From positions 2,849,001-2,913,000 of the forward strand of contig NZ_CP097800.1 of assembly GCF_000612545.2 (NCBI RefSeq): a stretch of DNA of 64,000 bases. Direction: 5' to 3'. The stretch is from Streptomyces sp. PCS3-D2. Lineage in GTDB: Bacteria > Actinomycetota > Actinomycetes > Streptomycetales > Streptomycetaceae. The translations under genes were made by a program, and so were the position numbers. Below, piece by piece: positions 1 to 64,000 of the stretch; position 1 is the first letter of the stretch, and each line of letters begins with the position of its first letter. The notes beneath the pieces are model-generated. The model was not told the origin of the DNA. It did no database searches and saw only the letters and a list, made by a program, of their open reading frames with translations.

Positions 1-953
1 GCGTCGAGGGCGGAGGCGAAACCGCCCTGTGCGGTGCGCAGCTCCCGGACCATGAAGTCGGCGGTCTCCAGGGCGATCCGCCGCGCGAGCTCCGAACCGG
101 TGGCCCGCCACAGGTGGGCGTAGACCCGACAGAGCAGGGCGTTGTCGTAGAGCATCTTCTCGAAGTGCGGGACCACCCAGTCCCGGTCCACCGAGTAGCG
201 CGCGAACCCGCCGCCGAGCTGGTCGTAGATCCCGCCGCGGGCCATCGCCTCACAGGTGTCGACGGCCATCTGCAGGGCGCCCTCGGACCCGGTGCGCGCA
301 TGGTGGCGCAGCAGGAACTCCAGCACCATGGACGGCGGGAACTTCGGCGCCCCGCCGAACCCGCCGCGCGCGGCGTCGTACTCGCGCGTCAGCCCGAGCA
401 GCGCCTGCGCCAGCTCCTCGGGCCCCGGGGTCCCGGCCTTCCCGTAGTCCAGCTGCCGCCCGGCCAGATCCCGCACGATCTTCTGCGCGACCTCGGCGAC
501 CTCCTCGGGGCGCCCCACCCAGGCCGCCCGCACGCCTTCGAGCACCTGCCGGAAGGAGGGCATCCCGTGCCGCGGCTCGGGCGGGAAGTAGGTCCCGAAG
601 TAGAACGGCTCCCCGTCGGGGTTCATGAACACGGACATCGGCCAGCCCCCCTGCCCGGTGGCGGCTTGCACGGCCTCCATGTACACCGCGTCCACGTCCG
701 GCCGCTCCTCGCGGTCCACCTTGACGGACACGAAATGCTCGTTCATGTACGCGGCGGTGTCGTCGTCCTCGAAGGACTCGTGAGCCATGACATGGCACCA
801 GTGACAGGCGCTGTAGCCGACGCTCAGGAACACGGGGACATCGCGCCGCCGGGCTTCCTCGAACGCGTCGGTCTCCCATGGCCACCAGTCAACGGGGTTG
901 TCCGCGTGCTGGAGGAGGTACGGAGACGTGGCCTGCGCAAGTCGGTTCGGCAT
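1..953 (-). CDS. Thioredoxin-domain protein, YyaL/DUF255 family (C-terminus outside window)
   Basis: The 317 residues seen begin at ATG (953) and read through to the window edge, so the C-terminal part is missing. The N-terminal domain is a thioredoxin fold of the DUF255 type: the motif CHWC lies at residues 50-53, after the family hallmark [14 protein letters not shown] (10-23). The sequence then passes into the (alpha/alpha)6-barrel region typical of YyaL/spermatogenesis-associated-20-like proteins, which are about 670 residues long. No signal peptide is visible, so it should be cytoplasmic. The family has a presumed redox role and no firmly assigned substrate. The family call is secure; the function is not. 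Confidence 0.9.
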
Positions 954-1068
954 ACCCCCATCCTTGCGGACGCGATGCCGCCCCGCCCATGCGCCACGGG
1001 GCAGCGCACGAACGGGGCCAGGCCGAACCGCTGAACTGTCTGCTCGCCGTCGCCCAGCGGGCCGGGCT

Positions 1069-1296
1069 CTACTCGGCGCGGGTCACGCGTGCATGGTCAA
1101 TGTACTCCCGGCGGAACACGTCGTGACCGGTCCGGCCGGTATGTCTTAGCGCCCAGTCCTGAGCGTCGTTCGGGTCGCCCTGGGGGCCGGAGTCATCACC
1201 GCACCCCACGGTCAGGCAGAAGAGCTGTGCGGTGATCCCGCCGTCTGGCACGTGCCTGATGGTGTGGTCCACGTAGCGCATGACTGTACGGGGCAT
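1069..1296 (-). CDS. Small DUF7848-like protein
   Basis: A 75-residue protein with two cysteines in an [12 protein letters not shown] segment, followed by a [17 protein letters not shown] segment. This pattern is frequent among short Streptomyces proteins of the DUF7848 type; the family name is from memory. Its start overlaps the stop codon of the preceding small gene by one base (TGATG), so the two are probably translationally coupled. A start five codons further in (MRYVDH) is possible. The cysteines could bind metal, but no function is known. The rest of the neighbourhood (a TetR gene diverging to the right) gives no hint. Confidence 0.6.
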
Positions 1297-1487
1297 CAGT
1301 GTCCCTCCGGATGCCGGCGAAGGTAGACGTTGCAGTCGGACACAGTCGTCATGTCACCGCCAGTGCGGGCCCACTCCCGGACCTTGGCAGGCTCCGCGCA
1401 CCCAGCGCACCCCGGCACGGGGGCAGGGTCCGGGTCCGGTGCGCGCAACGGCTCCACTCCTCCGCCACCGGATCCCCGGCGGATCAC
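1296..1487 (-). CDS. Small Cys-motif protein with SDCNV signature, copy 1
   Basis: A peptide of up to 63 residues. The N-terminus is uncertain: GTG at 1487, or a GTG further in just after GGAGGA. Its core is CAGC about 17 residues upstream of an SDCNVYLRRHP tail. A second protein with the same layout (CGVC ... SDCNVELAAHP) occurs at 27351-27554, so this is a paralogous family inside the window. The gene is the first of a coupled pair with the DUF7848-like gene. The paired CxxC and single Cys suggest a metal or redox site, but nothing is proven. Confidence 0.5.
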   Translation of the reverse strand: MIRRGSGGGGVEPLRAPDPDPAPVPGCAGCAEPAKVREWARTGGDMTTVSDCNVYLRRHPEGH

Positions 1488-1534
1488 ACCCCCGCCACCA
1501 CCGGCTACGGAACAGACCCCGCCCCGGCACCCCC

Positions 1535-1571
1535 TTGCCCGCGGACTGAACGATTGTTTAGAATGCTGAAC
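1535..1571 (+). promoter_or_regulatory. TetR-gene promoter with overlapping palindromic operator
   Basis: TTGCCC (1535-1540), an 18-base spacer and TAGAAT (1559-1564) make a good -35/-10 pair. The predicted transcription start falls at 1571-1572, on the ATG of the TetR gene. A 16-base imperfect palindrome, GTTTAGAATGCTGAAC (1556-1571), covers the -10 and start site. An outer repeat TGAACG (1547-1552)/CGTTCA (1575-1580) flanks it. This is the usual arrangement for TetR autorepression. Confidence 0.55.
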
Positions 1572-2216
1572 ATGCGTTCAATCATGAGAGACGGCAACGA
1601 CCGGACGAGCCGCGCCGTCATGCGCGACGAGGCTCTCCGACTCTTCGCGAAGTCCGGGCCCGATGCGGTGTCCGTACGGCAGATCGCGCAGGCCGCCGGC
1701 GTGTCACCGGGGCTCGTACTGCACCACTTCGGCTCGAAGGACGGGCTGCGGCAGGACGTCGACCGGCATGTGGTCGCCGTCTTCGAGGCGGTGCTCGGCG
1801 AGGTCTCGACGCACGGTCCCGAGGGCCCCGAGCAGGCCGGGGGGCAGGCGCATTCCCTCGGGGCCGCCGTACTGCGTCATCTGCCCGAGGATTCGCCGGT
1901 CCCCGCCTACCTGGGGCGGCTGCTGATGTCGGGCTCCGAAGCCGGCCGGACCCTTTTCCGCCGGCTCTTCGAGCTCAGCCTGCGGACCCTGGAGGAGATG
2001 GAGCGGGCCGGTCAGGCCGCACGCGGCCGCGATCCGCAGGTGCGGGCCGCGTTCCTGCTCGTCAACGACCTCGCGCTGCTCCTCCTGCGACCGCGGCTGA
2101 CCGAGGTCCTGGGGACCGACCCACTGTCCGCCGCGGGCCTCGAACGCTGGGCGCCGGAAGTACTGGCCGTCTACGGCGGAGGACTGACCGCCGAGGGAAC
2201 AGGTGATACGGCATGA
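1572..2216 (+). CDS. TetR-family transcriptional regulator
   Basis: A 214-residue regulator with the N-terminal TetR helix-turn-helix (DEALRLFAKSGPDAVSV ... VSPGLVLHHFGSK, about residues 17-60) and a divergent C-terminal ligand domain. No ribosome-binding site precedes any in-frame ATG (1563, 1572, 1584). The promoter spacing points to a leaderless mRNA starting at 1572, which is the start chosen. The stop overlaps the start of the downstream monooxygenase gene by four bases (ATGA), so the two are co-transcribed and coupled. It most likely represses this two-gene operon through the palindrome at 1556-1571. The inducer is unknown; a small aromatic or drug-like substrate of the monooxygenase is an inference. 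Confidence 0.85.
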   Translation: MRSIMRDGNDRTSRAVMRDEALRLFAKSGPDAVSVRQIAQAAGVSPGLVLHHFGSKDGLRQDVDRHVVAVFEAVLGEVSTHGPEGPEQAGGQAHSLGAAVLRHLPEDSPVPAYLGRLLMSGSEAGRTLFRRLFELSLRTLEEMERAGQAARGRDPQVRAAFLLVNDLALLLLRPRLTEVLGTDPLSAAGLERWAPEVLAVYGGGLTAEGTGDTA

Positions 2217-3433
2217 AAGCAGTGATCTGCGGGGCGGGGATCACAGGGCTCGCCCTGGCACGTCGACTGGACGCGCTGGGCTGGAACGTCGTGGTGCTGG
2301 AGAAGGCCCCCGGCCCCCGGACCCAGGGGTACATGGTCGACTTCTTCGGCCCGGGGTACGACGCGATGGAGGCCATGGGGCTCCTTCCACGGCTGACGGA
2401 GCTGGCCTACCGCATCGACGAGGCGAGCTTCGTCGACGAGCACGGGCGTCGTCGCGCGGGCCTGGACTACACCCAGTTCTCGCGCGCGCTCGGCGGGCGG
2501 CTGATGAGCATCATGCGACCCGACCTGGAGCTGGCGCTGCGCGAGACGCTCCCTCCAGGCGTGGACCTGCGCTTCGGCACCGGCCCCGCGAGCATCGAGG
2601 AGGCGCCCGACGAGGTGCGCGTGACCCTGGTCGACGGCAGCGTCGAACGGGCCGACCTGCTGGTCGGCGCCGACGGCGTCCACTCCACCGTGCGCGGGCT
2701 GGTCTTCGGCGGCGAGGCGTCCTTCCTGAAGTACCGGGGGTTCCACACGGCCGCCTACGTCTTCGACGACCCGGACGTCTTCGAGCAGGTGCGGGGCCGG
2801 CTCTGCCTGACCGACACGGTCGATCGCCAGATGGGGCTCTACGGCCTGCGCGACGGGCGGGTCGCCGCCTTCGGCGTGCACCGGTCCGAGAGCGGAGACG
2901 TTCCACGCGACACCCGGGAAGCCGTACGCCAGGCCTACGACGGGCTCGGCTGGGTCGTCCCGCGCGCCTTGCGCAAGTGCCCTCCGTCCAGCGAGGTGTA
3001 CTACGACCAGGTGGCGCAGATCGTGATGGACCGTTGGAGCAGGGGGCGCACGGTGCTGGTCGGAGACGCCGCCTACGCCGTGTCCCTGCTCGCGGGCCAG
3101 GGAGCCTCGCTCGGGGTCGCCGGAGCGTACGTGCTGGCCGAAGAACTCGGCCGGGCCTCGACCGTGGCGGCCGGGCTGGCCGCATACGAGCAGCGCTGGC
3201 GCCCTGTGACCCTGGACAAGCAGGAGGCGGGCAGGGCGGCGGCCGAGTGGTTCCTCCCCGCGTCGCCGTCGCGCCTGCGCGCCAGGCGGGCGGCCATGCG
3301 ACTGTCCGGACTGCCCGGAGTGGGGCGGCTCGTGGCCCGGTCGCTCTCCGGAAAACCGGCCGTCCTGGCCCGTGAGACCACGAGCGGCCGCTACTCCGGT
3401 CCGGTTTCACGATCCCATGACGGCCCTGGCTGA
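2213..3433 (+). CDS. FAD-dependent monooxygenase (PHBH/TetX-like fold)
   Basis: A 406-residue flavoprotein hydroxylase. It shows the N-terminal dinucleotide motif GAGITG (residues 7-12) ending in an acidic VLEK. The central DG motif is GADGVHSTVR near residue 158. The GD motif VLVGDAAYAVSLLAGQGASL follows near 283. This is the class A flavin monooxygenase layout (p-hydroxybenzoate hydroxylase, TetX, polyketide hydroxylases), using NAD(P)H and O2 to hydroxylate a small molecule. The length matches the family. The C-terminal 60 residues are basic and variable. It is coupled to the TetR gene by an ATGA overlap, which suggests an inducible detoxification or modification unit. The substrate cannot be read from sequence. 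Confidence 0.85.
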   Translation: MKAVICGAGITGLALARRLDALGWNVVVLEKAPGPRTQGYMVDFFGPGYDAMEAMGLLPRLTELAYRIDEASFVDEHGRRRAGLDYTQFSRALGGRLMSIMRPDLELALRETLPPGVDLRFGTGPASIEEAPDEVRVTLVDGSVERADLLVGADGVHSTVRGLVFGGEASFLKYRGFHTAAYVFDDPDVFEQVRGRLCLTDTVDRQMGLYGLRDGRVAAFGVHRSESGDVPRDTREAVRQAYDGLGWVVPRALRKCPPSSEVYYDQVAQIVMDRWSRGRTVLVGDAAYAVSLLAGQGASLGVAGAYVLAEELGRASTVAAGLAAYEQRWRPVTLDKQEAGRAAAEWFLPASPSRLRARRAAMRLSGLPGVGRLVARSLSGKPAVLARETTSGRYSGPVSRSHDGPG

Positions 3434-3649
3434 GACGTCGCCCCATATGGAGAGCCTGCGGTGACAGATGAGGGTGTGCTGCAACGGCATGCGAAGTTTC
3501 CCAAGAGCCGACCGGCTCAAGCCTGTCCGCGCCGCACAAGGAGCCGCGTGTCGCCTGGTGCCAGGGGCCAGGGGCTGTTGCGCACCATACGACACCGAAG
3601 CGCGAACCGATGAAGGTCGACTACTCAGACGATGAGCCAGGTGGTGCGG
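3434..3649. other. Intergenic stretch with no recognisable gene
   Basis: Together with the fragment at 3650-3806, this makes 379 bases without an intact gene. Composition is less GC-biased than neighbouring genes. A 62-codon open frame on the - strand (3407-3595) has no codon bias, and I do not accept it. No strong hairpin or promoter stands out. Confidence 0.4.
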
Positions 3650-3806
3650 TCAGCGCGCGTCAGCCTCGGGCCGGGGCAGCTCGTCAAGGTCGAGGATGTA
3701 AGTCCGCCCGTCGGCCAGCTCGATGGGCAACTTGCCCGAGCCGTACTTGTGGGTGTGCGCCGCGATGCAGCCGGAGCCCGAGAAGTGAAACGCGTCGGCG
3801 GGCGCC
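3650..3806 (-). pseudogene. Fragment of an unrecognised protein (C-terminal end)
   Basis: A - strand open frame downstream of the helicase encodes about 50 residues. It includes FHFSGSGCIAAHTHKYGSGK and LADGRTYILDLDELPRP and ends in TGA at 3650-3652. Codon bias is strong, as in a real gene. No start codon with a ribosome-binding site precedes it, and upstream the frame only overlaps the helicase 3' end out of phase. It looks like the surviving tail of a deleted gene, though a very small gene starting at a rare codon is possible. I do not recognise the family. Confidence 0.3.
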
Positions 3807-3812
3807 GAGCCG

Positions 3813-5895
3813 TCAGGCGGGCCGGACGGTGACGGTGCAGAGGCGCTTGGTGGCCCGGGTCAGGGCCACGTACAGGTCCCTTTCCCCACCGGGGCGGTTC
3901 GTGATGATTTCCTCGGGGTTCATGACGACGACCCCGTCGAACTCCAGGCCGCGTGCTTCGGACGCCGGCACGATGCGTGCGTGGCGGGCGACGCCCCGGG
4001 CCGTCAGCTCGTCCACCCTGGTGTCCGCGCAGACCACTCCCAGGAGCTCCCCCCGGTGGGCGGCGCTCTGGGCACGTAGTTCCTCGACGACGGCGGTGAC
4101 CAACCCGTCGGGTTCCGTGGTCACGGTGCGGGGGCTTTCACCGCTTCGCAGTGAGCGTGTGGGCTTCTGGTCCGGATCGATCCGCGTCAGCAGGTCCCGG
4201 ACGCTCTCCAGGATCTCCTGCGTCGTGCGGTAACTGACAGTCAGGTTGTGCAGTTTGAACCGCGGTCCGACGTGGGGGGCCCAGTGCTTCCTTCCAGTCC
4301 CGTGCCGTCGCGACCGGGCCCGCCTGGGCGAAGTCGCCCACCAGCGTCATCGCCCTCGACGGGCAGCGGCGGACGATCATCCGCCACTGCATGGCGGTCA
4401 GTTCCTGCGCCTCGTCGACGACGACGTGCCCGTACGTCCGCTCGGGGGGACCGTCGACCAGGCTCGCCGATTCGTCCAGCAACGGCACGTCGGCATCGGT
4501 CCACGGGTGGTCCGGGCCGCGCAGCAGCAGGGACCGCTCCTGCGCGCTCAGGCAGGGCAGGCGCTCGGCGAGAGCGTCGGCGTTCGTCAGGAGCTCCTTC
4601 ACGAGGTCACCGGGTACCAGCCGCGGCCACAGAGCCTCGACGGCTCCGTCGACGCCGGCGTCGTCGAGCAGATCGGCTCGGATGGCGTCCAGGTCCAGCT
4701 CGTGGGCCGGCCCCGGGTCGGCCGCACCCTCGACGCGACGCTGGGCGGCACCCGTGAACCGGTCGAGGTTGAGGCCCGTCATTCTTTCGGCATCGGCGTC
4801 GATCTGCTCCAGGAGGTCGCCCATGTCTCGTTGCATCGTGTCGGTGACTGCGTCGACCAAGAGCTCCTTGAACACCTGGCGCGCGGGGTTGTGCCCCACC
4901 ACGGCTGCCACGGCGGCGTCGCGTGCCCTGGCGACTTCCTCGCCGGAGAGGTGAACCGGCTCCTGTCCGACCCGCACGGTGAAACCGCCGGCAGGGGCTT
5001 GGTGCACGCGCAGTAGGCCGCCCAGGGCGTCGGCGAGGTCGGAACTTCCCTTGAGGCGCGCCGTGTCGAACGGGCCCACCGTGTCCGTGGACACTCCGGC
5101 CAGTTCCCGACAGGTGGCCAGAACGACGTCGTTCTCTCCGAGCGAGGGAAGGACCTGGGAGATGTAGTCGATGAACCGGGGGTTCGGGCCGACCACCAGG
5201 ACGCCCTCCTCCGCGGCGCGCGGGAACGCGTACAGGACGTAGGCCGCCCGGTGCAGGGCCACCACCGTCTTGCCGGTGCCGGGTCCGCCCTGCACCACGG
5301 TCACCCCGCGGTGGGCGGAGCGGACGATCTCGTCCTGCTCGGCCTGCAGCGTCGCGACGGCCGCGTGCATCCTGCCCGTACGCCGTGCCGACAGGGCCTC
5401 GGTCAACGGGCCGTCCCCCACGGCGTCTTCGTCGGTCGGGGCGGTCCCGTCCAGCAGTTCGTCACTCACCGAGACGACGGTGCGGTCCTCCAGGCGCAGG
5501 TGTCGGCGCCGCCGCAGGTCCATCGGGTGGACCGGTGTCGCCTCGTAGAAGGGCCGTGCCGCGTTCGCGCGCCAGTCCACGAGCAGAGGCAGGTCGTCCT
5601 CCTCCGTGTGCAGCCCGATCCGCCCGATGCGCAGGGCCGTACCGTCCGTCCAGTCGATGCGCCCGAAGACCAGCCCCTTCTCGGCTCCCTCCAGCCGGCC
5701 GATCTCCTTGGCCAGGCGCTCGGCGGCGAGTTCCCTCTCGTATGCCTCGCGGGCGCTGTCCGCCGGACCCTTCAGCACACTCGCCCGTTGTGCCCGCGCC
5801 TCGGAGAGCCGCTCGGTGAGCAGTGTGTACGAGGAGGACACGTAGTCGCGCTCCGATTCGAGCGCGCGGATTGCGGGATCACTGGTTTTCGACAA
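3813..5895 (-). pseudogene. helD: HelD-type RNA-polymerase-associated helicase, frameshifted
   Basis: HelD is a UvrD/Rep-like ATPase that binds RNA polymerase and releases stalled or hibernating enzyme. The N-terminal coiled coil (residues 10-75), Walker A GGPGTGKT (203-210), and Walker B DEAQ in one frame are followed by the C-terminal helicase motifs (YRTTQEIL, PASEARGLEFDGV, YVALTRATKRL) in another. The switch lies at a run of six G on the + strand (4274-4279). Removing one base gives one continuous product of about 694 residues, close to family length. The start is TTG at 5895 with GGGAGA upstream, overlapping the exporter stop by 17 bases. As sequenced, the product would stop at 4138 and lack the last helicase motifs. 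A sequencing error in the homopolymer is the alternative. Confidence 0.85.
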
Positions 5896-7486
5896 CAGGG
5901 GTCTCCCATGACGCGGTGGGTCGTGACGGGGAGGTGCCGGCCTCTTCGTGGTCGGGCTCCGGTGTCGGGGCCTTCTTCCTTCCGGCAGCGGGCAAGGTGA
6001 TCAGCAGCACAGCCGCTCCGAGGAATGCGATGGCCGCGATCCAGCCCGCGCCGACGTGCATGGCGTGGATGAAGGCGTCGTCGGCGGCCTGAGCGAGAGA
6101 GGGCTGGTCGATGGCGGCGGCGACGTGGCGGGCCTGCTCGGCGGAGACCCGTGCTTGATCCTGCACCGGGCCGGATGCGCCCTCCAGCGAGGGTTCGATC
6201 GCACGCCGGTACGTGATCGACATGATCGTGCCGCCCACAGCGATCCCGATCACGCTGCCGGTCTGTCGCACGGTGTTGGTGACGGCCGATCCTGCACCGG
6301 CCTGTTCCAGCGGCAGGTCGCTGATCAGCGCGGCTGTGACGGGTCCGATCACCATGCCGATCGCCAGGCCCTGTACCAACAGCAGGAGCTCGATCCAGAT
6401 GAGCGGAGTGTGGAGTCCGAGGAACCCGTACGCGCCCATGGTGAGCGCGGCCACGGTCAACGCCGGCACGGCAACGGGGCGGAGCGGGAGGCTGCGGACC
6501 AGGCGCGAGGCGAGGGGCGCCCCCGCGAGCGCGCCGACAGCGGTCGGGATGTTGGCCAGACCCGCCTTCATCGGCGAGAACCCGAGCGCGCCCTGCAGGT
6601 AGAACGCGTTGTAGAAGGTAATGGCGGCCACACCGAAGAGCAGCAGTCCGAGCGCCACATTGCCGCCGCCGAACGCGCGTTGCGCGAACAGCCGCGGATC
6701 GAAGCTGGGTGCTGTGAGGCGCAGCTCGACGAGCACGAAAACGGCGAGCAGGACCAGGCCGGCGAAGATCGGCGCCCACACGTCGGCGCGACCCCACTCC
6801 GCCACCTGCCCCGCTCGGATCAGCCCGTAGGCCAGCGCCACGAGCCCGCTGATCGACAGCAGCATTCCAGCGGGGTCCAGCGGCCGCGGAACGGGACTGC
6901 GGAAATTCGGAACCAGCAGGACGAGCCCGACGAACGCCGCCACCGCGACCGGAACATTGATCAGGAAGACCGAGCCCCACCAGAAATGATCGAGCAGGAA
7001 CCCCGCCAGCACCGGGCCGGCCGCCATTCCGACCCCGGCCGACGTCGAGAAGATGCCGATCGCGGCGGCCCGCGCGGGGCCGGTGAAGGTCCACATCAGG
7101 ATCGCCATCATGGCGGGCGTGATCAGTGCGCTGCCCACCCCCATCGCGGCTCGGGCCGCGATCAGCTGGCCCGCACCGCTTGCGTAGGCCGCCCAGAGCG
7201 AGGACACAGCGAAGACGGCCAACCCGCTGGAGAACACGGTCCGGTGCCCGAACCGGTCGCCCAGGGCACCTGCGGTGAACATCAGCGTGGCGAAGGCCAG
7301 GGTGTACGAACCGGTCGCCCATTGCAGCTGACCGGGATCGGCCCCCAGCCCGCGGACCGGGTCCGCAAGGGTCTCCAGCGCAGTACTCAGGACGGTATTT
7401 TCGATCCAAATCAGCAGTGAACACAGCATGAGAACGGCAAGAATGAACTGCTGCCGGGACTTCGGTAACGCTGGAGGCGCGGCCAT
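5879..7486 (-). CDS. MFS drug exporter, DHA2 (EmrB/QacA) family, 14 TMS
   Basis: A 535-residue integral membrane protein with the repeated hydrophobic pattern of the 14-helix drug:H+ antiporter family. Motif A-like GALGDRFGHR follows the second helix. A motif C-like glycine-rich segment (GVGMAAGPVLAG) sits in helix five. ATG at 7486 is chosen because AAGGTG lies seven bases upstream; the longer frame to 7546 has no ribosome-binding site. It is co-directional and overlapping with the helD gene, and a PKS remnant lies upstream on the same strand. Together they suggest the transport/self-protection end of a lost antibiotic cluster. The exported compound is unknown. Confidence 0.9.
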   Translation of the reverse strand: MAAPPALPKSRQQFILAVLMLCSLLIWIENTVLSTALETLADPVRGLGADPGQLQWATGSYTLAFATLMFTAGALGDRFGHRTVFSSGLAVFAVSSLWAAYASGAGQLIAARAAMGVGSALITPAMMAILMWTFTGPARAAAIGIFSTSAGVGMAAGPVLAGFLLDHFWWGSVFLINVPVAVAAFVGLVLLVPNFRSPVPRPLDPAGMLLSISGLVALAYGLIRAGQVAEWGRADVWAPIFAGLVLLAVFVLVELRLTAPSFDPRLFAQRAFGGGNVALGLLLFGVAAITFYNAFYLQGALGFSPMKAGLANIPTAVGALAGAPLASRLVRSLPLRPVAVPALTVAALTMGAYGFLGLHTPLIWIELLLLVQGLAIGMVIGPVTAALISDLPLEQAGAGSAVTNTVRQTGSVIGIAVGGTIMSITYRRAIEPSLEGASGPVQDQARVSAEQARHVAAAIDQPSLAQAADDAFIHAMHVGAGWIAAIAFLGAAVLLITLPAAGRKKAPTPEPDHEEAGTSPSRPTASWETPVVENQ

Positions 7487-7819
7487 GAACACCTTCGGAT
7501 ATCGCACGGCGGGAAATTGACCGACTGGAATATAAGCAAGCCCCACAACACTGTCAAGCTCCGACTTTCTCGCCGAAAGTCATTGCGATCGAACGCGCCG
7601 TATGCCTCTACCGGATTTGCCGAGAGCGAATTTTTACGCCTCTGAGAGATTTGCGGAACGGGCGGTTTCATGCCTCCTGATCTACATGTCGAAGGAGTCG
7701 AAGGATGTGGCGTGCGGAGGGTTGCGGCTGTGGGTCTCTCGTGTCCCCGGTGAGCCCGCCGGCCTCCCGGTGCCGTCGAGGGGCGTCGACGGCACCGGGA
7801 GGCCAGGGCACCCCCGATA
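7487..7819. other. 333-base gap between exporter and PKS remnant
   Basis: It is noticeably AT-richer than its surroundings (about 7500-7700), which is consistent with a promoter region for the exporter on the - strand, and perhaps with foreign origin. The inverted pair GGTGCCGTCGA...TCGACGGCACC (7769-7797) is a plausible terminator hairpin for the PKS stump. No gene with convincing codon bias was seen. Confidence 0.35.
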
Positions 7820-9213
7820 TCAGTGGCCGCGGAGCGAATCGAGCCAGCGCCGCAGGTGCGCGGCGGTCTCCGCCGCCCGGTCCTCGATGATCGAGAAGTG
7901 ATCTGCCTCGATGTACTCGGCCGGTCCGTTGTGTTGCCAGCCGGGGACGGGGCGGCTTCCCCGAAGCCGCTCAGCGTCCCGGTGGCCCGCAGATTCAGCG
8001 TCGGCGCGGCGATCGGCTCGGCCTCCCGCTCCGGATAGATCCGTACGTAGCCGCCCATGGCGACCAGGCCGGGGTCGTCGACGGGGGTCAGTGCGTTGTC
8101 CCGGGACAGGTTCTGCCCCAACGCGTCGGTGAGCACGAGGCGGTTGAGTTCGTGCTCCTCCGGGGAATAGGTGTCGATCATCGCGACGCCCGCGAGCTCG
8201 CAGCCGTCGTCCTCGAGCCGCCGGGCGACCGCATGGGCGATCGCACCGCCGGCCGAATAGCCCACGAGCGCCACCGGGCCTCGCTCAAGTTCCGACGCGA
8301 CGGACACCGCGAGGCTCTCGATCGCCGCAGCCCATGTCGCCGGCAGGTCGTCGCCCGCGCGCAGACCGGGCAGCCGCAACGCGCTGACCTGCCGCTCGCC
8401 GCCCAGTTCGCGGGCCAGGCGGGCGAACTGGTGCGGGCCCGATCCTGCCAGGAACGAGGGGATGCAGACCAGTACCGGTGCCGCGGCGCCGCGCGCCAGG
8501 AGCTGCGCGGCCGGGCGCTGTGCGGCGGCCTCGTCGACAGAGTACGTGCTCATCAGGGCCGAGCCGGCGGTCAGCAGGGGCATCGCCCCGGCCAGGTCGC
8601 CGCGGCGGTGCGCCGCCGTCACCAGGTCGGTGATCGTGCCGCGCACGCCGGTCGTTGCCTGCTCGACCACGCCGGTGTCGGATTCCTCCATCTGCGAGCG
8701 CACCAGTTTCGCCACGTCCGCGGCGGTCGGGTGGTCGAAGATCAGCGTCGAGGGCAACGCCAGCCCGGTCAGCTGTGCCAGCCGGTTGCGGAATTCGACG
8801 GCGCCGAGAGAGTCGAAGCCGATCTCGGTGAACGGTGCGTGAGGGTCGATCGCGTCGCCGGACAGGTGTCCGAGGACCGCCGAGGCGACGTTGCGTACCT
8901 CACTCAGGACGACAGCGTCGCGCTCGGCGTCGGGCAGGACGGCCAGCTGCCGCGCCAGGCCGACACCGGTACGCGCGGCGGCCGGGGAAACCCGGATCAT
9001 GCCCCGCAGCACTGCGGGCAGTGTGCCTCCGCGCGCCAGGTCGGTGAGCGCCACCGTGTCCAGCAGTGCCGTGGTCGGTGTCGCCCGACCGGTCGCGAGG
9101 GCGCTGTCGAACAGCGCCATCCCCGACTCCGGGTCGATCGGGATCAGGCCCAACCTGGCCCGGATCTGACGGGCGTACTGCTCTGCGCCGTCCCCGCCGA
9201 GCGCTCCTGCCGT
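7820..9213 (-). pseudogene. Type I polyketide synthase remnant: KR tail-ACP-thioesterase
   Basis: Only the C-terminal end of a modular PKS survives. It has a ketoreductase tail (SGMALFDSALATG), an acyl carrier protein with the phosphopantetheine serine in GFDSLGAVEFRNRL, and a thioesterase with the nucleophile elbow GYSAGG. The first detectable PKS residue is near 9213; upstream the frame turns to non-coding sequence, so the ketosynthase and acyltransferase are gone. Near 7949-7952 one base is missing in a run of four. After it, the catalytic-His region (ADHFSIIED) and natural stop at 7820 continue in a second frame. The piece has no start and no complete thioesterase frame, so it cannot work as it stands. 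Confidence 0.85.
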
Positions 9214-9554
9214 CTCTGCCCTCGGTCGCAGGGCGATCCGGCACGAGCCCGTCCTGCCGTACGGGTCGGAACACCGTCGCAGGAAGGAGCCCCGGTGAGA
9301 GGGTGCGGCGGAACCCGGCCGCCGTTGAGGTGTGTCGGCGCACGGAGAAGGAGACGGCGTCACACGAGGGCGCTGCGAAGGGGAAGCTCTCGTGGCGCCA
9401 TCCGGCGTCGCGCACACGGGAGTTGGTGGGTTTCGACACACCTGCACGAAGAAGTGTCCGCTTCCCTCTGAACTAGCTCAGATTCCCTCGCGCGCGGCGG
9501 GGTCCCGCAGGACACTTGGGGCACGTTGCCGGGAGCTCTCTGAGGGGGATGCCG
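9214..9554. other. 341-base non-coding region upstream of the NB-ARC/TPR gene
   Basis: On the - strand the PKS frame continues as low-quality sequence without PKS homology. On the + strand the last 20 bases carry the ribosome-binding site GAGGGGG (9542-9548) of the next gene. The stretch is the likely deletion scar left of the PKS together with that gene's promoter. I cannot place -35/-10 elements with confidence. Confidence 0.35.
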
Positions 9555-12500
9555 ATGCGGGACAGCCATCGTGGTGAGGCCGAGCGGCTGTTGGAGCGGG
9601 CCGTGGACGAGGCGGTCCGGCGGGGGGCGGGCCCGGCGGATGCCGCGGGCGGGGCGGTGGTGGACCGGGCGGCACTGCTGGCGCGCGGCAGGGAGGCCCT
9701 GGACGCGCTCGCCGCGAGCGCGGCTCCCGAGTACGAGGCCTACGCCCGGGCGTTGGACGAGGCGGCGGCCGGGGAGCAGTCGCTGGGCGAGGCGTTCCGG
9801 CGGGGCAACACCTCGACGGCGGCGCTGGTGACCGCGGTCGCGGCCGCCGCGGCCGTCGGGGCGGACCTGTCCCTGGGGGTCGCTGCGGGTACGGCGCTCA
9901 CGACGGGCGCCGTCGTGGGGATCGCCGGAGCGGTGGCGACGGTGGCGAAGGTGACGGCACTGCACGTGCCGGCGGCGAACCGGCGGGCCGGGGAACTGGG
10001 CCGGCCGGGCGGGGCGGAGCAGCTGAAGCTGCAGTGGCTGTCGGCGCTGGAGGTGCGCGGGATACGTCCGTTCCTGGAGCAGCAGCGTGCGGTGGCGGCG
10101 GCTGCCCGGGCGCCGCGGCCGGTGGCGGTGTCGCCGGTGCGGGCGGTGGGTTCGTTGCGCGGGGCGGACCGCAGTGCGGAGGCCAGGCGGCGCAGTGCGC
10201 TGGAGCATTCGTTCGGGCAGTTGCCGGCCGTGGCGGACCGGTTCGCCGGGCGGCGGGCGGAGCTGACCCGGATCGCGCAGTGGGTGCAGGCGGCACGGGC
10301 GAGCACGGAGACCCGGCCGGTGGTGGTGGTGCTGTACGGGGAGCCGGGAGTGGGCCGGACGGCGCTGGCGCTGCGGGCGGCACATGCGCTGCGGGACCAG
10401 TTCCGGGGTGCGTGCCTGGTGGACATGCGGGGTGGTGCGCCGGGCGGGGAGCCGGGCGAGGCTCCGCTGTCGACGCGGGAGGCCCTGCTGCACCTGATGA
10501 ACCGGCTGGGCGCGCCGCGTGAACAGCTGCTGTTCCGGGAGGGCGCCTCGGCGGAACAGCAGGTGCGGCGGTTGGCCGAGTTGTACCACCAGTACCTGCG
10601 GGGGTTGCCGGTGACGGTGCTGCTCGACGACGCGGCGAATGCGGCGCAGGTGCGGATGCTGGTGCCGGAGCGTTCGGAGAGTCTGGTGCTGGTGACGGCG
10701 CGGGAGCCGCTGGAACTGCCCGGGGACCTTGCGGCGTGGGTCCATCAGCTGCCGGTGGAGCGGCTGGACGGGGACGCGGCGGCGGAGCTGGTGCGGGCGG
10801 TGGCGCCGGAAGCGGCGGCCGCCGAGGGTGTCGCGACTTCGGTGGCGTCGGTGGTGGGGCTGAGCGGTGGATTGCCGCTCGCATTGCGGATGCTGGCCCC
10901 GCTGGTGGGTGCGGGCGTGGAGGTTCCCGCCGGGGAGGGCGGCGCCGGGGTGCATCCGGTGGAGGCCGCCCTGCGGGCGGCCGATGCCCGGCTGGCCGAG
11001 CCCGCCCGGCTGCTGCTGCGGCGGTTGCCGCTGGCGGGGCGGGCCTCGCTGGGGGGTGCGGCGGCGGCCGCGCTGGCCGACGTGCCGGAGCAGGCGGCGT
11101 TGCGCACGCTGGAGGAACTGTGGGAGGCGGGACTGGTCGAACGGGTCCGGGGCCAGCGGTTCCGGATGCACGAGGCGGTGCGCGCGCACGCCGCGGCCCG
11201 CCTGGCGGCGGATGAGGACCGGGCGCAGGCGGTGGCCGCGCACGAACGGCTCATCCGCACCTACGCGCAGCTGGCCGACGCGGTGATCCGGATGGTCGAC
11301 GGGAAGATGTCGACCCGGGCGAACCAGTTCGGCGGGCACGGCTTCGTCTCCTTGGACGCGGCACTGCGGTGGCTGGACGACGAGTCGAGCTTCATCACGG
11401 CGGCGCTGCGGCATTCGGAGGGAGTGGACCAGCAGGCGGTGCTGGATCTGCTGGGTGCGCTGTGCGACTTCTGTCTGCTGCGCGGGGACCTGTACCGGCT
11501 GGGTGAGATCGACGAGCTCACCCGGGCGGTGGAGGCCGGCCGGCAGGGCCGGGCGGGGCAGCAGGGCCGGATGGTGCAGTGGCGTACGGGTATCGCGGCG
11601 CGTCAGCTGGGTGAGCTGGACAAGGCGCGGACCACGCTGACGTCGGTGGTGGACCAGTACATGGAGGCCCATCAGGAGGCGGGGGCGGCGATGGCGCTGG
11701 TCTCGCTCGGGATCACGCTGCACCACCAGGGGAATCTGCCGGAGGCGGCGGTACGCATCCGGGAGGCACTGGTGCTGCAGGAGCCCGCGGAGCTGGCGGG
11801 TGACCGGGCGTGGGGGCTGCACGCACTGGCGGCGGTGGAGCGGGACCTGGCGCACCTGGCGGAGGCGACGCGGCTGCTGGAGACGTCGCTGGAGCTGCAC
11901 CGGGAGAGCGAGAGCGTGCACGGTGAGGCGTGGGCGCACTTCCAGCTGGGGCAGGTGCGGCTGCGGTTCGGCGAGGTGGAGCAGGCGGAGAAGGAGCTGG
12001 ACCTGGCGTTGCAGCTGTACGGGCGGACGCGGGACGACCGTGGTGAGGCCTGGGCGCTGACGCAGCTGGGCCGGGCACGCGTGGTCGCCGGGGATCCGGG
12101 GACGGCGGTGGAGCGGCTGCGGGAGGCGCTGTCCCGGCACCGGGAGGCGGAGGACGCCCGCGGCGAGGCGTGGACGCAGTACTACCTGGGGCAGGCGCTG
12201 GAGGTGAGCGGCGAGCGGGACCGGGCGGTGCGGGAGCTGGAACGGGCGCGGACGATGTTCTCGCGGATGCGGGACGTGTACGGGCTGGCGCACGCCCGGC
12301 ACCATTCGGGCCGGGTGACGCGGGACCAGCGGGCGGCGCAGACGGGGAACCTGAAGAACTCGGGCTTCGCCCGGCAGCTGCTGGTGGACGCGCGGGCGGA
12401 TTTCCAGCGGATCGGGCTGGCGCACGGTGAGGCGTGGACCTGCCTGGAGCTGGCGGTGGTGGACGCCGGCAACGGGCGGCTGTCGCAGGCGCTCGGGTTG

Positions 12501-12815
12501 TGCGAGGAGGCGGTCCGGCTGTTCATCTCGTACGGGGACCGGCGCGGGGAGGACTGGGCCCGTTTCCTGCGGTGCACGCTGCTGCCGTACGTGGGGCTGG
12601 CGGGCCCGGGGGTACCGGAGGAGGCGCGGGCGGAGCTGGCACGGCTGGCGGAGGCGCCGCATGCGGCGCGGGACGGCCGGCTGGAGGAGTGCCTGGAGAC
12701 GTACGGCGTGATCCTCGGCCGGGGCGTGGACCCGGCGGAGGGCTGGCAGGCGTGGCGGCTGGGCCTGGTGCCGGACCTGCAATCGCGGGAGGTCATGGGC
12801 GTGCCGCGGGTATGA
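9555..12815 (+). CDS. NB-ARC ATPase with TPR repeats (AfsR-like C-terminal architecture)
   Basis: A 1086-residue STAND-type protein. Residues about 75-140 are a hydrophobic Ala/Gly-rich segment that may pair in the membrane. An NTPase follows, with P-loop GEPGVGRTAL near residue 262 (Arg in place of the usual Lys) and an aspartate-rich TVLLDDAANAAQVRML Walker B. A winged-helix-like region comes next. The last 500 residues are TPR repeats with HGEAW-type units spaced about 40 residues apart. Such proteins resemble AfsR/SARP regulators but lack their DNA-binding N-terminus, so it is a signalling scaffold of unknown input. ATG at 9555 is chosen because GAGGGGG lies six bases upstream; a TTG at 9516 has no such support. 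Confidence 0.85.
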   Translation: MRDSHRGEAERLLERAVDEAVRRGAGPADAAGGAVVDRAALLARGREALDALAASAAPEYEAYARALDEAAAGEQSLGEAFRRGNTSTAALVTAVAAAAAVGADLSLGVAAGTALTTGAVVGIAGAVATVAKVTALHVPAANRRAGELGRPGGAEQLKLQWLSALEVRGIRPFLEQQRAVAAAARAPRPVAVSPVRAVGSLRGADRSAEARRRSALEHSFGQLPAVADRFAGRRAELTRIAQWVQAARASTETRPVVVVLYGEPGVGRTALALRAAHALRDQFRGACLVDMRGGAPGGEPGEAPLSTREALLHLMNRLGAPREQLLFREGASAEQQVRRLAELYHQYLRGLPVTVLLDDAANAAQVRMLVPERSESLVLVTAREPLELPGDLAAWVHQLPVERLDGDAAAELVRAVAPEAAAAEGVATSVASVVGLSGGLPLALRMLAPLVGAGVEVPAGEGGAGVHPVEAALRAADARLAEPARLLLRRLPLAGRASLGGAAAAALADVPEQAALRTLEELWEAGLVERVRGQRFRMHEAVRAHAAARLAADEDRAQAVAAHERLIRTYAQLADAVIRMVDGKMSTRANQFGGHGFVSLDAALRWLDDESSFITAALRHSEGVDQQAVLDLLGALCDFCLLRGDLYRLGEIDELTRAVEAGRQGRAGQQGRMVQWRTGIAARQLGELDKARTTLTSVVDQYMEAHQEAGAAMALVSLGITLHHQGNLPEAAVRIREALVLQEPAELAGDRAWGLHALAAVERDLAHLAEATRLLETSLELHRESESVHGEAWAHFQLGQVRLRFGEVEQAEKELDLALQLYGRTRDDRGEAWALTQLGRARVVAGDPGTAVERLREALSRHREAEDARGEAWTQYYLGQALEVSGERDRAVRELERARTMFSRMRDVYGLAHARHHSGRVTRDQRAAQTGNLKNSGFARQLLVDARADFQRIGLAHGEAWTCLELAVVDAGNGRLSQALGLCEEAVRLFISYGDRRGEDWARFLRCTLLPYVGLAGPGVPEEARAELARLAEAPHAARDGRLEECLETYGVILGRGVDPAEGWQAWRLGLVPDLQSREVMGVPRV

Positions 12816-12842
12816 ACCGCGCCGTCACGGCGGTGTGGCCAG

Positions 12843-12935
12843 GTGCGGGCCGGGCGGTCACCGAGACATGGCGGAGGTGGGGGCCGGGCGGTCACCGAGA
12901 CATCGCGGAGGTGCGGGCCGGCGGCCACCGACACG
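12843..12935. repeat. 34-bp tandem repeat, 2.7 copies
   Basis: Units at 12843-12876 and 12877-12910 differ by two bases. A third, diverged and shortened copy runs to about 12935. The repeat begins 27 bases after the stop codon of the NB-ARC/TPR gene. The 293-base interval 12816-13108 contains no gene I can support. The unit is not palindromic and has no spacers, so it is not a CRISPR. Confidence 0.8.
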
Positions 12936-13108
12936 GGCCGGGGACGGCGGCGGGAGAACCCCTGCGCGCGTCCGACGGCCCGGCCCGGCCACCGCAGGCC
13001 CCGGCCCGTACGAGCGCGGGACGCGGCCGGGCAAGGGGGCCGTGCCCACGCGTGATCGCCGCCCCACCGTCGTCGGGGGCGGGGCGGCGCGCGGCGGGGT
13101 CCGGGCGG

Positions 13109-13342
13109 TTAGGCCGTCGGCTTGGCCGTGGGGGCGGGGGTGGCGGCGGGGCCCGGTTCGGGGGCCTCTTCGAAGTCCACCCGGCCCATGTGCCGGTTCA
13201 TGGACTTCATCAGGGCCCACACGCCGAGTGCGAGGGCCGCGAACACGATGAAGCCCAGGATGCCGGGGGTCACCTTGTTCTTGTCGAAGGTGTCACCCGC
13301 CAGGGGAAGGAGCTGGGTCAGTGCTGCCTGCGTAGCGCTCAT
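13109..13342 (-). CDS. Small single-pass membrane protein coupled to mca
   Basis: A 77-residue protein with one clear transmembrane helix (GILGFIVFAALALGVWALM, about residues 28-46). It has an extracellular-looking short N-terminus and a Pro/Ala-rich acidic cytoplasmic tail. ATG overlaps the mca stop codon as ATGA, so it is made with Mca and may tether or accompany it. No family is recognised. In other actinomycetes a similar small membrane protein follows mca, so the pairing is probably conserved; this is from memory. Confidence 0.75.
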   Translation of the reverse strand: MSATQAALTQLLPLAGDTFDKNKVTPGILGFIVFAALALGVWALMKSMNRHMGRVDFEEAPEPGPAATPAPTAKPTA

Positions 13343-14226
13343 GGCTGCACATTCTCCCGGATGCCCGCGAAGAGGTCCGACTCGGGGAGGGAGGTGTCGA
13401 CGAGCGACTTCGCGAGCTCGTACTCCTCGGTGGGCCAGACCTCCTTCTGGACCTCCATGGGCACGCGGAACCAGCCGCCGTCCGGGTCGATCTGCGTGGC
13501 GTGCGCGATGAGCGCCTTGTCACGGATCTCGAAGAAGTCCGCGCAGGGGACATGGGTGGTCAGGGTCCGCTCCTTGCGCTCGAACTCCTTCCACCGCTCC
13601 AGCCACTCGCCGTAGGGGGACTCCAGGCCGCGGGAGAGCATCGCCTCGTGCAGGGCGATGGTGCGCGGCTTGTTGAAGCCCTGGTTGTAGTAGAGCTTCT
13701 GCGGCTGGTGGGCGGGGCCGTACTCGGCCTCGGGGTACTTCTCGGTGTCGGCCGCTCCGTCGAAGGCGACCATCGAGATCTTGTGGGTCATGATGTGGTC
13801 GGGGTGCGGGTAGCCGCCGTTCTCGTCGTACGTGGTGACGACCTGCGGCTTGAACGCGCGGATCTTCTTCACCAGCTCGCCGGCGGCCTCGTCGACGTCC
13901 GCGAGGGCGAAGCAGCCTTCGGGGAGCGGGGGCAGCGGGTCGCCTTCGGGGAGTCCGGAGTCGACGTAGCCGAGCCACTCCTGCTCGACGCCGAGGATCT
14001 GGCGGGCCTCCTCCATCTCCTTGGCGCGGACCTCGTGGATGTTCTCCTCGATGTACGCGTCGCCCTGGAGCTTGGGGTTCAGCACGGAGCCCCGCTCGCC
14101 GCCCGTGCAGGTCACGACCATCACGGGAACGCCTTCGGACACGTACTTTGCCATCGTTGCCGCGCCCTTGCTCGACTCGTCGTCGGGGTGGGCGTGGACG
14201 GCCATCAGTCGAAGCTGCTCGGTCAA
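13339..14226 (-). CDS. mca: Mycothiol S-conjugate amidase
   Basis: Mca is a zinc hydrolase that cleaves mycothiol-bound toxins into a mercapturic acid and GlcN-Ins, which is recycled. The 295-residue protein has the LmbE/PIG-L fold motif HAHPDDESSKGA, giving zinc ligands His13 and Asp16. The second part is HPDH at residues 141-144. The length and the long stretch YDENGGYPHPDHIMTH fit Mca better than its relative MshB. The start is TTG at 14226 with AGAGGA about nine bases upstream; the next ATG would remove only seven residues. It is a cytoplasmic detoxification enzyme found in actinobacteria that make mycothiol. The downstream small membrane gene is coupled to it. Confidence 0.95.
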   Translation of the reverse strand: MTEQLRLMAVHAHPDDESSKGAATMAKYVSEGVPVMVVTCTGGERGSVLNPKLQGDAYIEENIHEVRAKEMEEARQILGVEQEWLGYVDSGLPEGDPLPPLPEGCFALADVDEAAGELVKKIRAFKPQVVTTYDENGGYPHPDHIMTHKISMVAFDGAADTEKYPEAEYGPAHQPQKLYYNQGFNKPRTIALHEAMLSRGLESPYGEWLERWKEFERKERTLTTHVPCADFFEIRDKALIAHATQIDPDGGWFRVPMEVQKEVWPTEEYELAKSLVDTSLPESDLFAGIRENVQP

Positions 14227-14334
14227 AACAGGATCCTCTGCGATTCGGCGCGACACTCGGCTTCTATAGTGACCGAACTGGGGGACGGAAAATTCCGGGG
14301 ATGCCCCACCCTCCCCAGCGAGAGGACGAAGATC

Positions 14335-14748
14335 ATGAGCGCGGTGCGCGAGGGACTGCCCGAGGGCCGCTACGGCCGGTCGGCGGACGAGCGTACCGAC
14401 CGGAAGCTCAAGATCATCGGAGCGGTGTCGGGGGCCCTGCTGCTGGGCCTGATCGGCTGGATCGGCTGGGACTACGTCGCGGGCCGGAGCGTGAGCGCCG
14501 AGGTGATCAAGTTCCAGGTGATCTCGGACACCGAGGTGAAGGTGCACCTGGAGGTCCGCAAGGACGCCTCGGTCACCGGAGTGTGCACCATGGTCTCGCA
14601 GGACGAGCAGCACGCCGAGGTGGGCCGCGCCGACTTCACCTTCGCCCAGCACGCGTCGCGGGTCGACGAGGTCGTCTCGGTGAAGACCACGGGACGGGCC
14701 ACCATGATCGAGTTGATCGGCTGCCAGCCCGCCGGGGCCGCGGGCTGA
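14335..14748 (+). CDS. DUF4307 membrane protein
   Basis: A 137-residue protein with one N-terminal transmembrane segment (IIGAVSGALLLGLIGWIGWDYV, about residues 28-49), followed by a small beta-rich extracytoplasmic domain containing two cysteines (VCTMV and GCQP). This matches the actinobacterial DUF4307 family, whose function is unknown. It starts at ATG 14335 and is divergent from mca. The 108-base gap holds TATAGT (14265-14270), which can serve as a -10 on either strand. An extracytoplasmic disulfide between the two cysteines is possible. Confidence 0.85.
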   Translation: MSAVREGLPEGRYGRSADERTDRKLKIIGAVSGALLLGLIGWIGWDYVAGRSVSAEVIKFQVISDTEVKVHLEVRKDASVTGVCTMVSQDEQHAEVGRADFTFAQHASRVDEVVSVKTTGRATMIELIGCQPAGAAG

Positions 14749-14979
14749 GACGCCCGGCCGGGACACTCCGGCGGATACGCCGCGGGGGTCGGAGTCGGGG
14801 CGCTCGGCCCGCGGCGCTCCCCGGAGGCGTCCCTCCGGGCGCTGCCCCCAGGCATGGGAGTGCCGTCGGCGGGGCAATGGCCCTCTGGGGTCCTCCCCCT
14901 TTTCTTCCCGAATTGTTAGGCTCGTGGTTTCGTCCGCCGCTGGCGGGCGTGTAGTCCCCTGTACCGACGAGGAGCACCC

Positions 14980-15477
14980 GTGACCCAGACGAGCGAGAGC
15001 GTCACCTGGCTGACCCAGGCGGCGTACGACCAGCTGAAGGCGGAGCTGGACTACCTCTCTGGTCCCGCCCGCACGGAGATCGCCGCGAAGATCGCAGCCG
15101 CCCGCGAGGAGGGCGACCTGCGCGAGAACGGCGGTTACCACGCGGCCAAGGAGGAGCAGGGCAAGCAGGAGCTCCGGGTCCGTCAGCTCACGCAGCTGCT
15201 GGAGAACGCCAAGGTCGGCACCGCGCCCGCGTCCGACGGCGTGGTGGCGCCGGGCACGCTCGTGAAGATCGCCTTCGACGGCGACGAGGACGACACCATG
15301 GAGTTCCTCCTGGCGTCGCGCGAGTACGCCTCCGGGGACTTCGAGACGTATTCCCCGCAGTCGCCGCTGGGCACCGGCGTGCTCGGCAAGGCGATCGGCG
15401 AGGACGCCGAGTACGAGCTGCCGAACGGCAAGAAGGCCTCGGTCAAGATCCTGGACGTCAAGCCCTTCACCGGCTGA
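14980..15477 (+). CDS. greA: Transcription elongation factor GreA
   Basis: GreA stimulates cleavage of backtracked RNA by RNA polymerase. The 165-residue protein has the N-terminal coiled coil (residues about 10-80) with the acidic tip EEGDLRENGGYHAAKE, carrying the catalytic-tip Asp and Glu. The C-terminal FKBP-like domain contains SPQSPLGTGVLGKAIGEDAEYELPN. The start is GTG at 14980 with GAGGAG upstream. A strong hairpin lies 30 bases after the stop, so the gene is probably monocistronic. The length is normal. Confidence 0.97.
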   Translation: MTQTSESVTWLTQAAYDQLKAELDYLSGPARTEIAAKIAAAREEGDLRENGGYHAAKEEQGKQELRVRQLTQLLENAKVGTAPASDGVVAPGTLVKIAFDGDEDDTMEFLLASREYASGDFETYSPQSPLGTGVLGKAIGEDAEYELPNGKKASVKILDVKPFTG

Positions 15478-15506
15478 TCACCCCCGATCGCCTTCGGTCC
15501 GCATGT

Positions 15507-15538
15507 GATGCCCCGTCCGGTTCTCCGGCCGGGGCATC
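15507..15538. terminator. Hairpin between convergent greA and ilvA
   Basis: GATGCCCC (15507-15514) pairs with GGGGCATC (15531-15538), with an inner CCGG/CCGG pairing. No U-tract follows. It can serve both convergent genes. Confidence 0.65.
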
Positions 15539-15558
15539 CTCCGTACCGGGGTCCTGTT

Positions 15559-15594
15559 GTACGGCAGGTCCTGCGCGTACGGCAGGTCCTGCGC
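15559..15594. repeat. Perfect 18-bp tandem duplication
   Basis: Two identical units of GTACGGCAGGTCCTGCGC lie head to tail in the greA-ilvA intergenic region. Each contains the palindrome GCAGGTCCTGC, so the pair can form alternative hairpins near the ilvA 3' end. Confidence 0.85.
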
Positions 15595-15617
15595 GGCCGC
15601 CGTTCGCCCCCGGTCGG

Positions 15618-16850
15618 TCAGCCCATCACCTTGTACCCCGCGCCGTGCAGCGTCCGCGCGACCTCAGCGCAGTGCTCCGGTCCCTTGGTCTCCAGGTGAA
15701 GTTCCACCTCCACCTCCGTGAGCCCGAGCCGCGGGTCGGTCCGTACGTGGCTCACGTCCAGCACGTTCGCGTCGACCACGGACAGCACGCCCAGGAGACC
15801 GGCCAGCGCACCCGGCCGGTCCGCCACGCGCAACCGCAGGGACAGGTACCGGCCCGCGGCCGCCATGCCGTGCCGCAGGATCCGCTGGAGCAGCAGCGGA
15901 TCGACGTTGCCTCCGGACAGTACGGCCACCACCGGGCCCGCCCCGTACCGCTCGGGCTCGCTGAGCAGGGCCGCGACCGTGCTGCACCCGGCCGGCTCGA
16001 CGACGAGTTTCGCCCGTTCCAGGCACAGCAGCAGGGCACTGGAGAGGGCGTCCTCGGACACCGTGCGCACGTCGTCGAGGAGCTCGCCGATGATCCTGAA
16101 CGGGACGTCGCCGGGGCGGCCCACCTTGATGCCGTCGGCCATCGTGTTCGGGTGGTCGATCGAGACCGGGTGGCCGGCCTTGAGGGAGGGCGGGTAGGCG
16201 GCCGCGCCGGCCGCCTGCACCCCGACGACCCGCACGTCGGGCCGCAGTGCCTTCACGGCGACGGCCACTCCGGCGGCCAGCCCGCCGCCTCCGATGCCGA
16301 CGAGGATGGTGCGCACCTCCGGGCACTGTTCCAGGATCTCCAGTCCGACCGTGCCCTGGCCGGCGATGATGTCGCGGTGGTCGAAGGGGTGGATGAACAC
16401 GGCGCCCGTGCGGTCGGCGTAGTCCTGGGCCGCGGCCAGGGTCTCGTCGACGACCTGGCCGTGCATCCGTACGTCGGCCCCGTACTCCTGGGTCGCGGCG
16501 ACCTTCGGCAGCGGCGCCCCGACCGGCATGAAGACGGTGGAGCGGACGCCGAGGAGCGAGGAGGCCAGTGCCACGCCCTGGGCGTGGTTGCCGGCGCTGG
16601 CGGCCACGACGCCGGCGGCCCGCTGCTCGGGACGCAGACCCGCGATGCGCACGTAGGCTCCGCGGAGCTTGAAGGATCCGGTGCGCTGGAGGTTCTCGCA
16701 CTTGAAGTGGACGGGCGAGCCGGTGAGTGCGGACAGGTGCCGGCTGCCTTCCATCGGCGTGACCCGGGAGACGCCGGACAGCATCTTCTGAGCCCCCCGG
16801 ACGTCGTCGAGGATGACCTGGGGAACGGGCTGGGGCACGCGGTAGTTCAT
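15618..16850 (-). CDS. ilvA: Threonine ammonia-lyase (threonine dehydratase)
   Basis: It converts threonine to 2-oxobutanoate and ammonia, the first step of isoleucine synthesis or threonine breakdown. The 410-residue PLP enzyme has the fold-type II motif GSFKLRGA with the Schiff-base Lys61. A glycine-rich phosphate loop (GIGGGGLAAG) and SGGN near residue 310 follow. A single C-terminal ACT-like domain (RLRVADRPGALAGLL) starts near residue 333. The short one-ACT form resembles the TdcB/IlvA type without the double regulatory domain of E. coli IlvA, so isoleucine feedback may differ. It is transcribed convergently with greA. Confidence 0.95.
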   Translation of the reverse strand: MNYRVPQPVPQVILDDVRGAQKMLSGVSRVTPMEGSRHLSALTGSPVHFKCENLQRTGSFKLRGAYVRIAGLRPEQRAAGVVAASAGNHAQGVALASSLLGVRSTVFMPVGAPLPKVAATQEYGADVRMHGQVVDETLAAAQDYADRTGAVFIHPFDHRDIIAGQGTVGLEILEQCPEVRTILVGIGGGGLAAGVAVAVKALRPDVRVVGVQAAGAAAYPPSLKAGHPVSIDHPNTMADGIKVGRPGDVPFRIIGELLDDVRTVSEDALSSALLLCLERAKLVVEPAGCSTVAALLSEPERYGAGPVVAVLSGGNVDPLLLQRILRHGMAAAGRYLSLRLRVADRPGALAGLLGVLSVVDANVLDVSHVRTDPRLGLTEVEVELHLETKGPEHCAEVARTLHGAGYKVMG

Positions 16851-17017
16851 GCCGCCAGTCTCGCAGCCCGGACGCGGCCGGGCGCGGAGCGTCCGGCGGG
16901 GCTGCGGGAGGGGCCGGGGCGCGTGCCGCGGGGGTCCGGGGCAGGTCTGGGATCAGGGTCGAGATCTCGCCAACCGGAACACCCGCGGGACGGGTGTCCC
17001 CGTGGGCCGCACCAGTT

Positions 17018-17036
17018 CTCGTACGCGGCGTACGAG
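17018..17036. promoter_or_regulatory. Perfect inverted repeat upstream of the MarR gene
   Basis: CTCGTACG (17018-17025), a three-base spacer, and CGTACGAG (17029-17036). It lies 60 bases before the MarR start codon in the ilvA/MarR divergent gap. MarR proteins usually bind such 16-20 base palindromes near their own promoter, so autoregulation is a reasonable inference. Confidence 0.5.
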
Positions 17037-17095
17037 CCGCCGCAGGGCCGCGTACTCTGTCCCCCATCCCTGTCGGACCCACGCGAAGAGAGCCC

Positions 17096-17623
17096 ATGGC
17101 CATGCCTTCCTCCCCGGCCAATTCCGATCTGCCCGTGCAGACCGAAGCGCCCGCCGGAGCCGGTCTCCTCGACGCGCTCCAGCACCAGGTGGCGGTCTTC
17201 GCCCGGCGCGCCGAGCAGACCCGTCTGGGAGGGGTGGGCCAGGCCCGCAACTCGATGGACCGCGCCGCCTACCTGCTGCTCAACCGGCTCGACCTGGAGG
17301 GCCCGATGGGCGTGAAGGCGCTCGCCGGAGGGATGGGCATCGACTCCTCCACGGTGACCCGGCAGGTCGCGCCGCTGGTCGACAGCGGTCTGGTCAAGCG
17401 GACCTCTCACCCCGAGGACGGGCGGGCCGTGGTCCTCGCGCTGTCCCCGCGGGGGCTGGCGCGGCTGGAGGAGGTACGTTCCTCGCGGCGCGAACTCATG
17501 GCCCGGGTGACGGACGGCTGGAGCGAGGACGAGCGCGAGTCCTTCACCGGGCTGCTGACGCGCTTCAACCTGTCGCTGTCGGAGCTGATGGCGGCCGTGG
17601 CCGAAGCCGGTCCCGCCTCCTGA
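17096..17623 (+). CDS. MarR-family transcriptional regulator
   Basis: A 175-residue protein with a variable 20-residue N-terminus, dimerisation helices, and a winged helix-turn-helix. The recognition region is MGIDSSTVTRQVAPLVDSGLVKR, and the wing is TSHPEDGRAVVLALSPRG, both typical of MarR. ATG at 17096 is chosen because GAAGAGAG precedes it; the frame extends further upstream without a start signal. The gene is divergent from ilvA, and the perfect inverted repeat at 17018-17036 sits between them. The ligand and targets are unknown. A sigma-like gene follows 56 bases downstream. Confidence 0.9.
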   Translation: MAMPSSPANSDLPVQTEAPAGAGLLDALQHQVAVFARRAEQTRLGGVGQARNSMDRAAYLLLNRLDLEGPMGVKALAGGMGIDSSTVTRQVAPLVDSGLVKRTSHPEDGRAVVLALSPRGLARLEEVRSSRRELMARVTDGWSEDERESFTGLLTRFNLSLSELMAAVAEAGPAS

Positions 17624-17642
17624 GCGGAGTCCGTCCGTCCTC

Positions 17643-17673
17643 TTGACCTGACCGGTGCCACCGGCCGCACTAT
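17643..17673 (+). promoter_or_regulatory. Candidate promoter giving a leaderless sigma-like mRNA
   Basis: TTGACC (17643-17648), a 19-base spacer and CACTAT (17668-17673). The predicted start is at about 17680, which is the ATG of the next gene; no ribosome-binding site precedes that ATG. Confidence 0.35.
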
Positions 17674-17679
17674 GTGCAT

Positions 17680-18102
17680 ATGCGGGTGGTTGATCAACCG
17701 GCGGGCTCCTACGGAGAGTTCGAGGCCTTCGTCGCGGGTGCGGCGGGGCGGCTCCTGCACGTCGCGGTGCTGCTGACCGGAGACCCGGATGCGGCCCGCG
17801 GACTGCTGGGGGGTGCGTTGGCGCGCACGTACGCGCACTGGCGGCGGTTGCGCGCGGACGACCCGTACGACTTCACCCGGCACGAGCTGTGCGCGGCCTT
17901 CGCCCGGACCGGCTGGCGCCACCACGGCGGGGCGGGGGTGCTGGCGCGGCTGAGCCCGAACGAGCGGCTCGTGCTCGTGCTGCGGCTCTACGAGGGGCTC
18001 GCGGAGGAGGTCACGGCGGCGCAGCTCGGGATGCCGGTGGAGCGGGTCCGCGTGCTCTGCAACCGGGCCGTGTCCCTGCTGCGGGCGCGGGAGGCGGCGT
18101 GA
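17680..18102 (+). CDS. Short ECF sigma-factor-like protein (SigE-family fold)
   Basis: A 140-residue protein. Its N-terminus (FEAFVAGAAGRLLHVAVLLTGD) resembles sigma region 2.1-2.2 of SigE-type ECF factors. The C-terminal half (LSPNERLVLVLRLYEGLAEEVTAAQLGMPVERVRVLCNRA) resembles region 4 with its helix-turn-helix. The region 2.3-2.4 part is short, so it may bind DNA poorly. Either the ATG at 17680 or the GTG at 17674 could be the start. The stop overlaps the start of a small membrane protein (GTGA), the arrangement expected for a sigma factor and its membrane partner. Whether it is an active sigma factor is open. Confidence 0.65.
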   Translation: MRVVDQPAGSYGEFEAFVAGAAGRLLHVAVLLTGDPDAARGLLGGALARTYAHWRRLRADDPYDFTRHELCAAFARTGWRHHGGAGVLARLSPNERLVLVLRLYEGLAEEVTAAQLGMPVERVRVLCNRAVSLLRAREAA

Positions 18103-18353
18103 GCGGGATCCCGGACCGCAAGGAAGCCCAGGTCAAGCAGCTGCTGGAAGGCCCGTACCCGGTGGTGCCGACGGGCCTGGCCGCCGGTGCGGCGGCCCGC
18201 GGGGACCGGCTCCTGCGCCGGCGCCGGGCGCTGCGCAGGTTCGGCTGGGCGGTGCTGTTCGCGGCCGCGGTGGCCTTCGTGGTCTGGGCCTCCCTGGCCC
18301 GGCCCTGGGCGGGCCCGCCGACCGGCATCTCGCCACCCCTGGAAGGCTGGTAG
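18099..18353 (+). CDS. Small single-pass membrane protein, possible anti-sigma partner
   Basis: An 84-residue protein starting at GTG 18099, which overlaps the upstream stop codon by four bases. Residues 1-35 are cytoplasmic-looking. An Arg-rich stretch (GDRLLRRRRALRR) then precedes one transmembrane helix (GWAVLFAAAVAFVVWASLA), and a short Pro-rich exterior tail ends the protein. No zinc-binding anti-sigma motif (HxxxCxxC) is present, so its role as an anti-sigma factor rests only on the coupling with the sigma-like gene. Confidence 0.65.
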   Translation: MSGIPDRKEAQVKQLLEGPYPVVPTGLAAGAAARGDRLLRRRRALRRFGWAVLFAAAVAFVVWASLARPWAGPPTGISPPLEGW

Positions 18354-18435
18354 CCCGCGGGCGGCCGGCCGGGGGCAGTCCCGTGCGCCGGCCCGTGCGC
18401 GGCCCGGGCCCGGCGCAGCAGGGCCCGGTGCCGGA

Positions 18436-18466
18436 CCCCGCCGGGTTCGGGCCGGGTCCGGCGGGG
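18436..18466. terminator. Hairpin between convergent small membrane gene and metB
   Basis: CCCCGCCGG (18436-18444) pairs with CCGGCGGGG (18458-18466) around a 13-base loop that can itself pair. There is no U-tract. Confidence 0.5.
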
Positions 18467-18476
18467 CCCGCGGGGG

Positions 18477-19634
18477 TCAGCCCAGGGCCTGGGTCAGGTC
18501 CGCGATCAGGTCGTCCGCGTTCTCGATGCCCACCGAGACACGGATCAGGTCCGCCGGAACCTCCAGCGCCGAACCGGCCACCGACGCGTGCGTCATGCGG
18601 CCCGGGTGCTCGATGAGGGACTCGACGCCGCCCAGGGACTCGGCCAGCGTGAAGACCTTGGTGCGGCCGCAGACCGCGACGGCCTCCTCCTCGCCGCCGG
18701 CCACCTGGAAGGACACCATGCCGCCGAAGTTGCGCATCTGCTTGGCGGCGATTTCGTGCCCCGGGTGCTCGGGCAGGCCCGGGTAGAGCACCTTGGTGAC
18801 CTTCGGGTGGCGCGTGAGCACCTCGACGATCTTGGCGGCGTTCTCCGCGTGCCGGTCCATGCGCACGGCCAGGGTCTTGATGCCGCGCAGCACCACCCAC
18901 GAGTCGAACGGCCCGGCCACCGCGCCCATCGCGTTCTGGTGGTAGGCCAGTTCCTCGCCCAGCGCCTCGTCGGCGGTGACGAGCGCGCCGCCGACCACGT
19001 CGGAGTGCCCGCCCATGTACTTGGTCAGCGAGTGCACGACCACGTCCGCGCCCAGTGCCAGCGGCTGCTGCAGGTACGGCGAGGCGAAGGTGTTGTCCAC
19101 GACCAGCTTGGCACCCGCGGTCCGCGCGATGTCGGCGACGACGGCGATGTCGGTGATGCCGAGCAGCGGGTTGGAGGGGGTCTCGACCCAGATGACCTTC
19201 GTCTTCGGGGTGAGGGCCGCGCGGACGGAGTCGGCGTCGGAGGTGTCGGCCACCGACCACTCCACGCCCCAGCGGGAGACGACCTTCGCAAAGAGGCGGA
19301 AGGTGCCGCCGTAGGCGTCGTTCGGGATGACCACGTGGTCGCCCGGCGAGAGCAGCGTGCGCAGCAGGCAGTCCTCGGCGGCCAGTCCGGACGCGAAGGC
19401 GAGGCCGCGGCGGCCGCCCTCCAGCGCCGCGAGGTTCTCCTCCAGCGCGGTCCGCGTCGGGTTGGCGCTGCGGCTGTACTCGTAACCGCCCCGCAGGCCG
19501 CCGACGCCGTCCTGCTTGTAGGTGGAGACCTGGTAGATCGGGGGCACGACCGCGCCGGTCTGCGGGTCGGCGGTGTTGCCCGCGTGGATCGCGCGGGTCT
19601 CGAAGCTCTGGTGCTCGTGGCTGTCGTCGCTCAT
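18477..19634 (-). CDS. metB: Cystathionine gamma-synthase
   Basis: A PLP enzyme of the Cys/Met metabolism family, 385 residues. It joins cysteine with an O-acylated homoserine to give cystathionine (methionine synthesis and transsulfuration). The PLP lysine is Lys205 in HSLTKYMGGHSD. Other family marks are YEYSRSANPTR near residue 51, the phosphate loop ASGLAAE (81-87), VVDNTFASPYLQ near 178, and FTLAESLGGVESLIEHP near 330. Cystathionine gamma-lyase (MetC/Cth) is very similar, and the exact reaction cannot be settled from motifs alone; gamma-synthase is the usual assignment for this actinobacterial gene. It is divergent from the anchored protein gene at 19711 with a 76-base gap. Confidence 0.88.
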   Translation of the reverse strand: MSDDSHEHQSFETRAIHAGNTADPQTGAVVPPIYQVSTYKQDGVGGLRGGYEYSRSANPTRTALEENLAALEGGRRGLAFASGLAAEDCLLRTLLSPGDHVVIPNDAYGGTFRLFAKVVSRWGVEWSVADTSDADSVRAALTPKTKVIWVETPSNPLLGITDIAVVADIARTAGAKLVVDNTFASPYLQQPLALGADVVVHSLTKYMGGHSDVVGGALVTADEALGEELAYHQNAMGAVAGPFDSWVVLRGIKTLAVRMDRHAENAAKIVEVLTRHPKVTKVLYPGLPEHPGHEIAAKQMRNFGGMVSFQVAGGEEEAVAVCGRTKVFTLAESLGGVESLIEHPGRMTHASVAGSALEVPADLIRVSVGIENADDLIADLTQALG

Positions 19635-19710
19635 GCTCAGATGCTATGCCCAGGCTCGGCGTGCACCCCCCTGTTCGCCTGTCGGCCCTCCGGTCTGGTT
19701 CGCTGGAGGC

Positions 19711-20817
19711 ATGGAGATTCTGTGGTTCCTGTTCGCGGTGCTCATGATCCTGTTCGTCGTGGGCCCGTACGTCCGGCGCCGGCGCGGCGGCATCCGCCTG
19801 GTCGCGCCCGGCAGCCCCGACGCGGCCGACCCGGCGAACTACGGATTCGAGCGGCAGGAAGACCTCGACATCCGCATCCCCGGGCCGGACCAGGACCTGA
19901 TGGACGCCCTCGACAACGTGCGGCGCACCGGGCAGTGGCAGGCGGCCTCGCAGCTGCTGGCCGGGACACCGCGGGAGGGCGAGCGGCGCTGGCAGCGCGT
20001 GCAGGCCTTCGGCGGCGCGGCGGCGCTGGAGCTGGCGGCGCAGCCGGGTGCGGGCGCCCAGTGGCTGAAGGCGTGGCGGCTGGAGGCGGACAAGGACGCG
20101 GGCGGCGCGCAGGTGCACGCGGAACTGCTGGTGCAGCAGGCGTGGCGGCACTCGGGCGGGGTCGGCTCCGACGACCACCGGATCATCCTGGAGGAGGCCC
20201 GGGAGGCCTGCCGCAAGTCCGCGCTGCTGGCTCCGGGCGACCCGGTCCCGTACATCACGGAGCTGGCGATCGCCCGCGGCCTGGCGTACCCGGAGGCGGA
20301 GTTCGACGAGCTGTGGGCGAAGGTCATCGACCGGGCGCCGGAGCACATGGGCGCGCACCTGGCGGCGCTGCACTACTGGTGCGCGAAGTGGCACGGCTCG
20401 CGGGAGAAGGCCGATGCCTTCTCGCACGCGGCCGCCGCGCGCGCGCCGCAGGGCTCCCTGCTGGCGGCGCTGCCGCTGTTCGCTCTGTACGAGAACCTGC
20501 CGGAGGTGATCCTGAGCAGCGGTTTCTACCGCAGCGAGGCCGTCACGCGGGCGGTGGAGGGTGCGCTGTACGCCGTGCACACGGCCCGGCAGGACGACCC
20601 GATGCTGGCGCACGTACGACACCTGCTGCTGCTGTTCCTGGTCAACATGGAGCGGTGGGCGGAGGCGATGGAGCAGGTCCGCCACGTGGACGGATACGTC
20701 GGCGCGCTGCCGTGGTCGGCGGCGGAGGATCCGGCGGCGCAATACGCCCTGTACCGGGCCCTGGCGGTGGCCGGCTACGAGGCCAACGGCGGCTCCCCCG
20801 CCACCCTCCCCCAGTAG
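19711..20817 (+). CDS. Membrane-anchored TPR-like protein, paralogue A
   Basis: A 368-residue protein with an N-terminal transmembrane helix (residues 2-21, WFLFAVLMILFVVGPYV) followed by Arg-rich residues, so the bulk is cytoplasmic. The soluble part is all helical with the conserved segments ELWAKV, YWCAKWHGS, LPLFALYE and HVDGYVGALPW. The same segments occur in order in the protein at 22633-23775, so the two are paralogues flanking an M48 protease gene. I do not recognise a named family; the helical repeats suggest protein binding. A role as partner of the M48 protease is inferred from position only. Confidence 0.75.
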   Translation: MEILWFLFAVLMILFVVGPYVRRRRGGIRLVAPGSPDAADPANYGFERQEDLDIRIPGPDQDLMDALDNVRRTGQWQAASQLLAGTPREGERRWQRVQAFGGAAALELAAQPGAGAQWLKAWRLEADKDAGGAQVHAELLVQQAWRHSGGVGSDDHRIILEEAREACRKSALLAPGDPVPYITELAIARGLAYPEAEFDELWAKVIDRAPEHMGAHLAALHYWCAKWHGSREKADAFSHAAAARAPQGSLLAALPLFALYENLPEVILSSGFYRSEAVTRAVEGALYAVHTARQDDPMLAHVRHLLLLFLVNMERWAEAMEQVRHVDGYVGALPWSAAEDPAAQYALYRALAVAGYEANGGSPATLPQ

Positions 20818-21037
20818 CGGTGGACACCCCCGGCGCGCCGGCCGCGCCGGGGGCCGGTCCCGCGCAAGCAGCAACGCCACCCACCGCCCACTACCGGCGG
20901 GTACCCCCCACGACCAGCGGCGATGAGCGGTGCATAAAGTTGCCGTCACCATTCTCTGAGCCGCATCGTGCGGGGCGGCGGCCACCCCCCGCCGCGCGTC
21001 TCGGCACCGCTTTCATCCCGTGGGGGGATCTGTCCAT

Positions 21038-22636
21038 ATGGGCGCTTCTTTGCGCGCCGTTCGCGCGCTCGTCCTGCTCGCAGGCTTCTACCTGCTCGGC
21101 GTCTTCCTGCTCGCCGCGCTCGCAGGCCTCGACTTCGCCGTCGTCACCTGGCTGCACGGCCCGGCCGCCTTCAAGATCGTGATCGTGTCGGTCGTCCTCG
21201 CCGTCCCGATCGTCCGCGGCCTGTTCATGCTCCGCACCCCCAAGGGCGACCCGCCGGCCGGCATCACCGTCACCGAGGCGCAGGAGCCCGTCCTGTGGCG
21301 GACCGTGCGCGAGATCGCGCAGCAGGTCGGCACCCGCGCCCCCGACGAGATCGTGCTGATCGACGAGGTGAACGCGGCCGTCGCCGAGGACGCCCGCCTG
21401 CTGGGCCTGCGCCCCGGCACCCGTCGCCTCTACCTCGGCCTGCCCCTGATGACGGGCCTGGACGAGATGCAGCTGCGCGCCGTGCTCGCCCACGAGATGG
21501 GCCACTACGCCAACTTCGACACCCGCCTCACCCCGCTGATCGCCCGGGGCCGCGCCCAGCTGATCCGTACGATCGGCCACTTCCACGAGCGCGCCGACAA
21601 CAAGGTCGCCAAGGAGCGGGCCCGCCAGGAGAAGCGGGACGAGAAGCGGATCGCCAAGGGCAAGGGCGCCAAGGGCGTCGACACCTCCGGAGAGGGCGCG
21701 ACGTACCGCGCCATGGCCAAGATCTACACGGCGTACGGCTCCTTCTACCTGCGCGCCACCCGCGCTGCCGGCCGCCGCCAGGAGCTCGCCGCCGACCTCG
21801 CCTCGGTGCGCGTCGCCGGCCGCGACTCCGCCGCCTCCGCGCTGCGCGAGATCAACGTCCTGGACTCGGCGCACGGCTTCTACATGAGCTCGTACGCCAC
21901 CCTCGGCGTCGGCGCCGGCCTGCTGCCCCGCCCCGGCGAGGTCTTCGGCGGCCTGCGCAAGCTGCTCGACGCCCGTACGGAGGACCTGGACGACCTGCGC
22001 CGGGACCTGTCGACCGAGCCCGCCTCCCCGTACGACTCGCACCCCCCGCTCGCCGAGCGCGTCGCCCGTATCGAAGCCCTGCCCGACGACGGCCGCGGCG
22101 GGCAGGGCGCCCGTCCCGCCCTGGAGCTGCTGTCCGACGCAGGCGCCTCGCTGGCCGCGCTGGAGCAGGTCGTCCTCACCCCGGAGGCCCTCGCGCTCAA
22201 GCGGGTGGACTGGGAGGACCTGGTCCACGAGTCGATGACGCGGTACGTCGGCGAGGGCGCGGAGGAGATCCGCGAGGCCTTCGCCGCCGAGGGCGCCGGT
22301 CCCGGGCTGTCCGCTCTGCTCGACGCGGTCGACGCCGACCCGGCGGTCCGCTGGCGGGTCGCCGACCGCTTCCCGAAGTCGGAGGAGGCCGCGGCCGCCA
22401 CGGGCCGCACGGCCCGCGAGTTCGCCCGCCCGGTCGTGCGGCGGGCCCTGAACCAGCTGGTCACCGTAGAGCTGACGGGCCGCGGCGCCGCCCGCTGGCA
22501 GCTGTCCTGGTCCGACTCGGCCACCCTGCGCTACCCGACCGAGGGCTTCGAGGAGCAGCTCCGGCTGGCCCTCGACGCGGTCGTCGCCGACCAGCCCGAC
22601 ACCGAACCCCTGCGAAAGCTGGTGCTTGCCCCGTGA
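21038..22636 (+). CDS. M48-family membrane zinc metalloprotease
   Basis: A 532-residue HtpX/Ste24-type protease. Two N-terminal transmembrane helices (about residues 8-34 and 44-64) precede the zinc motif HEMGH (152-156), with His152 and His156 as ligands and Glu153 as catalyst. A downstream ELAADLASVRVAG supplies the third ligand Glu. A Lys/Arg-rich insert (residues about 185-215) follows the motif. The C-terminal 200 residues are an additional helical domain not usual for HtpX. ATG at 21038 has GGGGGGA eight bases upstream. Its stop overlaps the GTG of paralogue B (GTGA), so they are coupled. Substrates are probably membrane or misfolded proteins. Confidence 0.85.
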   Translation: MGASLRAVRALVLLAGFYLLGVFLLAALAGLDFAVVTWLHGPAAFKIVIVSVVLAVPIVRGLFMLRTPKGDPPAGITVTEAQEPVLWRTVREIAQQVGTRAPDEIVLIDEVNAAVAEDARLLGLRPGTRRLYLGLPLMTGLDEMQLRAVLAHEMGHYANFDTRLTPLIARGRAQLIRTIGHFHERADNKVAKERARQEKRDEKRIAKGKGAKGVDTSGEGATYRAMAKIYTAYGSFYLRATRAAGRRQELAADLASVRVAGRDSAASALREINVLDSAHGFYMSSYATLGVGAGLLPRPGEVFGGLRKLLDARTEDLDDLRRDLSTEPASPYDSHPPLAERVARIEALPDDGRGGQGARPALELLSDAGASLAALEQVVLTPEALALKRVDWEDLVHESMTRYVGEGAEEIREAFAAEGAGPGLSALLDAVDADPAVRWRVADRFPKSEEAAAATGRTAREFARPVVRRALNQLVTVELTGRGAARWQLSWSDSATLRYPTEGFEEQLRLALDAVVADQPDTEPLRKLVLAP

Positions 22637-23775
22637 TCGGCCTGTACATCCTCGGCGCCGTGCTGCTGTTCGGCGCCTTCAAGTTCCTGCGCGGCGTCTA
22701 CTACATCCGCAAGGCGAAGCGGCTGGAGGCGGAGATCGCCACGCTGGACGCCGGTACGGAGGCAGTCGAGGCCGGTCTGAAGGCGGACAAGGCCGCGGCG
22801 GTCGTCGCGCTCGGCTTCGTGGCGGAGGAGGACCTCGACACCGAGAACCCGGCGCCGGTGCCGCCCGAGCGGACTGCGGTCCTGCAGGCCGTTGCGGCGG
22901 GCGACTGGGAAGCGGCGGCGGCCTACGTGGAGGCGGCGGGCACGGACTGGCACGAGCGGATGGAACGGGTCCGCCCGCTGGCCGAGGCGGCCGCCGCGGA
23001 CGACGACGCTTGGCTGCTGGCATGGCGCGCGGCCCGTCCGTCCGACCCGACGGCTGCCCTCGTCAACGCCGACGCCGCGATCATGGTGGCGTGGAACGTG
23101 CGCGGCAGCCAGTCCGGCAGCCGAACCACACAGGAGCAGTTCCGGCTCTTCCGCGAGCTCCTGGTCAAGGCCCAGGAGGCCGCCCACGAGGCCCAGCGCC
23201 TGGCGGACCCGGCGGACCCCACCCCGTACATCGTGGAACAGCCCATCGGCCAGGGGCTGGGCTACTCCCACGAGCGCTACCGGGAGCTGTGGGCGAAGGT
23301 CGTCGAACGCGACCCGAAGGTGTTGTGGTCGCACATCGCCGGCCTGCAGTACTGGTGCCGGAAGTGGCGCGGCTCGCACGAGCTGGCGCTCGCCCACGCG
23401 CGGGCGTCCGCAGCCGTCGGTGAACCCGGCGACCTGCTGTCGCTGCTGCCGCTGATCGCGTACTTCGAGCAGGAGACGTACGAGGACGACCTGGCGGCCG
23501 AGACGTACTTCAAGGAGCCGGAGATCGTCGCCGCCGTGGACGCGGCCCTCCTGGACCTGGCGGCGGCCGGCGACGACCACCCCGGGGCGGCGCACATGCG
23601 GCACCTGTTGGCCTACCTGCTGTTCTGGCAGGACCGCGACGAGCAGGCCGTGGAGCAGTTCCGGCACATCGACGGCTACATCGGCGCCCTGCCGTGGAGC
23701 TATGCCGGATCGCCGAAGAGCCGGTACCTGTACGCCCGCGACTGGGCGGTGGGCGTGGTGACGCCGGGCCTGTGA
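22633..23775 (+). CDS. Membrane-anchored TPR-like protein, paralogue B
   Basis: A 380-residue protein starting at GTG 22633 inside the M48 stop codon (GTGA overlap). An N-terminal transmembrane helix (LYILGAVLLFGAFKFL) and basic residues are followed by a helical cytoplasmic domain. It shares with paralogue A the segments PYI.E, GLGYSHERYRELWAKV, YWCRKWRGS, LLPLIAYFE and HIDGYIGALPW. Translational coupling to the protease is strong evidence for a joint function, probably as adaptor or regulator. No catalytic motif is visible, and the family is not recognised. Confidence 0.78.
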   Translation: MIGLYILGAVLLFGAFKFLRGVYYIRKAKRLEAEIATLDAGTEAVEAGLKADKAAAVVALGFVAEEDLDTENPAPVPPERTAVLQAVAAGDWEAAAAYVEAAGTDWHERMERVRPLAEAAAADDDAWLLAWRAARPSDPTAALVNADAAIMVAWNVRGSQSGSRTTQEQFRLFRELLVKAQEAAHEAQRLADPADPTPYIVEQPIGQGLGYSHERYRELWAKVVERDPKVLWSHIAGLQYWCRKWRGSHELALAHARASAAVGEPGDLLSLLPLIAYFEQETYEDDLAAETYFKEPEIVAAVDAALLDLAAAGDDHPGAAHMRHLLAYLLFWQDRDEQAVEQFRHIDGYIGALPWSYAGSPKSRYLYARDWAVGVVTPGL

Positions 23776-23844
23776 GCCATGGGGGCGGGTCGGGGAATCC
23801 CGGCCCGCCCTCCGTGCGTTGTCCCTCGCACAAGGAGGGAATCC

Positions 23845-24513
23845 ATGTTCTCGTACCGCCGCACGCCCGAGCTCCCCACCCGCGAGGAGGCCCTGACGGG
23901 CCGCCCGGAGCCGCTGTTCGCCCTTCCCGAGAAGCACACCGTGCTGGGCAACCCACTGGCCGGACCGTATCCGGCCCACCTGGAGGTCGCCGACTTCGGG
24001 CTGGGCTGCTTCTGGGGGGCCGAGCGCACGTTCTGGCAGACCCCCGGGGTGTGGACCACAGTGGCCGGCTACCAGGGCGGCTTCACCGAGAATCCGACGT
24101 ACGAGGAGGTGTGCTCGGGCCTGACCGGCCACACGGAGGTCGTCCGGGTCGTCTTCGATCCCGCGGAGGTCTCCTACGCGGCCCTGCTGAAGCACTTCTG
24201 GGAGTCCCACGACCCGACCCAGGGCTTCCGCCAGGGCAACGACGTCGGCACCCAGTACCGCTCGGCGGTCTACACCCACTCCCCCGCCCAGCAGGCCACG
24301 GCGGAGGCCTCCCGCGAGGCCTACCAGCAGGTCCTGGGCTCCTCGGGCTACGGCGACATCACCACGGCCGTCCTCCCGGCGGCGGAGCGCCCCTTCTGGC
24401 CGGCCGAGGCACACCACCAGCAGTACCTCGACAAGAACCCGGGCGGATACTGCGGCATCGGCGGCACGGGCGTGTCCTGCCCGATCGGCGTGGCCCCGGC
24501 GCCCGGGGAGTGA
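23845..24513 (+). CDS. msrA: Peptide-methionine (S)-S-oxide reductase
   Basis: MsrA reduces the S-epimer of methionine sulfoxide in proteins. The 222-residue protein has the catalytic motif GCFWGAE with the nucleophile Cys55. The typical [21 protein letters not shown] region and the C-terminal resolving cysteines in [15 protein letters not shown] are present. The start ATG at 23845 follows AAGGAGGGA. The stop overlaps the GTG of the DUF3885 gene (GTGA). The last 52 bases of the gene are repeated almost perfectly at 28395, which marks one edge of an inserted or duplicated block. Confidence 0.96.
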
Positions 24514-24528
24514 GCGGCCCCCTGCTCC
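24462..24528 (+). repeat. Direct repeat copy A (msrA 3' end), left edge of island
   Basis: 67 bases with two mismatches to 28395-28461. Copy A covers the last 52 bases of msrA and the first codons of the DUF3885 gene. It is the functional, parental copy because its reading frames are intact. Confidence 0.9.
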
Positions 24529-25115
24529 CCGACCCGGCGCACGAGCGGCTGACCCGGCTCTGGCAGGCTCACCGGCCTGCCGGGCCGATGCTGCCGTGGG
24601 AGTTGAAAACGGTGTACCCGGATCGCTGGGTCCGCTTCCACAGCCTGCCGGGGTCGAAACGCTACGCGGAGGACGAAGCGGAGTACGCCGTCCTCCTCGA
24701 CCGGTACAACACGGTCCTCGACGAGCTCTTCACGGGCGGTGAGGCATACGTGGTGACCACAGACTGGGCCGACCCGTCCGAGCCGACGGACCACTCGGCC
24801 CACCGTGTTGCCCTCCACCCGGAGGGCACGCTGTGGACGGCCCTGGACGACACCGACGACCCGGATCCGGCCTTTCACACGCGCTGGTACTTCTACGCCG
24901 ACCGCCGCCCCTGGCAGCGCGGCTGTCTCGACCCGCTCCTGCGCGCCGTCGCGGACGACACGCTGCCCGGCATCTTCGTGACAGACCCGGACCTCACCCG
25001 CATCCACCACCCGTACGACGGCGGCGCGGATATCATCCTCCCTACCTCCGAGGAACGGGACCGCCTGCGCGGCCAGCACTCCGCCTGGCTGTCCACGCAC
25101 CCGTCGGGGTACTGA
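24510..25115 (+). CDS. DUF3885-domain protein
   Basis: A 201-residue protein coupled to msrA by a GTGA overlap. Residues about 95-190 match the DUF3885 pattern: a polar [20 protein letters not shown], then [38 protein letters not shown]. No transmembrane segment or catalytic motif is evident. The family is common in actinobacteria and of unknown function. A shortened, decayed copy of its beginning (a GGC-rich start fused to TVLDGLF) lies at 28443-28510, showing that the msrA-DUF3885 pair was once duplicated. Confidence 0.8.
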
Positions 25116-25117
25116 TC

Positions 25118-25603
25118 TCAGGACGGGTCGTAGCCGTAGACCCGCTTCGCGTCCAGATGGAGCTCGTAGGGGCCCCAACAGTCTGCGGCGAGAGTGGCCA
25201 CCGGGGCTCCGCAAGGACAGGCACGGTTGAGTCCGCTGTCTCCGGACGGTCCGCAGCATCCGCTGCTGTTCTCCCAGTCCGGCAACGGCTGTATGTCGGG
25301 CGCGTCATCGGGGTGGATCACGATGTCGTCGCGCGGCCCGGCAGAGATCACGAGTACCCCTTCGTCACTCCGCCGGAATCCACGCGGCTGCGCAGGCCCG
25401 CCGTCTTCCTGGTCCGGATGCGGCACGTACGGTGCGCCCCACGGTTCGGTCTCGATCGCATAGTGCCCCTGCGGCAGCGTGGCTGGCGCCCGCCGACTCT
25501 CCTTGTCCCGTTCTTCGTCGTCGGGCACCGAGGGAACGGCCGGCAGCGGCGTCAGGTCTGGCGTAAGACTGCCGCCGCACTTGGCACACAGGAAGACGGT
25601 CAT
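25118..25603 (-). CDS. Hypothetical zinc-ribbon-like protein
   Basis: A 161-residue protein starting at ATG 25603 (FLCAKCGGSLTP at the N-terminus), preferred over a longer frame because the zinc-ribbon half CxxCG sits right at this start. A second cysteine group (CCGPSGDSGLNRACPCGAP) lies near residues 115-135, so one or two metal sites are likely. The middle is Pro- and acid-rich. The stop lies two bases from the convergent DUF3885 stop. It belongs to a type frequent in Streptomyces, but no function is known. Confidence 0.7.
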   Translation of the reverse strand: MTVFLCAKCGGSLTPDLTPLPAVPSVPDDEERDKESRRAPATLPQGHYAIETEPWGAPYVPHPDQEDGGPAQPRGFRRSDEGVLVISAGPRDDIVIHPDDAPDIQPLPDWENSSGCCGPSGDSGLNRACPCGAPVATLAADCWGPYELHLDAKRVYGYDPS

Positions 25604-25758
25604 GCTGCCGTTGTAGCCGCCGCGTGCATCCCAGCGCATCCTCGATTCCAACCGAGAGCTGCTTTCCCGTTCTGGAAAGGATCAGTACTTGACCCCACCA
25701 CAACCAGCTCGGGAGCATCGAACGCAACAGGGCGTACGCCGACGTGTGGGGGGCAAGG

Positions 25759-25965
25759 ATGCTGCGGAAGCTTTCCGGTGACCCGGAGTGCAGGAACGGA
25801 ACGTGCCCGACGCTGTGGGGTACCGAGGACGCCAAGGACTACGTAGTGCAGGGCTACGTCATCACCGACCCGGGCCGGCTGGCGCAGCTGGACCTGCCCG
25901 AGGGGGAAACCGCCGTCATAGTCCCGGCCGCGGTGCTGGAGGAGTACTTCCGTGCTCAGCGGTGA
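25759..25965 (+). CDS. Small Cys-containing protein of the DUF6879/XRE gene set
   Basis: A 68-residue protein with CRNGTCPTLWGTEDAKDYVV, then GYVITDPGRLAQLDLPEGE. The two cysteines are five apart. ATG at 25759 follows GGGGGGCAAGG; a GTG at 25744 is possible. It overlaps the next gene (DUF6879) by 14 bases and is followed by the XRE regulator, giving a tight three-gene operon. Such small proteins with this motif recur next to DUF6879 genes in Streptomyces (from memory). The function is unknown. Confidence 0.75.
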   Translation: MLRKLSGDPECRNGTCPTLWGTEDAKDYVVQGYVITDPGRLAQLDLPEGETAVIVPAAVLEEYFRAQR

Positions 25966-26461
25966 GGAGTTCGGCCGGCTCTTCGAGACCTTCGAACGGA
26001 CCGCCTTCCGGCTGGAGACCCTCGCCGTCTACAGCGTGGAGGAGGAGCGTGAGGAGTTCGAACGCTTCCTGGCAGGCGGAGACATGGGCCCCACTTGGGA
26101 CGACAACCCATGGGTACGGTCGATGACCGACAAGGGAAAGCAGGTCTCACGCGTCCACATCCTTCGGTCTCCGCTGACCGACTACCTGCGGTACGAACTG
26201 GCCGCCTATCCGGGCAACATCGCGGCCGGCGAGACCATCGGAATCATCGACCTGTCAGAGCAAGCCGTGACCGGCCTGCCCGATCACGACTTCTGGTTGT
26301 TCGACGACCAGGACGTATACCGGATGCACTACACGCCCGAAGGTGCGTTCACCGGCGCCGAACTGCTTCCTGCCCACTGCCTTGCCGAGTATCAGGACTA
26401 CCGAGACCGCGCCTGGGCCGAAGCTGTGCCGTTCACGGAGTACCCGGAGCGACACCGCTGA
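25952..26461 (+). CDS. DUF6879-family protein
   Basis: A 169-residue cytoplasmic protein starting at GTG 25952. The family marks are FERTAFRLETLAVY near the N-terminus and DFWLFDDQDVYRMHY in the middle. A YRDRAW motif near the C-terminus completes the pattern. It has no membrane segment or known catalytic residues. It overlaps the small gene before it by 14 bases and the XRE gene after it by four (CTGA), so all three should be produced together. Its role is presumably linked to the XRE-DUF5753 regulator. Confidence 0.8.
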   Translation: MLSGEEFGRLFETFERTAFRLETLAVYSVEEEREEFERFLAGGDMGPTWDDNPWVRSMTDKGKQVSRVHILRSPLTDYLRYELAAYPGNIAAGETIGIIDLSEQAVTGLPDHDFWLFDDQDVYRMHYTPEGAFTGAELLPAHCLAEYQDYRDRAWAEAVPFTEYPERHR

Positions 26462-27312
26462 CCGCCGACTCGATCGGGAAAGCCCTGCGGGCGCTGCGCG
26501 ACGCATCCGGACTCACGGGTGATTCGGTGGCCCGCAGGGCTTCCATGTCGGCCGGGAAGCTCTCGAAGATCGAGACGGGCAAGGTACGACCAACCGTCCA
26601 GGACGTGGACCTGGTCCTCACTGCCATAGGCGTGAGCGAGGAAGTCAAGGAAGAGTTCCTGGCAGCCGCCCGCGCTGAGGCCACCGAAGCCACCGCATGG
26701 CGCCTGCTGCGCCGCTTGGGCCCTTGGAAGCACCAGAAGACCATCCGGGCCATCGAGGCAGGCACCACCACACTCAGGCTCTTTCAGGGGCAGCTCATTC
26801 CCGGGCTCCTCCAGACGCCCGAGTACGCCTACGCCGTCTTCTCCCTGCCGCCGTCCCTGCCGGAGGAGACGAGGACCAAGACCGTGGCTGCCCGTCTCGA
26901 ACGCCAATCCGTCCTGTACGAACCGGGCAGGTCATTCCGCTTCGTTATCTGCGAACACGTACTGCGATGGCGCATCAGCGAGCCCGTGGTCATGGCACTC
27001 CAGCTCGACCGGCTCGTATCCGTGTCTCGTCTGCCCAACGTCTCGCTGGGTGTCGTCCCGTCCGACCGCCGGATGCCCGACTTCCCCATGACCTGCTTCA
27101 GCCTCCACGACGACCGTCTCGTCATCGTGGAGACGTTCCACTCCGAGGTCACCACCCACGACCCGAAGGACGTACAGGTCTACCTCGACACCTTCATACG
27201 GTTCGCCGCCGTGGCGGTCTACGGCGATGCCATGAGAGCCCTGATCGAGGGCATCCGGGACGGATTCTTGCCCCAACAGGAAAGGTCCTGGAAGGAGCTG
27301 CTCAGCGAGTGA
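26458..27312 (+). CDS. XRE-family regulator with DUF5753 (WhiJ-like)
   Basis: A 284-residue protein. It has an N-terminal XRE helix-turn-helix (SIGKALRALRDASGL ... ARRASMSAGKLSKIETGKVRP, residues about 4-45) and a C-terminal DUF5753 domain (LIPGLLQTPEYAYAVF ... FVICEHVLRWRI ... MRALIEGIRDGF). This is the architecture of WhiJ-like developmental regulators. No ATG/GTG/TTG starts an intact HTH; the only fitting start is CTG at 26458, overlapping the previous stop as CTGA, with GGAG eight bases upstream. WhiJ-like regulators usually act with a small DUF397 protein, and such a gene follows at 27818, but it is frameshifted. Confidence 0.85.
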   Translation: MTADSIGKALRALRDASGLTGDSVARRASMSAGKLSKIETGKVRPTVQDVDLVLTAIGVSEEVKEEFLAAARAEATEATAWRLLRRLGPWKHQKTIRAIEAGTTTLRLFQGQLIPGLLQTPEYAYAVFSLPPSLPEETRTKTVAARLERQSVLYEPGRSFRFVICEHVLRWRISEPVVMALQLDRLVSVSRLPNVSLGVVPSDRRMPDFPMTCFSLHDDRLVIVETFHSEVTTHDPKDVQVYLDTFIRFAAVAVYGDAMRALIEGIRDGFLPQQERSWKELLSE

Positions 27313-27350
27313 AGCATCAGCGGTGCCGACACCCGAGGGAGGGAATCCCA

Positions 27351-27554
27351 GTGAGCAGCCCCAGCAGCACGATGGACCCACCGGTTCAACTGTCCCTCCC
27401 CCGCACACCGCCTGCACCTGCGCCGGGTTGCGGGGTCTGCGCTGCCCTTGCGAAGCAACGCACAGCGGCGTACGGCGCCGGGGACCTGTCCGCCGTCTCG
27501 GACTGCAACGTCGAGCTGGCCGCACACCCCATGAAGCACTCTGCGGGGCGGTAG
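27351..27554 (+). CDS. Small Cys-motif protein with SDCNV signature, copy 2
   Basis: A 67-residue protein beginning at GTG 27351 with a strong GAGGGAGGG upstream. After a Pro-rich leader it carries GCGVCAALAKQR, and 14 residues later SDCNVELAAHP, the same layout as the protein at 1296-1487. The stop TAG shares one base with the next start (TAGTG). The three cysteines suggest a metal-binding or redox mini-protein. It sits in the operon of the WhiJ-like regulator. Confidence 0.7.
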   Translation: MSSPSSTMDPPVQLSLPRTPPAPAPGCGVCAALAKQRTAAYGAGDLSAVSDCNVELAAHPMKHSAGR

Positions 27555-27802
27555 TGGACATGCAGACCTGGAGGGACGGACGTACAGCGGCTCTGAGCGC
27601 CTCCGGTGCCATGCGGGAGGTGCTCGCCTCCCTGGGCCTGCCGGAGAGCGCGTACGCGGCGATACGCCCACAGGTGACTCCCCGAGGCGAGCCGCTCGTG
27701 CACCTGGGCTCGATCCCCGCTGCTCACGTCGAGCAGATCGCAGAGGCGCTGCGAGGCACCCGGACACTCCCCGAGCGGGACAGCGGTGCCCTTCCCATCT
27801 GA
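27554..27802 (+). CDS. Small unrecognised protein of the XRE operon
   Basis: An 82-residue protein (GTG 27554, or ATG 27560) with normal GC-rich codon use. It is mostly helical (AALSASGAMREVLASLGLPES, then HVEQIAEALRG). It has no cysteines, signal or membrane segment. One-base overlap with the SDCNV gene upstream and 15 bases to the DUF397 gene downstream make it part of the same operon. I do not recognise it; its size and position suit a small adaptor. Confidence 0.6.
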   Translation: MDMQTWRDGRTAALSASGAMREVLASLGLPESAYAAIRPQVTPRGEPLVHLGSIPAAHVEQIAEALRGTRTLPERDSGALPI

Positions 27803-27817
27803 ATCCAGGACGACAAG

Positions 27818-28049
27818 ATGACCGACCTGTACGGACTCGACCTGACCGGAGCCCACTTCAGCAAGGCGTGCGGAGGCAGCACCCACCCGGACGGCGAGGC
27901 GTGCCTGACCCTCGCGAAGATCGGGCCGGACGCATGGGCGACGGGCGACGGGCGACAGCAAGCGTCCAGACGCCGAACCGCTGTGCTTCACCACGGCCGA
28001 GCTGGACGCGGCGGGCATCGACCCCACCCTCTTCGACCTCTCCGCCTGA
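27818..28049 (+). pseudogene. DUF397-family small protein, frameshifted by a 7-bp repeat
   Basis: DUF397 proteins are short partners of XRE-DUF5753 regulators. The N-terminal half (LTGAHFSKACGGSTHPDGEA) is in frame with ATG 27818. The C-terminal half (DSKRPDAEPLCFTTAELDA ... PTLFDLSA) follows in another frame and ends at TGA 28047-28049. Between them GGGCGAC occurs three times in tandem (27936-27956). With two copies the frames join exactly, giving a 74-residue protein of normal DUF397 length. As sequenced, the product ends at 28054 with a foreign basic tail. This could be recent decay or a slippage switch. Confidence 0.8.
27936..27956. repeat. Heptamer GGGCGAC, three tandem copies
   Basis: Perfect copies at 27936-27942, 27943-27949 and 27950-27956 inside the DUF397 gene. 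Because the unit is seven bases, gain or loss of one copy changes the frame; two copies restore it. Confidence 0.95.
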
Positions 28050-28069
28050 ACTGACGGCCCTGCCTTCAC

Positions 28070-28394
28070 GTGGCCGCGTTCCCGACTGCCGACCTGCCTC
28101 CGATCCAGACGGCGCACAGGCTCATGAAACCGCCTTCGCTGATCAGGGCGGCCGGGGAGGAGCCCAAGGAGGCCGGCGAGTGGCTGGAACTCCAGCTCGC
28201 AGAGTTCGCACCCCGCTCCGCCTCGGAGCAGGATCGGGAGGTGAACAGGCTGGTTCTCCTTGTGAAGTCTGCCGTCGAGCGGCTGACGTGGGGAGGAGAC
28301 ATATCCCTCGGCCACTGCCTGAAAGGCACTGTCTTCCACTCCGTCGCCCTCGCGGCGTGCTCGCCGAACCGTGCTGCTCCCGACCTGCCCTGCC
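28070..28394 (+). pseudogene. Unrecognised gene truncated at the island edge
   Basis: An open frame from GTG 28070 with strong third-position GC encodes about 105 natural-looking residues. Examples are EWLELQLAEFAPRSASEQD, REVNRLVLLVKSAVERL and GHCLKGTVFHSVALAACSPN. It has no stop of its own: at 28395 it runs straight into the copied msrA end, after which the frame is only the antisense shadow of the alcohol dehydrogenase gene. The 3' end was therefore lost in the rearrangement. The start is unsure because no ribosome-binding site is visible. The family is not recognised. Confidence 0.5.
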
Positions 28395-28461
28395 CGGCAC
28401 GGGCGTGTCCTGCCCGATCGGCGTGGCCCCGGCGCCCGGGGGGTGAGCGGCCCCCTGCCCC
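28395..28461 (+). repeat. Direct repeat copy B, right edge of island
   Basis: Second copy of the msrA 3' end, in the same orientation as copy A. It is followed to about 28510 by a decayed piece of the DUF3885 gene in which the early part is joined directly to a TVLDGLFAGGD segment, so about 180 bases have been deleted. Confidence 0.88.
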
Positions 28462-28534
28462 GCCCCGGCACCGTCCTCGACGGGCTCTTCGCCGGCGGCG
28501 ACGGCCGGGGCGCGCAGCCGGGGCCGGCGCCCCG

Positions 28535-29620
28535 TCAGATCGTGGAGGCGTCGATCACGAAGCGGTAGCGGACGTCGCTCGCCATGACGCGGGCGTAGGC
28601 CTCGTTGATGCGGGCGGCGTCGATCAGCTCGATCTCCGCGCCCAGCCGGTGCTCGGCGCAGAAGTCCAGCATCTCCTGGGTCTCGGCGATTCCGCCGATC
28701 ATCGATCCGGCGAGGGTCCTACGGCCGCCGATGAGGGAGAAGAGGTTGAGGGAGACCGGCTCCTCCGGGGCGCCCACGTTGACCAGGGCGCCGTCCACCT
28801 TCAGCAGGCCCAGGTAGGCGTCCAGGGCCAGCGGGGCGGAGACGGTGGACAGGATCAGGTCGAAGGTCCCGGCGAGCTTCTCGAAGGTGGATTCGTCGCT
28901 GGTGGCGTGGAAGTGGGTGGCGCCCAGCCGCCGGCCGTCGGCCTCCTTGCGGAGGGTCTGCGACAGCACGGTGACCTCCGCGCCCAGCGCGTGCGCCATC
29001 TTCACCCCCATGTGGCCGAGGCCGCCGAGACCGACGACCGCGACCTTCTTGCCCGGGCCCGCCTGCCAGTGCCGCAGCGGCGAGTAGAGGGTGATGCCCG
29101 CGCACAGCAGCGGGGCCGCCTCGTCCAGGGCGAGGCCGTCGGGGATGCGGACGGTGTAGTTCTCGTCGACGACGAGGTGGGTCGAGTAGCCGCCGTAGGT
29201 GGGCTCGCCGTCCCGGCCGAGGGCGTTGTACGTGCCGGTCATGCCCTGTGTGCAGTACTGCTCCCGGCCACTGCGGCAGTGCTCGCACACGCGGCAGGAG
29301 TCGACCATGCAGCCGACGCCCACCCGGTCGCCGACGGCGAACCGGGTCACTTCCGTGCCGACCTGGGCGACGACTCCGGCGATCTCGTGTCCGGGGACCA
29401 TGGGGTAGATGCCCTCGCCCCATCCGTCACGCACCTGGTGGATGTCGGAGTGGCAGATGCCCGCGTACATGATGTCGATGAGGACGTCGTGCGGCCCGAC
29501 GGGACGGCGCGGCACGGTGGTGCGCTCCAGCGGGTCGCCGGGGGCGGGGGCGGCGTACGCGGCGACCCGGGTGACCGGGGTGTGCGCGGTGCCGGCGGCG
29601 GTGGTGGCGGTGGCGGACAT
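28535..29620 (-). CDS. Zinc NAD(P)-dependent alcohol dehydrogenase (YahK/CAD-like)
   Basis: A 361-residue medium-chain dehydrogenase that reduces aldehydes or oxidises alcohols. Catalytic zinc ligands are Cys56 and His78-Glu79 (GICHSD and GHE), with a third cysteine expected in the core. The structural zinc is held by Cys109, Cys112, Cys115 and Cys123. The cofactor loop GLGGLGHMG follows near residue 186. The whole resembles the cinnamyl-alcohol-dehydrogenase-like, NADP-dependent aldehyde reductases. The start ATG at 29620 has AAGGAG upstream. It is divergent from an XRE/MmyB-like regulator, which is the likely controller. The physiological substrate is not known. Confidence 0.9.
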
Positions 29621-29778
29621 GGGGCTCCTTGAGGCGGTGGTGTCGCGGTGCGCACCACGCTGCCGGTCCGTGCCGCCGGTACCCAGGCCCCTGCGCTTCG
29701 TACGACTGGCGAACCTACTACTGCTGGGGTCAGGCTCGGACCGTCCGGGCGGTGGGCCGCCCGGAGATACTGGGCGGC

Positions 29779-30681
29779 ATGGACCAGCTTGATCAGCGAG
29801 CCTGCCTGGGCGAGTTCCTCCGCTCCCGCCGCGCCCGGCTGCGCCCGGAGGACGTGGGCCTGACGGACTACGGGCGCCGGCGGCGCGTGCCGGGGCTGCG
29901 GCGTGAGGAGCTGGCGCAGCTGGCGGGGGTGTCGGTCGCGTACTACACGCGGCTGGAGCAGCGCGACGGGGTCAACGTCTCGACGGAGGTGCTGGAGGCC
30001 ATCGCGCGGGCCCTGCGCCTGGACGGGACGGAGCGGGCGCACCTGATGGACCTGGCGCGGCCCAGGGCCCGCAGGCGCCGCCAGAGCCGAAGGCCGCAGC
30101 AGGTGCGTCCGGCGCTGCGCACGCTGATGGACGCGATGGACGGCGTACCGGCCTATCTCGTGGGGCACCGCCAGGACGTCATCGGCTGGAACCGGCTGGC
30201 GGCCGCGGTCTTCGGGGACTTCGGGGCGCTTCCGGCCGCGGAGCGGAACCTGGTCCGGCTGATGTTCCTGGACCCGGCGACCGCGGAGCTGTACGGGGAG
30301 TGGGAGTGCCAGGCCTGCTGGGTCGTCAGCAACCTGCGGCTGTACGCGGGCCAGCACCCGGACGACGAGCAGTTGTCGGCGCTGGTCGGCGAGCTGTCCG
30401 TGAAGAACGAGGAGTTCCGACGGCTCTGGGCGGCGCACACGGTGGCGGACAAGACGCACGGCGTGAAGCTGCTGCGTCACCCGCTGGTGGGGGAGATGCG
30501 CCTGTCCTTCGAGACGCTGACGCTTCCCGACGATCCGACGCAGGCCCTGGTGACCTTCCATGCGGAGCCGGGCTCGGCCTCCGAGGACGCACTGCGCCTG
30601 CTGGCGTCGTGGGACGCGCAGCGGGCCGCGGAGCGGTCGGCTGCGCGGACGGCGGAGCAGACCGCGCAGCCGACCGGCTGA
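29779..30681 (+). CDS. XRE regulator with MmyB-like ligand domain
   Basis: A 300-residue protein. The N-terminal helix-turn-helix contains [23 protein letters not shown] (residues about 40-62) and is followed by a helical region. The C-terminal domain has the MmyB-like pattern [16 protein letters not shown] ... [10 protein letters not shown] ... GEWE, a PAS-like ligand pocket that binds fatty-acid-type molecules in MmyB. ATG at 29779 is chosen. It is transcribed away from the alcohol dehydrogenase with a 158-base gap, a pairing frequent in Streptomyces, where the regulator represses its divergent oxidoreductase until an inducer appears. Confidence 0.88.
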
Positions 30682-30711
30682 CCTGCGGTGGCGGCCTGTC
30701 GCCCGGGCCGT

Positions 30712-31734
30712 CTAGAGAGTGATCTGGAAGACGCCGGCGCCGCGTTCGCGCCGGTAGCCGAGGGCCTCGTTCACCGCCCGCATGGGGACGTTCTCGTCGG
30801 CCACCGTGGTGGCGATGCGGCGCAGTTGCGGGTGGCGGGCCGCGGCCCGCGCTGCCATGTGCCGTTTCACGGCGCGCCCGAGGCCGTGCCCGCGGTGGGC
30901 GGGTACGACCACCGTGTCGTACTGGAGGGCGCTGGTACCCGCGGGATCCGGCAGGACGATCTCGGTGTACGCCGCCACCTCGCCCCCGGGGGTCACCGCC
31001 GCGACCGTGATCATCTCTCCGCCCCGGTCCAGGACCAGTTGCTGGAGGGTGTGCAGCCGCTGGGCCGTCCAGGTCTGGATCCGCTCGTCCATGTCGCCGG
31101 TCGGGGCGTCCTCCATGGCCGCGTGGGCCGCCGCCGCGGCCGGCGCCCAGGCGTCGGGGACGAGGCCGTACCAGGTCAGGAGCTCGTATCCGGGGACGGC
31201 AGGGTCGTGGACGGGCCCGTCCGCCGGGGTGGCCGCCGGAGCGGCTGCCGTGCCGTCCGCCGCCCTGCCGTCCGTCGCCGTGCCGTTCGGGATGTCCTGT
31301 ACGTACCAGGCCATCGGCAGGACGTTCTCGAAGCCCATCGCCTCCGCGAAGGCCTGGCCGGGCCCGCCGAGGTCCAGCATGGCCGCGACCGAGGTACGAC
31401 CGTCCGCGAGCAGTTCCTCGCGGACTTGCTCCCACAGGGCGGTGCCGATGCCGCGGCGCCGCGCCGCGGGGCGCACCGTCAGCGCGTCCAGGAACGCGGT
31501 GCGCTCGTTGCCCTCCTCGGTGAACAGCAGCAGGGCCGCCACGCCCTCGCCGTCGCCGGCCGTCCACAGCACCGGCCGGCCGCGGGCCGGCCTCACGCAC
31601 AGCCGCCCGGCGATCTCCACGCGGGAGGGCGGGGGCAGTTGCGGCAGGTCGACGGCCGCGGCGGAGGCCAGGACCGTCAGCCAGGCGTCCACCTCGGTGT
31701 CGGACGGGGGCAGGGCGAGAGAATGGATCATCAT
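30712..31734 (-). CDS. GNAT acetyltransferase with two GNAT domains
   Basis: A 340-residue protein with two acetyl-CoA-binding domains. The first shows LTVRPAARRRGIGTALWEQV (the R/Q-x-x-G-x-G/A loop) near residue 86. The second shows VVVPAHRGHGLGRAVKRHMAAR near residue 283. Between them is an Ala-rich linker with ATDGRAADGTAA. The tandem layout resembles mycothiol synthase (MshD) and related Eis-free double GNAT proteins, but MshD-specific features are not obvious, so the substrate is left open. Two adjacent ATG codons (31734, 31731) can start it. Confidence 0.82.
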   Translation of the reverse strand: MMIHSLALPPSDTEVDAWLTVLASAAAVDLPQLPPPSRVEIAGRLCVRPARGRPVLWTAGDGEGVAALLLFTEEGNERTAFLDALTVRPAARRRGIGTALWEQVREELLADGRTSVAAMLDLGGPGQAFAEAMGFENVLPMAWYVQDIPNGTATDGRAADGTAAAPAATPADGPVHDPAVPGYELLTWYGLVPDAWAPAAAAAHAAMEDAPTGDMDERIQTWTAQRLHTLQQLVLDRGGEMITVAAVTPGGEVAAYTEIVLPDPAGTSALQYDTVVVPAHRGHGLGRAVKRHMAARAAARHPQLRRIATTVADENVPMRAVNEALGYRRERGAGVFQITL

Positions 31735-31831
31735 GGGCCCGACCCTAGAGCGCGCCCGGACGCGCCGCCCGCGGGTTTTCGGTCAACGGGTGCGGCGACG
31801 GCGCCACCGCCGTCCGTGCCCCGGAAACGGC

Positions 31832-31867
31832 GGACGGCGGGGAACCCGTGGGGGTTCCCCGCCGTCC
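31832..31867. terminator. Strong hairpin downstream of the L,D-transpeptidase
   Basis: A 16-bp perfect stem: 31832-31847 pairs with 31852-31867 around a GTGG loop. It lies 80 bases after the transpeptidase stop on the - strand. There is no U-tract. Confidence 0.75.
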
Positions 31868-31948
31868 CGGTGGCGCGAGCCGTCCTGCTCGTGCGAGCCG
31901 AGTGCCCGGAGGCGCCGCATGCCCGGAGGCGGCGGGGCGCGCCCTGCG

Positions 31949-33214
31949 TCAGGCGGCCGAGCCGGCCTTCCAGTCGGCCCAGCTCATGTTCCAGCCGTTG
32001 AGGCCGTTGTCCGGCTTGATCGTCTTGTCCGGGGAGTTGACCACCGTGACGACGTCACCGATGAGCGAGTTGTCGTAGAACCAGGCGGCCGGCTGGTTCG
32101 GGTCGCCGGCGCCCTTGACGTCGTTCAGGCCCACGCAGCCGTGGCTGGTGTTGACGCTGCCGAAGATCGAGTCCGCGCCCCAGTAGTTGCCGTGGAGGAA
32201 GGTCCCGGAGGTCGACAGACGCATGGCGTGCGGCACGTCCTTGATGTCGTACTCGCCCTTGCCGTCGGCGTCGGTGAAGCCGACGGTGGCACCGTTCATC
32301 CGGGTCTCCTTGAACTTCTCGGAGATCACCATCTGGCCGTTGTAGGTCGGGTTGGCCGGGGCGCCCGCGGAGATCGGGATGGTCCGGATGACCGCGCCGT
32401 CCCGGGTGACCGTCATCTTCTTCGTCTTGGCGTCAACCGTGGAGACCTGGCTGCGGCCGATCTTGAAGGTGACGGTCTTGCTCTGGACGCCCTGGACGCC
32501 GGGAGCGCCCTGGACGCCCTCCAGCGCCAGCTTCAGCGTGACGGTGGAGCCCGCCTGCCAGTACTGCTCGGGGCGGAAGTCCAGGCGCTGGGCGCTGAAC
32601 CAGTGGCCGACGACTTCCTGGCCGCTGCTGGAGGAGACGGTGATACCCGCCTGGACGGCCTTCTTGTCCTTGATCGCCTTGTTGAAGGTGATCGAGACCG
32701 GCATGCCGACGCCGACGGTCTGGCCTTCCTCCGGCACGAAGTTGGCCACGAAGCTGTTCTCGGGGGAGACGGTGGTGAAGGAGGCGTTCTCGTGCGCCTC
32801 CTTGCCGTCCGCGTCCTTGGCCGTCGCCGACAGGGCGTACTTGGTGGAGCGCTTCAGCGCCGCCTTGGGCTTCCAGCTCTTGCCGTCGGCGGCCATGTCG
32901 CCGGCCACCGCCGTGCCCTCGCTCGTCTTCAGCTCGACCTGCGTGAGCGTGCCGTCGGCGACGGTGACCTTCGCCGCGTCGTTGAGGCCGACGTTGGTCG
33001 CGCCGTCCTCCGGCGTGATCGTGATCTTGGCCTTCGAGGTGTCCTTGGCCGCTGCCGCGTCCACGTCCGCCTGGGACTTGCTGGCCTCCCCGCTGCCCTT
33101 CGGGTCCCCGCCCCCGCTGTCCCCGTCGTTGCACGCCGAGAGCACCAGTACGCCGCCGAGCACGACGGATATGGCCGCCAGGGACCTTCTCCGCCGCTTG
33201 CTGTCCGTCCTCAC
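31949..33214 (-). CDS. Lipoprotein L,D-transpeptidase
   Basis: It makes 3->3 peptidoglycan cross-links outside the membrane. The chosen start, GTG 33214, has GGAG five bases upstream and gives a 421-residue precursor. An Arg-rich n-region and hydrophobic segment end in lipobox LSAC (residues 25-28), so the mature protein is a lipoprotein. Two Ig-like (Big_10 type) domains span residues about 50-265. The YkuD catalytic domain follows, with FLHGNY and SHGCVGLND holding the active-site His and Cys. This is the usual architecture of actinobacterial Ldt enzymes. An ATG at 33226 is an alternative start. Confidence 0.93.
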   Translation of the reverse strand: MRTDSKRRRRSLAAISVVLGGVLVLSACNDGDSGGGDPKGSGEASKSQADVDAAAAKDTSKAKITITPEDGATNVGLNDAAKVTVADGTLTQVELKTSEGTAVAGDMAADGKSWKPKAALKRSTKYALSATAKDADGKEAHENASFTTVSPENSFVANFVPEEGQTVGVGMPVSITFNKAIKDKKAVQAGITVSSSSGQEVVGHWFSAQRLDFRPEQYWQAGSTVTLKLALEGVQGAPGVQGVQSKTVTFKIGRSQVSTVDAKTKKMTVTRDGAVIRTIPISAGAPANPTYNGQMVISEKFKETRMNGATVGFTDADGKGEYDIKDVPHAMRLSTSGTFLHGNYWGADSIFGSVNTSHGCVGLNDVKGAGDPNQPAAWFYDNSLIGDVVTVVNSPDKTIKPDNGLNGWNMSWADWKAGSAA

Positions 33215-33358
33215 ACGCCACTCCATCGTTGCCGGTAACCCCGGGACATCCGTCACGGGGTTGGCCCGGCAGGGGGCGCACCCCCCTGCCCGGTCCTGAC
33301 AACGCGTTAACGGCGCCGGCCGGTTCCACATTCCGTTGGGATGTGGGCCACCGCACGG

Positions 33359-33700
33359 TCAGGCGTTGTCGGGTTCTTCGTCGAAGTCCCCATCTTCCTC
33401 GTCGAGGTCCCACTCCAACGACTCGGGGTCGTATTCGACGGGCTCGCTGCTCCAGGACGCCTGCGCCAGCTCGACCCCGGGGATGTCCAGGACCAGGTCA
33501 GTGGGGTCGACGAGGTAGGCGAGGGCTTCCGACTCGTCTTCCCGGACGGCGGCTTCCGCATGGCTGCGTTCCTCGTCCGGCATGAACTCGTCGGCCTTGA
33601 TGTGGGCGAGCGCGGCGCCGGTGAGCGCCTGGGCGTCCGGCACCTCAAGCACCAGATCCACCCGAAGTCGTACATACCGTGATGTCTCAGAAGAGTTCAT
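33359..33700 (-). CDS. Acidic hypothetical protein
   Basis: A 113-residue protein with a beta-rich N-terminal part (YVRLRVDLVLEVPDAQALTG) and a very acidic C-terminus (LEWDLDEEDGDFDEEPDNA). No signal, membrane segment or known motif is seen. It starts at ATG 33700, 107 bases from the divergent LADTG-protein gene. The family is not recognised; codon bias supports a real gene. Confidence 0.7.
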   Translation of the reverse strand: MNSSETSRYVRLRVDLVLEVPDAQALTGAALAHIKADEFMPDEERSHAEAAVREDESEALAYLVDPTDLVLDIPGVELAQASWSSEPVEYDPESLEWDLDEEDGDFDEEPDNA

Positions 33701-33807
33701 ACGACGGAGAGTAAGCCCGGGGAAGCCCTGACTTTCCCACGACCCGCCCCTTTCCGTAGCATCGGCGCACACGGCCAATTCGCTGCTGCCACAAGGGGGA
33801 TCGCACC

Positions 33808-34146
33808 GTGTCCGCACGCCGACCGATGCTCACCGCTCTCGGAGCGACCACCCTCCTCGCCGCCCTGTGGTTCGTGCCCTCGGCGGGCGCGACCGCACCG
33901 GAAGCGGCGGGGAGCACCTCCGCCGTGCCCGCGGGCGCGAACACCGCGGAGCCGGCCGGCGGGACCTCGACCACCGGCACGATCACCAGCTCCGCGCCTT
34001 CCGCTTCGGGTGCGGGGGCGCCGTCCCTCTCGCTCGCCGACACCGGTTCCGTCGACACCGCCCCGTACCTCCTCGGCGGCACCTTCTGCCTCGGCGTGGG
34101 GGCCGCCTTCGTGGCCTTCTCCGTGCGCCGCTCCCCCAGGTCGTAG
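33808..34146 (+). CDS. Small sortase-anchored surface protein (LADTG motif)
   Basis: A 112-residue protein with a signal peptide (residues 1-29, ending SAGATA) and a low-complexity Thr/Ser/Ala/Gly linker. The C-terminal sorting signal is LADTG (76-80), then a hydrophobic helix (APYLLGGTFCLGVGAAFVAF), then RRSPRS. LAxTG is the motif used by Streptomyces class E sortases, so the protein is probably covalently attached to peptidoglycan. No sortase gene lies in the window. The mature part is only about 50 residues, so it may be a wall spacer. Confidence 0.8.
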   Translation: MSARRPMLTALGATTLLAALWFVPSAGATAPEAAGSTSAVPAGANTAEPAGGTSTTGTITSSAPSASGAGAPSLSLADTGSVDTAPYLLGGTFCLGVGAAFVAFSVRRSPRS

Positions 34147-34182
34147 GAACACCTCCGCGCAGGACCTCCGCGGACGCGTACG

Positions 34183-34229
34183 ACGCCGAAGGGCTGCCCC
34201 GGGGTCTTCCCGGGGCAGCCCTTCGGCGT
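34183..34229. terminator. Very strong bidirectional hairpin
   Basis: A 21-bp perfect stem (34183-34203 with 34209-34229) and a five-base loop. It lies between the convergent LADTG-protein and hutH genes, 18 bases from the hutH stop. Confidence 0.85.
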
Positions 34230-34247
34230 GTCGTGCGGTGGCCGCCG

Positions 34248-35795
34248 TCAGGCGAGCGGACCCGTCACCGGCTCCACCGCGGCGAGCAGCCCGCCCGTGC
34301 GGACGAAGGCGTCGGCGGCTGCCAGGTCGGGGGCGAGGAAGCGGTCCGGCCCGGGCCCCTGCACGCCCGCCGCGCGGGCGGCGGCGATCGCGGCAAGGCT
34401 GGCCGGGGCCGCCGTCAGCCCGTGGCGCAGCTCGATGGCGCGGGTGGCCGCGTACAGCTCGATGGCGATGATCCGCGTCAGGTTGTCGACCGCGGTACGC
34501 AGCTTGCGCGCGGCCGACCAGCCCATCGAGACGTGGTCCTCCTGCATGGCGGAGGAGGGGATCGAGTCGGCCGAGGCCGGCACCGCGAGCCGCTTCATCT
34601 CGCTGACCAGGGCGGCCTGCGTGTACTGGGCGATCATCAGACCGGAGTCCACGCCGGCGTCGTCCGCCAGGAAGGCCGGCAGGCCGTGCGAGCGGTTCTT
34701 GTCGAGCAGCCGGTCGGTGCGCCGCTCGGCGATGGAGCCGAGGTCGGCGGCGGCGATGGCGAGGAAGTCCAGCACGTAGGCGACCGGGGCGCCGTGGAAG
34801 TTGCCGTTGGACTCCACGCGGCCGTCGGGCAGCACCACCGGGTTGTCGACGGCGGAGGCCAGCTCGCGGGAGGCGACCAGGGCGGCGTGCGCCATGGTGT
34901 CGCGGCCCGCGCCGGCGACCTGCGGGGCGCAGCGCACGGAGTAGGCGTCCTGCACGCGCGGCGCGGACTCCTCCTGGAAATGCCCGGTCAGGCCGGAGCC
35001 CTTCAGTACGGCGGCCATGTTGGCGGCGGAGGCGCCCTGGCCGGGGTGCGGGCGGATGGCGTGCAGCTCGGGCTGGAGGACCTTCTCGGTGCCGAGCAGC
35101 GCCTCCAGGGTGAGGGCCGCGGTGATGTCGGCGGACTTGTAGAGCCTGTCGAGGTCGGCGAGGGCCATGATCAGCATGCCGAGCATGCCGTCGGTTCCGT
35201 TGAGGAGGGCGAGGCCTTCCTTCTCGCGGAGTTCGACGGGCTCGATGCCGTACTCGGCGAGCAGCTCGGCGGCGGGGCGGACGGTGCCGTCCGGGCCCTC
35301 GGCGTCGCCCTCGCCCATCAGCGCGAGCGCGCAGTGGGACAGCGGCGCGAGGTCGCCGGAGCAGCCGAGGGAGCCGTACTCGTGGACGACCGGGGTGATC
35401 CCGGCGTTCAGCACGGCGGCCATGGTCTGCGCCACGGAGGGGCGCACCCCGGTGTGGCCGGAGGCGACGGTCTTGAGCCGGAGGAACATCAGCGCGCGGA
35501 CCACCTCGCGCTCGACGCGCGGACCCATGCCGGCGGCGTGCGAGCGGACGATGTTGCGCTGGAGCTGGGCGCGCAGCTCGGGACTGATGTGTCGGGAGGC
35601 GAGGGCGCCGAACCCGGTGGACACCCCGTAGACGGGTTCGGGCTTGGCGGCCAGCGCGTCGACGATCTCGCGGGCGCGGGCGAGTGCGTCGAGCGCCTCG
35701 CCGGACAGCTCGACCCGTGCGTTGCCGCGGGCAACGGCGATGACGTCCTCGGCGGTGGTACCGGACGTCCCCACCACGACAGTGTGCATATCCAT
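34248..35795 (-). CDS. hutH: Histidine ammonia-lyase
   Basis: It deaminates histidine to urocanate, the first step of the Hut pathway. The 515-residue protein carries the self-cyclising MIO triad as Cys145-Ser146-Gly147 in GSLGCSGDLAPLSH; many homologues have Ala in place of Cys, and Cys is usual in Streptomyces. Further marks are YGVSTGFGALA near residue 56 and the substrate-loop region QDAYSVRCAPQV. ATG 35795 is chosen over GTG 35804 because GTAGGG is then correctly spaced. A short inverted repeat, TGAATCGCTTCA (35814-35825), lies 18 bases upstream and may be an operator. No other hut genes are here, as is usual in Streptomyces. Confidence 0.96.
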   Translation of the reverse strand: MDMHTVVVGTSGTTAEDVIAVARGNARVELSGEALDALARAREIVDALAAKPEPVYGVSTGFGALASRHISPELRAQLQRNIVRSHAAGMGPRVEREVVRALMFLRLKTVASGHTGVRPSVAQTMAAVLNAGITPVVHEYGSLGCSGDLAPLSHCALALMGEGDAEGPDGTVRPAAELLAEYGIEPVELREKEGLALLNGTDGMLGMLIMALADLDRLYKSADITAALTLEALLGTEKVLQPELHAIRPHPGQGASAANMAAVLKGSGLTGHFQEESAPRVQDAYSVRCAPQVAGAGRDTMAHAALVASRELASAVDNPVVLPDGRVESNGNFHGAPVAYVLDFLAIAAADLGSIAERRTDRLLDKNRSHGLPAFLADDAGVDSGLMIAQYTQAALVSEMKRLAVPASADSIPSSAMQEDHVSMGWSAARKLRTAVDNLTRIIAIELYAATRAIELRHGLTAAPASLAAIAAARAAGVQGPGPDRFLAPDLAAADAFVRTGGLLAAVEPVTGPLA

Positions 35796-35963
35796 ATTCA
35801 GCACCCTACGGATTGAATCGCTTCATGTCACTAGCTGGAACTGTCACGATCGGGCAGCCACTGGACCCCTTACGCACGGACGCGCCGGGCCCCGGGTCCG
35901 CGAGGACGGCCGGACGCCCGGCTCCGCGGCCGCCGCCCGCCGCCCGCCGCCGGCCGTCCGCGG

Positions 35964-37079
35964 TCACCGCCGGCCACGGAAGCGCCGCCGCTCCCCCGGG
36001 GCCTCCTGGGCGGCGGCGTCCGCCAGCCGGACCACCGCGGTGTCCCGGCCCGCCACCACCGGCCCCGCCGACCGCGCCGCCTTCGCCTTGTACTGGGCGG
36101 CGTCCGCGAGGCGAAACAGCCTCCGGGAGGACTTCACCGGCCCGATCGGGTCCCCGGTGGAGGCCACCCCGCAGGCCACGCCCTCACCCAGCTCCAACCC
36201 GGCGGCGCGGGTACACAGCTCCTCGCTGACCCGGACCACGTCGTCGGCCGGCGGGCCGACCCCGACCAGGCAGAACTCGTCGCCGCCCAAGCGGGCGACC
36301 AGCGCGCCCGGGAGCATGGCCCCGCACAGGCTCAGCACCGATCCGAACCGCTCCAGCAGCCGGTCACCCATGGCGTGCCCGAGGGTGTCGTTGACCTTCT
36401 TCAGCCCGTTCAGGTCGCAGACGACGAGGCTGACGACGACACCGGTCCGGCGGTGCTCCTCCAGGGCCTCGTCGAGGCGCATGTCGACCGCCCGACGGTT
36501 GGCGAGCCCGGTCAGCGGGTCGGTGAAGGCGAGCCGCCGCGCCTCCTCCAGGCGCTCGTTCTGCGCGAGGCCGGCCGCGACCACGGCGGCGAGCACGGTG
36601 GCGAACTCCGCGTCGTCCTCGTCGAAGTCGGGCAGCCCCTCGTCCCGGGCGACGTACAGCTCGCCCCAGGCACGCCCGCTGAGCACCACGGGCGCGACCA
36701 CGCACGTCCCCCGGCCCCGACGGCGCAGGGCCTCGCCGCGCCGCCCCGGCCGGTCGCCGACGGCGCTCTCGACCCAGGCGTGCGGACCGCCGCCGCCCAC
36801 CCAGCGCTCGTGCAGGAACTCGGTGATCTCGGGGAAGTCGTGCACCGGATAGGACTCGTCCTCGGGGAACTCCTCCTCCCCCGCCCGCCGCTCGCCCTCG
36901 TTGACGAGGACGCGCAGACACCCGCGCTCCCGCTCCCACGCGGAGATCGCGGCGAACGAGCCGTCCATCGCCAGGCGCGCGCCCCGCGCGGCCGCACGCA
37001 CACTGTCGCGCGGCGTGCCCGCCGCGGCCATCGCCTGGGCGAGGCCCACCACGGCTCGCAGCCGCCCGTCAGCTCCCAT
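35964..37079 (-). CDS. cdgE: GAF-GGDEF diguanylate cyclase
   Basis: It probably makes cyclic di-GMP. The 371-residue protein has a GAF sensory domain (residues about 10-175) and a GGDEF domain (185-345) whose active site is intact: LGGDEF at 264-269 and FTDPLTGLANRRA near 185. The inhibitory RxxD site five residues before GGDEF is absent (the segment there is GALVAR), so product inhibition is unlikely. No transmembrane segments are seen, so it is cytoplasmic. Position beside hutH and architecture fit the S. coelicolor protein called CdgE; that identity is from memory. Start ATG 37079 or GTG 37082. Confidence 0.88.
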   Translation of the reverse strand: MGADGRLRAVVGLAQAMAAAGTPRDSVRAAARGARLAMDGSFAAISAWERERGCLRVLVNEGERRAGEEEFPEDESYPVHDFPEITEFLHERWVGGGGPHAWVESAVGDRPGRRGEALRRRGRGTCVVAPVVLSGRAWGELYVARDEGLPDFDEDDAEFATVLAAVVAAGLAQNERLEEARRLAFTDPLTGLANRRAVDMRLDEALEEHRRTGVVVSLVVCDLNGLKKVNDTLGHAMGDRLLERFGSVLSLCGAMLPGALVARLGGDEFCLVGVGPPADDVVRVSEELCTRAAGLELGEGVACGVASTGDPIGPVKSSRRLFRLADAAQYKAKAARSAGPVVAGRDTAVVRLADAAAQEAPGERRRFRGRR

Positions 37080-37190
37080 CACCCCAGGTTAGGGAGTTTT
37101 GTCGGATTTTGAGATAATTGGCGCGAGTTTCCCTGCCGGCACGCTCACCGGCAGGACGACCGGAGGCCCGTCCGGGCCCCGGTCCGATGC

Positions 37191-37988
37191 CTACTCCCCC
37201 GGCCAGTTCGGCTTGCGCTTCTCGTTGAAGGCCGCCACGCCCTCCACGCGGTCGCCGGAGAGGGCGACCGTCCGCCAGGCGGCGTCCTCGATCTCCAGAC
37301 CGGCCGCCAGGTCCATCCCGTGCCCCAGCCGCAGCGCGCGCTTGGCGGCCCGCAGACCCACCGGCGAGTTCGCGGCCATCCGCGACGCCAGGGCCAGCGC
37401 CTCGGCCGTGTCCCGGCCGGCCGGCACCACGGAGTCCAGCAGCCCCAGGGAGAGCGCCTCGGCGGCCTCCACCCGGCGCGCGGTGAAGATCAGCTCGGCG
37501 GCCCGCGCGGCACCCACCCGGCGCGGCAGCAGCTGCGTACCGCCGCCGCCCGGGATCACACCGACGGAGACCTCGGGCAGACCGACCACCGCGGTCTCGT
37601 CGGCGACGATCACGTCGCAGGCCAGGGCCAGCTCGAAGCCGCCGCCCAGCGCGAACCCGTGAACGGCCGCGATCGTGGGCATCGGCAGCTCCATCACGCC
37701 GCCGTAGGCCCCGCGCGTGGTCGGCCGCTGCCGCGTCAGCTCGGCGTCGGAGAAGGAGTTGCGCTCCTTGAGGTCGGCCCCCACGCAGAAGGCCCGCTCC
37801 GCGGCGGAGGAGAGCACGACCACCCGCACGGAACGGTCCGCGGCCAGCGCGGCGCAGGCCGCGCCGATGGCCCGGGCCATGCCGGTCGAGACCGCGTTCA
37901 TGGCCTTGGGGCGGTCCAGGACCAGCTCCGCAACCCCGCCCTCGTGACGGCGAACCGCCACGAACTCCGACTCGAACTCGGACGCCAT
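37191..37988 (-). CDS. Enoyl-CoA hydratase/isomerase family protein
   Basis: A 265-residue crotonase-fold enzyme. The oxyanion hole lies in FCVGADLKE and GFALGGGFELALACD. The second catalytic Glu position is kept in GLPEVSVGVIPGGGGTQ, so hydration of a 2-enoyl-CoA is likely. The N-terminus has the common RPKAMNAVSTGM. It is monocistronic between the GGDEF gene and cya. A near-perfect palindrome (38003-38014) just upstream of the start suggests repression by a TetR-type fatty-acid regulator, but no such regulator is adjacent. Confidence 0.9.
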   Translation of the reverse strand: MASEFESEFVAVRRHEGGVAELVLDRPKAMNAVSTGMARAIGAACAALAADRSVRVVVLSSAAERAFCVGADLKERNSFSDAELTRQRPTTRGAYGGVMELPMPTIAAVHGFALGGGFELALACDVIVADETAVVGLPEVSVGVIPGGGGTQLLPRRVGAARAAELIFTARRVEAAEALSLGLLDSVVPAGRDTAEALALASRMAANSPVGLRAAKRALRLGHGMDLAAGLEIEDAAWRTVALSGDRVEGVAAFNEKRKPNWPGE

Positions 37989-38002
37989 AGGACCCTCCCG
38001 GT

Positions 38003-38014
38003 TAACGAACGTTA
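38003..38014. promoter_or_regulatory. Palindrome upstream of the enoyl-CoA hydratase gene
   Basis: TAACGAACGTTA matches its reverse complement at 10 of 12 positions and lies 15 bases before the start codon. The form (TAACG-N2-CGTTA) is that of TetR-family acyl-CoA-responsive operators. Confidence 0.45.
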
Positions 38015-38145
38015 CCCCGGGATACTAGGGGGTGCCCCCACCGGCGGGGACGGCCAGTGGCCCGTCGCGGTGCCGCCGCCGGACCCGGCCGTCCGGCTGC
38101 CGCACGCCGGCGGCGCCTGCCGCCCGTCCCGGCGCTTCCCACACG

Positions 38146-39312
38146 TCAGCGGCGCTTGCGGCGCGTCAGCGACCAGGGTTCCACGACGCCCAGACCGCGG
38201 ACCGGCCGCTGCCACATCGGCTGGAGGGCGAACCGGTAGGCCGCACCCTCGTCGGGCTCCGCCTCCGCCTCCTTCTCCGACACCGGCGCGGCGCCGGTCC
38301 GGGAGAGCTCCTCGGCCATCGCCCCGTCCACCAGCACGGCGTCCTTGGGGGCTATCGACGTCAAACGGCTCGCCAGGTTCACCGTGGTGCCGAAGACATC
38401 GCCCATCCGGGTCGTCACCGTCCCGAAGGCGATCCCGACCCGCAGCTCGGGCATCTGCGGATCCGCCTCCATCGTCTCGATGAGCCGCAGCGCGATCTCC
38501 GCGGCGGTCGCCGCGTCGTCGGCGCAGTACAGCACCTCGTCGCCGAGGGTCTTGATCAGCCGGCCGCCATACGCGGCCACCAGGTCCGCCGCGGTCGTCT
38601 CGAAGGACTCGACCAGCTCACCGAGCTCCTCCTCCTCCAGCCGGCGCGTCAGACGGGTGAAGCCCACCAGGTCGGCGAAGCCCACCGCCAGCCGCCGGTC
38701 CACCATCTCCTCGTCGTCCGCCACCTGCACCACGCGCCCGGTGGCCGCCGCCAGCTGGCGCCGCCAGACGTAGACGAGGAACTCCTCCAGCTCCGGCAGA
38801 AGCAGCTCGACCAGGGGGTATGTGACCTCCGTACGGGTCATGCCCGGCTCCGGCGGCTCCGTGAGCCCCTCCAGGAACGAGTCGATCTGCCACTCCGCCA
38901 GCCGCGCCGTGGTCTGCCCGGTGGACCGCGCCACCTGCACCGCCATCGGCTCGGACAGCAGCCCTGCCTCCACCAGGCCGGCGAGTCGGCGCAGGGCCAG
39001 CACGTCCGCCTCCGTCAGCGCCCTCGCCTGGCCGATGTCGGCGAAGCCCATGGCCCGCCAGAAGCGGGAGGCGAGCTCCATCGACACCCCGGCGCTGCGG
39101 GCGGCCTGGAAGGGCGTGTAACGGCGCTCCGCGCCGAGGATCAGCTGCTCCAGGCGGATCGCGAGGGGATCCGCCGTCGGCTGCACGGTGTGGTCCACCT
39201 CGTGGTGGGGAGTGTGCTGGTCGCGCCCGATCGGGGTGCCCGGACCGGTGGGCCCGGGGGCGGACGCGCCGGAGGCAGAGTCGTCGACGGTCAAGGGCCG
39301 CCTCCTGTCCAT
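38146..39312 (-). CDS. cya: Class III adenylate cyclase
   Basis: It makes cAMP. The 388-residue protein has an unstructured N-terminus (1-45). A helical regulatory domain follows (YTPFQAARSAGVSMELASRFWRAMG ... LTEADVLALRRL) like the autoinhibitory pH-sensing domain of mycobacterial Rv1264. The catalytic domain begins at VGFADLVGFTRL near residue 215: metal-binding Asp in FADLVGFT, Lys/Asp in IKTLGDE, and the Asn/Arg transition-state residues in TTVNLASRL. All catalytic residues are present, so it should be active. No membrane helices are seen. It is single-gene, between the hydratase and birA, in the same direction. Confidence 0.93.
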   Translation of the reverse strand: MDRRRPLTVDDSASGASAPGPTGPGTPIGRDQHTPHHEVDHTVQPTADPLAIRLEQLILGAERRYTPFQAARSAGVSMELASRFWRAMGFADIGQARALTEADVLALRRLAGLVEAGLLSEPMAVQVARSTGQTTARLAEWQIDSFLEGLTEPPEPGMTRTEVTYPLVELLLPELEEFLVYVWRRQLAAATGRVVQVADDEEMVDRRLAVGFADLVGFTRLTRRLEEEELGELVESFETTAADLVAAYGGRLIKTLGDEVLYCADDAATAAEIALRLIETMEADPQMPELRVGIAFGTVTTRMGDVFGTTVNLASRLTSIAPKDAVLVDGAMAEELSRTGAAPVSEKEAEAEPDEGAAYRFALQPMWQRPVRGLGVVEPWSLTRRKRR

Positions 39313-39515
39313 TCCGTGCGCACTGCCCTGCCGAACCGGTTGATCACCACGAGCAGCGGGATCGCCTAAACCATACGGCAGGTGTGCCGTAGCTCACTCC
39401 CCCTCCCCTGCTCCGATCCGGGTCCGGCCCGGGGCTCCCCGAGGCGACGCGGGGGCCGCGCGCACCCGAAACGCCTCATTCGATGCATTCCGCCGCACGC
39501 CCGGCCCCGCCCCCG

Positions 39516-40382
39516 TCAGTGCACGGACCGCAGGTGGACCACGTCGCCCGCCCCCACCGCCTCGTGGGTCCCCTCGGCCGTACGGATCACCAGGCGGCCA
39601 TCGGAATCGACGGCTTCGGCCGTTCCGGTGAGGGTGCGCCCGCCCGGGAGCTCGGCGCGCACGTGCCGGCCGAGGGTGGCGCAACCCGCCGCGTAGGTCT
39701 CCTGCAGGCCGCTGGCCGCCGGGTCGCCCCCGGCGGCACGCCAGTTCCCGTACCACTCCTCCAGGGACCGCAGCACGGCCTTCAGCAGCGGCTCGCGGTC
39801 GGTCACGGTGGCCTTGGCCAGCAGCAGCGATCCGGCGGCCGGCACCGGGAGCTCGTCCTCGGTGAGGGTGACGTTGAGCCCGATCCCGACGACCACACCG
39901 TCCTCGACCCGCTCGGCGAGGATGCCGCCGGCCTTGCGCTCCTCCCCCTCCACGGCGACCAGCAGGTCGTTGGGCCACTTGAGGGCGGTGTCCACGCCGG
40001 CGGCCCGGGAGAGCCCGGTCGCGGTGGCCACGCCGGCCAGGAGGGTCAGCCACCCCCACTGCTCCTGCGGCACCGCGTCGCCCGGCTTGAACAGCACGGA
40101 GAAGAACAGCCCGGACCGGGCCGGGGCGACCCAGCTCCGGTCGAGCCTGCCGCGTCCGGCGCTCTGCTCCTCCGCGACGAGCACGGCCCCCTCGGGCAGC
40201 TCGGCCGCCCGCGTGGCAAGGTCGGTATTGGTGGACCCGGTGGAGGCGACCACCTCCACGGAGGTCCACAGCCCGTCCCCGGTGACGAGGGCCCGCCGCA
40301 GCGCGGCGGCGTTGAGCGGCGGCCGGTCCAGGCTCGACCAACGACCTGCGGAGGCTCCGGCTGATGCATCTGATGGCGTCAT
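39516..40382 (-). CDS. birA: Biotin--[acetyl-CoA-carboxylase] ligase
   Basis: It attaches biotin to carboxylase carrier domains. The 288-residue enzyme has STGSTNTDL near the N-terminus, the biotinyl-AMP loop QSAGRGRLDRSW, KWPNDLL with the ATP-contact residues, and GGILAE. The C-terminal SH3-like domain ends in GAGDVVHL. No DNA-binding N-terminal domain is present, so it is the non-repressor form. ATG 40382 is chosen; the longer frame has no ribosome-binding site. It diverges from pccB, whose system it serves: the biotin acceptor is AccA2 at 44151. Confidence 0.94.
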   Translation of the reverse strand: MTPSDASAGASAGRWSSLDRPPLNAAALRRALVTGDGLWTSVEVVASTGSTNTDLATRAAELPEGAVLVAEEQSAGRGRLDRSWVAPARSGLFFSVLFKPGDAVPQEQWGWLTLLAGVATATGLSRAAGVDTALKWPNDLLVAVEGEERKAGGILAERVEDGVVVGIGLNVTLTEDELPVPAAGSLLLAKATVTDREPLLKAVLRSLEEWYGNWRAAGGDPAASGLQETYAAGCATLGRHVRAELPGGRTLTGTAEAVDSDGRLVIRTAEGTHEAVGAGDVVHLRSVH

Positions 40383-40463
40383 GCAACCCAATGTAGGTGT
40401 GTCAAACGCCGCACTGCCGAGCGCCATGCCCGCCGATACGCTACGCACCAGTAGCCAGCAGTA

Positions 40464-40490
40464 GTCAATCAATTGACCAGGCAGTTGACA
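40464..40490 (+). promoter_or_regulatory. Palindrome and -35-like box upstream of pccB
   Basis: GTCAATCAATTGAC (40464-40477) is a perfect 6-2-6 inverted repeat, and TTGACA follows at 40485-40490. It sits in the birA/pccB divergent gap, 24 bases before the pccB start, so it could be an operator or part of the promoter. Confidence 0.4.
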
Positions 40491-40513
40491 CCACGCAGGG
40501 AGCCGCGACCCCG

Positions 40514-42106
<1,593 letters not shown>

Positions 42107-42124
42107 TCCCTCCAGGAGGTCACC

Positions 42125-42337
42125 GTGGTGATCAAGGTCGTCAAGGGCAATCCGACCCCGGAGGAGCTGGCCGCCGCACTGGCGGTGGTCCGGGCGCGCG
42201 CGGCGCTGCTGGCCTCGTCGCCGCCCCCGGGCGCCCCGGAGGTCGCGGACGAGTGGTCGACGCCGGCCCGGGTGGCACGGCGGCGGCTGCCGCAGCCGGG
42301 GCCCCGGGCCTGGGGGCGGACGTACTGGCCCGGATAG
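42125..42337 (+). CDS. pccE: Acyl-CoA carboxylase epsilon subunit
   Basis: A 70-residue protein. The N-terminal KVVKGNPTPEELAAALAVV is the hallmark of AccE/PccE subunits, which bind and stabilise the beta subunit in actinomycete carboxylase complexes. The C-terminal part is basic and ends WGRTYWPG. It starts at GTG 42125 with AGGAGG upstream, 18 bases after pccB, so it is co-transcribed. Confidence 0.88.
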   Translation: MVIKVVKGNPTPEELAAALAVVRARAALLASSPPPGAPEVADEWSTPARVARRRLPQPGPRAWGRTYWPG

Positions 42338-42423
42338 CCGGGGCCGGCACGGCGTGAACACGCTGCGGCGCTTGAGTACCCGTACTCAGGCGCCGCACCC
42401 CCTCCCGGGGCCAGGATCGGAAC

Positions 42424-42558
42424 ATGCTCTGGTCCGACCCGAAGAACGAGCCGCCCGAGGAGATGCGCGACGCGCAGGCGATGATCCGGCGGCTCACCGT
42501 GGTGCTCGCCGTCGCGATGCTCGTGGTGGTCTACGTCCTCGGTGTGCGCCACTTCTGA
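42424..42558 (+). CDS. Very small membrane protein
   Basis: A 44-residue open frame with ATG 42424: a charged N-terminus ([20 protein letters not shown]) followed by one transmembrane helix ([18 protein letters not shown]). It lies between pccE and maf in the same direction, and its codon bias is that of a real gene. No function is known; similar tiny proteins follow carboxylase genes in other Streptomyces (from memory). Confidence 0.6.
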
Positions 42559-42589
42559 GCCGCCCCCGGGCGCACCTACGATGGCGTGC

Positions 42590-43210
42590 ATGACTGCCAC
42601 ACCCCGGCCCGCGAGCGGGCGCAAGCTCGTCCTCGCCTCCGCCTCCCCCGCCCGGCTGAACCTGCTGCGGCAGGCCGGTCTCGCCCCGCACGTGATCGTC
42701 AGTGGCTTCGACGAGGACACCCTGGACCACGACGAGCCGGCCGAGCTCGCGCTGGCGCTGGCCGAGGCCAAGGCGGCCGTCGTGGCGGCCCTGGAGGAGG
42801 CCTCGGGCGCCCTGGTGATCGGCTGCGACTCGGTGCTGGAGCTGGACGGCGAGGCGTTGGGCAAGCCTGCGGACGCCGAGGAGGCGACCGCGCGCTGGAA
42901 GGCGATGCGCGGCAGGGCGGGCGTGCTGCGCACGGGGCACTGCGTCATCGACACGGCGACCGGGCGGCAGGTCTCGGCCACGGCGTCGACGACGGTCCGC
43001 TTCGGCGAGCCGACGGACGCGGAGGTGGCGGCGTACGTGGCCAGCGGCGAGCCGCTCCACGTGGCCGGCGCCTTCACCTTGGACGGGCTGTCGGCGCCGT
43101 TCGTCGACGGCATCGACGGGGATCACGGCAACGTGATCGGGCTGTCCATGCCGCTGCTGCGCTCCCTGCTGGGCGAACTGGACGTGTCCATCACGGACTT
43201 GTGGGCCTGA
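42590..43210 (+). CDS. maf: Maf-like nucleotide pyrophosphatase
   Basis: It hydrolyses non-canonical or modified nucleoside triphosphates to monophosphates (house-cleaning). The 206-residue protein has the N-terminal [12 protein letters not shown] motif, the catalytic GCDSV with the acidic residue, and the C-terminal [18 protein letters not shown]. The start is ATG 42590; ATG 42581 is also in frame. The last 20 bases overlap the convergent membrane-protein gene. Confidence 0.9.
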
Positions 43211-43685
43211 GCTCCCCGACCGGCGGCGGCGGTGGGACGTCCTCGACGGGTCCACCGCCGTCACCCCGCCGGGAGGCGGGGTAGAGCGTCAGGACCAGTA
43301 CGAGCAGACACAGGATCAGCATCAGCGTCGCGAAGGCCGCCCAGCCGACCAGGCCGACGGCGAGTACGCCGAGCATCCCGTGGGTGACGGCGGCTGCGAC
43401 GAGCACGACGCGGGCGAAGCGGCCCGGCGGGCGGTCGCGCAGCGCGGCGAGGGCGGCGAGGACGGCGCACAGCAGGAGGAAGGCGCCCATGCCCGCCCCC
43501 ATGGCGTAGGTGGCCTTGGACATCACGTCAGGGTCGCTGCCGGCGATGGACATCGACTGGTTGGCCGTGGTCCGGCCCAGCACGATGTGGACGAGCACCA
43601 GCACGGCGGCTTCCGCGACCAGCACGATCGCGGCCAGTCCGGCCACGAGTCGTCGCACCACGTGCACCCACCCCCCAAGCGCCAT
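43191..43685 (-). CDS. Four-helix integral membrane protein, unknown
   Basis: A 164-residue protein with four predicted transmembrane segments (about residues 12-35, 61-84, 91-113, 115-136) and a Pro-rich cytoplasmic tail ([15 protein letters not shown]). No motif is recognised. ATG 43685 is chosen because the frame upstream lacks a start signal. Its 3' end overlaps maf by 20 bases on the opposite strand. Confidence 0.75.
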
Positions 43686-44150
43686 ACGCCCGTTCGACGC
43701 CTGGAGGCTACTAACGGGTAGCCCGGTGGGCAAGGGATCGACCGAGGTCGCCCGTCCGGAGTACACGCCCGCCGCGCGGCGGCCCGGCGAGACCGCGGTC
43801 GGCCGCCTCGCTGTGGGTACGGTGTTGTCCCGGTTCGCCCCGCGGGACGTCGGAGCTACCAATCAGTAAACAAGGGGACAACTCCTCGCTCGGCAGCAAA
43901 GAAAGTGTGGGCCGTTCGTAGGGACTCGACAAAGAATCACCCGGGGCCGCTGACCGGGGAGACAGAGACCTTGGCTACATGGCGGGGTTACTGTGCAGTC
44001 GGGGATCCCCCTGACCTGGGGCGCCACAAGGGTTCTCCGGCGGAGCGGGCCTCGCATCACACTCTGTGTGGGCAAGGTCACCACCGGGGAAGGGTCGAAA
44101 GGCCGTGTGGGCTGTCCCTAAACTCAGCTTGTTTCAAGGAGGGAGCCATC
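43686..44150. other. 465-base gap upstream of accA2
   Basis: It holds the divergent promoter region of the membrane protein and accA2. A perfect ribosome-binding site AAGGAGGG (44137-44144) precedes accA2. A small repeat CACAC-TCT-GTGTG (44058-44070) and GGGGATCCCC (near 44001-44010) could form leader hairpins. No gene with coding bias was seen, so a long 5' leader of accA2 is possible. Confidence 0.4.
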
Positions 44151-45914
44151 GTGCGCAAGGTGCTCATCGCCAACCGTGGCGAAATCGCTGTCCGCGTTGC
44201 TCGGGCCTGCCGGGACGCCGGGATCGCGAGCGTAGCCGTCTACGCCGATCCGGACCGGGACGCTCTGCACGTCCGCGCGGCCGACGAAGCTTTCGCGTTG
44301 GGCGGTGACACCCCGGCCGCCAGCTACCTGGACATCTCCAAGGTCCTCCAGGCCGCCGCCGACTCGGGTGCGGACGCCATCCACCCCGGATACGGCTTCC
44401 TGTCCGAGAACGCCGACTTCGCCCAGGCCGTGATCGACGCCGGCCTGACCTGGATCGGCCCGCCGCCGCAGGCGATCCGCGACCTCGGTGACAAGGTGGC
44501 CGCCCGCCACATCGCCCAGCGCGCCGGTGCGCCGCTGGTCGCCGGCACGCCGGACCCGGTCTCCGGGGCCGACGAGGTCGTCGCCTTCGCCAAGGAGCAC
44601 GGCCTGCCGATCGCCATCAAGGCGGCCTTCGGCGGTGGCGGCCGCGGCCTGAAGGTCGCCCGCACCCTCGAAGAGGTGCCGGAGCTCTACGAATCCGCCG
44701 TCCGCGAGGCCGTCGCCGCCTTCGGCCGCGGCGAGTGCTTCGTCGAGCGCTACCTCGACAAGCCGCGCCACGTCGAGACCCAGTGCCTGGCCGACTCGCA
44801 CGGCAACGTCGTCGTGGTCTCGACCCGCGACTGCTCCCTCCAGCGCCGCCACCAGAAGCTGGTGGAGGAGGCTCCCGCACCGTTCCTGACCGAGGCTCAG
44901 AACGCGGAGCTGTACGCCGCGTCCAAGGCCATCCTGAAGGAAGCCGGCTACGTGGGTGCCGGCACCGTCGAGTTCCTGGTCTCCGCCGACGGCCTGATCT
45001 CCTTCCTGGAGGTCAACACCCGCCTCCAGGTCGAGCACCCGGTGACCGAGGAGGTCGCCGGCATCGACCTGGTCCGCGAGATGTTCCGCATCGCCGACGG
45101 CGAGGAGCTCGGGTACGGCGACCCGGTGCTGCGCGGCCACTCCTTCGAGTTCCGCATCAACGGCGAGGACCCGGGCCGCGGCTTCCTCCCGGCGCCCGGC
45201 ACGGTGACGAAGTTCGTCGCGCCGACGGGCCCGGGCGTCCGCCTCGACGCGGGCGTCGAGTCCGGCTCCGTCATCGGCCCGGCCTGGGACTCGCTGCTGG
45301 CCAAGCTGATCGTCACCGGCGCCACCCGCGAGCAGGCGCTGCAGCGCGCCGCCCGGGCGCTCGCCGAGTTCGAGGTCGAGGGCATGGCCACGGCCATCCC
45401 CTTCCACCGTGCGGTCGTCGCCGACCCGGCGTTCGCCCCCACCGACGGCAGCCCCTTCACCGTCTACACGCGCTGGATCGAGACCGAGTTCGTCAACGAG
45501 ATCCCGGCGTTCACGGCTCCCGCCGCCGAGGAGACCGAGGACGAGCCGGGCCGCGAGACGGTCGTCGTCGAGGTCGGCGGCAAGCGCCTGGAGGTCTCGC
45601 TGCCGTCCTCGCTCGGCATGACCCTGGCCCGCACGGCCGCCGCGGGCGGCGCCAAGCCGAAGCGCCGCGCGGCCAAGAAGTCCGGTCCGGCCGCCTCCGG
45701 CGACACGCTCGCCTCCCCGATGCAGGGCACGATCGTCAAGGTCGCGGTCGAGGAGGGCCAGCAGGTCACCGAGGGCGAACTGATCGTCGTGCTCGAAGCG
45801 ATGAAGATGGAGCAGCCGCTCAACGCGCACCGCTCCGGCACCATCGTCGGCCTCACCGCCGAGGTCGGCGCCTCGGTCACCTCGGGCGCCACGATCTGCG
45901 AGATCAAGGACTGA
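44151..45914 (+). CDS. accA2: Acetyl/propionyl-CoA carboxylase alpha subunit (biotin carboxylase + BCCP)
   Basis: It carboxylates its own biotin using ATP and bicarbonate. The 587-residue protein has the biotin-carboxylase N-domain ([13 protein letters not shown]), the ATP-grasp ([41 protein letters not shown]) and the C-terminal biotinyl domain, where the acceptor lysine lies in [10 protein letters not shown] Lys/Ala-rich linker separates the two. Start GTG 44151 follows AAGGAGGGAGCC. It partners with PccB and the epsilon subunit 2 kb upstream and is biotinylated by BirA. The strong terminator at 45935 closes the unit. Confidence 0.96.
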
Positions 45915-45934
45915 CGCCCGCCCCGCGGAACGCA

Positions 45935-45970
45935 CCGGCCCCCGGGACCCGTTCGGGTCCCGGGGGCCGG
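45935..45970 (+). terminator. accA2 terminator hairpin
   Basis: A 16-bp perfect GC-rich stem (45935-45950 with 45955-45970) and a GTTC loop, 21 bases after the accA2 stop. Confidence 0.88.
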
Positions 45971-46126
45971 TGTCATGTGCGGGGCGGCCCACCCGTCACC
46001 AGGTGCCCGGGGTCGCCTCCCAGCTCCTCAGGTGGTCGTTGAAGCCGCCGTCGGGCCGGGCCCGGCCGCCGCGGGCCGGGGAGCGGATCTTGAGGCCGTA
46101 AGCGGTCGATGGCAGGCTCATGCCGC

Positions 46127-46732
46127 ATGATTGACGAATTCGCGAAGGACCACCTGCACGGGAGACTGCGGCGGGACCGCGCGGCACTCCTCTGGAAGCT
46201 CGACGGCCTGTCCGAATACGATGCCCGTCGCCCTCTGACAGCGACCGGGACCAACCTCCTCGGCCTGGTCAAACACCTGGCGACGGTCGAGGCCAGGTAC
46301 TTCGGCGAGGTCTTCGACCGCACCTCCCCGGAACCGCTGCCCAGGTGGCAGGACGCCGACGACAGCGATCTGTGGGCGACCGAGGACGAGACCCGCGATC
46401 AGATCATCGCGTTCTACCGGCGTACCTGGGAACACGCGGACGCGACGATCGGCGAGCTTTCCCTGGACGCCCCCGGCCGGGTGCCGTGGTGGCCGGAGCC
46501 TCATGCCGACACGAACCTGTTCGCCGTCATGGTCCATGTCCTCGGCGAGTCCGTCCGGCATGCCGGACACGCCGACATCCTGCGCGAGAGCCTCGACGGC
46601 CGGACCGGGCTGCGTTCCGAACACGAGCAGCAGATCGACCAGGAAGCCCGTGCGGCCTACCGCGCGAAGATCGAGCAGGCCGCCAGGTCGGCCGCACCGG
46701 TGGGGGCTCGGAGGGAGTCTCCCGTGACGTGA
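46127..46732 (+). CDS. DinB/DUF664-family protein
   Basis: A 201-residue four-helix-bundle protein. The helices carry the family's metal-ligand pattern: LVKHLATVEARYF (His), and HVLGESVRHAGHADILRE with two further histidines (HAGHAD). Many DinB proteins use three His to bind a metal and act as thiol (mycothiol or bacillithiol) transferases. The complete triad fits a mycothiol-dependent enzyme, but the reaction is unknown. ATG 46127 is chosen; the frame to 46109 adds six doubtful residues. Confidence 0.85.
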   Translation: MIDEFAKDHLHGRLRRDRAALLWKLDGLSEYDARRPLTATGTNLLGLVKHLATVEARYFGEVFDRTSPEPLPRWQDADDSDLWATEDETRDQIIAFYRRTWEHADATIGELSLDAPGRVPWWPEPHADTNLFAVMVHVLGESVRHAGHADILRESLDGRTGLRSEHEQQIDQEARAAYRAKIEQAARSAAPVGARRESPVT

Positions 46733-46897
46733 CGGCCGCGCGGCGTTGTGCCGGTCGGGGGTGCTGTTCCGCCGAAGCGTCCGGCTCCTGTGGAACCCGG
46801 TGAGCCGGCCGCCCGGTTGCCGCCGGTGTTCGGCGCCCGGCCCGCCACCGCGCATCGCCGCTTCACGCGGCCCGGGACATCCCGACCTCCAGCACCG

Positions 46898-47857
46898 CTA
46901 CCGGCGCCGCATGTCCGCCACGCGGGCCCGTTCGCGCTCCCGTTCACCCGGGTCCGTCAGAGCCGACGCGCTGCGGAGTTGGGCCGTCGGGCCGCCGCGG
47001 CGCTGAACCGGGAGGGGGGAGTCGCGGCGTGGGCGGCGGGCGCCCAGGCCGTCCACACCGCCGGGGGCCGCGGCCTGGCCGCCCGCCACCGTGATCTGGA
47101 CGCCCTGGTCGGCCAGGGCCTGGAGCTCGGTGGCGGCGCGGTCGTCGTGCGGCGGGGGTTCGTCCGTGACCAGGCGGGTCATCACGTCCGTCGGCACCGT
47201 CTGGAACATGGTGTCCGTGCCGAGCTTGGTGTGGTCCGCCAGGACCACCACCTCCGCGGCCGCCTGCACCAGCGCCCGGTCCACGCTCGCGCTGAGCATG
47301 TTGGACGTGGACAGGCCGCGCTCCGCCGTCAGACCGCTGCCCGACAGGAAGGCACGGGAGACCCGCAGCCCCTGGAGGGACTGCTCGGCACCGCTGCCGA
47401 CGAGGGCGTAGTTGGACCCGCGCAGGGTGCCGCCGGTCATGACGACCTCGACCCGGTTGGCGTGGGCCAGCGCCTGGGCGACCAGGAGGGAGTTGGTGAC
47501 GACGGTCAGGCCGGGCACGCGGGCGAGCCGGCGGGCCAGCTCCTGCGTCGTGGTGCCCGCGCCGACGACGACGGCCTCGCCCTCTTCGACGAGGCCGGCC
47601 GCGACATCGGCGATGGCGGTCTTCTCCGCCGTCGCGAGATGGGACTTTTGCGGAAAGCCGGACTCCCGCGTGAAACCGCCCGGCAAGACCGCACCGCCGT
47701 GCCGGCGGTCGAGGAGTCCTTCGGCCTCCAGCGCCCGCACGTCCCGCCGTACGGTCACTTCGGAGGTCTGGACGACACGGGCGAGCTCCCGGAGCGACAC
47801 CGCTCCGTTGGCCCGCACCATTTCGAGGATCAATTGGCGACGTTCTGCAGCGAACAC
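46898..47857 (-). CDS. DeoR-family transcriptional regulator
   Basis: A 319-residue sugar-responsive repressor. The N-terminal DeoR helix-turn-helix is ERRQLILEMVRANGAVSLRELARV ... SEVTVRRDVRALEAEGLL. The C-terminal sugar-phosphate-binding domain is DeoRC-like: VGAGTTTQELARRL, VTNSLLVAQAL and GSGAEQSL. The last 60 residues are an Arg-rich, disordered extension absent from most members. The start is GTG 47857. No sugar operon is adjacent; the deoxyribose/nucleoside genes 2.4 kb away that share an operator are a possible but unproven target. A GAAAC...GTTTC repeat lies upstream (47858-47892). Confidence 0.88.
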   Translation of the reverse strand: MFAAERRQLILEMVRANGAVSLRELARVVQTSEVTVRRDVRALEAEGLLDRRHGGAVLPGGFTRESGFPQKSHLATAEKTAIADVAAGLVEEGEAVVVGAGTTTQELARRLARVPGLTVVTNSLLVAQALAHANRVEVVMTGGTLRGSNYALVGSGAEQSLQGLRVSRAFLSGSGLTAERGLSTSNMLSASVDRALVQAAAEVVVLADHTKLGTDTMFQTVPTDVMTRLVTDEPPPHDDRAATELQALADQGVQITVAGGQAAAPGGVDGLGARRPRRDSPLPVQRRGGPTAQLRSASALTDPGERERERARVADMRRR

Positions 47858-48032
47858 GAAACTGACAGTAACCCCAACGACCGTCTGGTTTCAGCTCTTT
47901 GCGCCGGAATACCGAAGTTGTCCATATGGCGGGGCGACTAGTGGTATACGCAGCCCGAGGGGTGGGTGAACGTACGGCCACGCGACCGTGTGCCGCCCCA
48001 ACACCCTTGGGGCGTGGGGCGGTTGAGGTCGC

Positions 48033-49472
48033 TCAGGCCTCTCCGGCGGTCTTCCGCGTGTGCAACTGGCGCGCCACCTCGGCGATCGACCCCGACAGTG
48101 AGGGGTACACGGTGAACGCGTTTGCGATCTGCTCGACCGTCAGATTGTTGTCGACGGCGATCGAGATCGGGTGGATGAGCTCGCTCGCGCGCGGGGAGAC
48201 GACCACACCGCCGACCACGATGCCGGTGCCCGGGCGGCAGAACATCTTCACGAAGCCGTCCCGGATGCCCTGCATCTTGGCGCGCGGGTTGCGCAACAGC
48301 GGAAGCTTCACCACGCGGGCGTCGATCTTGCCCGCGTCCACGTCCGCCTGGGTGTAGCCGACGGTGGCGATCTCGGGGTCGGTGAAGACGTTCGAGGACA
48401 CCGTCTTCAGGTTCAGCGGGGCCACCGCGTCGCCGAGGAAGTGGTACATCGCGATGCGCCCCTGCATGGCGGCGACGGACGCGAGCGCGAAGACGCCCGT
48501 GACGTCACCGGCGGCGTAGACGCCCGGCGCGGAGGTGCGCGAGACCTTGTCGGTCCAGATGTGCCCGGAGTCCTTGAGGCGGACGCCGGACTCCTCCAGG
48601 TTCATGTTCTGCGTGTTCGGGATCGCGCCGACCGCCATCAGGCAGTGCGTGCCGGTGAGCACCCGGCCGTCGGAGAGGGTCACCTCGACGCGGTCGCCGA
48701 CCCGCTTGGCGGACTCGGCGCGCGAGCGCCCGACGACGTTCATGCCGCGGCGCCGGAAGACGTCCTCCAGGACGGCGGCCGCGTCGGGGTCCTCGCCCGG
48801 CAGCACGCGGTCGCGGGAGGACACCAGGGTGACCCGGGAGCCGAGCGCCTGGTACGCGCCGGCGAACTCGGCACCGGTGACACCCGAACCGACCACGATG
48901 AGCTCCTCGGGGAGCTCGTCCAGGTCGTAGACCTGCGTCCAGTTCAGGATGCGCTCGCCGTCGGGCTGGGCGTCGGGGATCTCGCGCGGGGTGCCGCCGG
49001 TGGCGATGAGGACGGCGTCGGCCGTCAGGATCGTCTCGGTGCCGTCCGCCGCGGTGACGATGACGTCCCGGGTGCCGTCGATGCCCTGCGGGCCGCCCAG
49101 CTTGCCGCGGCCGCGCATGACCTTGGCGCCGGCCCGGGTGACGGAAGCGGTGATGTCGTGCGACTGGGCGAGCGCGAGGCGCTTGACGCGCCGGTTCACC
49201 TTGCCGAGGTCCACGCCCACGACGCGCGCCGCCTGCTCGACGTGCGGCGTGTCGTCGGCGACGATGATCCCCAGCTCCTCGTAGGAGGAGTCGAAGGTGG
49301 TCATCACCTCGGCGGTCGCGATCAGAGTCTTGGAAGGTACGCAGTCGGTCAGGACCGACGCCCCGCCCAGACCGTCGCAGTCCACGACGGTCACCTCCGC
49401 GCCGAGCTGGGCGCCGACCAGCGCCGCCTCATACCCGCCGGGTCCGCCGCCGATGATCACGATCCGGGTCAC
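48033..49472 (-). CDS. lpdA: NAD(P)H-quinone dehydrogenase (LpdA-type flavoprotein)
   Basis: A 479-residue two-dinucleotide-binding flavoprotein with GGGPGGYEAA (8-17), a second GSGVTGAEFAGA near 190, and APGVYAAGDVTG near 312. It resembles dihydrolipoamide dehydrogenase, but the redox disulfide is broken: the motif reads GGASVLTDCVPSK, with Ser39 in place of the first Cys and only Cys44 left. The C-terminal catalytic His is replaced as well (TVYPSLSGS). This is the pattern of mycobacterial LpdA, an NAD(P)H:quinone reductase. It should not serve in alpha-keto-acid dehydrogenase complexes. It starts at GTG 49472. Confidence 0.9.
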   Translation of the reverse strand: MTRIVIIGGGPGGYEAALVGAQLGAEVTVVDCDGLGGASVLTDCVPSKTLIATAEVMTTFDSSYEELGIIVADDTPHVEQAARVVGVDLGKVNRRVKRLALAQSHDITASVTRAGAKVMRGRGKLGGPQGIDGTRDVIVTAADGTETILTADAVLIATGGTPREIPDAQPDGERILNWTQVYDLDELPEELIVVGSGVTGAEFAGAYQALGSRVTLVSSRDRVLPGEDPDAAAVLEDVFRRRGMNVVGRSRAESAKRVGDRVEVTLSDGRVLTGTHCLMAVGAIPNTQNMNLEESGVRLKDSGHIWTDKVSRTSAPGVYAAGDVTGVFALASVAAMQGRIAMYHFLGDAVAPLNLKTVSSNVFTDPEIATVGYTQADVDAGKIDARVVKLPLLRNPRAKMQGIRDGFVKMFCRPGTGIVVGGVVVSPRASELIHPISIAVDNNLTVEQIANAFTVYPSLSGSIAEVARQLHTRKTAGEA

Positions 49473-49671
49473 GAAAAGTCCGCCTCACGTCTACCCGGCC
49501 GGCTGCCGCCCCGGCCGGTGTTCCGGGGGTTCTCCCCGGGGGATGCATTCCGTGCTCCATTGTCCCGCACGCTTCAAGGTGCTTCGCGCCCGGTCCCGCC
49601 GCAGGACTCCGTCCGGGGGTACGCCCGGCCGGGCGCTCCCCCACGACCGCCCCTCCCGTACCCTCGACCCC

Positions 49672-50109
49672 ATGTCGCTCTACGCCGCGTACGCCGGCAA
49701 CCTCGACCCGCGGCTGATGACGCGCCGCGCCCCCCATTCGCCGCTGCGCGGCACGGGCTGGATCAACGACTGGCGGCTGACCTTCGGCGGCGAGCAGATG
49801 GGCTGGGAGGGCTCCCTCGCCACGATCGTGGAAGCCCCCCGTCAGCAGGTCTTCGTCGCGCTCTACGACATCGCTCCGCTGGACGAGGACTCGATGGACC
49901 GCTGGGAGGGCGTCGGGCTCGACATCTACCGGCGCATGCGGATCCGGGTGCACACCCTGGACGGCGACGAGGCCGCCTGGTGCTACGTGCTCAACGGCTA
50001 CGAGGGCGGTCTGCCCTCGGCGCGCTACCTGGGCGAGATCGCCGACGCGGCCGAGTCCGCCGGCGCTCCGCACGACTACGTGATGGAGCTGCGCAAGCGC
50101 CCCTGCTGA
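49672..50109 (+). CDS. Gamma-glutamylcyclotransferase-like protein
   Basis: A 145-residue protein with the AIG2/GGCT fold: the N-terminal YAAYAGNLDPRLMTRRAP is the ligand-binding loop (Y-x-S/A-N). YVLNGYEGGLPSARYLGEI follows near the C-terminus. The catalytic Glu position appears to be in the segment DEDSMDRWEGVG. The role is probably cleavage of gamma-glutamyl amines or peptides, but actinobacterial members are not characterised. It starts at ATG 49672 and is divergent from lpdA. Confidence 0.82.
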   Translation: MSLYAAYAGNLDPRLMTRRAPHSPLRGTGWINDWRLTFGGEQMGWEGSLATIVEAPRQQVFVALYDIAPLDEDSMDRWEGVGLDIYRRMRIRVHTLDGDEAAWCYVLNGYEGGLPSARYLGEIADAAESAGAPHDYVMELRKRPC

Positions 50110-50241
50110 ATTCCCCGGCAGGACCCGCACCGGTTGGCCGTCCGACCCATCACCGCAGGTCATCGCAGGTCACCGCCGGTGTGGACGGGCAGGTGGCGGG
50201 AAACGACAACACAACGATCCGAGCATGGTGAGCTGTGCCAT

Positions 50242-50253
50242 CTACGCGCGTAG
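50242..50253. promoter_or_regulatory. Palindrome CTACGCGCGTAG before punA
   Basis: A perfect 12-bp palindrome identical to the one before deoC (61433-61444). It covers the likely -35 region; a -10-like TACGCT lies at 50266-50271 and places the transcript start at the punA GTG. A repressor bound here would block transcription. Confidence 0.7.
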
Positions 50254-50278
50254 GCAATGAGCGGCTACGCTCGTCTGC

Positions 50279-51085
50279 GTGAACGCATCTGTTACCGATC
50301 CCACCGCCGCCGCCGACGCCGCAGCCGCCCGCCTGCGGGAGCTCACCGGCGCCGAGACCCACGATGTCGCCCTCGTCATGGGCTCCGGCTGGGCCCCGGC
50401 CGCCGAGGCCCTGGGCGCCCCCGAGGCCGAGTTCCTCGTCACCGAGCTGCCCGGGTTCCCCCCGGCCGCCGTCGAAGGACACGGCGGCAAGGTCCGCTCG
50501 TACAAGATCGGCGACAAGCGCGCGCTGGTCTTCCTGGGCCGCACCCACTACTACGAGGGCCGTGGCGTCGCCGCCGTCGCCCACGGTGTCCGTACCGCCG
50601 TCGCCGCGGGCTGCAAGACCGTCGTGCTGACCAACGGCTGCGGTGGTCTGCGCGAGGGCATGCAGCCCGGCCAGCCGGTGCTGATCAGCGACCACATCAA
50701 CATGACGGCCACGTCGCCGATCATCGGCGCGAACTTCGTGGACCTGACGAACCTGTACTCGCCCGCGCTGCGCGCGCTGTGCAAGGAGATCGACCCCTCC
50801 CTGGAGGAGGGCGTGTACGTCCAGTTCCCCGGCCCGCACTACGAGACCCCGGCCGAGATCAACATGATCCGCGTCATGGGCGCCGACCTGGTCGGCATGT
50901 CCACCGTGCTGGAGGCCATCGCCGCCCGCGAGGCCGGCGCCGAAGTGCTCGGCATCTCCCTGGTCACCAACCTGGCGGCGGGCATCTCCGGCGAGCCGCT
51001 GAACCACGAAGAGGTCCTCCAGGCCGGCCGCGACTCGGCCGCGCGCATGGGCAAGCTGCTGACCCAGGTCCTCGCCCGCATCTGA
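50279..51085 (+). CDS. punA: Purine nucleoside phosphorylase
   Basis: It splits purine (deoxy)nucleosides with phosphate into base and (deoxy)ribose 1-phosphate. The 268-residue trimeric-type enzyme has [11 protein letters not shown] (phosphate loop), [21 protein letters not shown], the substrate Glu/Met region [14 protein letters not shown], and [11 protein letters not shown] with the purine-contact Asn. The start is GTG 50279, probably on a leaderless mRNA. It is followed after 35 bases by the phosphomutase gene, which handles the sugar phosphate made here. deoC, which completes the pathway, shares its operator. Confidence 0.94.
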
Positions 51086-51120
51086 GGCCCCGGGACCGTA
51101 CGAGAGGTAAGGCGGAAGTA

Positions 51121-52767
51121 GTGCAGGAACAGGACGACCTGATCACCCGGGCGCAGGCCTGGCTGGCGGAGGACCCCGACCCGGAGACCGCGGCCGAGCT
51201 CGCCGCGCTCCTCGACGCGGGCGACACGGCGGAGCTCGCCGACCGGTTCTCCGGCACCCTGCAGTTCGGCACCGCCGGACTGCGCGGCGAGATCGGCGCG
51301 GGCCCGATGCGGATGAACCGCAGCGTGGTCATCCGGGCCGCGGCGGGCCTCGCGGCCTACCTGAAGGGCCAGGGCCACGCCGGCGGCCTGGTCGTCGTCG
51401 GCTACGACGCCCGCTACAAGTCGGCGGACTTCGCCCGCGACACCGCGGCCGTGATGACCGGCGCCGGGCTGCGCGCGGCCGTCCTGCCCCGCCCGCTGCC
51501 CACGCCCGTCCTCGCCTACGCCATAAGGCACCTGGGCGCCGTGGCCGGCGTCGAGGTGACCGCGAGCCACAACCCGCCCCGGGACAACGGCTACAAGGTC
51601 TACCTCGGTGACGGCTCGCAGATCGTCTCCCCGGCCGACGCGGAGATCGCGGCGGAGATCGCCGGCGTCGGCGCGCTCGCCTCGGTCCCCCGCCCGGACT
51701 CCGGCTGGGAGGACCTCGGCGACGAGGTCCTGGAGGCCTACCTGGCCCGTACGGACGCGGTCCTGACTCCCGGTTCCCCCCGCGGTGTGCGGACCGTCTA
51801 CACGGCCATGCACGGCGTCGGCAAGGACGTCGTGATGGCGGCCTTCGCCCGGCACGGCTTCCCGGAACCGGTCCTGGTCGCCGAGCAGGCCGAACCGGAC
51901 CCGGCCTTCCCGACGGTGGCGTTCCCCAACCCCGAGGAGCCGGGCGCGATGGACCTGGCCTTCGCCAGGGCTGCCGAGGTCCAGCCGGACATCGTGATCG
52001 CGAACGACCCGGACGCGGACCGTTGCGCGGTGGCCGTCCCCACCGCCGACGGCTGGCGGATGCTGCGCGGCGACGAGGTCGGCGCGCTGCTCGCGGCGCA
52101 CCTGGTCCACAAGGGCGCGACCGGAGTGTTCGCCGAGTCCATCGTCTCCTCCAGCCTCCTGGGCCGGATCGCGGAGGCGGCGGGCGTCGGCTACGAGGAG
52201 ACCCTCACGGGCTTCAAGTGGATCGCCCGCGTCGACGGCCTGCGCTACGGCTACGAGGAGGCGCTCGGCTACTGCGTGGACCCCGAGGGCGTCCGCGACA
52301 AGGACGGCGTGACCGCCGCCCTGCTGGTGGCCGAACTGGCCTCGGAGCTCAAGGAGCAGGGCCGCAGCCTGACCGACCTGCTCGACGACCTGGCGATGGC
52401 CCACGGGCTGCACGCCACCGACCAGCTCTCGGTCCGCGTGTCGGACCTGTCGGTCATCGCGAGCGCCATGGCGCGGCTGCGCGCGGAACCCCCGGTCTCG
52501 CTGGCCGGCCTGCGGGTCGTCTCGGCGGAGGACCTGACCAGGGGCACGGAGTCGCTGCCGCCCACGGACGGTCTGCGCTACTACCTGGACGGTGCGTACA
52601 AGGCCCGGGTCATCTGCCGCCCGTCGGGCACGGAGCCCAAGCTGAAGTGCTACCTGGAGGTCGTCGTACCGGTGCCCGAGGCCTCCGACCTGGCGTCGGC
52701 CCGTACCACCGGCCAGGAAGTCCTGGACGCGGTCAAGAAGGACCTTGCGGCGGCCATGGGCCTCTGA
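51121..52767 (+). CDS. Phosphohexo/pentomutase (phosphomannomutase family)
   Basis: A 548-residue alpha-D-phosphohexomutase. The phosphoserine loop is EVTASHNPPRDNGYKVY, the metal loop NDPDADRCAV, the sugar loop EEALGY, and the phosphate-binding loop RPSGTEPKLKCYLE. Position directly after punA suggests it interconverts (deoxy)ribose 1- and 5-phosphates as in PGM2-type mutases. This is consistent with the shared regulation of punA and deoC, but glucose or mannose phosphates are possible too. The start is GTG 51121 with GAGAGGTAAGG upstream. Confidence 0.9.
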   Translation: MQEQDDLITRAQAWLAEDPDPETAAELAALLDAGDTAELADRFSGTLQFGTAGLRGEIGAGPMRMNRSVVIRAAAGLAAYLKGQGHAGGLVVVGYDARYKSADFARDTAAVMTGAGLRAAVLPRPLPTPVLAYAIRHLGAVAGVEVTASHNPPRDNGYKVYLGDGSQIVSPADAEIAAEIAGVGALASVPRPDSGWEDLGDEVLEAYLARTDAVLTPGSPRGVRTVYTAMHGVGKDVVMAAFARHGFPEPVLVAEQAEPDPAFPTVAFPNPEEPGAMDLAFARAAEVQPDIVIANDPDADRCAVAVPTADGWRMLRGDEVGALLAAHLVHKGATGVFAESIVSSSLLGRIAEAAGVGYEETLTGFKWIARVDGLRYGYEEALGYCVDPEGVRDKDGVTAALLVAELASELKEQGRSLTDLLDDLAMAHGLHATDQLSVRVSDLSVIASAMARLRAEPPVSLAGLRVVSAEDLTRGTESLPPTDGLRYYLDGAYKARVICRPSGTEPKLKCYLEVVVPVPEASDLASARTTGQEVLDAVKKDLAAAMGL

Positions 52768-52778
52768 GTCCCCGGCCG

Positions 52779-52806
52779 CCCACCGCTTCCGGCCCACCGC
52801 TTCCGG
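52779..52806. repeat. Perfect 14-bp tandem duplication
   Basis: CCCACCGCTTCCGG occurs at 52779-52792 and again at 52793-52806, just after the mutase stop. Confidence 0.85.
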
Positions 52807-52827
52807 CCCGGGGCTCCGGCCCCGCCG

Positions 52828-52863
52828 GGGCAGGTTCCCGCCCCGTCCGGCGGGAACCTGCCC
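52828..52863. terminator. Hairpin 1 between mutase gene and afsQ operon
   Basis: A 15-bp perfect stem (52828-52842 with 52849-52863) around a six-base loop, between convergent genes. Confidence 0.8.
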
Positions 52864-52875
52864 AGCCGGATCCCC

Positions 52876-52902
52876 GGCCCCCCGAGCCCCGCTCGGGGGG
52901 CC
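52876..52902. terminator. Hairpin 2 between mutase gene and afsQ operon
   Basis: A 12-bp perfect stem (52876-52887 with 52891-52902) around a CCC loop. It lies 27 bases from the lipoprotein stop, so it probably ends the afsQ operon. Confidence 0.75.
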
Positions 52903-52929
52903 TCGTCGCGTCCGGGAGCGGCGGACCGC

Positions 52930-53571
52930 TCAGCGCGGCGACGCGGTCGGCCGGACGATCTCGCCCAGTGTCGGCACCGACTCCGGCCGTGAGCGGACCG
53001 CGTCCGTGCACTCCCACGCGCGCGGCGGATCGGCGTCCGGTCCGCCCAGGACCACCGGTCCGGGGCCGGCCGACACCGTCTCGCTGCCCGCCAGCGTGCA
53101 CACGATCTGCGACAACGCCACCGGCGGCAGATCCTCCGGCTTGCGGCTGAGCCGCACCGTGCCCGCCGGGTCGCCCGGCTTCGGCGCACCCGCCGTCAGC
53201 CCCGCCGGCACCCCGGTCGAGAAGCCGGCGTCCCGCTCCTGCGCAGTCGGCGTCCGCTCCAGCGCTTCCAGCAGCGCCTGCGCGGCCTGCGCGACGGGAT
53301 CCCGCAGCGCGCCCTTCTCCGGCATCGAGACGATCCGGTCCACGCCCACCAGCTGCGATCCGCAGACCAGTTCCACGGTGGCGCGGAAGCCCGGCGCCCC
53401 GCTCTGCCCGCCCGGCTGCTGCGCCGGGGTGTCGCACGAGACGCGCGACGGCGCCTCGCCCACGTCCACGGGCACCGTCGTCGCCCGGATCCCGCAGCCC
53501 GCCGTCGCGAGCAGGGCCGTCCCGAGGAGCGGGAGCAGTACGGCCGGCGCCGCCGGCAGGGTCCTACGCAT
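52930..53571 (-). CDS. Secreted lipoprotein of the afsQ operon
   Basis: A 213-residue protein with a signal peptide and lipobox ATAGC (Cys at residue 26), so it is anchored outside the membrane. The mature part has three further cysteines (SCDT, VCGS, VCTL) and one in WECT, which may form disulfides. ATG 53571 overlaps the afsQ2 stop by eight bases, so it is translated with the sensor kinase. A lipoprotein third gene in the afsQ operon is the known Streptomyces arrangement; a role in signal sensing by AfsQ2 is likely but not proven. No enzymatic motif is seen. Confidence 0.85.
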   Translation of the reverse strand: MRRTLPAAPAVLLPLLGTALLATAGCGIRATTVPVDVGEAPSRVSCDTPAQQPGGQSGAPGFRATVELVCGSQLVGVDRIVSMPEKGALRDPVAQAAQALLEALERTPTAQERDAGFSTGVPAGLTAGAPKPGDPAGTVRLSRKPEDLPPVALSQIVCTLAGSETVSAGPGPVVLGGPDADPPRAWECTDAVRSRPESVPTLGEIVRPTASPR

Positions 53572-55051
53572 CCGGATCACCCGTGATCGCCTTTCCCACG
53601 TCCACCGGCAGCCTCAGGGTGAACAGTGCCCCGCCACCGGGCACGTTGGCCGCGGCGATGTCGCCGCCGTGGATGTGCGCGTTCTCCACGGCGATCGACA
53701 GGCCGAGCCCGCTCCCGTCCGACTTCGGGCGGGACGCACTGGCCTTGTAGAAGCGGTCGAAGACGTGTGGCAGGACCTCCTCGGGGATGCCCGGCCCGTT
53801 GTCCTGGACCGCGATCACCAGCCAATCTCCCTGCACGGCCACCGACACCCGCACGGGCGAGCCGCCGTGCTTGAGCGCGTTGCCGATCAGATTGGCCAGG
53901 ATCACGTCGAGCCGGCGCGGGTCGAGCCGCACCACGATGTCCCGTCCGGCGTCGAGTTCGACCGCGTCGAGCCAGGCACGGGCGTCGATGCAGGCCGTGA
54001 CCTGGTCGGCGACGTTGACGTCGTCCAGCACCAGCTTGGCGGTACCCGCGTCGAAGCGGGTGACCTCCATCAGGTTCTCCACGAGGTCGTTCAGGCGCCG
54101 GGTCTCGCTGACGACCAGGGTCACCGCCGGGGCGATCATCGGGTCGAGGTCGTCGACCTCCTCCTCCAGGACCTCGGCCACCGCGGTCAACGCGGTCAGC
54201 GGCGTGCGCAGTTCGTGCGACATGTCCGCCACGAAGCGCCGGCTGGACTCCTCCCGTGCGCTCATGTCGGCGACCTTCTTCTCCAGCGCCTCGGCCGTCT
54301 TGTTGAAGGTGCGCGACAGGTCGGCGAGTTCGTCGGTGCCCGACACGTCGAGGCGGTGGTCCAGTTCGCCCTCGCCGAGCCGCCGCGCGGCGTCGCCCAG
54401 CCGCTGGACGGGCTTGAGCACGGTGCGGGCCGCGGCCTGCGCGAGCAGGGCGGAGCCGAGGAGGGCGAGGATCGTCGCGATGGTCAGCGACCAGGCGAGC
54501 GCGTTCAGGTCGTCCCGCTCCTGGGCGAGGGACTTGTACATGTAGCCGGTCGGCCCGCCGCCCACGATCCGCGTGCCGCCGACCAGGTACGGATTGCCGC
54601 GCGGCTTCGTGCGCTGCCAGTACACGTGGTATTCGGCGTCGTTCGCCGACGTCGTCTTCTGCCGGTCGTTCACCGCGTTCTGCAGGGACTTCGGCACGTC
54701 GGTCAGCCGGAAGTTGTCGGGCCCGGCCGCGCCGTACGTCAGGCGGTTGTCCTTGCCCTCCTGCACGAGCAGGACGCTGTAGCCGGGGCTGCTGCCCGCC
54801 ATCAGCTCGGCGGTGCGCTGCAGCTCCTCCGGGGTCGGGTCGGCGGGCAGCGCGGCGGCACGGTTCTGCATCTCCTGCCGGAAGTCGCCGAGGGCGGCAT
54901 CCTGGACGCGGGTGAGCACGGCCTCGCGGTTGAGCCAGTAGGCGATCCCGGACGCGGACACGGCGGCGGTCAGGGCGACCAGGGCGAAGACGACGAGAAG
55001 CCGCAGCCGCAGGCTGGTCCAGCGCCGGCCCGCGAGCAACGACCGGATCAC
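53564..55051 (-). CDS. afsQ2: Sensor histidine kinase AfsQ2
   Basis: A 495-residue membrane kinase. It has two transmembrane helices (about residues 17-38 and 187-208) around a 150-residue extracytoplasmic sensor, then a HAMP domain. The HisKA phospho-acceptor is in FVADMSHELRTPLTAL near residue 275. The HATPase has N box LIGNALKHGG, G1 DNGPGIP, F box FDRFYK and G2 GSGLGLSI. All catalytic boxes are intact. It starts at GTG 55051 overlapping the afsQ1 stop (GTGA). With AfsQ1 it responds to nitrogen/glutamate status and affects antibiotic production in S. coelicolor. Identity is supported by the whole cluster with sigQ. Confidence 0.93.
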   Translation of the reverse strand: MIRSLLAGRRWTSLRLRLLVVFALVALTAAVSASGIAYWLNREAVLTRVQDAALGDFRQEMQNRAAALPADPTPEELQRTAELMAGSSPGYSVLLVQEGKDNRLTYGAAGPDNFRLTDVPKSLQNAVNDRQKTTSANDAEYHVYWQRTKPRGNPYLVGGTRIVGGGPTGYMYKSLAQERDDLNALAWSLTIATILALLGSALLAQAAARTVLKPVQRLGDAARRLGEGELDHRLDVSGTDELADLSRTFNKTAEALEKKVADMSAREESSRRFVADMSHELRTPLTALTAVAEVLEEEVDDLDPMIAPAVTLVVSETRRLNDLVENLMEVTRFDAGTAKLVLDDVNVADQVTACIDARAWLDAVELDAGRDIVVRLDPRRLDVILANLIGNALKHGGSPVRVSVAVQGDWLVIAVQDNGPGIPEEVLPHVFDRFYKASASRPKSDGSGLGLSIAVENAHIHGGDIAAANVPGGGALFTLRLPVDVGKAITGDPDA

Positions 55052-55725
55052 TGCGGGGAGTCCAGGCGGTATCCGACGCCCCTGACCGTGCGGATCAGGG
55101 TGGGCGAGGACGGCACGTCCTCGACCTTGGCGCGCAGCCGCTGGACACAGGCGTCGACGAGCCGCGAGTCGCCGAGGTAGTCGTGCTCCCAGACCAGGCG
55201 CAGCAGCTGCTGGCGGGAGAGCGCCTGGCCCGGCCGGCGGCTCAGTTCGAGAAGGAGCCTCAGCTCGGTGGGCGTGAGCTGGAGGTCCTCGCCGTTCTTC
55301 GTCACCGTCATGGCGGCCCGGTCGATGACGAGTGAGCCGAAGCTCGCCGAGTCGCTCGACTCGCGTTCGCCGCGGCGCAGTACGGCCCGGATGCGGGCGT
55401 CGAGGACCCGCCCCTGGACGGGCTTGACCACGTAGTCGTCGGCTCCGGACTCCAGGCCGACGACCACGTCGATGTCGTCGCTGCGCGCGGTGAGCAGGAT
55501 GATCGGCAGCTGGTCGGTGCGGCGGATCCGGCGGCAGACCTCGAAGCCGTCGATCCCGGGCAGCATCACGTCCAGCACGATCAGGTCCGGCCGCTGCTCA
55601 CGCAGCAGCTTCAGGCCGTCCTCGCCCGTCGCCGCGGTGGCCACACGGTGGCCCTGGCGTGACAGGGAGAGTTCGAGGGCCGTGCGGATGGCGTCGTCGT
55701 CCTCGATCAGCAACAGGAAAGGCAC
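55048..55725 (-). CDS. afsQ1: Response regulator AfsQ1
   Basis: A 225-residue OmpR/PhoB-type regulator. The receiver domain has the acidic pair near residue 8 (LLLIEDDDAI), phospho-acceptor Asp in VLDVMLPGIDG (near 52), and Lys in VKPVQ (near 102). The winged-helix domain covers residues about 130-225 (LTPTELRLLLELSRRPGQAL ... IRTVRGVGYRLDS). GTG 55725 is chosen because it starts directly at PFLLLIEDD as in the known protein; an ATG at 55743 would add six residues. It binds GTnAC-N6-GTnAC boxes; one such box lies at 55818-55833 between it and sigQ. Confidence 0.94.
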   Translation of the reverse strand: MPFLLLIEDDDAIRTALELSLSRQGHRVATAATGEDGLKLLREQRPDLIVLDVMLPGIDGFEVCRRIRRTDQLPIILLTARSDDIDVVVGLESGADDYVVKPVQGRVLDARIRAVLRRGERESSDSASFGSLVIDRAAMTVTKNGEDLQLTPTELRLLLELSRRPGQALSRQQLLRLVWEHDYLGDSRLVDACVQRLRAKVEDVPSSPTLIRTVRGVGYRLDSPQ

Positions 55726-55817
55726 GGGCTCATTCTGTCCCATGGGCAGTCGGGAGTTCGACCGTCAGGGGGGCCGGATCCTGCCGGAGTCCGCGGGTGT
55801 CCTTCGGACGGGTCCCT

Positions 55818-55833
55818 GTGACAGTGCTGTGAC
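55818..55833. promoter_or_regulatory. AfsQ1-binding box in the afsQ1-sigQ intergenic region
   Basis: GTGAC (55818-55822), six bases, GTGAC (55829-55833): a perfect match to the AfsQ1 consensus GTnAC-N6-GTnAC. It is about 94 bases from each start codon, so it can control both sigQ and afsQ1. Confidence 0.85.
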
Positions 55834-55926
55834 AGTCGACGGACACCCCGGTTAAGTCGGCCGGGCAGGCTTCTACTCAACGCACAGCGATCCGAAGCAG
55901 AGACACTCCACGACGGGGGGCGCGAG

Positions 55927-56625
55927 ATGAACACGCTGCACAGCACCACCACCAGCGCGGTTGTCACGCGGCTGCACGATGTGAACCGCCGGGCGGGTGT
56001 CCGTTCGGTGGCGGTCGCCCGGCCCCGGCCGGCCCACGTCGTAGCCATTGACGCGAACCAGTACCGGGCGGTTCCCGCCCAGCAGCAGACGCCGTCCCCG
56101 GCGTCGGAGGCGGAGTTCACGGCGTACGTCCAGGAGCGGCGCGCGGCCCTGTACGCGACGGCCTTCCACCTCACCGGTGACCGTTACGAGGCCGAGGACC
56201 TGCTGCAGAGCGCGCTGTTCTCCACGTACCGCGCCTGGGACCGGATCAGCGACAAGGCCGCGGTCGGCGGCTACCTGCGCCGCACGATGACGAACCTGCA
56301 CATCAGCGCCTGGCGCCGGCGGAAGCTGAACGAGTACCCGACGGAGGAGCTGCCGGAGACGGCCTCCGACACGGACGCGATGCGCGGTACGGAGCTGCGC
56401 GCCGTGCTGTGGCAGGCGCTGGCCCGCATCCCGGAGCCGCAGCGCACGATGCTGGTGCTGCGCTACTACGAGGGCCGCACGGACCCGGAGATCGCGGAGA
56501 TCCTCGGAATCAGCGTCGGCACGGTGAAGTCGAGCATCTGGCGTTCGCTGCGCCGCCTGCGGGAGGACGAGTCGCTGAGCTTCGGCCGCGACGAGGCGGA
56601 GTCCTTCGAGGAGCTGGTCGCCTGA
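55927..56625 (+). CDS. sigQ: ECF sigma factor SigQ
   Basis: A 232-residue SigE-family ECF sigma factor. A 60-residue variable N-terminus precedes region 2 (FTAYVQERRAALYATAFHLTGDRYEAEDLLQSALFSTYRAW). Region 4 follows (LARIPEPQRTMLVLRYYEGRTDPEIAEILGISVGTVKSSIWRSLRRL), both complete. It diverges from afsQ1 and carries the AfsQ1 box upstream, the known arrangement in which AfsQ1 activates sigQ and SigQ opposes AfsQ1 output. No anti-sigma gene is adjacent. It starts at ATG 55927. Confidence 0.93.
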   Translation: MNTLHSTTTSAVVTRLHDVNRRAGVRSVAVARPRPAHVVAIDANQYRAVPAQQQTPSPASEAEFTAYVQERRAALYATAFHLTGDRYEAEDLLQSALFSTYRAWDRISDKAAVGGYLRRTMTNLHISAWRRRKLNEYPTEELPETASDTDAMRGTELRAVLWQALARIPEPQRTMLVLRYYEGRTDPEIAEILGISVGTVKSSIWRSLRRLREDESLSFGRDEAESFEELVA

Positions 56626-56708
56626 GGGCGGTCGGCGGGACCACATGAACCACCCCGGCCACGGGGGACCGTCTTGCGGGGGTGAGGCGGCGGCCAGCGG
56701 GGGAGAAG

Positions 56709-56748
56709 GCGCGGGATCGGTCGGGCGGGGGTCCGACCGGTCCCGCGC
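56709..56748. terminator. Hairpin between sigQ and uridine kinase gene
   Basis: A 16-bp stem with one mismatch (56709-56724 with 56733-56748) and an eight-base loop between convergent genes. The 235-base gap holds no gene. Confidence 0.6.
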
Positions 56749-56860
56749 ACCCGTTTGCGGGCCCGCGCGGCGCCGGGCGGATGTGCCGTCGGTCGTCCTG
56801 TCGGTCGGGCCGGTCCGGGCACCGGGGCGCGCGGACCCGACCCGATCGACAGGTCGTCCC

Positions 56861-57493
56861 CTACGCGGCGGCCGGGCTCGTGGAGCGGCGGCGGCCGGCG
56901 GCCGCGATCCGGCCGAGGGCCTCGTCGGGGCCGCAGGCGTGGGCGCCCAGTTCCAGGTGGCGGGCCACGATGCCCCGCTCGGCACGCATCAGGCGCCAGC
57001 CGCGGCGGATCAGGAACAGCACGGACTTGCGGCCCTCGCGCAGATCGCGGACGAGCCGGCGGCGGAAGGTCGTCGAGGGGCGGCCGCGCAGGCAGATGGC
57101 GTCCGCGAGGAGGCCGAGGTCCTGGCAGCGGGCGGCCACGTCCGCGGCGAAGATGCCCTCGGCGACGAACAGCGGCGTGCGGGCGATGTCGAGGGTGTCC
57201 CAGCCGGTCCGGGAGCTGGTGGCGATGTCGTAGACGGGCACGTCCGTCCGTCCCGACGCGCACAGCTCGGCGATCGCGGCGACGGCGGCGTCGGCGTCCC
57301 ACGACAGGGGGGAGTCCCAGTCGATGTCGGAGCTGCCCTCCACCAGCGGCAGGCTGGGGTCGCCGGCTTCCTTGTAGAAGTCGTCGAGGCGCAGTACGGG
57401 CAGCCCGGCGCGGGCGGCGAGGGAGGATTTTCCGGAGCCCGACGGACCGGTCAGCAGGACGACTCGGGTCGGCGAAGGAGAGGAAGAGCTCAC
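56861..57493 (-). CDS. Uridine kinase-like P-loop kinase
   Basis: A 210-residue kinase with Walker A GPSGSGKSS (about residues 15-23), the acidic LRLDDFYKEAGD that holds the catalytic Asp, and DWDSPLSWD and VYDIATS as in uridine/cytidine kinases. The lid region is Arg-rich. It probably phosphorylates uridine or cytidine, linking to nucleoside use by the neighbouring punA/deoC genes; phosphoribulokinase-like substrates are the alternative. GTG 57493 is the chosen start; the frame upstream lacks a start signal. Confidence 0.82.
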   Translation of the reverse strand: MSSSSPSPTRVVLLTGPSGSGKSSLAARAGLPVLRLDDFYKEAGDPSLPLVEGSSDIDWDSPLSWDADAAVAAIAELCASGRTDVPVYDIATSSRTGWDTLDIARTPLFVAEGIFAADVAARCQDLGLLADAICLRGRPSTTFRRRLVRDLREGRKSVLFLIRRGWRLMRAERGIVARHLELGAHACGPDEALGRIAAAGRRRSTSPAAA

Positions 57494-57613
57494 GGGACAC
57501 CAGTCTGAACCATTCCCCCGGGTAGGGGATCCTCCCGGTGACCGGTTGGTGTCCAGGAACACACCTCCACTACGCTGCGTGCGCACGCGACTACGACCAC
57601 AGGCGGGATCCCC

Positions 57614-57964
57614 ATGGCACGTCACGCAGCCCCTTCGGCCCCGAACCGGCTCCGCAGCGCGGGTCTGACCCTCTCGATGGCCGGCGCCGCGCTGGCGATG
57701 GCGGCGGGCGGCGCCCAGGCCGGCGAGCTGGACGTCCCGGCGGCGGTGGCCGGGGTCACCGACCCGATCGCGAACCTCAAGGTGAACCCGCTGGCCCACA
57801 CCGGCGTGGACCCGCTGGACAACGGGGTCGCCACCAAGGTCGCCGACTTCCCCGCCGTCGGCACCGGCATGGTGACGGGCATCCTCACACAGGGACCGTC
57901 CGTCGGCGAGCTGCCCACCGCGGCCGTCTCCTCGCTGCTGGGCCCGGCGCTGCCCGCGAAGTAG
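57614..57964 (+). CDS. Small secreted protein
   Basis: A 116-residue protein with a signal peptide (about residues 1-36, cleavage after AQA in GGAQAGEL). The mature chain has no cysteines and includes a repeated NPLAHTGVDPLDNG-like segment followed by a hydrophobic C-terminal part. It is of a type frequent in Streptomyces (ATP-binding-protein-like secreted peptides), without known function. It starts at ATG 57614 and is divergent from the uridine kinase gene. Confidence 0.78.
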   Translation: MARHAAPSAPNRLRSAGLTLSMAGAALAMAAGGAQAGELDVPAAVAGVTDPIANLKVNPLAHTGVDPLDNGVATKVADFPAVGTGMVTGILTQGPSVGELPTAAVSSLLGPALPAK

Positions 57965-57996
57965 CCCACACCCGGGCCCGTGCGCGGGCGTACGAA

Positions 57997-58029
57997 GGCC
58001 CCGGCGGCGCGGGGGACACCGCCGGGGCC
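57997..58029. terminator. Hairpin between secreted protein and aldehyde dehydrogenase genes
   Basis: An 11-bp perfect stem (57997-58007 with 58019-58029) and an 11-base loop between convergent genes. Confidence 0.65.
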
Positions 58030-58103
58030 GGTCTCGCAGGAGGCAGGGCCCGGGCCCCGCGACCGGGGTCGCACCCGGCCGCGCGCTCCTTCGACGGCAG
58101 GAC

Positions 58104-59000
58104 CTAGTAGGACGAGCCGCCCGCGCCCAGCGACCCGGTGGGGTGCCAGACCGTCTTGGTCTCCAGGAACGCCGTCATGCGGGAGGTTCCCGGGTCGGCG
58201 CTCCAGTCGTCCACAGGCTGTGGACGCAGGACGCGCTTGAGGTTGTCGGCCGCTGCGATCTCCAGTTCCTTGGCGAGCGCCGCGTCGGCGCCGGCCAGGT
58301 CGATCGCGTTGACGTCCTGGTGGGACGCCAGGTGCGGACCCATCTCGGCGGCCTTGCCGGACAGGATGTTGACCACGCCGCCGGGCAGGTCGGAGGTGGC
58401 GAGCACCTCGCCCAGCGAGAGCGCCGGCAGCGGGGACTTCTCACTGGCGACGACGACGGCGGTGTTGCCGGTCGCGATGACCGGGGCGATCACCGACACC
58501 AAGCCCAGGAACGAGGAGTCCTGCGGGGCGACGACGGTGACGACACCGGTGGGCTCGGGGGTGGAGAGGTTGAAGAACGGTCCCGCGACCGGGTTGGCCC
58601 CGCCCACGATCTGTCCGATCTTGTCCGTCCAGCCCGCGTACCAGACCCAGCGGTCGATGGCCGCGTCGACGACGGCGGCGGCCTTGGACTTGGACAGCCC
58701 CTCGGCCTCGCCGACCTCGCGGACGAACTGCTCGCGGCGGCCCTCCAGCATCTCGGCGATGCGGTAGAGGATCTGGCCGCGGTTGTAGGCGGTCGCGCCC
58801 GCCCAGCCGCCGAAGGCCTTGCGCGCCGCGACGACGGCGTCACGCGCGTCCTTGCGGGAGGACAGGGGGGCGTTGGCCAGCCACTTGCCCTTGGAGTCGC
58901 TCACCTCGTACACCCGGCCGCTCTCGGAGCGGGGGAACTTGCCCCCGACGTACAGCTTGTAGGTCTTGAAGACGCTCAGACGCACAGAGGACTCAGACAT
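58104..59000 (-). CDS. Short aldehyde-dehydrogenase-like protein lacking the catalytic domain
   Basis: A 298-residue protein with the N-terminal NAD-binding part of an aldehyde dehydrogenase (KLYVGGKFPRSESGRVYEV, APQDSSFLGLVSVIAP). The downstream catalytic features are absent: no ELGGK glutamate and no GQxCxA cysteine. After residue 230 the sequence is unrelated to the family. It overlaps the full-length aldehyde dehydrogenase gene upstream by eight bases, so both are made together, which points to a regulatory or structural partner rather than an enzyme. The frame is intact and codon bias normal, so it is not simply decay. Confidence 0.85.
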   Translation of the reverse strand: MSESSVRLSVFKTYKLYVGGKFPRSESGRVYEVSDSKGKWLANAPLSSRKDARDAVVAARKAFGGWAGATAYNRGQILYRIAEMLEGRREQFVREVGEAEGLSKSKAAAVVDAAIDRWVWYAGWTDKIGQIVGGANPVAGPFFNLSTPEPTGVVTVVAPQDSSFLGLVSVIAPVIATGNTAVVVASEKSPLPALSLGEVLATSDLPGGVVNILSGKAAEMGPHLASHQDVNAIDLAGADAALAKELEIAAADNLKRVLRPQPVDDWSADPGTSRMTAFLETKTVWHPTGSLGAGGSSY

Positions 59001-60444
59001 CGAGGTAGGCCTCCAGACCGTGGCGGCCGCCCTCGCGGCCGAAGCCCGACTCCTTGTAGCCGCCGAAGGGCGAGGTCGGATCGAACTTGTTGAACGTGTT
59101 GGCCCACACGACCCCGGCGCGGAGCTGGTTGGCGACCGCGAGGATGCGCGAACCCTTCTCCGTCCAGATGCCGGCGGACAGGCCGTACTGGCTGTTGTTG
59201 GCCTTGGCGACGGCCTCGTCGGGCGTGCGGAAGGTCAGCACGGACAGCACCGGGCCGAAGATCTCGTCGCGGGCGACGGTGTGCGCCTGGGTGACGTTGC
59301 TGAAGAGCGTCGGGGCGAACCAGTAGCCGGCGGACGGCAGCTCGCAGGCCGGGGACCACCGCTCGGCACCCTCGGCCTCGCCGGTGTCCGCGAGGGCGGT
59401 GATCCGGGCGAGCTGCTCGGCGGAGTTGATCGCGCCGATGTCGGTGTTCTTGTCGAGCGGGTCGCCCAGGCGCAGCGTGGAGAGGCGGCGCTTGAGGGAG
59501 TCCAGCAGCTCGTCGTGGATCGACTCCTGGACCAGGAGGCGGGAGCCCGCGCAGCAGACCTGGCCCTGGTTGAAGAAGATGCCGTTGACGATGCCCTCGA
59601 CGGCCTGGTCGACGGGGGCGTCGTCGAAGACGATGTTGGCGCCCTTGCCGCCCAGCTCCAGGGTGACCTTCTTGTCGGTGCCGGCGATCGAGCGGGCGAT
59701 GGCCTTGCCGACGGCGGTCGAGCCGGTGAAGGCGACCTTGTTGACGTCCGGGTGCTCGACGAGGGCCGCGCCCGCGTCGCCGTACCCGGTGAGGATGTTG
59801 ACGACGCCCTTGGGCAGGCCCGCCTGGCGGCAGATGTCGGCGAAGAAGAGCGCGGAGAGCGGTGTGGTCTCGGCGGGCTTCAGGACGACCGTGTTGCCGG
59901 TGGCGAGGGCCGGGGCGATCTTCCACGCGAGCATGAGCAGCGGGAAGTTCCACGGGATGACCTGGCCGGCGACGCCGAGCGGGCGCGGGTTCGCGCCGTA
60001 GCCCGCGTGGTCGAGCTTGTCGGCCCAGCCCGCGTAGTAGAAGAAGTGCGCGGCGACCAAGGGGAGGTCCGCGTCCCGCGTCTCCCTGATCGGCTTGCCG
60101 TTGTCCAGGGTTTCCAGGACCGCGAGCTCCCGGCTGCGCTCCTGGATGATCCGGGCGATGCGGAAGAGGTACTTGGCGCGCTCGGAGCCCGGCAGCGCGG
60201 ACCACTTCTCGAAGGCCTTGCGGGCGGCCTTCACCGCACGGTCCACATCGGCGGCGCCTGCCTGGGCGACCTCGGAGAGGACCTCCTCGCTGCTGGGCGA
60301 GACGGTCTTGAAGACCTTGCCGTCGGCGGCGTCGGTGAACTCGCCGTCGATGAAGAGCCCGTAGGAGGGGGCGATGTCGACGACCGAGCGGGACTCGGGG
60401 GCCGGCGCGTACTCGAAGAGGGAAGTCGTGTTGTCCATGTTCAT
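58993..60444 (-). CDS. Aldehyde dehydrogenase
   Basis: A complete 483-residue NAD(P)-dependent aldehyde dehydrogenase. It has PWNFPLLM near residue 164, LKPAETTP, the general base Glu263 in LELGGKGAN, and the nucleophile in FFNQGQVCCAG (Cys297/Cys298). The C-terminal FGGYKESGFGREGG is present. The gene is six bases downstream of deoC, so it should oxidise acetaldehyde, the product of DeoC, to acetate. That link rests on operon context. It is coupled to the short aldehyde-dehydrogenase-like gene. Confidence 0.94.
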   Translation of the reverse strand: MNMDNTTSLFEYAPAPESRSVVDIAPSYGLFIDGEFTDAADGKVFKTVSPSSEEVLSEVAQAGAADVDRAVKAARKAFEKWSALPGSERAKYLFRIARIIQERSRELAVLETLDNGKPIRETRDADLPLVAAHFFYYAGWADKLDHAGYGANPRPLGVAGQVIPWNFPLLMLAWKIAPALATGNTVVLKPAETTPLSALFFADICRQAGLPKGVVNILTGYGDAGAALVEHPDVNKVAFTGSTAVGKAIARSIAGTDKKVTLELGGKGANIVFDDAPVDQAVEGIVNGIFFNQGQVCCAGSRLLVQESIHDELLDSLKRRLSTLRLGDPLDKNTDIGAINSAEQLARITALADTGEAEGAERWSPACELPSAGYWFAPTLFSNVTQAHTVARDEIFGPVLSVLTFRTPDEAVAKANNSQYGLSAGIWTEKGSRILAVANQLRAGVVWANTFNKFDPTSPFGGYKESGFGREGGRHGLEAYLDV

Positions 60445-60450
60445 GGGGTC

Positions 60451-61413
60451 TCAGTCCACCGTCACGTAGTCGGGACCGGAGTAACGGCCGGTGCTCAGCT
60501 TCTGGCGCTGCATCAGCAGGTCGTTGAGCAGGCTGGAGGCGCCGAAGCGGAACCAGGTGTTGCTCAGCCAGTCCTCGCCCACGGTCTCGTTGACCAGGAC
60601 CAGGAACTTGATCGCGTCCTTGGTCGTGCGGATGCCGCCGGCCGGCTTCACGCCGATCTGGATTCCAGTCTGCGCCTTGAAGTCGCGGACGGCCTCAAGC
60701 ATGAGCAGGGTGTTCGCGGGGGTGGCGTTGACGCCCACCTTGCCGGTCGACGTCTTGATGAAGTCGGCGCCCGCGAGCATGCCGATCCAGGAGGCGCGGC
60801 GGATGTTGTCGTAGGTCGACAGCTCGCCGGTCTCGAAGATGACCTTCAGGCGCGCGGCGCTGCCGTCGGGACGGGTGCAGGCCTCCTTGACGGCCTTGAT
60901 CAGCTCGTACGTCTCCAGGTAGTGGCCGGCGAGGAAGGCGCCACGGTCGATGACCATGTCGATCTCGTCCGCGCCGGCGGCGACGGCGTCGCGGGTGTCC
61001 GCGAGCTTGACGGGCAGCGCGGCGCGGCCTGCGGGGAAGGCGGTGGCGACGGAGGCGACCTTGACGTCGGCGCCGTTCAGGGCGGCCTTGGCGGTGGCCA
61101 CCATGTCGGGGTAGACGCAGACGGCGGCCGTCATCGGGGTGGTGCGGTCGGTCGGATCGGGATGGACGGCCTTGGCGGAGAGCGCCCGGACCTTGCCCGG
61201 GGTGTCCGCGCCTTCCAGCGTCGTCAGGTCGATCATCGAGATGGCCAGGTCGATGGCGTACGCCTTGGCCGTCGTCTTGATCGAACGGGTGCCGAGCGAG
61301 GCCGCGCGGGCCTCCAGACCGACAGCGTCGACGCCGGGCAGCCCGTGCAGGAAGCGGCGCAGCGCACTGTCGGACGTCGTCACGTCAGCGAATGCGGTGA
61401 GGGTGGTGGGCAT
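60451..61413 (-). CDS. deoC: Deoxyribose-phosphate aldolase
   Basis: It splits 2-deoxyribose 5-phosphate into glyceraldehyde 3-phosphate and acetaldehyde. The 320-residue TIM-barrel protein has the Schiff-base lysine in ADFIKTSTGK and the second lysine in GVKPAGGIRT. The signature VCVYPDMVATAK and ADEIDMVIDRGAFL are also present. It is about 60-70 residues longer than bacterial DeoC of the E. coli type; the extra parts are an N-terminal helix region and the C-terminal YSGPDYVTVD, as in the eukaryote-like long form. It starts at ATG 61413, 20 bases after the CTACGCGCGTAG operator. Confidence 0.95.
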   Translation of the reverse strand: MPTTLTAFADVTTSDSALRRFLHGLPGVDAVGLEARAASLGTRSIKTTAKAYAIDLAISMIDLTTLEGADTPGKVRALSAKAVHPDPTDRTTPMTAAVCVYPDMVATAKAALNGADVKVASVATAFPAGRAALPVKLADTRDAVAAGADEIDMVIDRGAFLAGHYLETYELIKAVKEACTRPDGSAARLKVIFETGELSTYDNIRRASWIGMLAGADFIKTSTGKVGVNATPANTLLMLEAVRDFKAQTGIQIGVKPAGGIRTTKDAIKFLVLVNETVGEDWLSNTWFRFGASSLLNDLLMQRQKLSTGRYSGPDYVTVD

Positions 61414-61432
61414 GGTCACCAGAGGAGCATAT

Positions 61433-61444
61433 CTACGCGCGTAG
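61433..61444. promoter_or_regulatory. Palindrome CTACGCGCGTAG before deoC
   Basis: Identical to the palindrome before punA (50242-50253), and both have a T in front (TCTACGCGCGTAG or its mirror). Here it lies 20 bases from the start codon and overlaps a TAGATA that could be the -10. Confidence 0.7.
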
Positions 61445-61667
61445 CGACCTGTCACCCCCCTCCCCCGATTCCGGCCGATCCGCTGCGGAATCGACACCTC
61501 CGCCACCTGTTACCCGGCCATGACAGGAGGGCGATCGTCCGGACGCACACGATCAGTAGGTTTCCTTCCAGCAGCCCGCCGGAAGCTCACCGGACGAAGA
61601 CCGGACCGCGACGGACGCGGCATGCGGCCTTCCCCACCTGCCCGGGACAACGCTCCAAGGAGTCCTC

Positions 61668-62648
61668 GTGCGCACCGCCCTCCGCGCCTCGATCACCACC
61701 GTCGCCCTCGCCGGCGCGCTCCTCGCTCCCGCCGCGGGGGCCGCGCACGCCGCCGCGGCCGTCCGTCCGTCCGCCGCGGTCACCCCGCCGACCCCCGCCG
61801 ACCGGTTCTCCGGCACCCCGGCCCACATCGGCGAGGGCCTCGTCGCGGTGCTGCGTCACGGGGCGGAGGGCCCGGAGGCCTGGATCCGCGTCGTCGGACC
61901 GGACTGGCAGCCGGGCGACCACTACATGTCCCGCGTGCTGACGGTGCTGGACCGCGAGAACACCGGCGGCACCGCGAACGGCCTGGACCTGGAGATCACC
62001 GAGGTGGACTCGGCCGCCCCCGTCCTCGCGGTCACGAAGGCCGGCGTCACCCGGTCCTTCCCGCTGCCGCTGTCCGAGGCGGCCCGGATCCACGGTGCCC
62101 GATGCGTCTCCGCCACGAAGCGGCTGCGCCTGCACGGCACGCTGGTCGCCGACCTGACGAGGACCCCCGACGGACCGCAGGTGCAGTTGGTGGAAGGGAT
62201 CACCAAGCAGGCCCACGAGAAGCTGACGCGCACCGACCCCGCCCCGGCACCGGGCGGCCCGACCGCCGCCCGCATCGTGAACCCGAGCGGTGCCCGGCCG
62301 ACGTTCGCGTACGAGACCCCGGGCGGGGAGCACCCCTTCGCCGACGCGCTCTTCCCGGAGCTGCCCGCGGGCTGCCCCGTCACCTACGCCTTCGAGGACG
62401 AGGCCCCCGCTCCGGAGCCGGATGCCACGCCGTCCGGCGCAGCGGCCGCCGCCCCCTCGGCCACGCCGGCCGGGAAGCCGTCGCCCTCCACCGGCCCGGC
62501 CGCGCCGGCCGCCCCCGAGGCGCAGGCCGCCGGTGAGGCCGCGGCCATGCCCCGGGGCGGTCTCGCCGCCGGCGCCGGTCTCGCCGCCGCGGCGGCCGGC
62601 CTCGGTGCGGCCCTCCTCGCCCGCCGCCGCGGCCGCACCCCGCGCTGA
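61668..62648 (+). CDS. Secreted/wall-associated protein with C-terminal membrane anchor
   Basis: A 326-residue protein: signal peptide (residues 1-28, ending AHA), a mature domain of about 190 residues with two cysteines (ARCVSA and AGCPV), and a Pro/Ala/Ser-rich spacer. A C-terminal hydrophobic helix with RRRGRTPR at the end completes it. This layout is that of surface proteins, but the sortase motif is absent (the sequence before the helix is AMPRGG), so it is probably held by the helix itself. The mature domain resembles subtilisin-inhibitor-like secreted domains of Streptomyces only vaguely; I leave it unassigned. GTG 61668 with AAGGAG upstream. Confidence 0.78.
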   Translation: MRTALRASITTVALAGALLAPAAGAAHAAAAVRPSAAVTPPTPADRFSGTPAHIGEGLVAVLRHGAEGPEAWIRVVGPDWQPGDHYMSRVLTVLDRENTGGTANGLDLEITEVDSAAPVLAVTKAGVTRSFPLPLSEAARIHGARCVSATKRLRLHGTLVADLTRTPDGPQVQLVEGITKQAHEKLTRTDPAPAPGGPTAARIVNPSGARPTFAYETPGGEHPFADALFPELPAGCPVTYAFEDEAPAPEPDATPSGAAAAAPSATPAGKPSPSTGPAAPAAPEAQAAGEAAAMPRGGLAAGAGLAAAAAGLGAALLARRRGRTPR

Positions 62649-62699
62649 CGGCCCGCCGGCGTGTCCCGCGGTCCCCCGGTCGCTCCGTCCGGCGGGCCG
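62649..62699 (+). terminator. Possible terminator after the secreted protein gene
   Basis: CGGCCCGCCGG (62649-62659) pairs perfectly with CCGGCGGGCCG (62689-62699), but the loop is 29 bases. Confidence 0.45.
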
Positions 62700-62769
62700 C
62701 CGGCCCGGCGGCGCCTTCCCCCGTACGCCGCTCTCGTGGGCCGCGGGGGCGTGGGGCAGAATCGACCCC

Positions 62770-63405
62770 ATGAGCAGCCAGCAGCCGACCGATGAGCCGG
62801 TCTACGACGACCGGGTCTACCGCTCCTCCATGGGCGTCGTTTCGGGGGTGCTGCTGCTCGCGCTGACGGCTTGGCTCTGCGGGGACGCCGTGCTGCGCGG
62901 CTCGGGGAACACCCCGTGGATCGCGCTGGCGGCCGCGCTGTGCGCCGTACCCCTGATCGTGGCGTTCACGATCCGACCGGCCGTCTTCGCCAACGACGAC
63001 CGGATGCGCGTGCGGAACCCCTTCCGGATCATCGAGCTGCCCTGGGCCGCCGTGGACGCCGTGCGGTCCGGCTACTCGGCCGAGGTGCTGGCCGAGGGGT
63101 CGAAGTACCAGCTGTGGTCGGTGCCCGTCTCGCTGCGCGAGCGGAAGAAGGCCCACCGCCAGCGACTGCGCTACGAGGGGCTGCGCGACCGGGAGGAGCG
63201 TTCCCCGGGCGAGAAGCTCCGGGTCCCGGCCGAGCCGATGCGGGCCAGTGCGGACCGGATCGTCGACGAGCTCCAGAGGCTGGCCGAGCGGGGGGCCGAG
63301 CGGCCCGGCGCCCAGGGCGGCGTGCGCGTGCACTGGTCGTACGAGATCATCGCGCCCGCCGTGTCCGGCGCGCTGCTGCTGATCGTCCTGCTGGCCACCG
63401 GCTGA
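62770..63405 (+). CDS. PH-like (bPH) domain membrane protein
   Basis: A 211-residue protein with two N-terminal helices (about residues 24-43 and 49-68), a PH-like beta domain, and a C-terminal helix (YEIIAPAVSGALLLIVLLATG). The PH-like part contains NDDRMRVRNPFRIIELPWAAVDAV, the pattern of bacterial PH domains of the DUF2244/bPH2 type common in actinobacteria. The role is unknown; similar proteins occur near cell-envelope genes. It starts at ATG 62770. Confidence 0.82.
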   Translation: MSSQQPTDEPVYDDRVYRSSMGVVSGVLLLALTAWLCGDAVLRGSGNTPWIALAAALCAVPLIVAFTIRPAVFANDDRMRVRNPFRIIELPWAAVDAVRSGYSAEVLAEGSKYQLWSVPVSLRERKKAHRQRLRYEGLRDREERSPGEKLRVPAEPMRASADRIVDELQRLAERGAERPGAQGGVRVHWSYEIIAPAVSGALLLIVLLATG

Positions 63406-63503
63406 CCGGGGCCGGCGACGGGTGGCCGGGCAGCCGCGCACCGTGCCCGCCGCCACACCCCTCCGGCGGAACCGTGGCCGCCTGATGGTGCGTCCTCGCA
63501 GGT

Positions 63504-64000
63504 GTGCAGCGTATTGAGGCCGACGGCACCTCCGTCGGCGCCACCGCGATCCCCCTCCGTCTCCGACTCCTGTCCGGGGTCCTGCTCGCCGCCCATCTCC
63601 TGGTCGTCGGCTGGCTGACCCTGCGCCCCCTCGACGTTCCGTGGGCCGCCGCCGGCAATCTGACCCCGCTGGAGGGGATCAGGGCCGACCTCGTACTCGG
63701 CCCGCTGGAGGCCGCCCGGCGGATCGGGGAGGGGATCGCGCTGCTGGCCCCGCTGGGAGTGCTGGTACCGCTCGTCAGCGGACGGCTGTGGCTCTCGCGC
63801 CTGGCCCAGTGGTCCTCCCTGGTGCGGACCACCGCCGCGGGCGCGCTGGTTTCGATGAGCATCGAGATGCTGCAGAGCGGGGTCCCGGGCCGGGTCGTCG
63901 ACGTGGACTCGGTGCTGCTGAACACCCTCGGCGTGCTGCTGGCGCACGCGGCCGTCGTACCGGCGCTGCGGGCCCGGATGCGCCGCTCACACGCCGCTTA
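63504..64000 (+). CDS. VanZ-family membrane protein (cut at window edge)
   Basis: An open frame from GTG 63504 to the window end encodes 165 residues with about four transmembrane segments. It carries the VanZ signature: SMSIEMLQSGVPGRVVDVDS followed by VLLNTLGVLLA (E..Q...R..D..D...N..G). The last two bases are TA, so the stop may begin exactly at the edge. VanZ-like proteins are linked to teicoplanin tolerance in some bacteria, but most are of unknown function. It lies 98 bases after the PH-like gene in the same direction. Confidence 0.85.
   Translation, partial: MQRIEADGTSVGATAIPLRLRLLSGVLLAAHLLVVGWLTLRPLDVPWAAAGNLTPLEGIRADLVLGPLEAARRIGEGIALLAPLGVLVPLVSGRLWLSRLAQWSSLVRTTAAGALVSMSIEMLQSGVPGRVVDVDSVLLNTLGVLLAHAAVVPALRARMRRSHAA

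Follow-up and report, generated by a model that had tools for sequence, protein, structure and literature searches.

Palindromes before punA and deoC in a Streptomyces genome as predicted operators of a LacI-family repressor encoded behind glnR

The genes for purine-nucleoside phosphorylase (punA) and deoxyribose-phosphate aldolase (deoC) lie on opposite strands of the window, by which we mean the whole 64-kb stretch of DNA analysed, and each is preceded by the 12-mer palindrome CTACGCGCGTAG. The features of the locus, together with the proposed regulator gene encoded elsewhere, are:

46898..47857, minus strand: DeoR-family gene (Pfam DeoRC and HTH_DeoR), a regulator candidate rejected below
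50242..50253, strand not applicable: predicted operator before punA, with the 14-mer TCTACGCGCGTAGG, one base off the consensus
50279..51085, plus strand: punA, purine-nucleoside phosphorylase (NCBIfam TIGR01698 above cut-off; Pfam PNP_UDP_1)
51121..52767, plus strand: phosphomannomutase/phosphoglucomutase-family gene after punA (Pfam PGM_PMM domains I-IV), possibly a pentose-phosphate mutase
58104..59000, minus strand: second, shorter aldehyde dehydrogenase-family gene (Pfam Aldedh)
58993..60444, minus strand: aldehyde dehydrogenase gene after deoC (Pfam Aldedh)
60451..61413, minus strand: deoC, deoxyribose-phosphate aldolase (NCBIfam TIGR00126 above cut-off)
61433..61444, strand not applicable: predicted operator before deoC, reading GCTACGCGCGTAGA on the gene strand
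C1:4133956-4134978 of the genome, outside the window, minus strand: LacI-family gene directly downstream of glnR, the proposed regulator

An earlier, sequence-only reading had placed both palindromes fewer than 30 bases before a start codon, and the distances agree: 25 bp to the GTG of punA (50279) and about 13-19 bp to the start of deoC, read by eye as a GTG ending at about 61419 or the ATG at 61413 on the minus strand. It had also described them as covering predicted promoter elements: the deoC palindrome sits in the spacer of a sigma-70-like GTGACA-N18-TATGCT promoter (61455-61426, minus strand; 0.0 in shuffles, s.d. 0.1), and at punA the same scan gave no passing promoter.

Scanning the window recovered the two copies at the coordinates first given for them, 50242-50253 and 61433-61444; in 100 dinucleotide shuffles the mean number of exact copies was 0.00. 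As had also been claimed, there was no third copy, even with two mismatches allowed. Beyond these two sites, the window contained no 14-mer within three mismatches of TCTACGCGCGTAGA, which is the 12-mer palindrome extended by one flanking base per side. The whole 7.6-Mb genome holds four exact copies of the 12-mer (none for the backward control), the other two lying upstream of add and of a Bmp-type ABC transporter ATPase gene; a 32-kb span contains all four, together with a one-mismatch copy that precedes deoA. At up to one mismatch the genome count was 18 against 28 for the backward control, so that 12-mers with one mismatch show no enrichment by themselves; a signal emerges once the flanking T/A and the gene starts are taken into account. 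Nine genome sites are one base off the TCTACGCGCGTAGA consensus. Each of them is located at a nucleotide or nucleic-acid gene; purSQL and a purine-type permease are among these targets, as are a pyrimidine-catabolism operon and a gene resembling those of secreted nucleases.

The 12-mer was found in 61/61 genomes of the genus and 100/101 of the family, but in only 3/15 other genomes of the order, where its count is at background (3 against 9 for the control). The motif is conserved before punA and deoC in relatives: a site with at most one mismatch precedes punA in 8/9 family genomes, selected for having few exact copies, and deoC in 8/8 of those with deoC inside the stretch examined. One family genome (G460) has no exact copy and no site within one mismatch at punA, and still carries the LacI gene. 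Of 73 sites examined in relatives, 27 are either intragenic or adjoin genes whose function is different or unassigned. In Streptomycetaceae, none of 142 distinct exact 12-mer sites has both flanking bases correct. Two copies in order neighbours (L172 and L173) were rejected as operators, since by eye they lie inside an IMP-dehydrogenase-like gene. Six genomes of the class from outside the family gave a 13-mer match, and the neighbouring genes were unrelated in the four whose genes were called.

The predicted target set comprises add, a second adenosine deaminase, nucleobase permeases, nucleotidases, secreted nuclease-like genes and pyrimidine catabolism, and also includes the de novo purine genes purF, purSQL and purN. 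The proposal that joined punA and its mutase gene to deoC and its aldehyde dehydrogenase genes in one nucleoside regulon thus gains support from an operator-like site kept in relatives, although the regulon had been drawn too narrowly, given the add, permease, nuclease, pyrimidine and purine genes. A site also stands upstream of deoA and of transporter genes, as had been expected. One gene that looked like a permease target by eye (L257) had no NCBIfam or Pfam match and was left out of the target count for that reason.

The link between the palindrome and a regulator came from searching named genomes blindly with the 14-mer TCTACGCGCGTAGA, which gave at least 119 loci. Among the matches listed, 39 of 119 loci contain a LacI-family gene with an unusual helix of AVVSYV type, and no LacI gene of another type was matched by the same pattern in these 119; in 362 other loci, the LacI pattern matched 2 and AVVSYV occurred in 0. 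Of these 39 listed genes, 38 lie within 1.8 kb of the 14-mer site and 5 within 150 bp. The remaining 80 of the 119 listed loci, few of which were inspected, are without an AVVSYV LacI. In other families, two more AVVSYV LacI genes stand opposite a nucleoside-hydrolase-like gene, and the intervening DNA contains diverged palindromes. Computed in this way, as were the sites, their conservation and the gene set, the pairing of helix and palindrome ties a LacI-family protein to the same palindrome across phyla.

In the genome studied here, the protein of this type has the N-terminal helix-turn-helix and the periplasmic-binding-protein-like sensor domain of the LacI family (Pfam LacI, 49.1 bits, cut-off 27; Peripla_BP_3, 111.6 bits, cut-off 26.5). 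It falls in the AVVSYV subfamily, defined here by two features: TSxAVVSYV in the helix, and targets that carry a TCTACGCGCGTAGA-like palindrome. The 20 family proteins read, one from the genome itself and 19 from relatives, all carry TSTAVVSYV, and at each of the 20 loci the gene lies directly behind glnR; a tree placed the 20 in one clade (support 100/100), with long, weakly supported deep branches and two outgroup rows. A homologue scoring above 189 bits is present in 101/101 family genomes and other paralogues reach at most 177 bits; 14/101 hold two homologues above this gap, so the acting protein there is not unique. Among the order neighbours an orthologue was found in 0/15, the two best matches carrying PATVSRVLN instead. 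At the LacI gene's own promoter a half-site alone was found and no strong site, and of the genome's 18 sites within one mismatch of the 12-mer, none of the 17 read by eye precedes a regulator gene (no nearby gene was called at two, in L209 and L211).

Were the palindromes chance products of a GC-rich genome, the lack of any excess over the backward control at one mismatch would be expected, whereas the shuffled expectation for the window, the excess across the whole family and the position of all nine 14-mer sites would not; conservation and target function already contradict chance, its probability is negligible, and the palindromes are confirmed as real. Another rival is the DeoR-family protein encoded at 46898-47857, which the sequence-only reading had named as nearest candidate and which would bind the palindrome and respond to a sugar phosphate. 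In E. coli, DeoR has operators of its own to which it binds, and the gene here is the sole regulator gene near punA, encodes a DeoRC sensor domain, has a match in 101/101 family genomes and adjoins lpd and punA in 8/9 stretches, the ninth starting beyond it. However, the 14-mer occurs within one mismatch in 0/38 loci around DeoR orthologues, and by eye a different conserved element stands at DeoR's own promoter. Furthermore, ten loci of other families with homologues 58-70% identical contain neither the 12-mer within one mismatch nor punA or deoC; 5/10 of these homologues keep the stretch SEVTVRRDVR with the palindrome absent nonetheless, and 4/10 lie beside sugar-type ABC ATPase genes. A DeoR orthologue linked to the operator was thus not found in these loci, and we regard the involvement of the DeoR protein encoded near punA as very improbable. 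Two further candidates were dropped: a GntR gene that adjoins a weak site in a single relative (L310 in G231), and, once the LacI link appeared, a MarR gene beside the NCS2 permease, which adjoins an MFS gene in the own genome and in G531, G013, G231, G456 and G501 and is absent from the stretches examined in G512 and G474.

We therefore consider it very likely that a single LacI-family repressor, encoded behind glnR and by position the counterpart of SCO4158, uses the palindromes as its operators. For its action we infer binding, repression and a ligand, as follows. A LacI dimer would bind TCTACGCGCGTAGA-like DNA through the AVVSYV-type helix-turn-helix and, at or between promoter elements, would block transcription; its release would jointly switch on secreted nuclease-like enzymes, nucleotidases and nucleoside/base uptake, and likewise nucleoside and pyrimidine catabolism, purF, purSQL and purN. 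Its ligand would most probably be a nucleobase or a nucleoside. Since genes of de novo purine synthesis carry the operator too, we favour a PurR-like logic, with the set silenced while purines suffice and released when they run short, and we give it an even chance; simple induction of the set by nucleosides ranks below it as a tentative second. Counting against this reading, it is not an obvious design for one repressor to act on purine synthesis in the same direction as on nucleoside catabolism. Alternatively, the same LacI could act as activator or roadblock at some sites and drive purine synthesis opposite to the catabolic genes. The distance from site to start is about 60-80 bp at purS and about 20-31 bp at punA, deoC, add and deoA, so that the two groups of targets differ in geometry; LacI-family proteins are, however, mostly repressors, and we judge such dual action unlikely.

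The proposed repressor resembles E. coli PurR in belonging to the LacI family and in controlling a global set with de novo purine genes among its members; in contrast, the set here extends to secreted enzymes and to the catabolism of nucleosides and pyrimidine bases. Solved PurR chains were among its best sequence matches (151-154 bits by phmmer), but solved CcpA chains scored higher (164-176 bits, Bacillus CcpA 176), so that by phmmer scores only it is not closest to PurR within the LacI family. The sites follow TCTACGCGCGTAGA and differ from the PurR box. The E. coli DeoR/CytR regulon covers deoC, deoA, cdd and nucleoside uptake; its catabolic targets are similar and its operator different, and here add, purine synthesis and extracellular enzymes are joined in. 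PurR orthologues are reported from three gammaproteobacterial orders only, AdeR, HpxR and UriR are local LacI regulators of nucleoside use (PMC4052901), and the bifidobacterial RbsR2/RbsR3 consensus is TGATAAAACGTTTTATCA (PMC4746261). All five are LacI-family proteins whose targets include nucleoside hydrolases and transporters. The AVVSYV relatives detected in this analysis, among them an enterobacterial protein that may be HpxR or AdeR, serve similar small loci; RbsR2/RbsR3 differ in using TGATAAAACGTTTTATCA and not the CTACGCGCGTAG palindrome, and the Streptomyces-type set is far larger than that of the local regulators. SCO4158 of S. coelicolor is described in PMC9739823 as a LacI gene next to (behind) glnR, the place occupied in all 20 family loci, and a title in the reference list of that paper concerns its study for pigment production; the portions of the literature searched name no nucleotide targets for it.

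On balance, we lean slightly towards a picture in which an AVVSYV LacI that elsewhere (Actinomycetota, Pseudomonadota and Chloroflexota) serves small, mostly nucleoside-use loci has become a global regulator in Streptomycetaceae, with operators mostly one base short of the ideal. The ideal 14-bp palindrome is the form used by AVVSYV relatives outside Streptomycetaceae; if this picture is true, operators one base short of it would permit graded release over the set. The regulator would bring the digestion of outside nucleic acids under common control with their uptake and breakdown and with the de novo synthesis of purines. These soil bacteria are predicted to use a single switch, linked to purine supply, when they draw carbon, nitrogen, phosphate and purines from the DNA and RNA that dead cells leave behind. 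Furthermore, the LacI gene behind glnR gains a predicted binding site and target set.

The 12-bp palindrome that the sequence-only reading placed before punA and deoC was found at exactly those positions, and a window scan recovered no other copy with up to two mismatches. The window corresponds to C1:2849001-2913000 of a 7.6-Mb genome, which has four exact 12-mers in total, grouped in one stretch of 32 kb. Allowing one mismatch gave 18 copies, fewer than the 28 of the backward control (the reversed string), a result that counts against the 12-mer at this stringency. The extended site with both flanking bases, TCTACGCGCGTAGA (the 14-mer), showed no perfect match, nine one-mismatch and nine two-mismatch matches, the control reaching six when two mismatches or fewer are allowed; all nine one-mismatch sites lie at nucleotide or nucleic-acid genes.

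Palindrome copies in the genome (C1, the contig carrying the window)
Window 50242: exact 12-mer, before punA
Window 61433: exact 12-mer, before deoC
C1:2915773: exact 12-mer, before add
C1:2931210: exact 12-mer, before the ABC ATPase gene that follows a Bmp-type lipoprotein gene
C1:2926613: one-mismatch 12-mer, between cdd and deoA
One-mismatch 14-mers: punA, deoC, add, deoA and the ABC ATPase gene
One-mismatch 14-mer: purS-purQ-purL
One-mismatch 14-mer: NCS2-type permease (Pfam Xan_ur_permease)
One-mismatch 14-mer: operon of carbon-nitrogen hydrolase, aminotransferase and dihydropyrimidinase
One-mismatch 14-mer: secreted protein with HNH-type nuclease domain (Pfam GmrSD_C)
Two-mismatch 14-mer: before a 5'-nucleotidase gene
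Two-mismatch 14-mer: before a 5'-nucleotidase/cyclic-phosphodiesterase-like gene (by eye; its counterpart in the relative G512 is below NCBIfam cut-offs)
Two-mismatch 14-mer: before an exonuclease/endonuclease/phosphatase-like secreted protein (below Pfam cut-off)

The other six of the nine two-mismatch sites fall within genes or by unrelated or unclear genes. Between the two operator-bearing operons of the window lies a histidine kinase gene (53564-55051; Pfam) adjoined by a 231-aa ORF, perhaps its response regulator; 53564-55743 holds no palindrome copy.

Conservation of the palindrome was then measured in relatives. The 12-mer is present in 61 of 61 genus genomes (230 copies versus 37 for the backward control) and in 100 of 101 genomes of the family draw (presumably Streptomycetaceae), the 80 family genomes outside the genus holding 264 copies versus 36. 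In the order outside the family it occurs in 3 of 15 genomes, one copy each, against nine control copies, and in the class draw the 13-mer (one flanking base added) matched all 40 genus members and 6 of 354 others. In nine family genomes picked mostly for few exact copies, a copy with at most one mismatch was kept at punA (8/9), deoC (8/8) and add (4/4), counting genes within the fetched stretch. A 3.3-kb purine-gene stretch of our genome is 84.8% identical to that of Streptomyces sp. TRM68367.

At deoC the operator takes up the spacer of a promoter-like element, GTGACA-N18-TATGCT, and an operator in the promoter spacer is the typical geometry of a repressor. The punA site lies 25 bp before the start codon, where the promoter scan found no consensus promoter. 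A LacI-family dimer would repress at the palindrome; the purine-synthesis genes among the targets argue for a purine-sufficiency signal, and the catabolic targets together with the local loci of relatives argue for induction.

The nearest candidate regulator had been the DeoR-type gene of the window. It is probably not the regulator: the 14-mer with at most one mismatch was found in none of 38 loci around the DeoR gene, and the DeoR promoter carries a different repeated element (by eye). A DeoR match exists in 101 of 101 family genomes, so that its presence is uninformative either way. Around DeoR homologues in other families, the 12-mer at up to one mismatch was found in 0 of 10 loci; four of these ten have sugar-type ABC ATPase genes as neighbours, and SEVTVRRDVR is retained in five. 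The perfect 14-mer pointed instead to a LacI-family protein with the unusual helix AVVSYV. A scan of named genomes gave at least 119 perfect-14-mer loci, 80 of them listed, and the AVVSYV LacI gene is present in 39 of these at least 119 loci (38 within 1.8 kb, five within 150 bp), with other LacI types matched by the same search pattern in none; in a comparison set of 362 other loci the LacI pattern matched two and AVVSYV none. Four enterobacterial loci (L367, L374, L412 and L434) hold, in this order, the site, an MFS-like transporter, LacI and a nucleoside-hydrolase-like gene, and the Pseudomonas locus L404 shows the same order with one extra gene between (names by eye). For Kibdelosporangium we read the site as lying 26 bp before the start of LacI, after which comes a cytosine/purine permease gene, and in two class members (G171 and G145) AVVSYV LacI stands opposite a nucleoside-hydrolase-like gene, the gaps holding the diverged palindromes TCTATTCGAGTAGA and TCTAAACGATTAGA.

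With the Kibdelosporangium LacI as query, a match above 189 bits was obtained in 101 of 101 family genomes (below-gap matches reached at most 177 bits), two matches lying above the gap in 14 of the 101. The 15 order neighbours contained no orthologue; two gave weak matches with the helix PATVSRVLN.

The proposed regulator gene
C1:4133956-4134978: LacI gene, 340 aa, upstream gene glnR (Pfam GlnR_1st)

The helix TSTAVVSYV and a glnR gene directly upstream on the same strand were present in 20 of 20 family loci read, and 19 relatives' proteins were 68-97% identical to our own. The 20 form one clade (100/100), and the AVVSYV subfamily spans three phyla in a tree with long deep branches of weak support. 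We equate the gene with SCO4158 because of its same position downstream of glnR; SCO4158 is described as a LacI regulator downstream of glnR/sco4159 (PMC9739823), and an ArgR site is listed upstream of it (PMC5839063). The right half-site CGCGTAGA stands just before the LacI start in 17 of 20 promoters, in most of the 20 overlapping a TAGACT close before the GTG start (L512:9957-10979 and promoter); the best 14-mer has two mismatches in two, three in 15 and six to seven in three. This half-site is a possible weak self-control site.

Further targets were read in 73 loci of seven relatives, each fetched around a 13-mer site with at most one mismatch, a set without most nucleoside-cluster copies, one G013 site and all G462 sites, and covering G231 in part. 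By our own reading the site lies beside a nucleic-acid or nucleotide gene in 46 of 73 loci (10 of the 46 only probable) and inside genes or by genes of other or unknown function in 27; many target names are by-eye likenesses to profile-tested representatives. The carbon-nitrogen hydrolase gene, purS, the NCS2 permease and nucleotidases come up repeatedly as targets; other targets seen are purF, purN, a guanyl-type RNase, acid phosphatases, PLD-like proteins and a cytosine/purine permease. Exact 12-mers also stand before purN-like genes (L127, L214), a purQ/lsr2-like locus (L080) and a 5'-nucleotidase-like gene (L226), these genes being named by eye. In nine Streptomyces-type genomes, off-cluster exact 12-mers stand where a second adenosine deaminase gene begins, whose identity to add is 61-62%; three more copies were seen at what is probably the same gene. 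At L077, L078, L079, L081, L083, L085, L094, L095 and L096 the palindrome overlaps this gene's first codons (longest-ORF start; peptide ATRV), including GCT and GTA, rare in such GC-rich genomes.

The palindrome string occurs in two papers and its 10-letter core in eight, none of which, judging by title, deals with regulation in Streptomyces. Target-gene locus tags gave no paper, and no listed title matched a Streptomyces nucleoside or purine regulon. SCO4158 is mentioned in seven papers. Ravcheev et al. (2014, PMC4052901) class CcpA, PurR, FruR, PckR and GapR as global regulators of the LacI family, AdeR, HpxR and UriR being among those they give for local control of nucleoside use, and the supplements may hold an entry for AVVSYV LacI or its enterobacterial relatives.

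Some relatives' promoters of secreted nuclease-like, nucleotidase-like and lipoprotein genes carry two to three near-copies 14-188 bp apart (L278:1743, 1799; L275:1574, 1762, 1818; L299:1756, 1770; L216:2026, 2059), which might permit looping or cooperative binding. In relatives, near-copies also precede secreted GH25 lysozyme-type genes (L260:1720, L338:1699) and a secreted phospholipase A2 gene (L264:1743); perhaps the regulon also helps open dead cells. Peptide-type solute-binding lipoprotein genes with site copies occur in two genera (L295, L216); what they transport may be a nucleoside-peptide or a comparable compound. Bifidobacterium aemilianum has a pair of perfect 14-mers, spaced by 61 bp (L416:6203, 6264), before a transporter-like gene that an AVVSYV LacI gene follows; the locus would be a compact test case for the site-LacI pairing. 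Several perfect 14-mers per assembly were found in a Klebsiella-labelled MAG (L384, L391, L408) and an Anaerolineales bin (L396, L442), suggesting mislabelled bins or another palindrome user.

Among 142 distinct exact 12-mer sites, many of them orthologous and thus not independent, the consensus T stands on one side only in 125, on neither in 17 and on both in none, occupying 44% of flanking sides. The perfect 14-mer is present at purSQL in one Streptomyces, the lsr2-purSQL gap being the only Streptomyces locus among the matches listed; the perfect palindrome, in use among relatives in other groups, is apparently avoided in the family.
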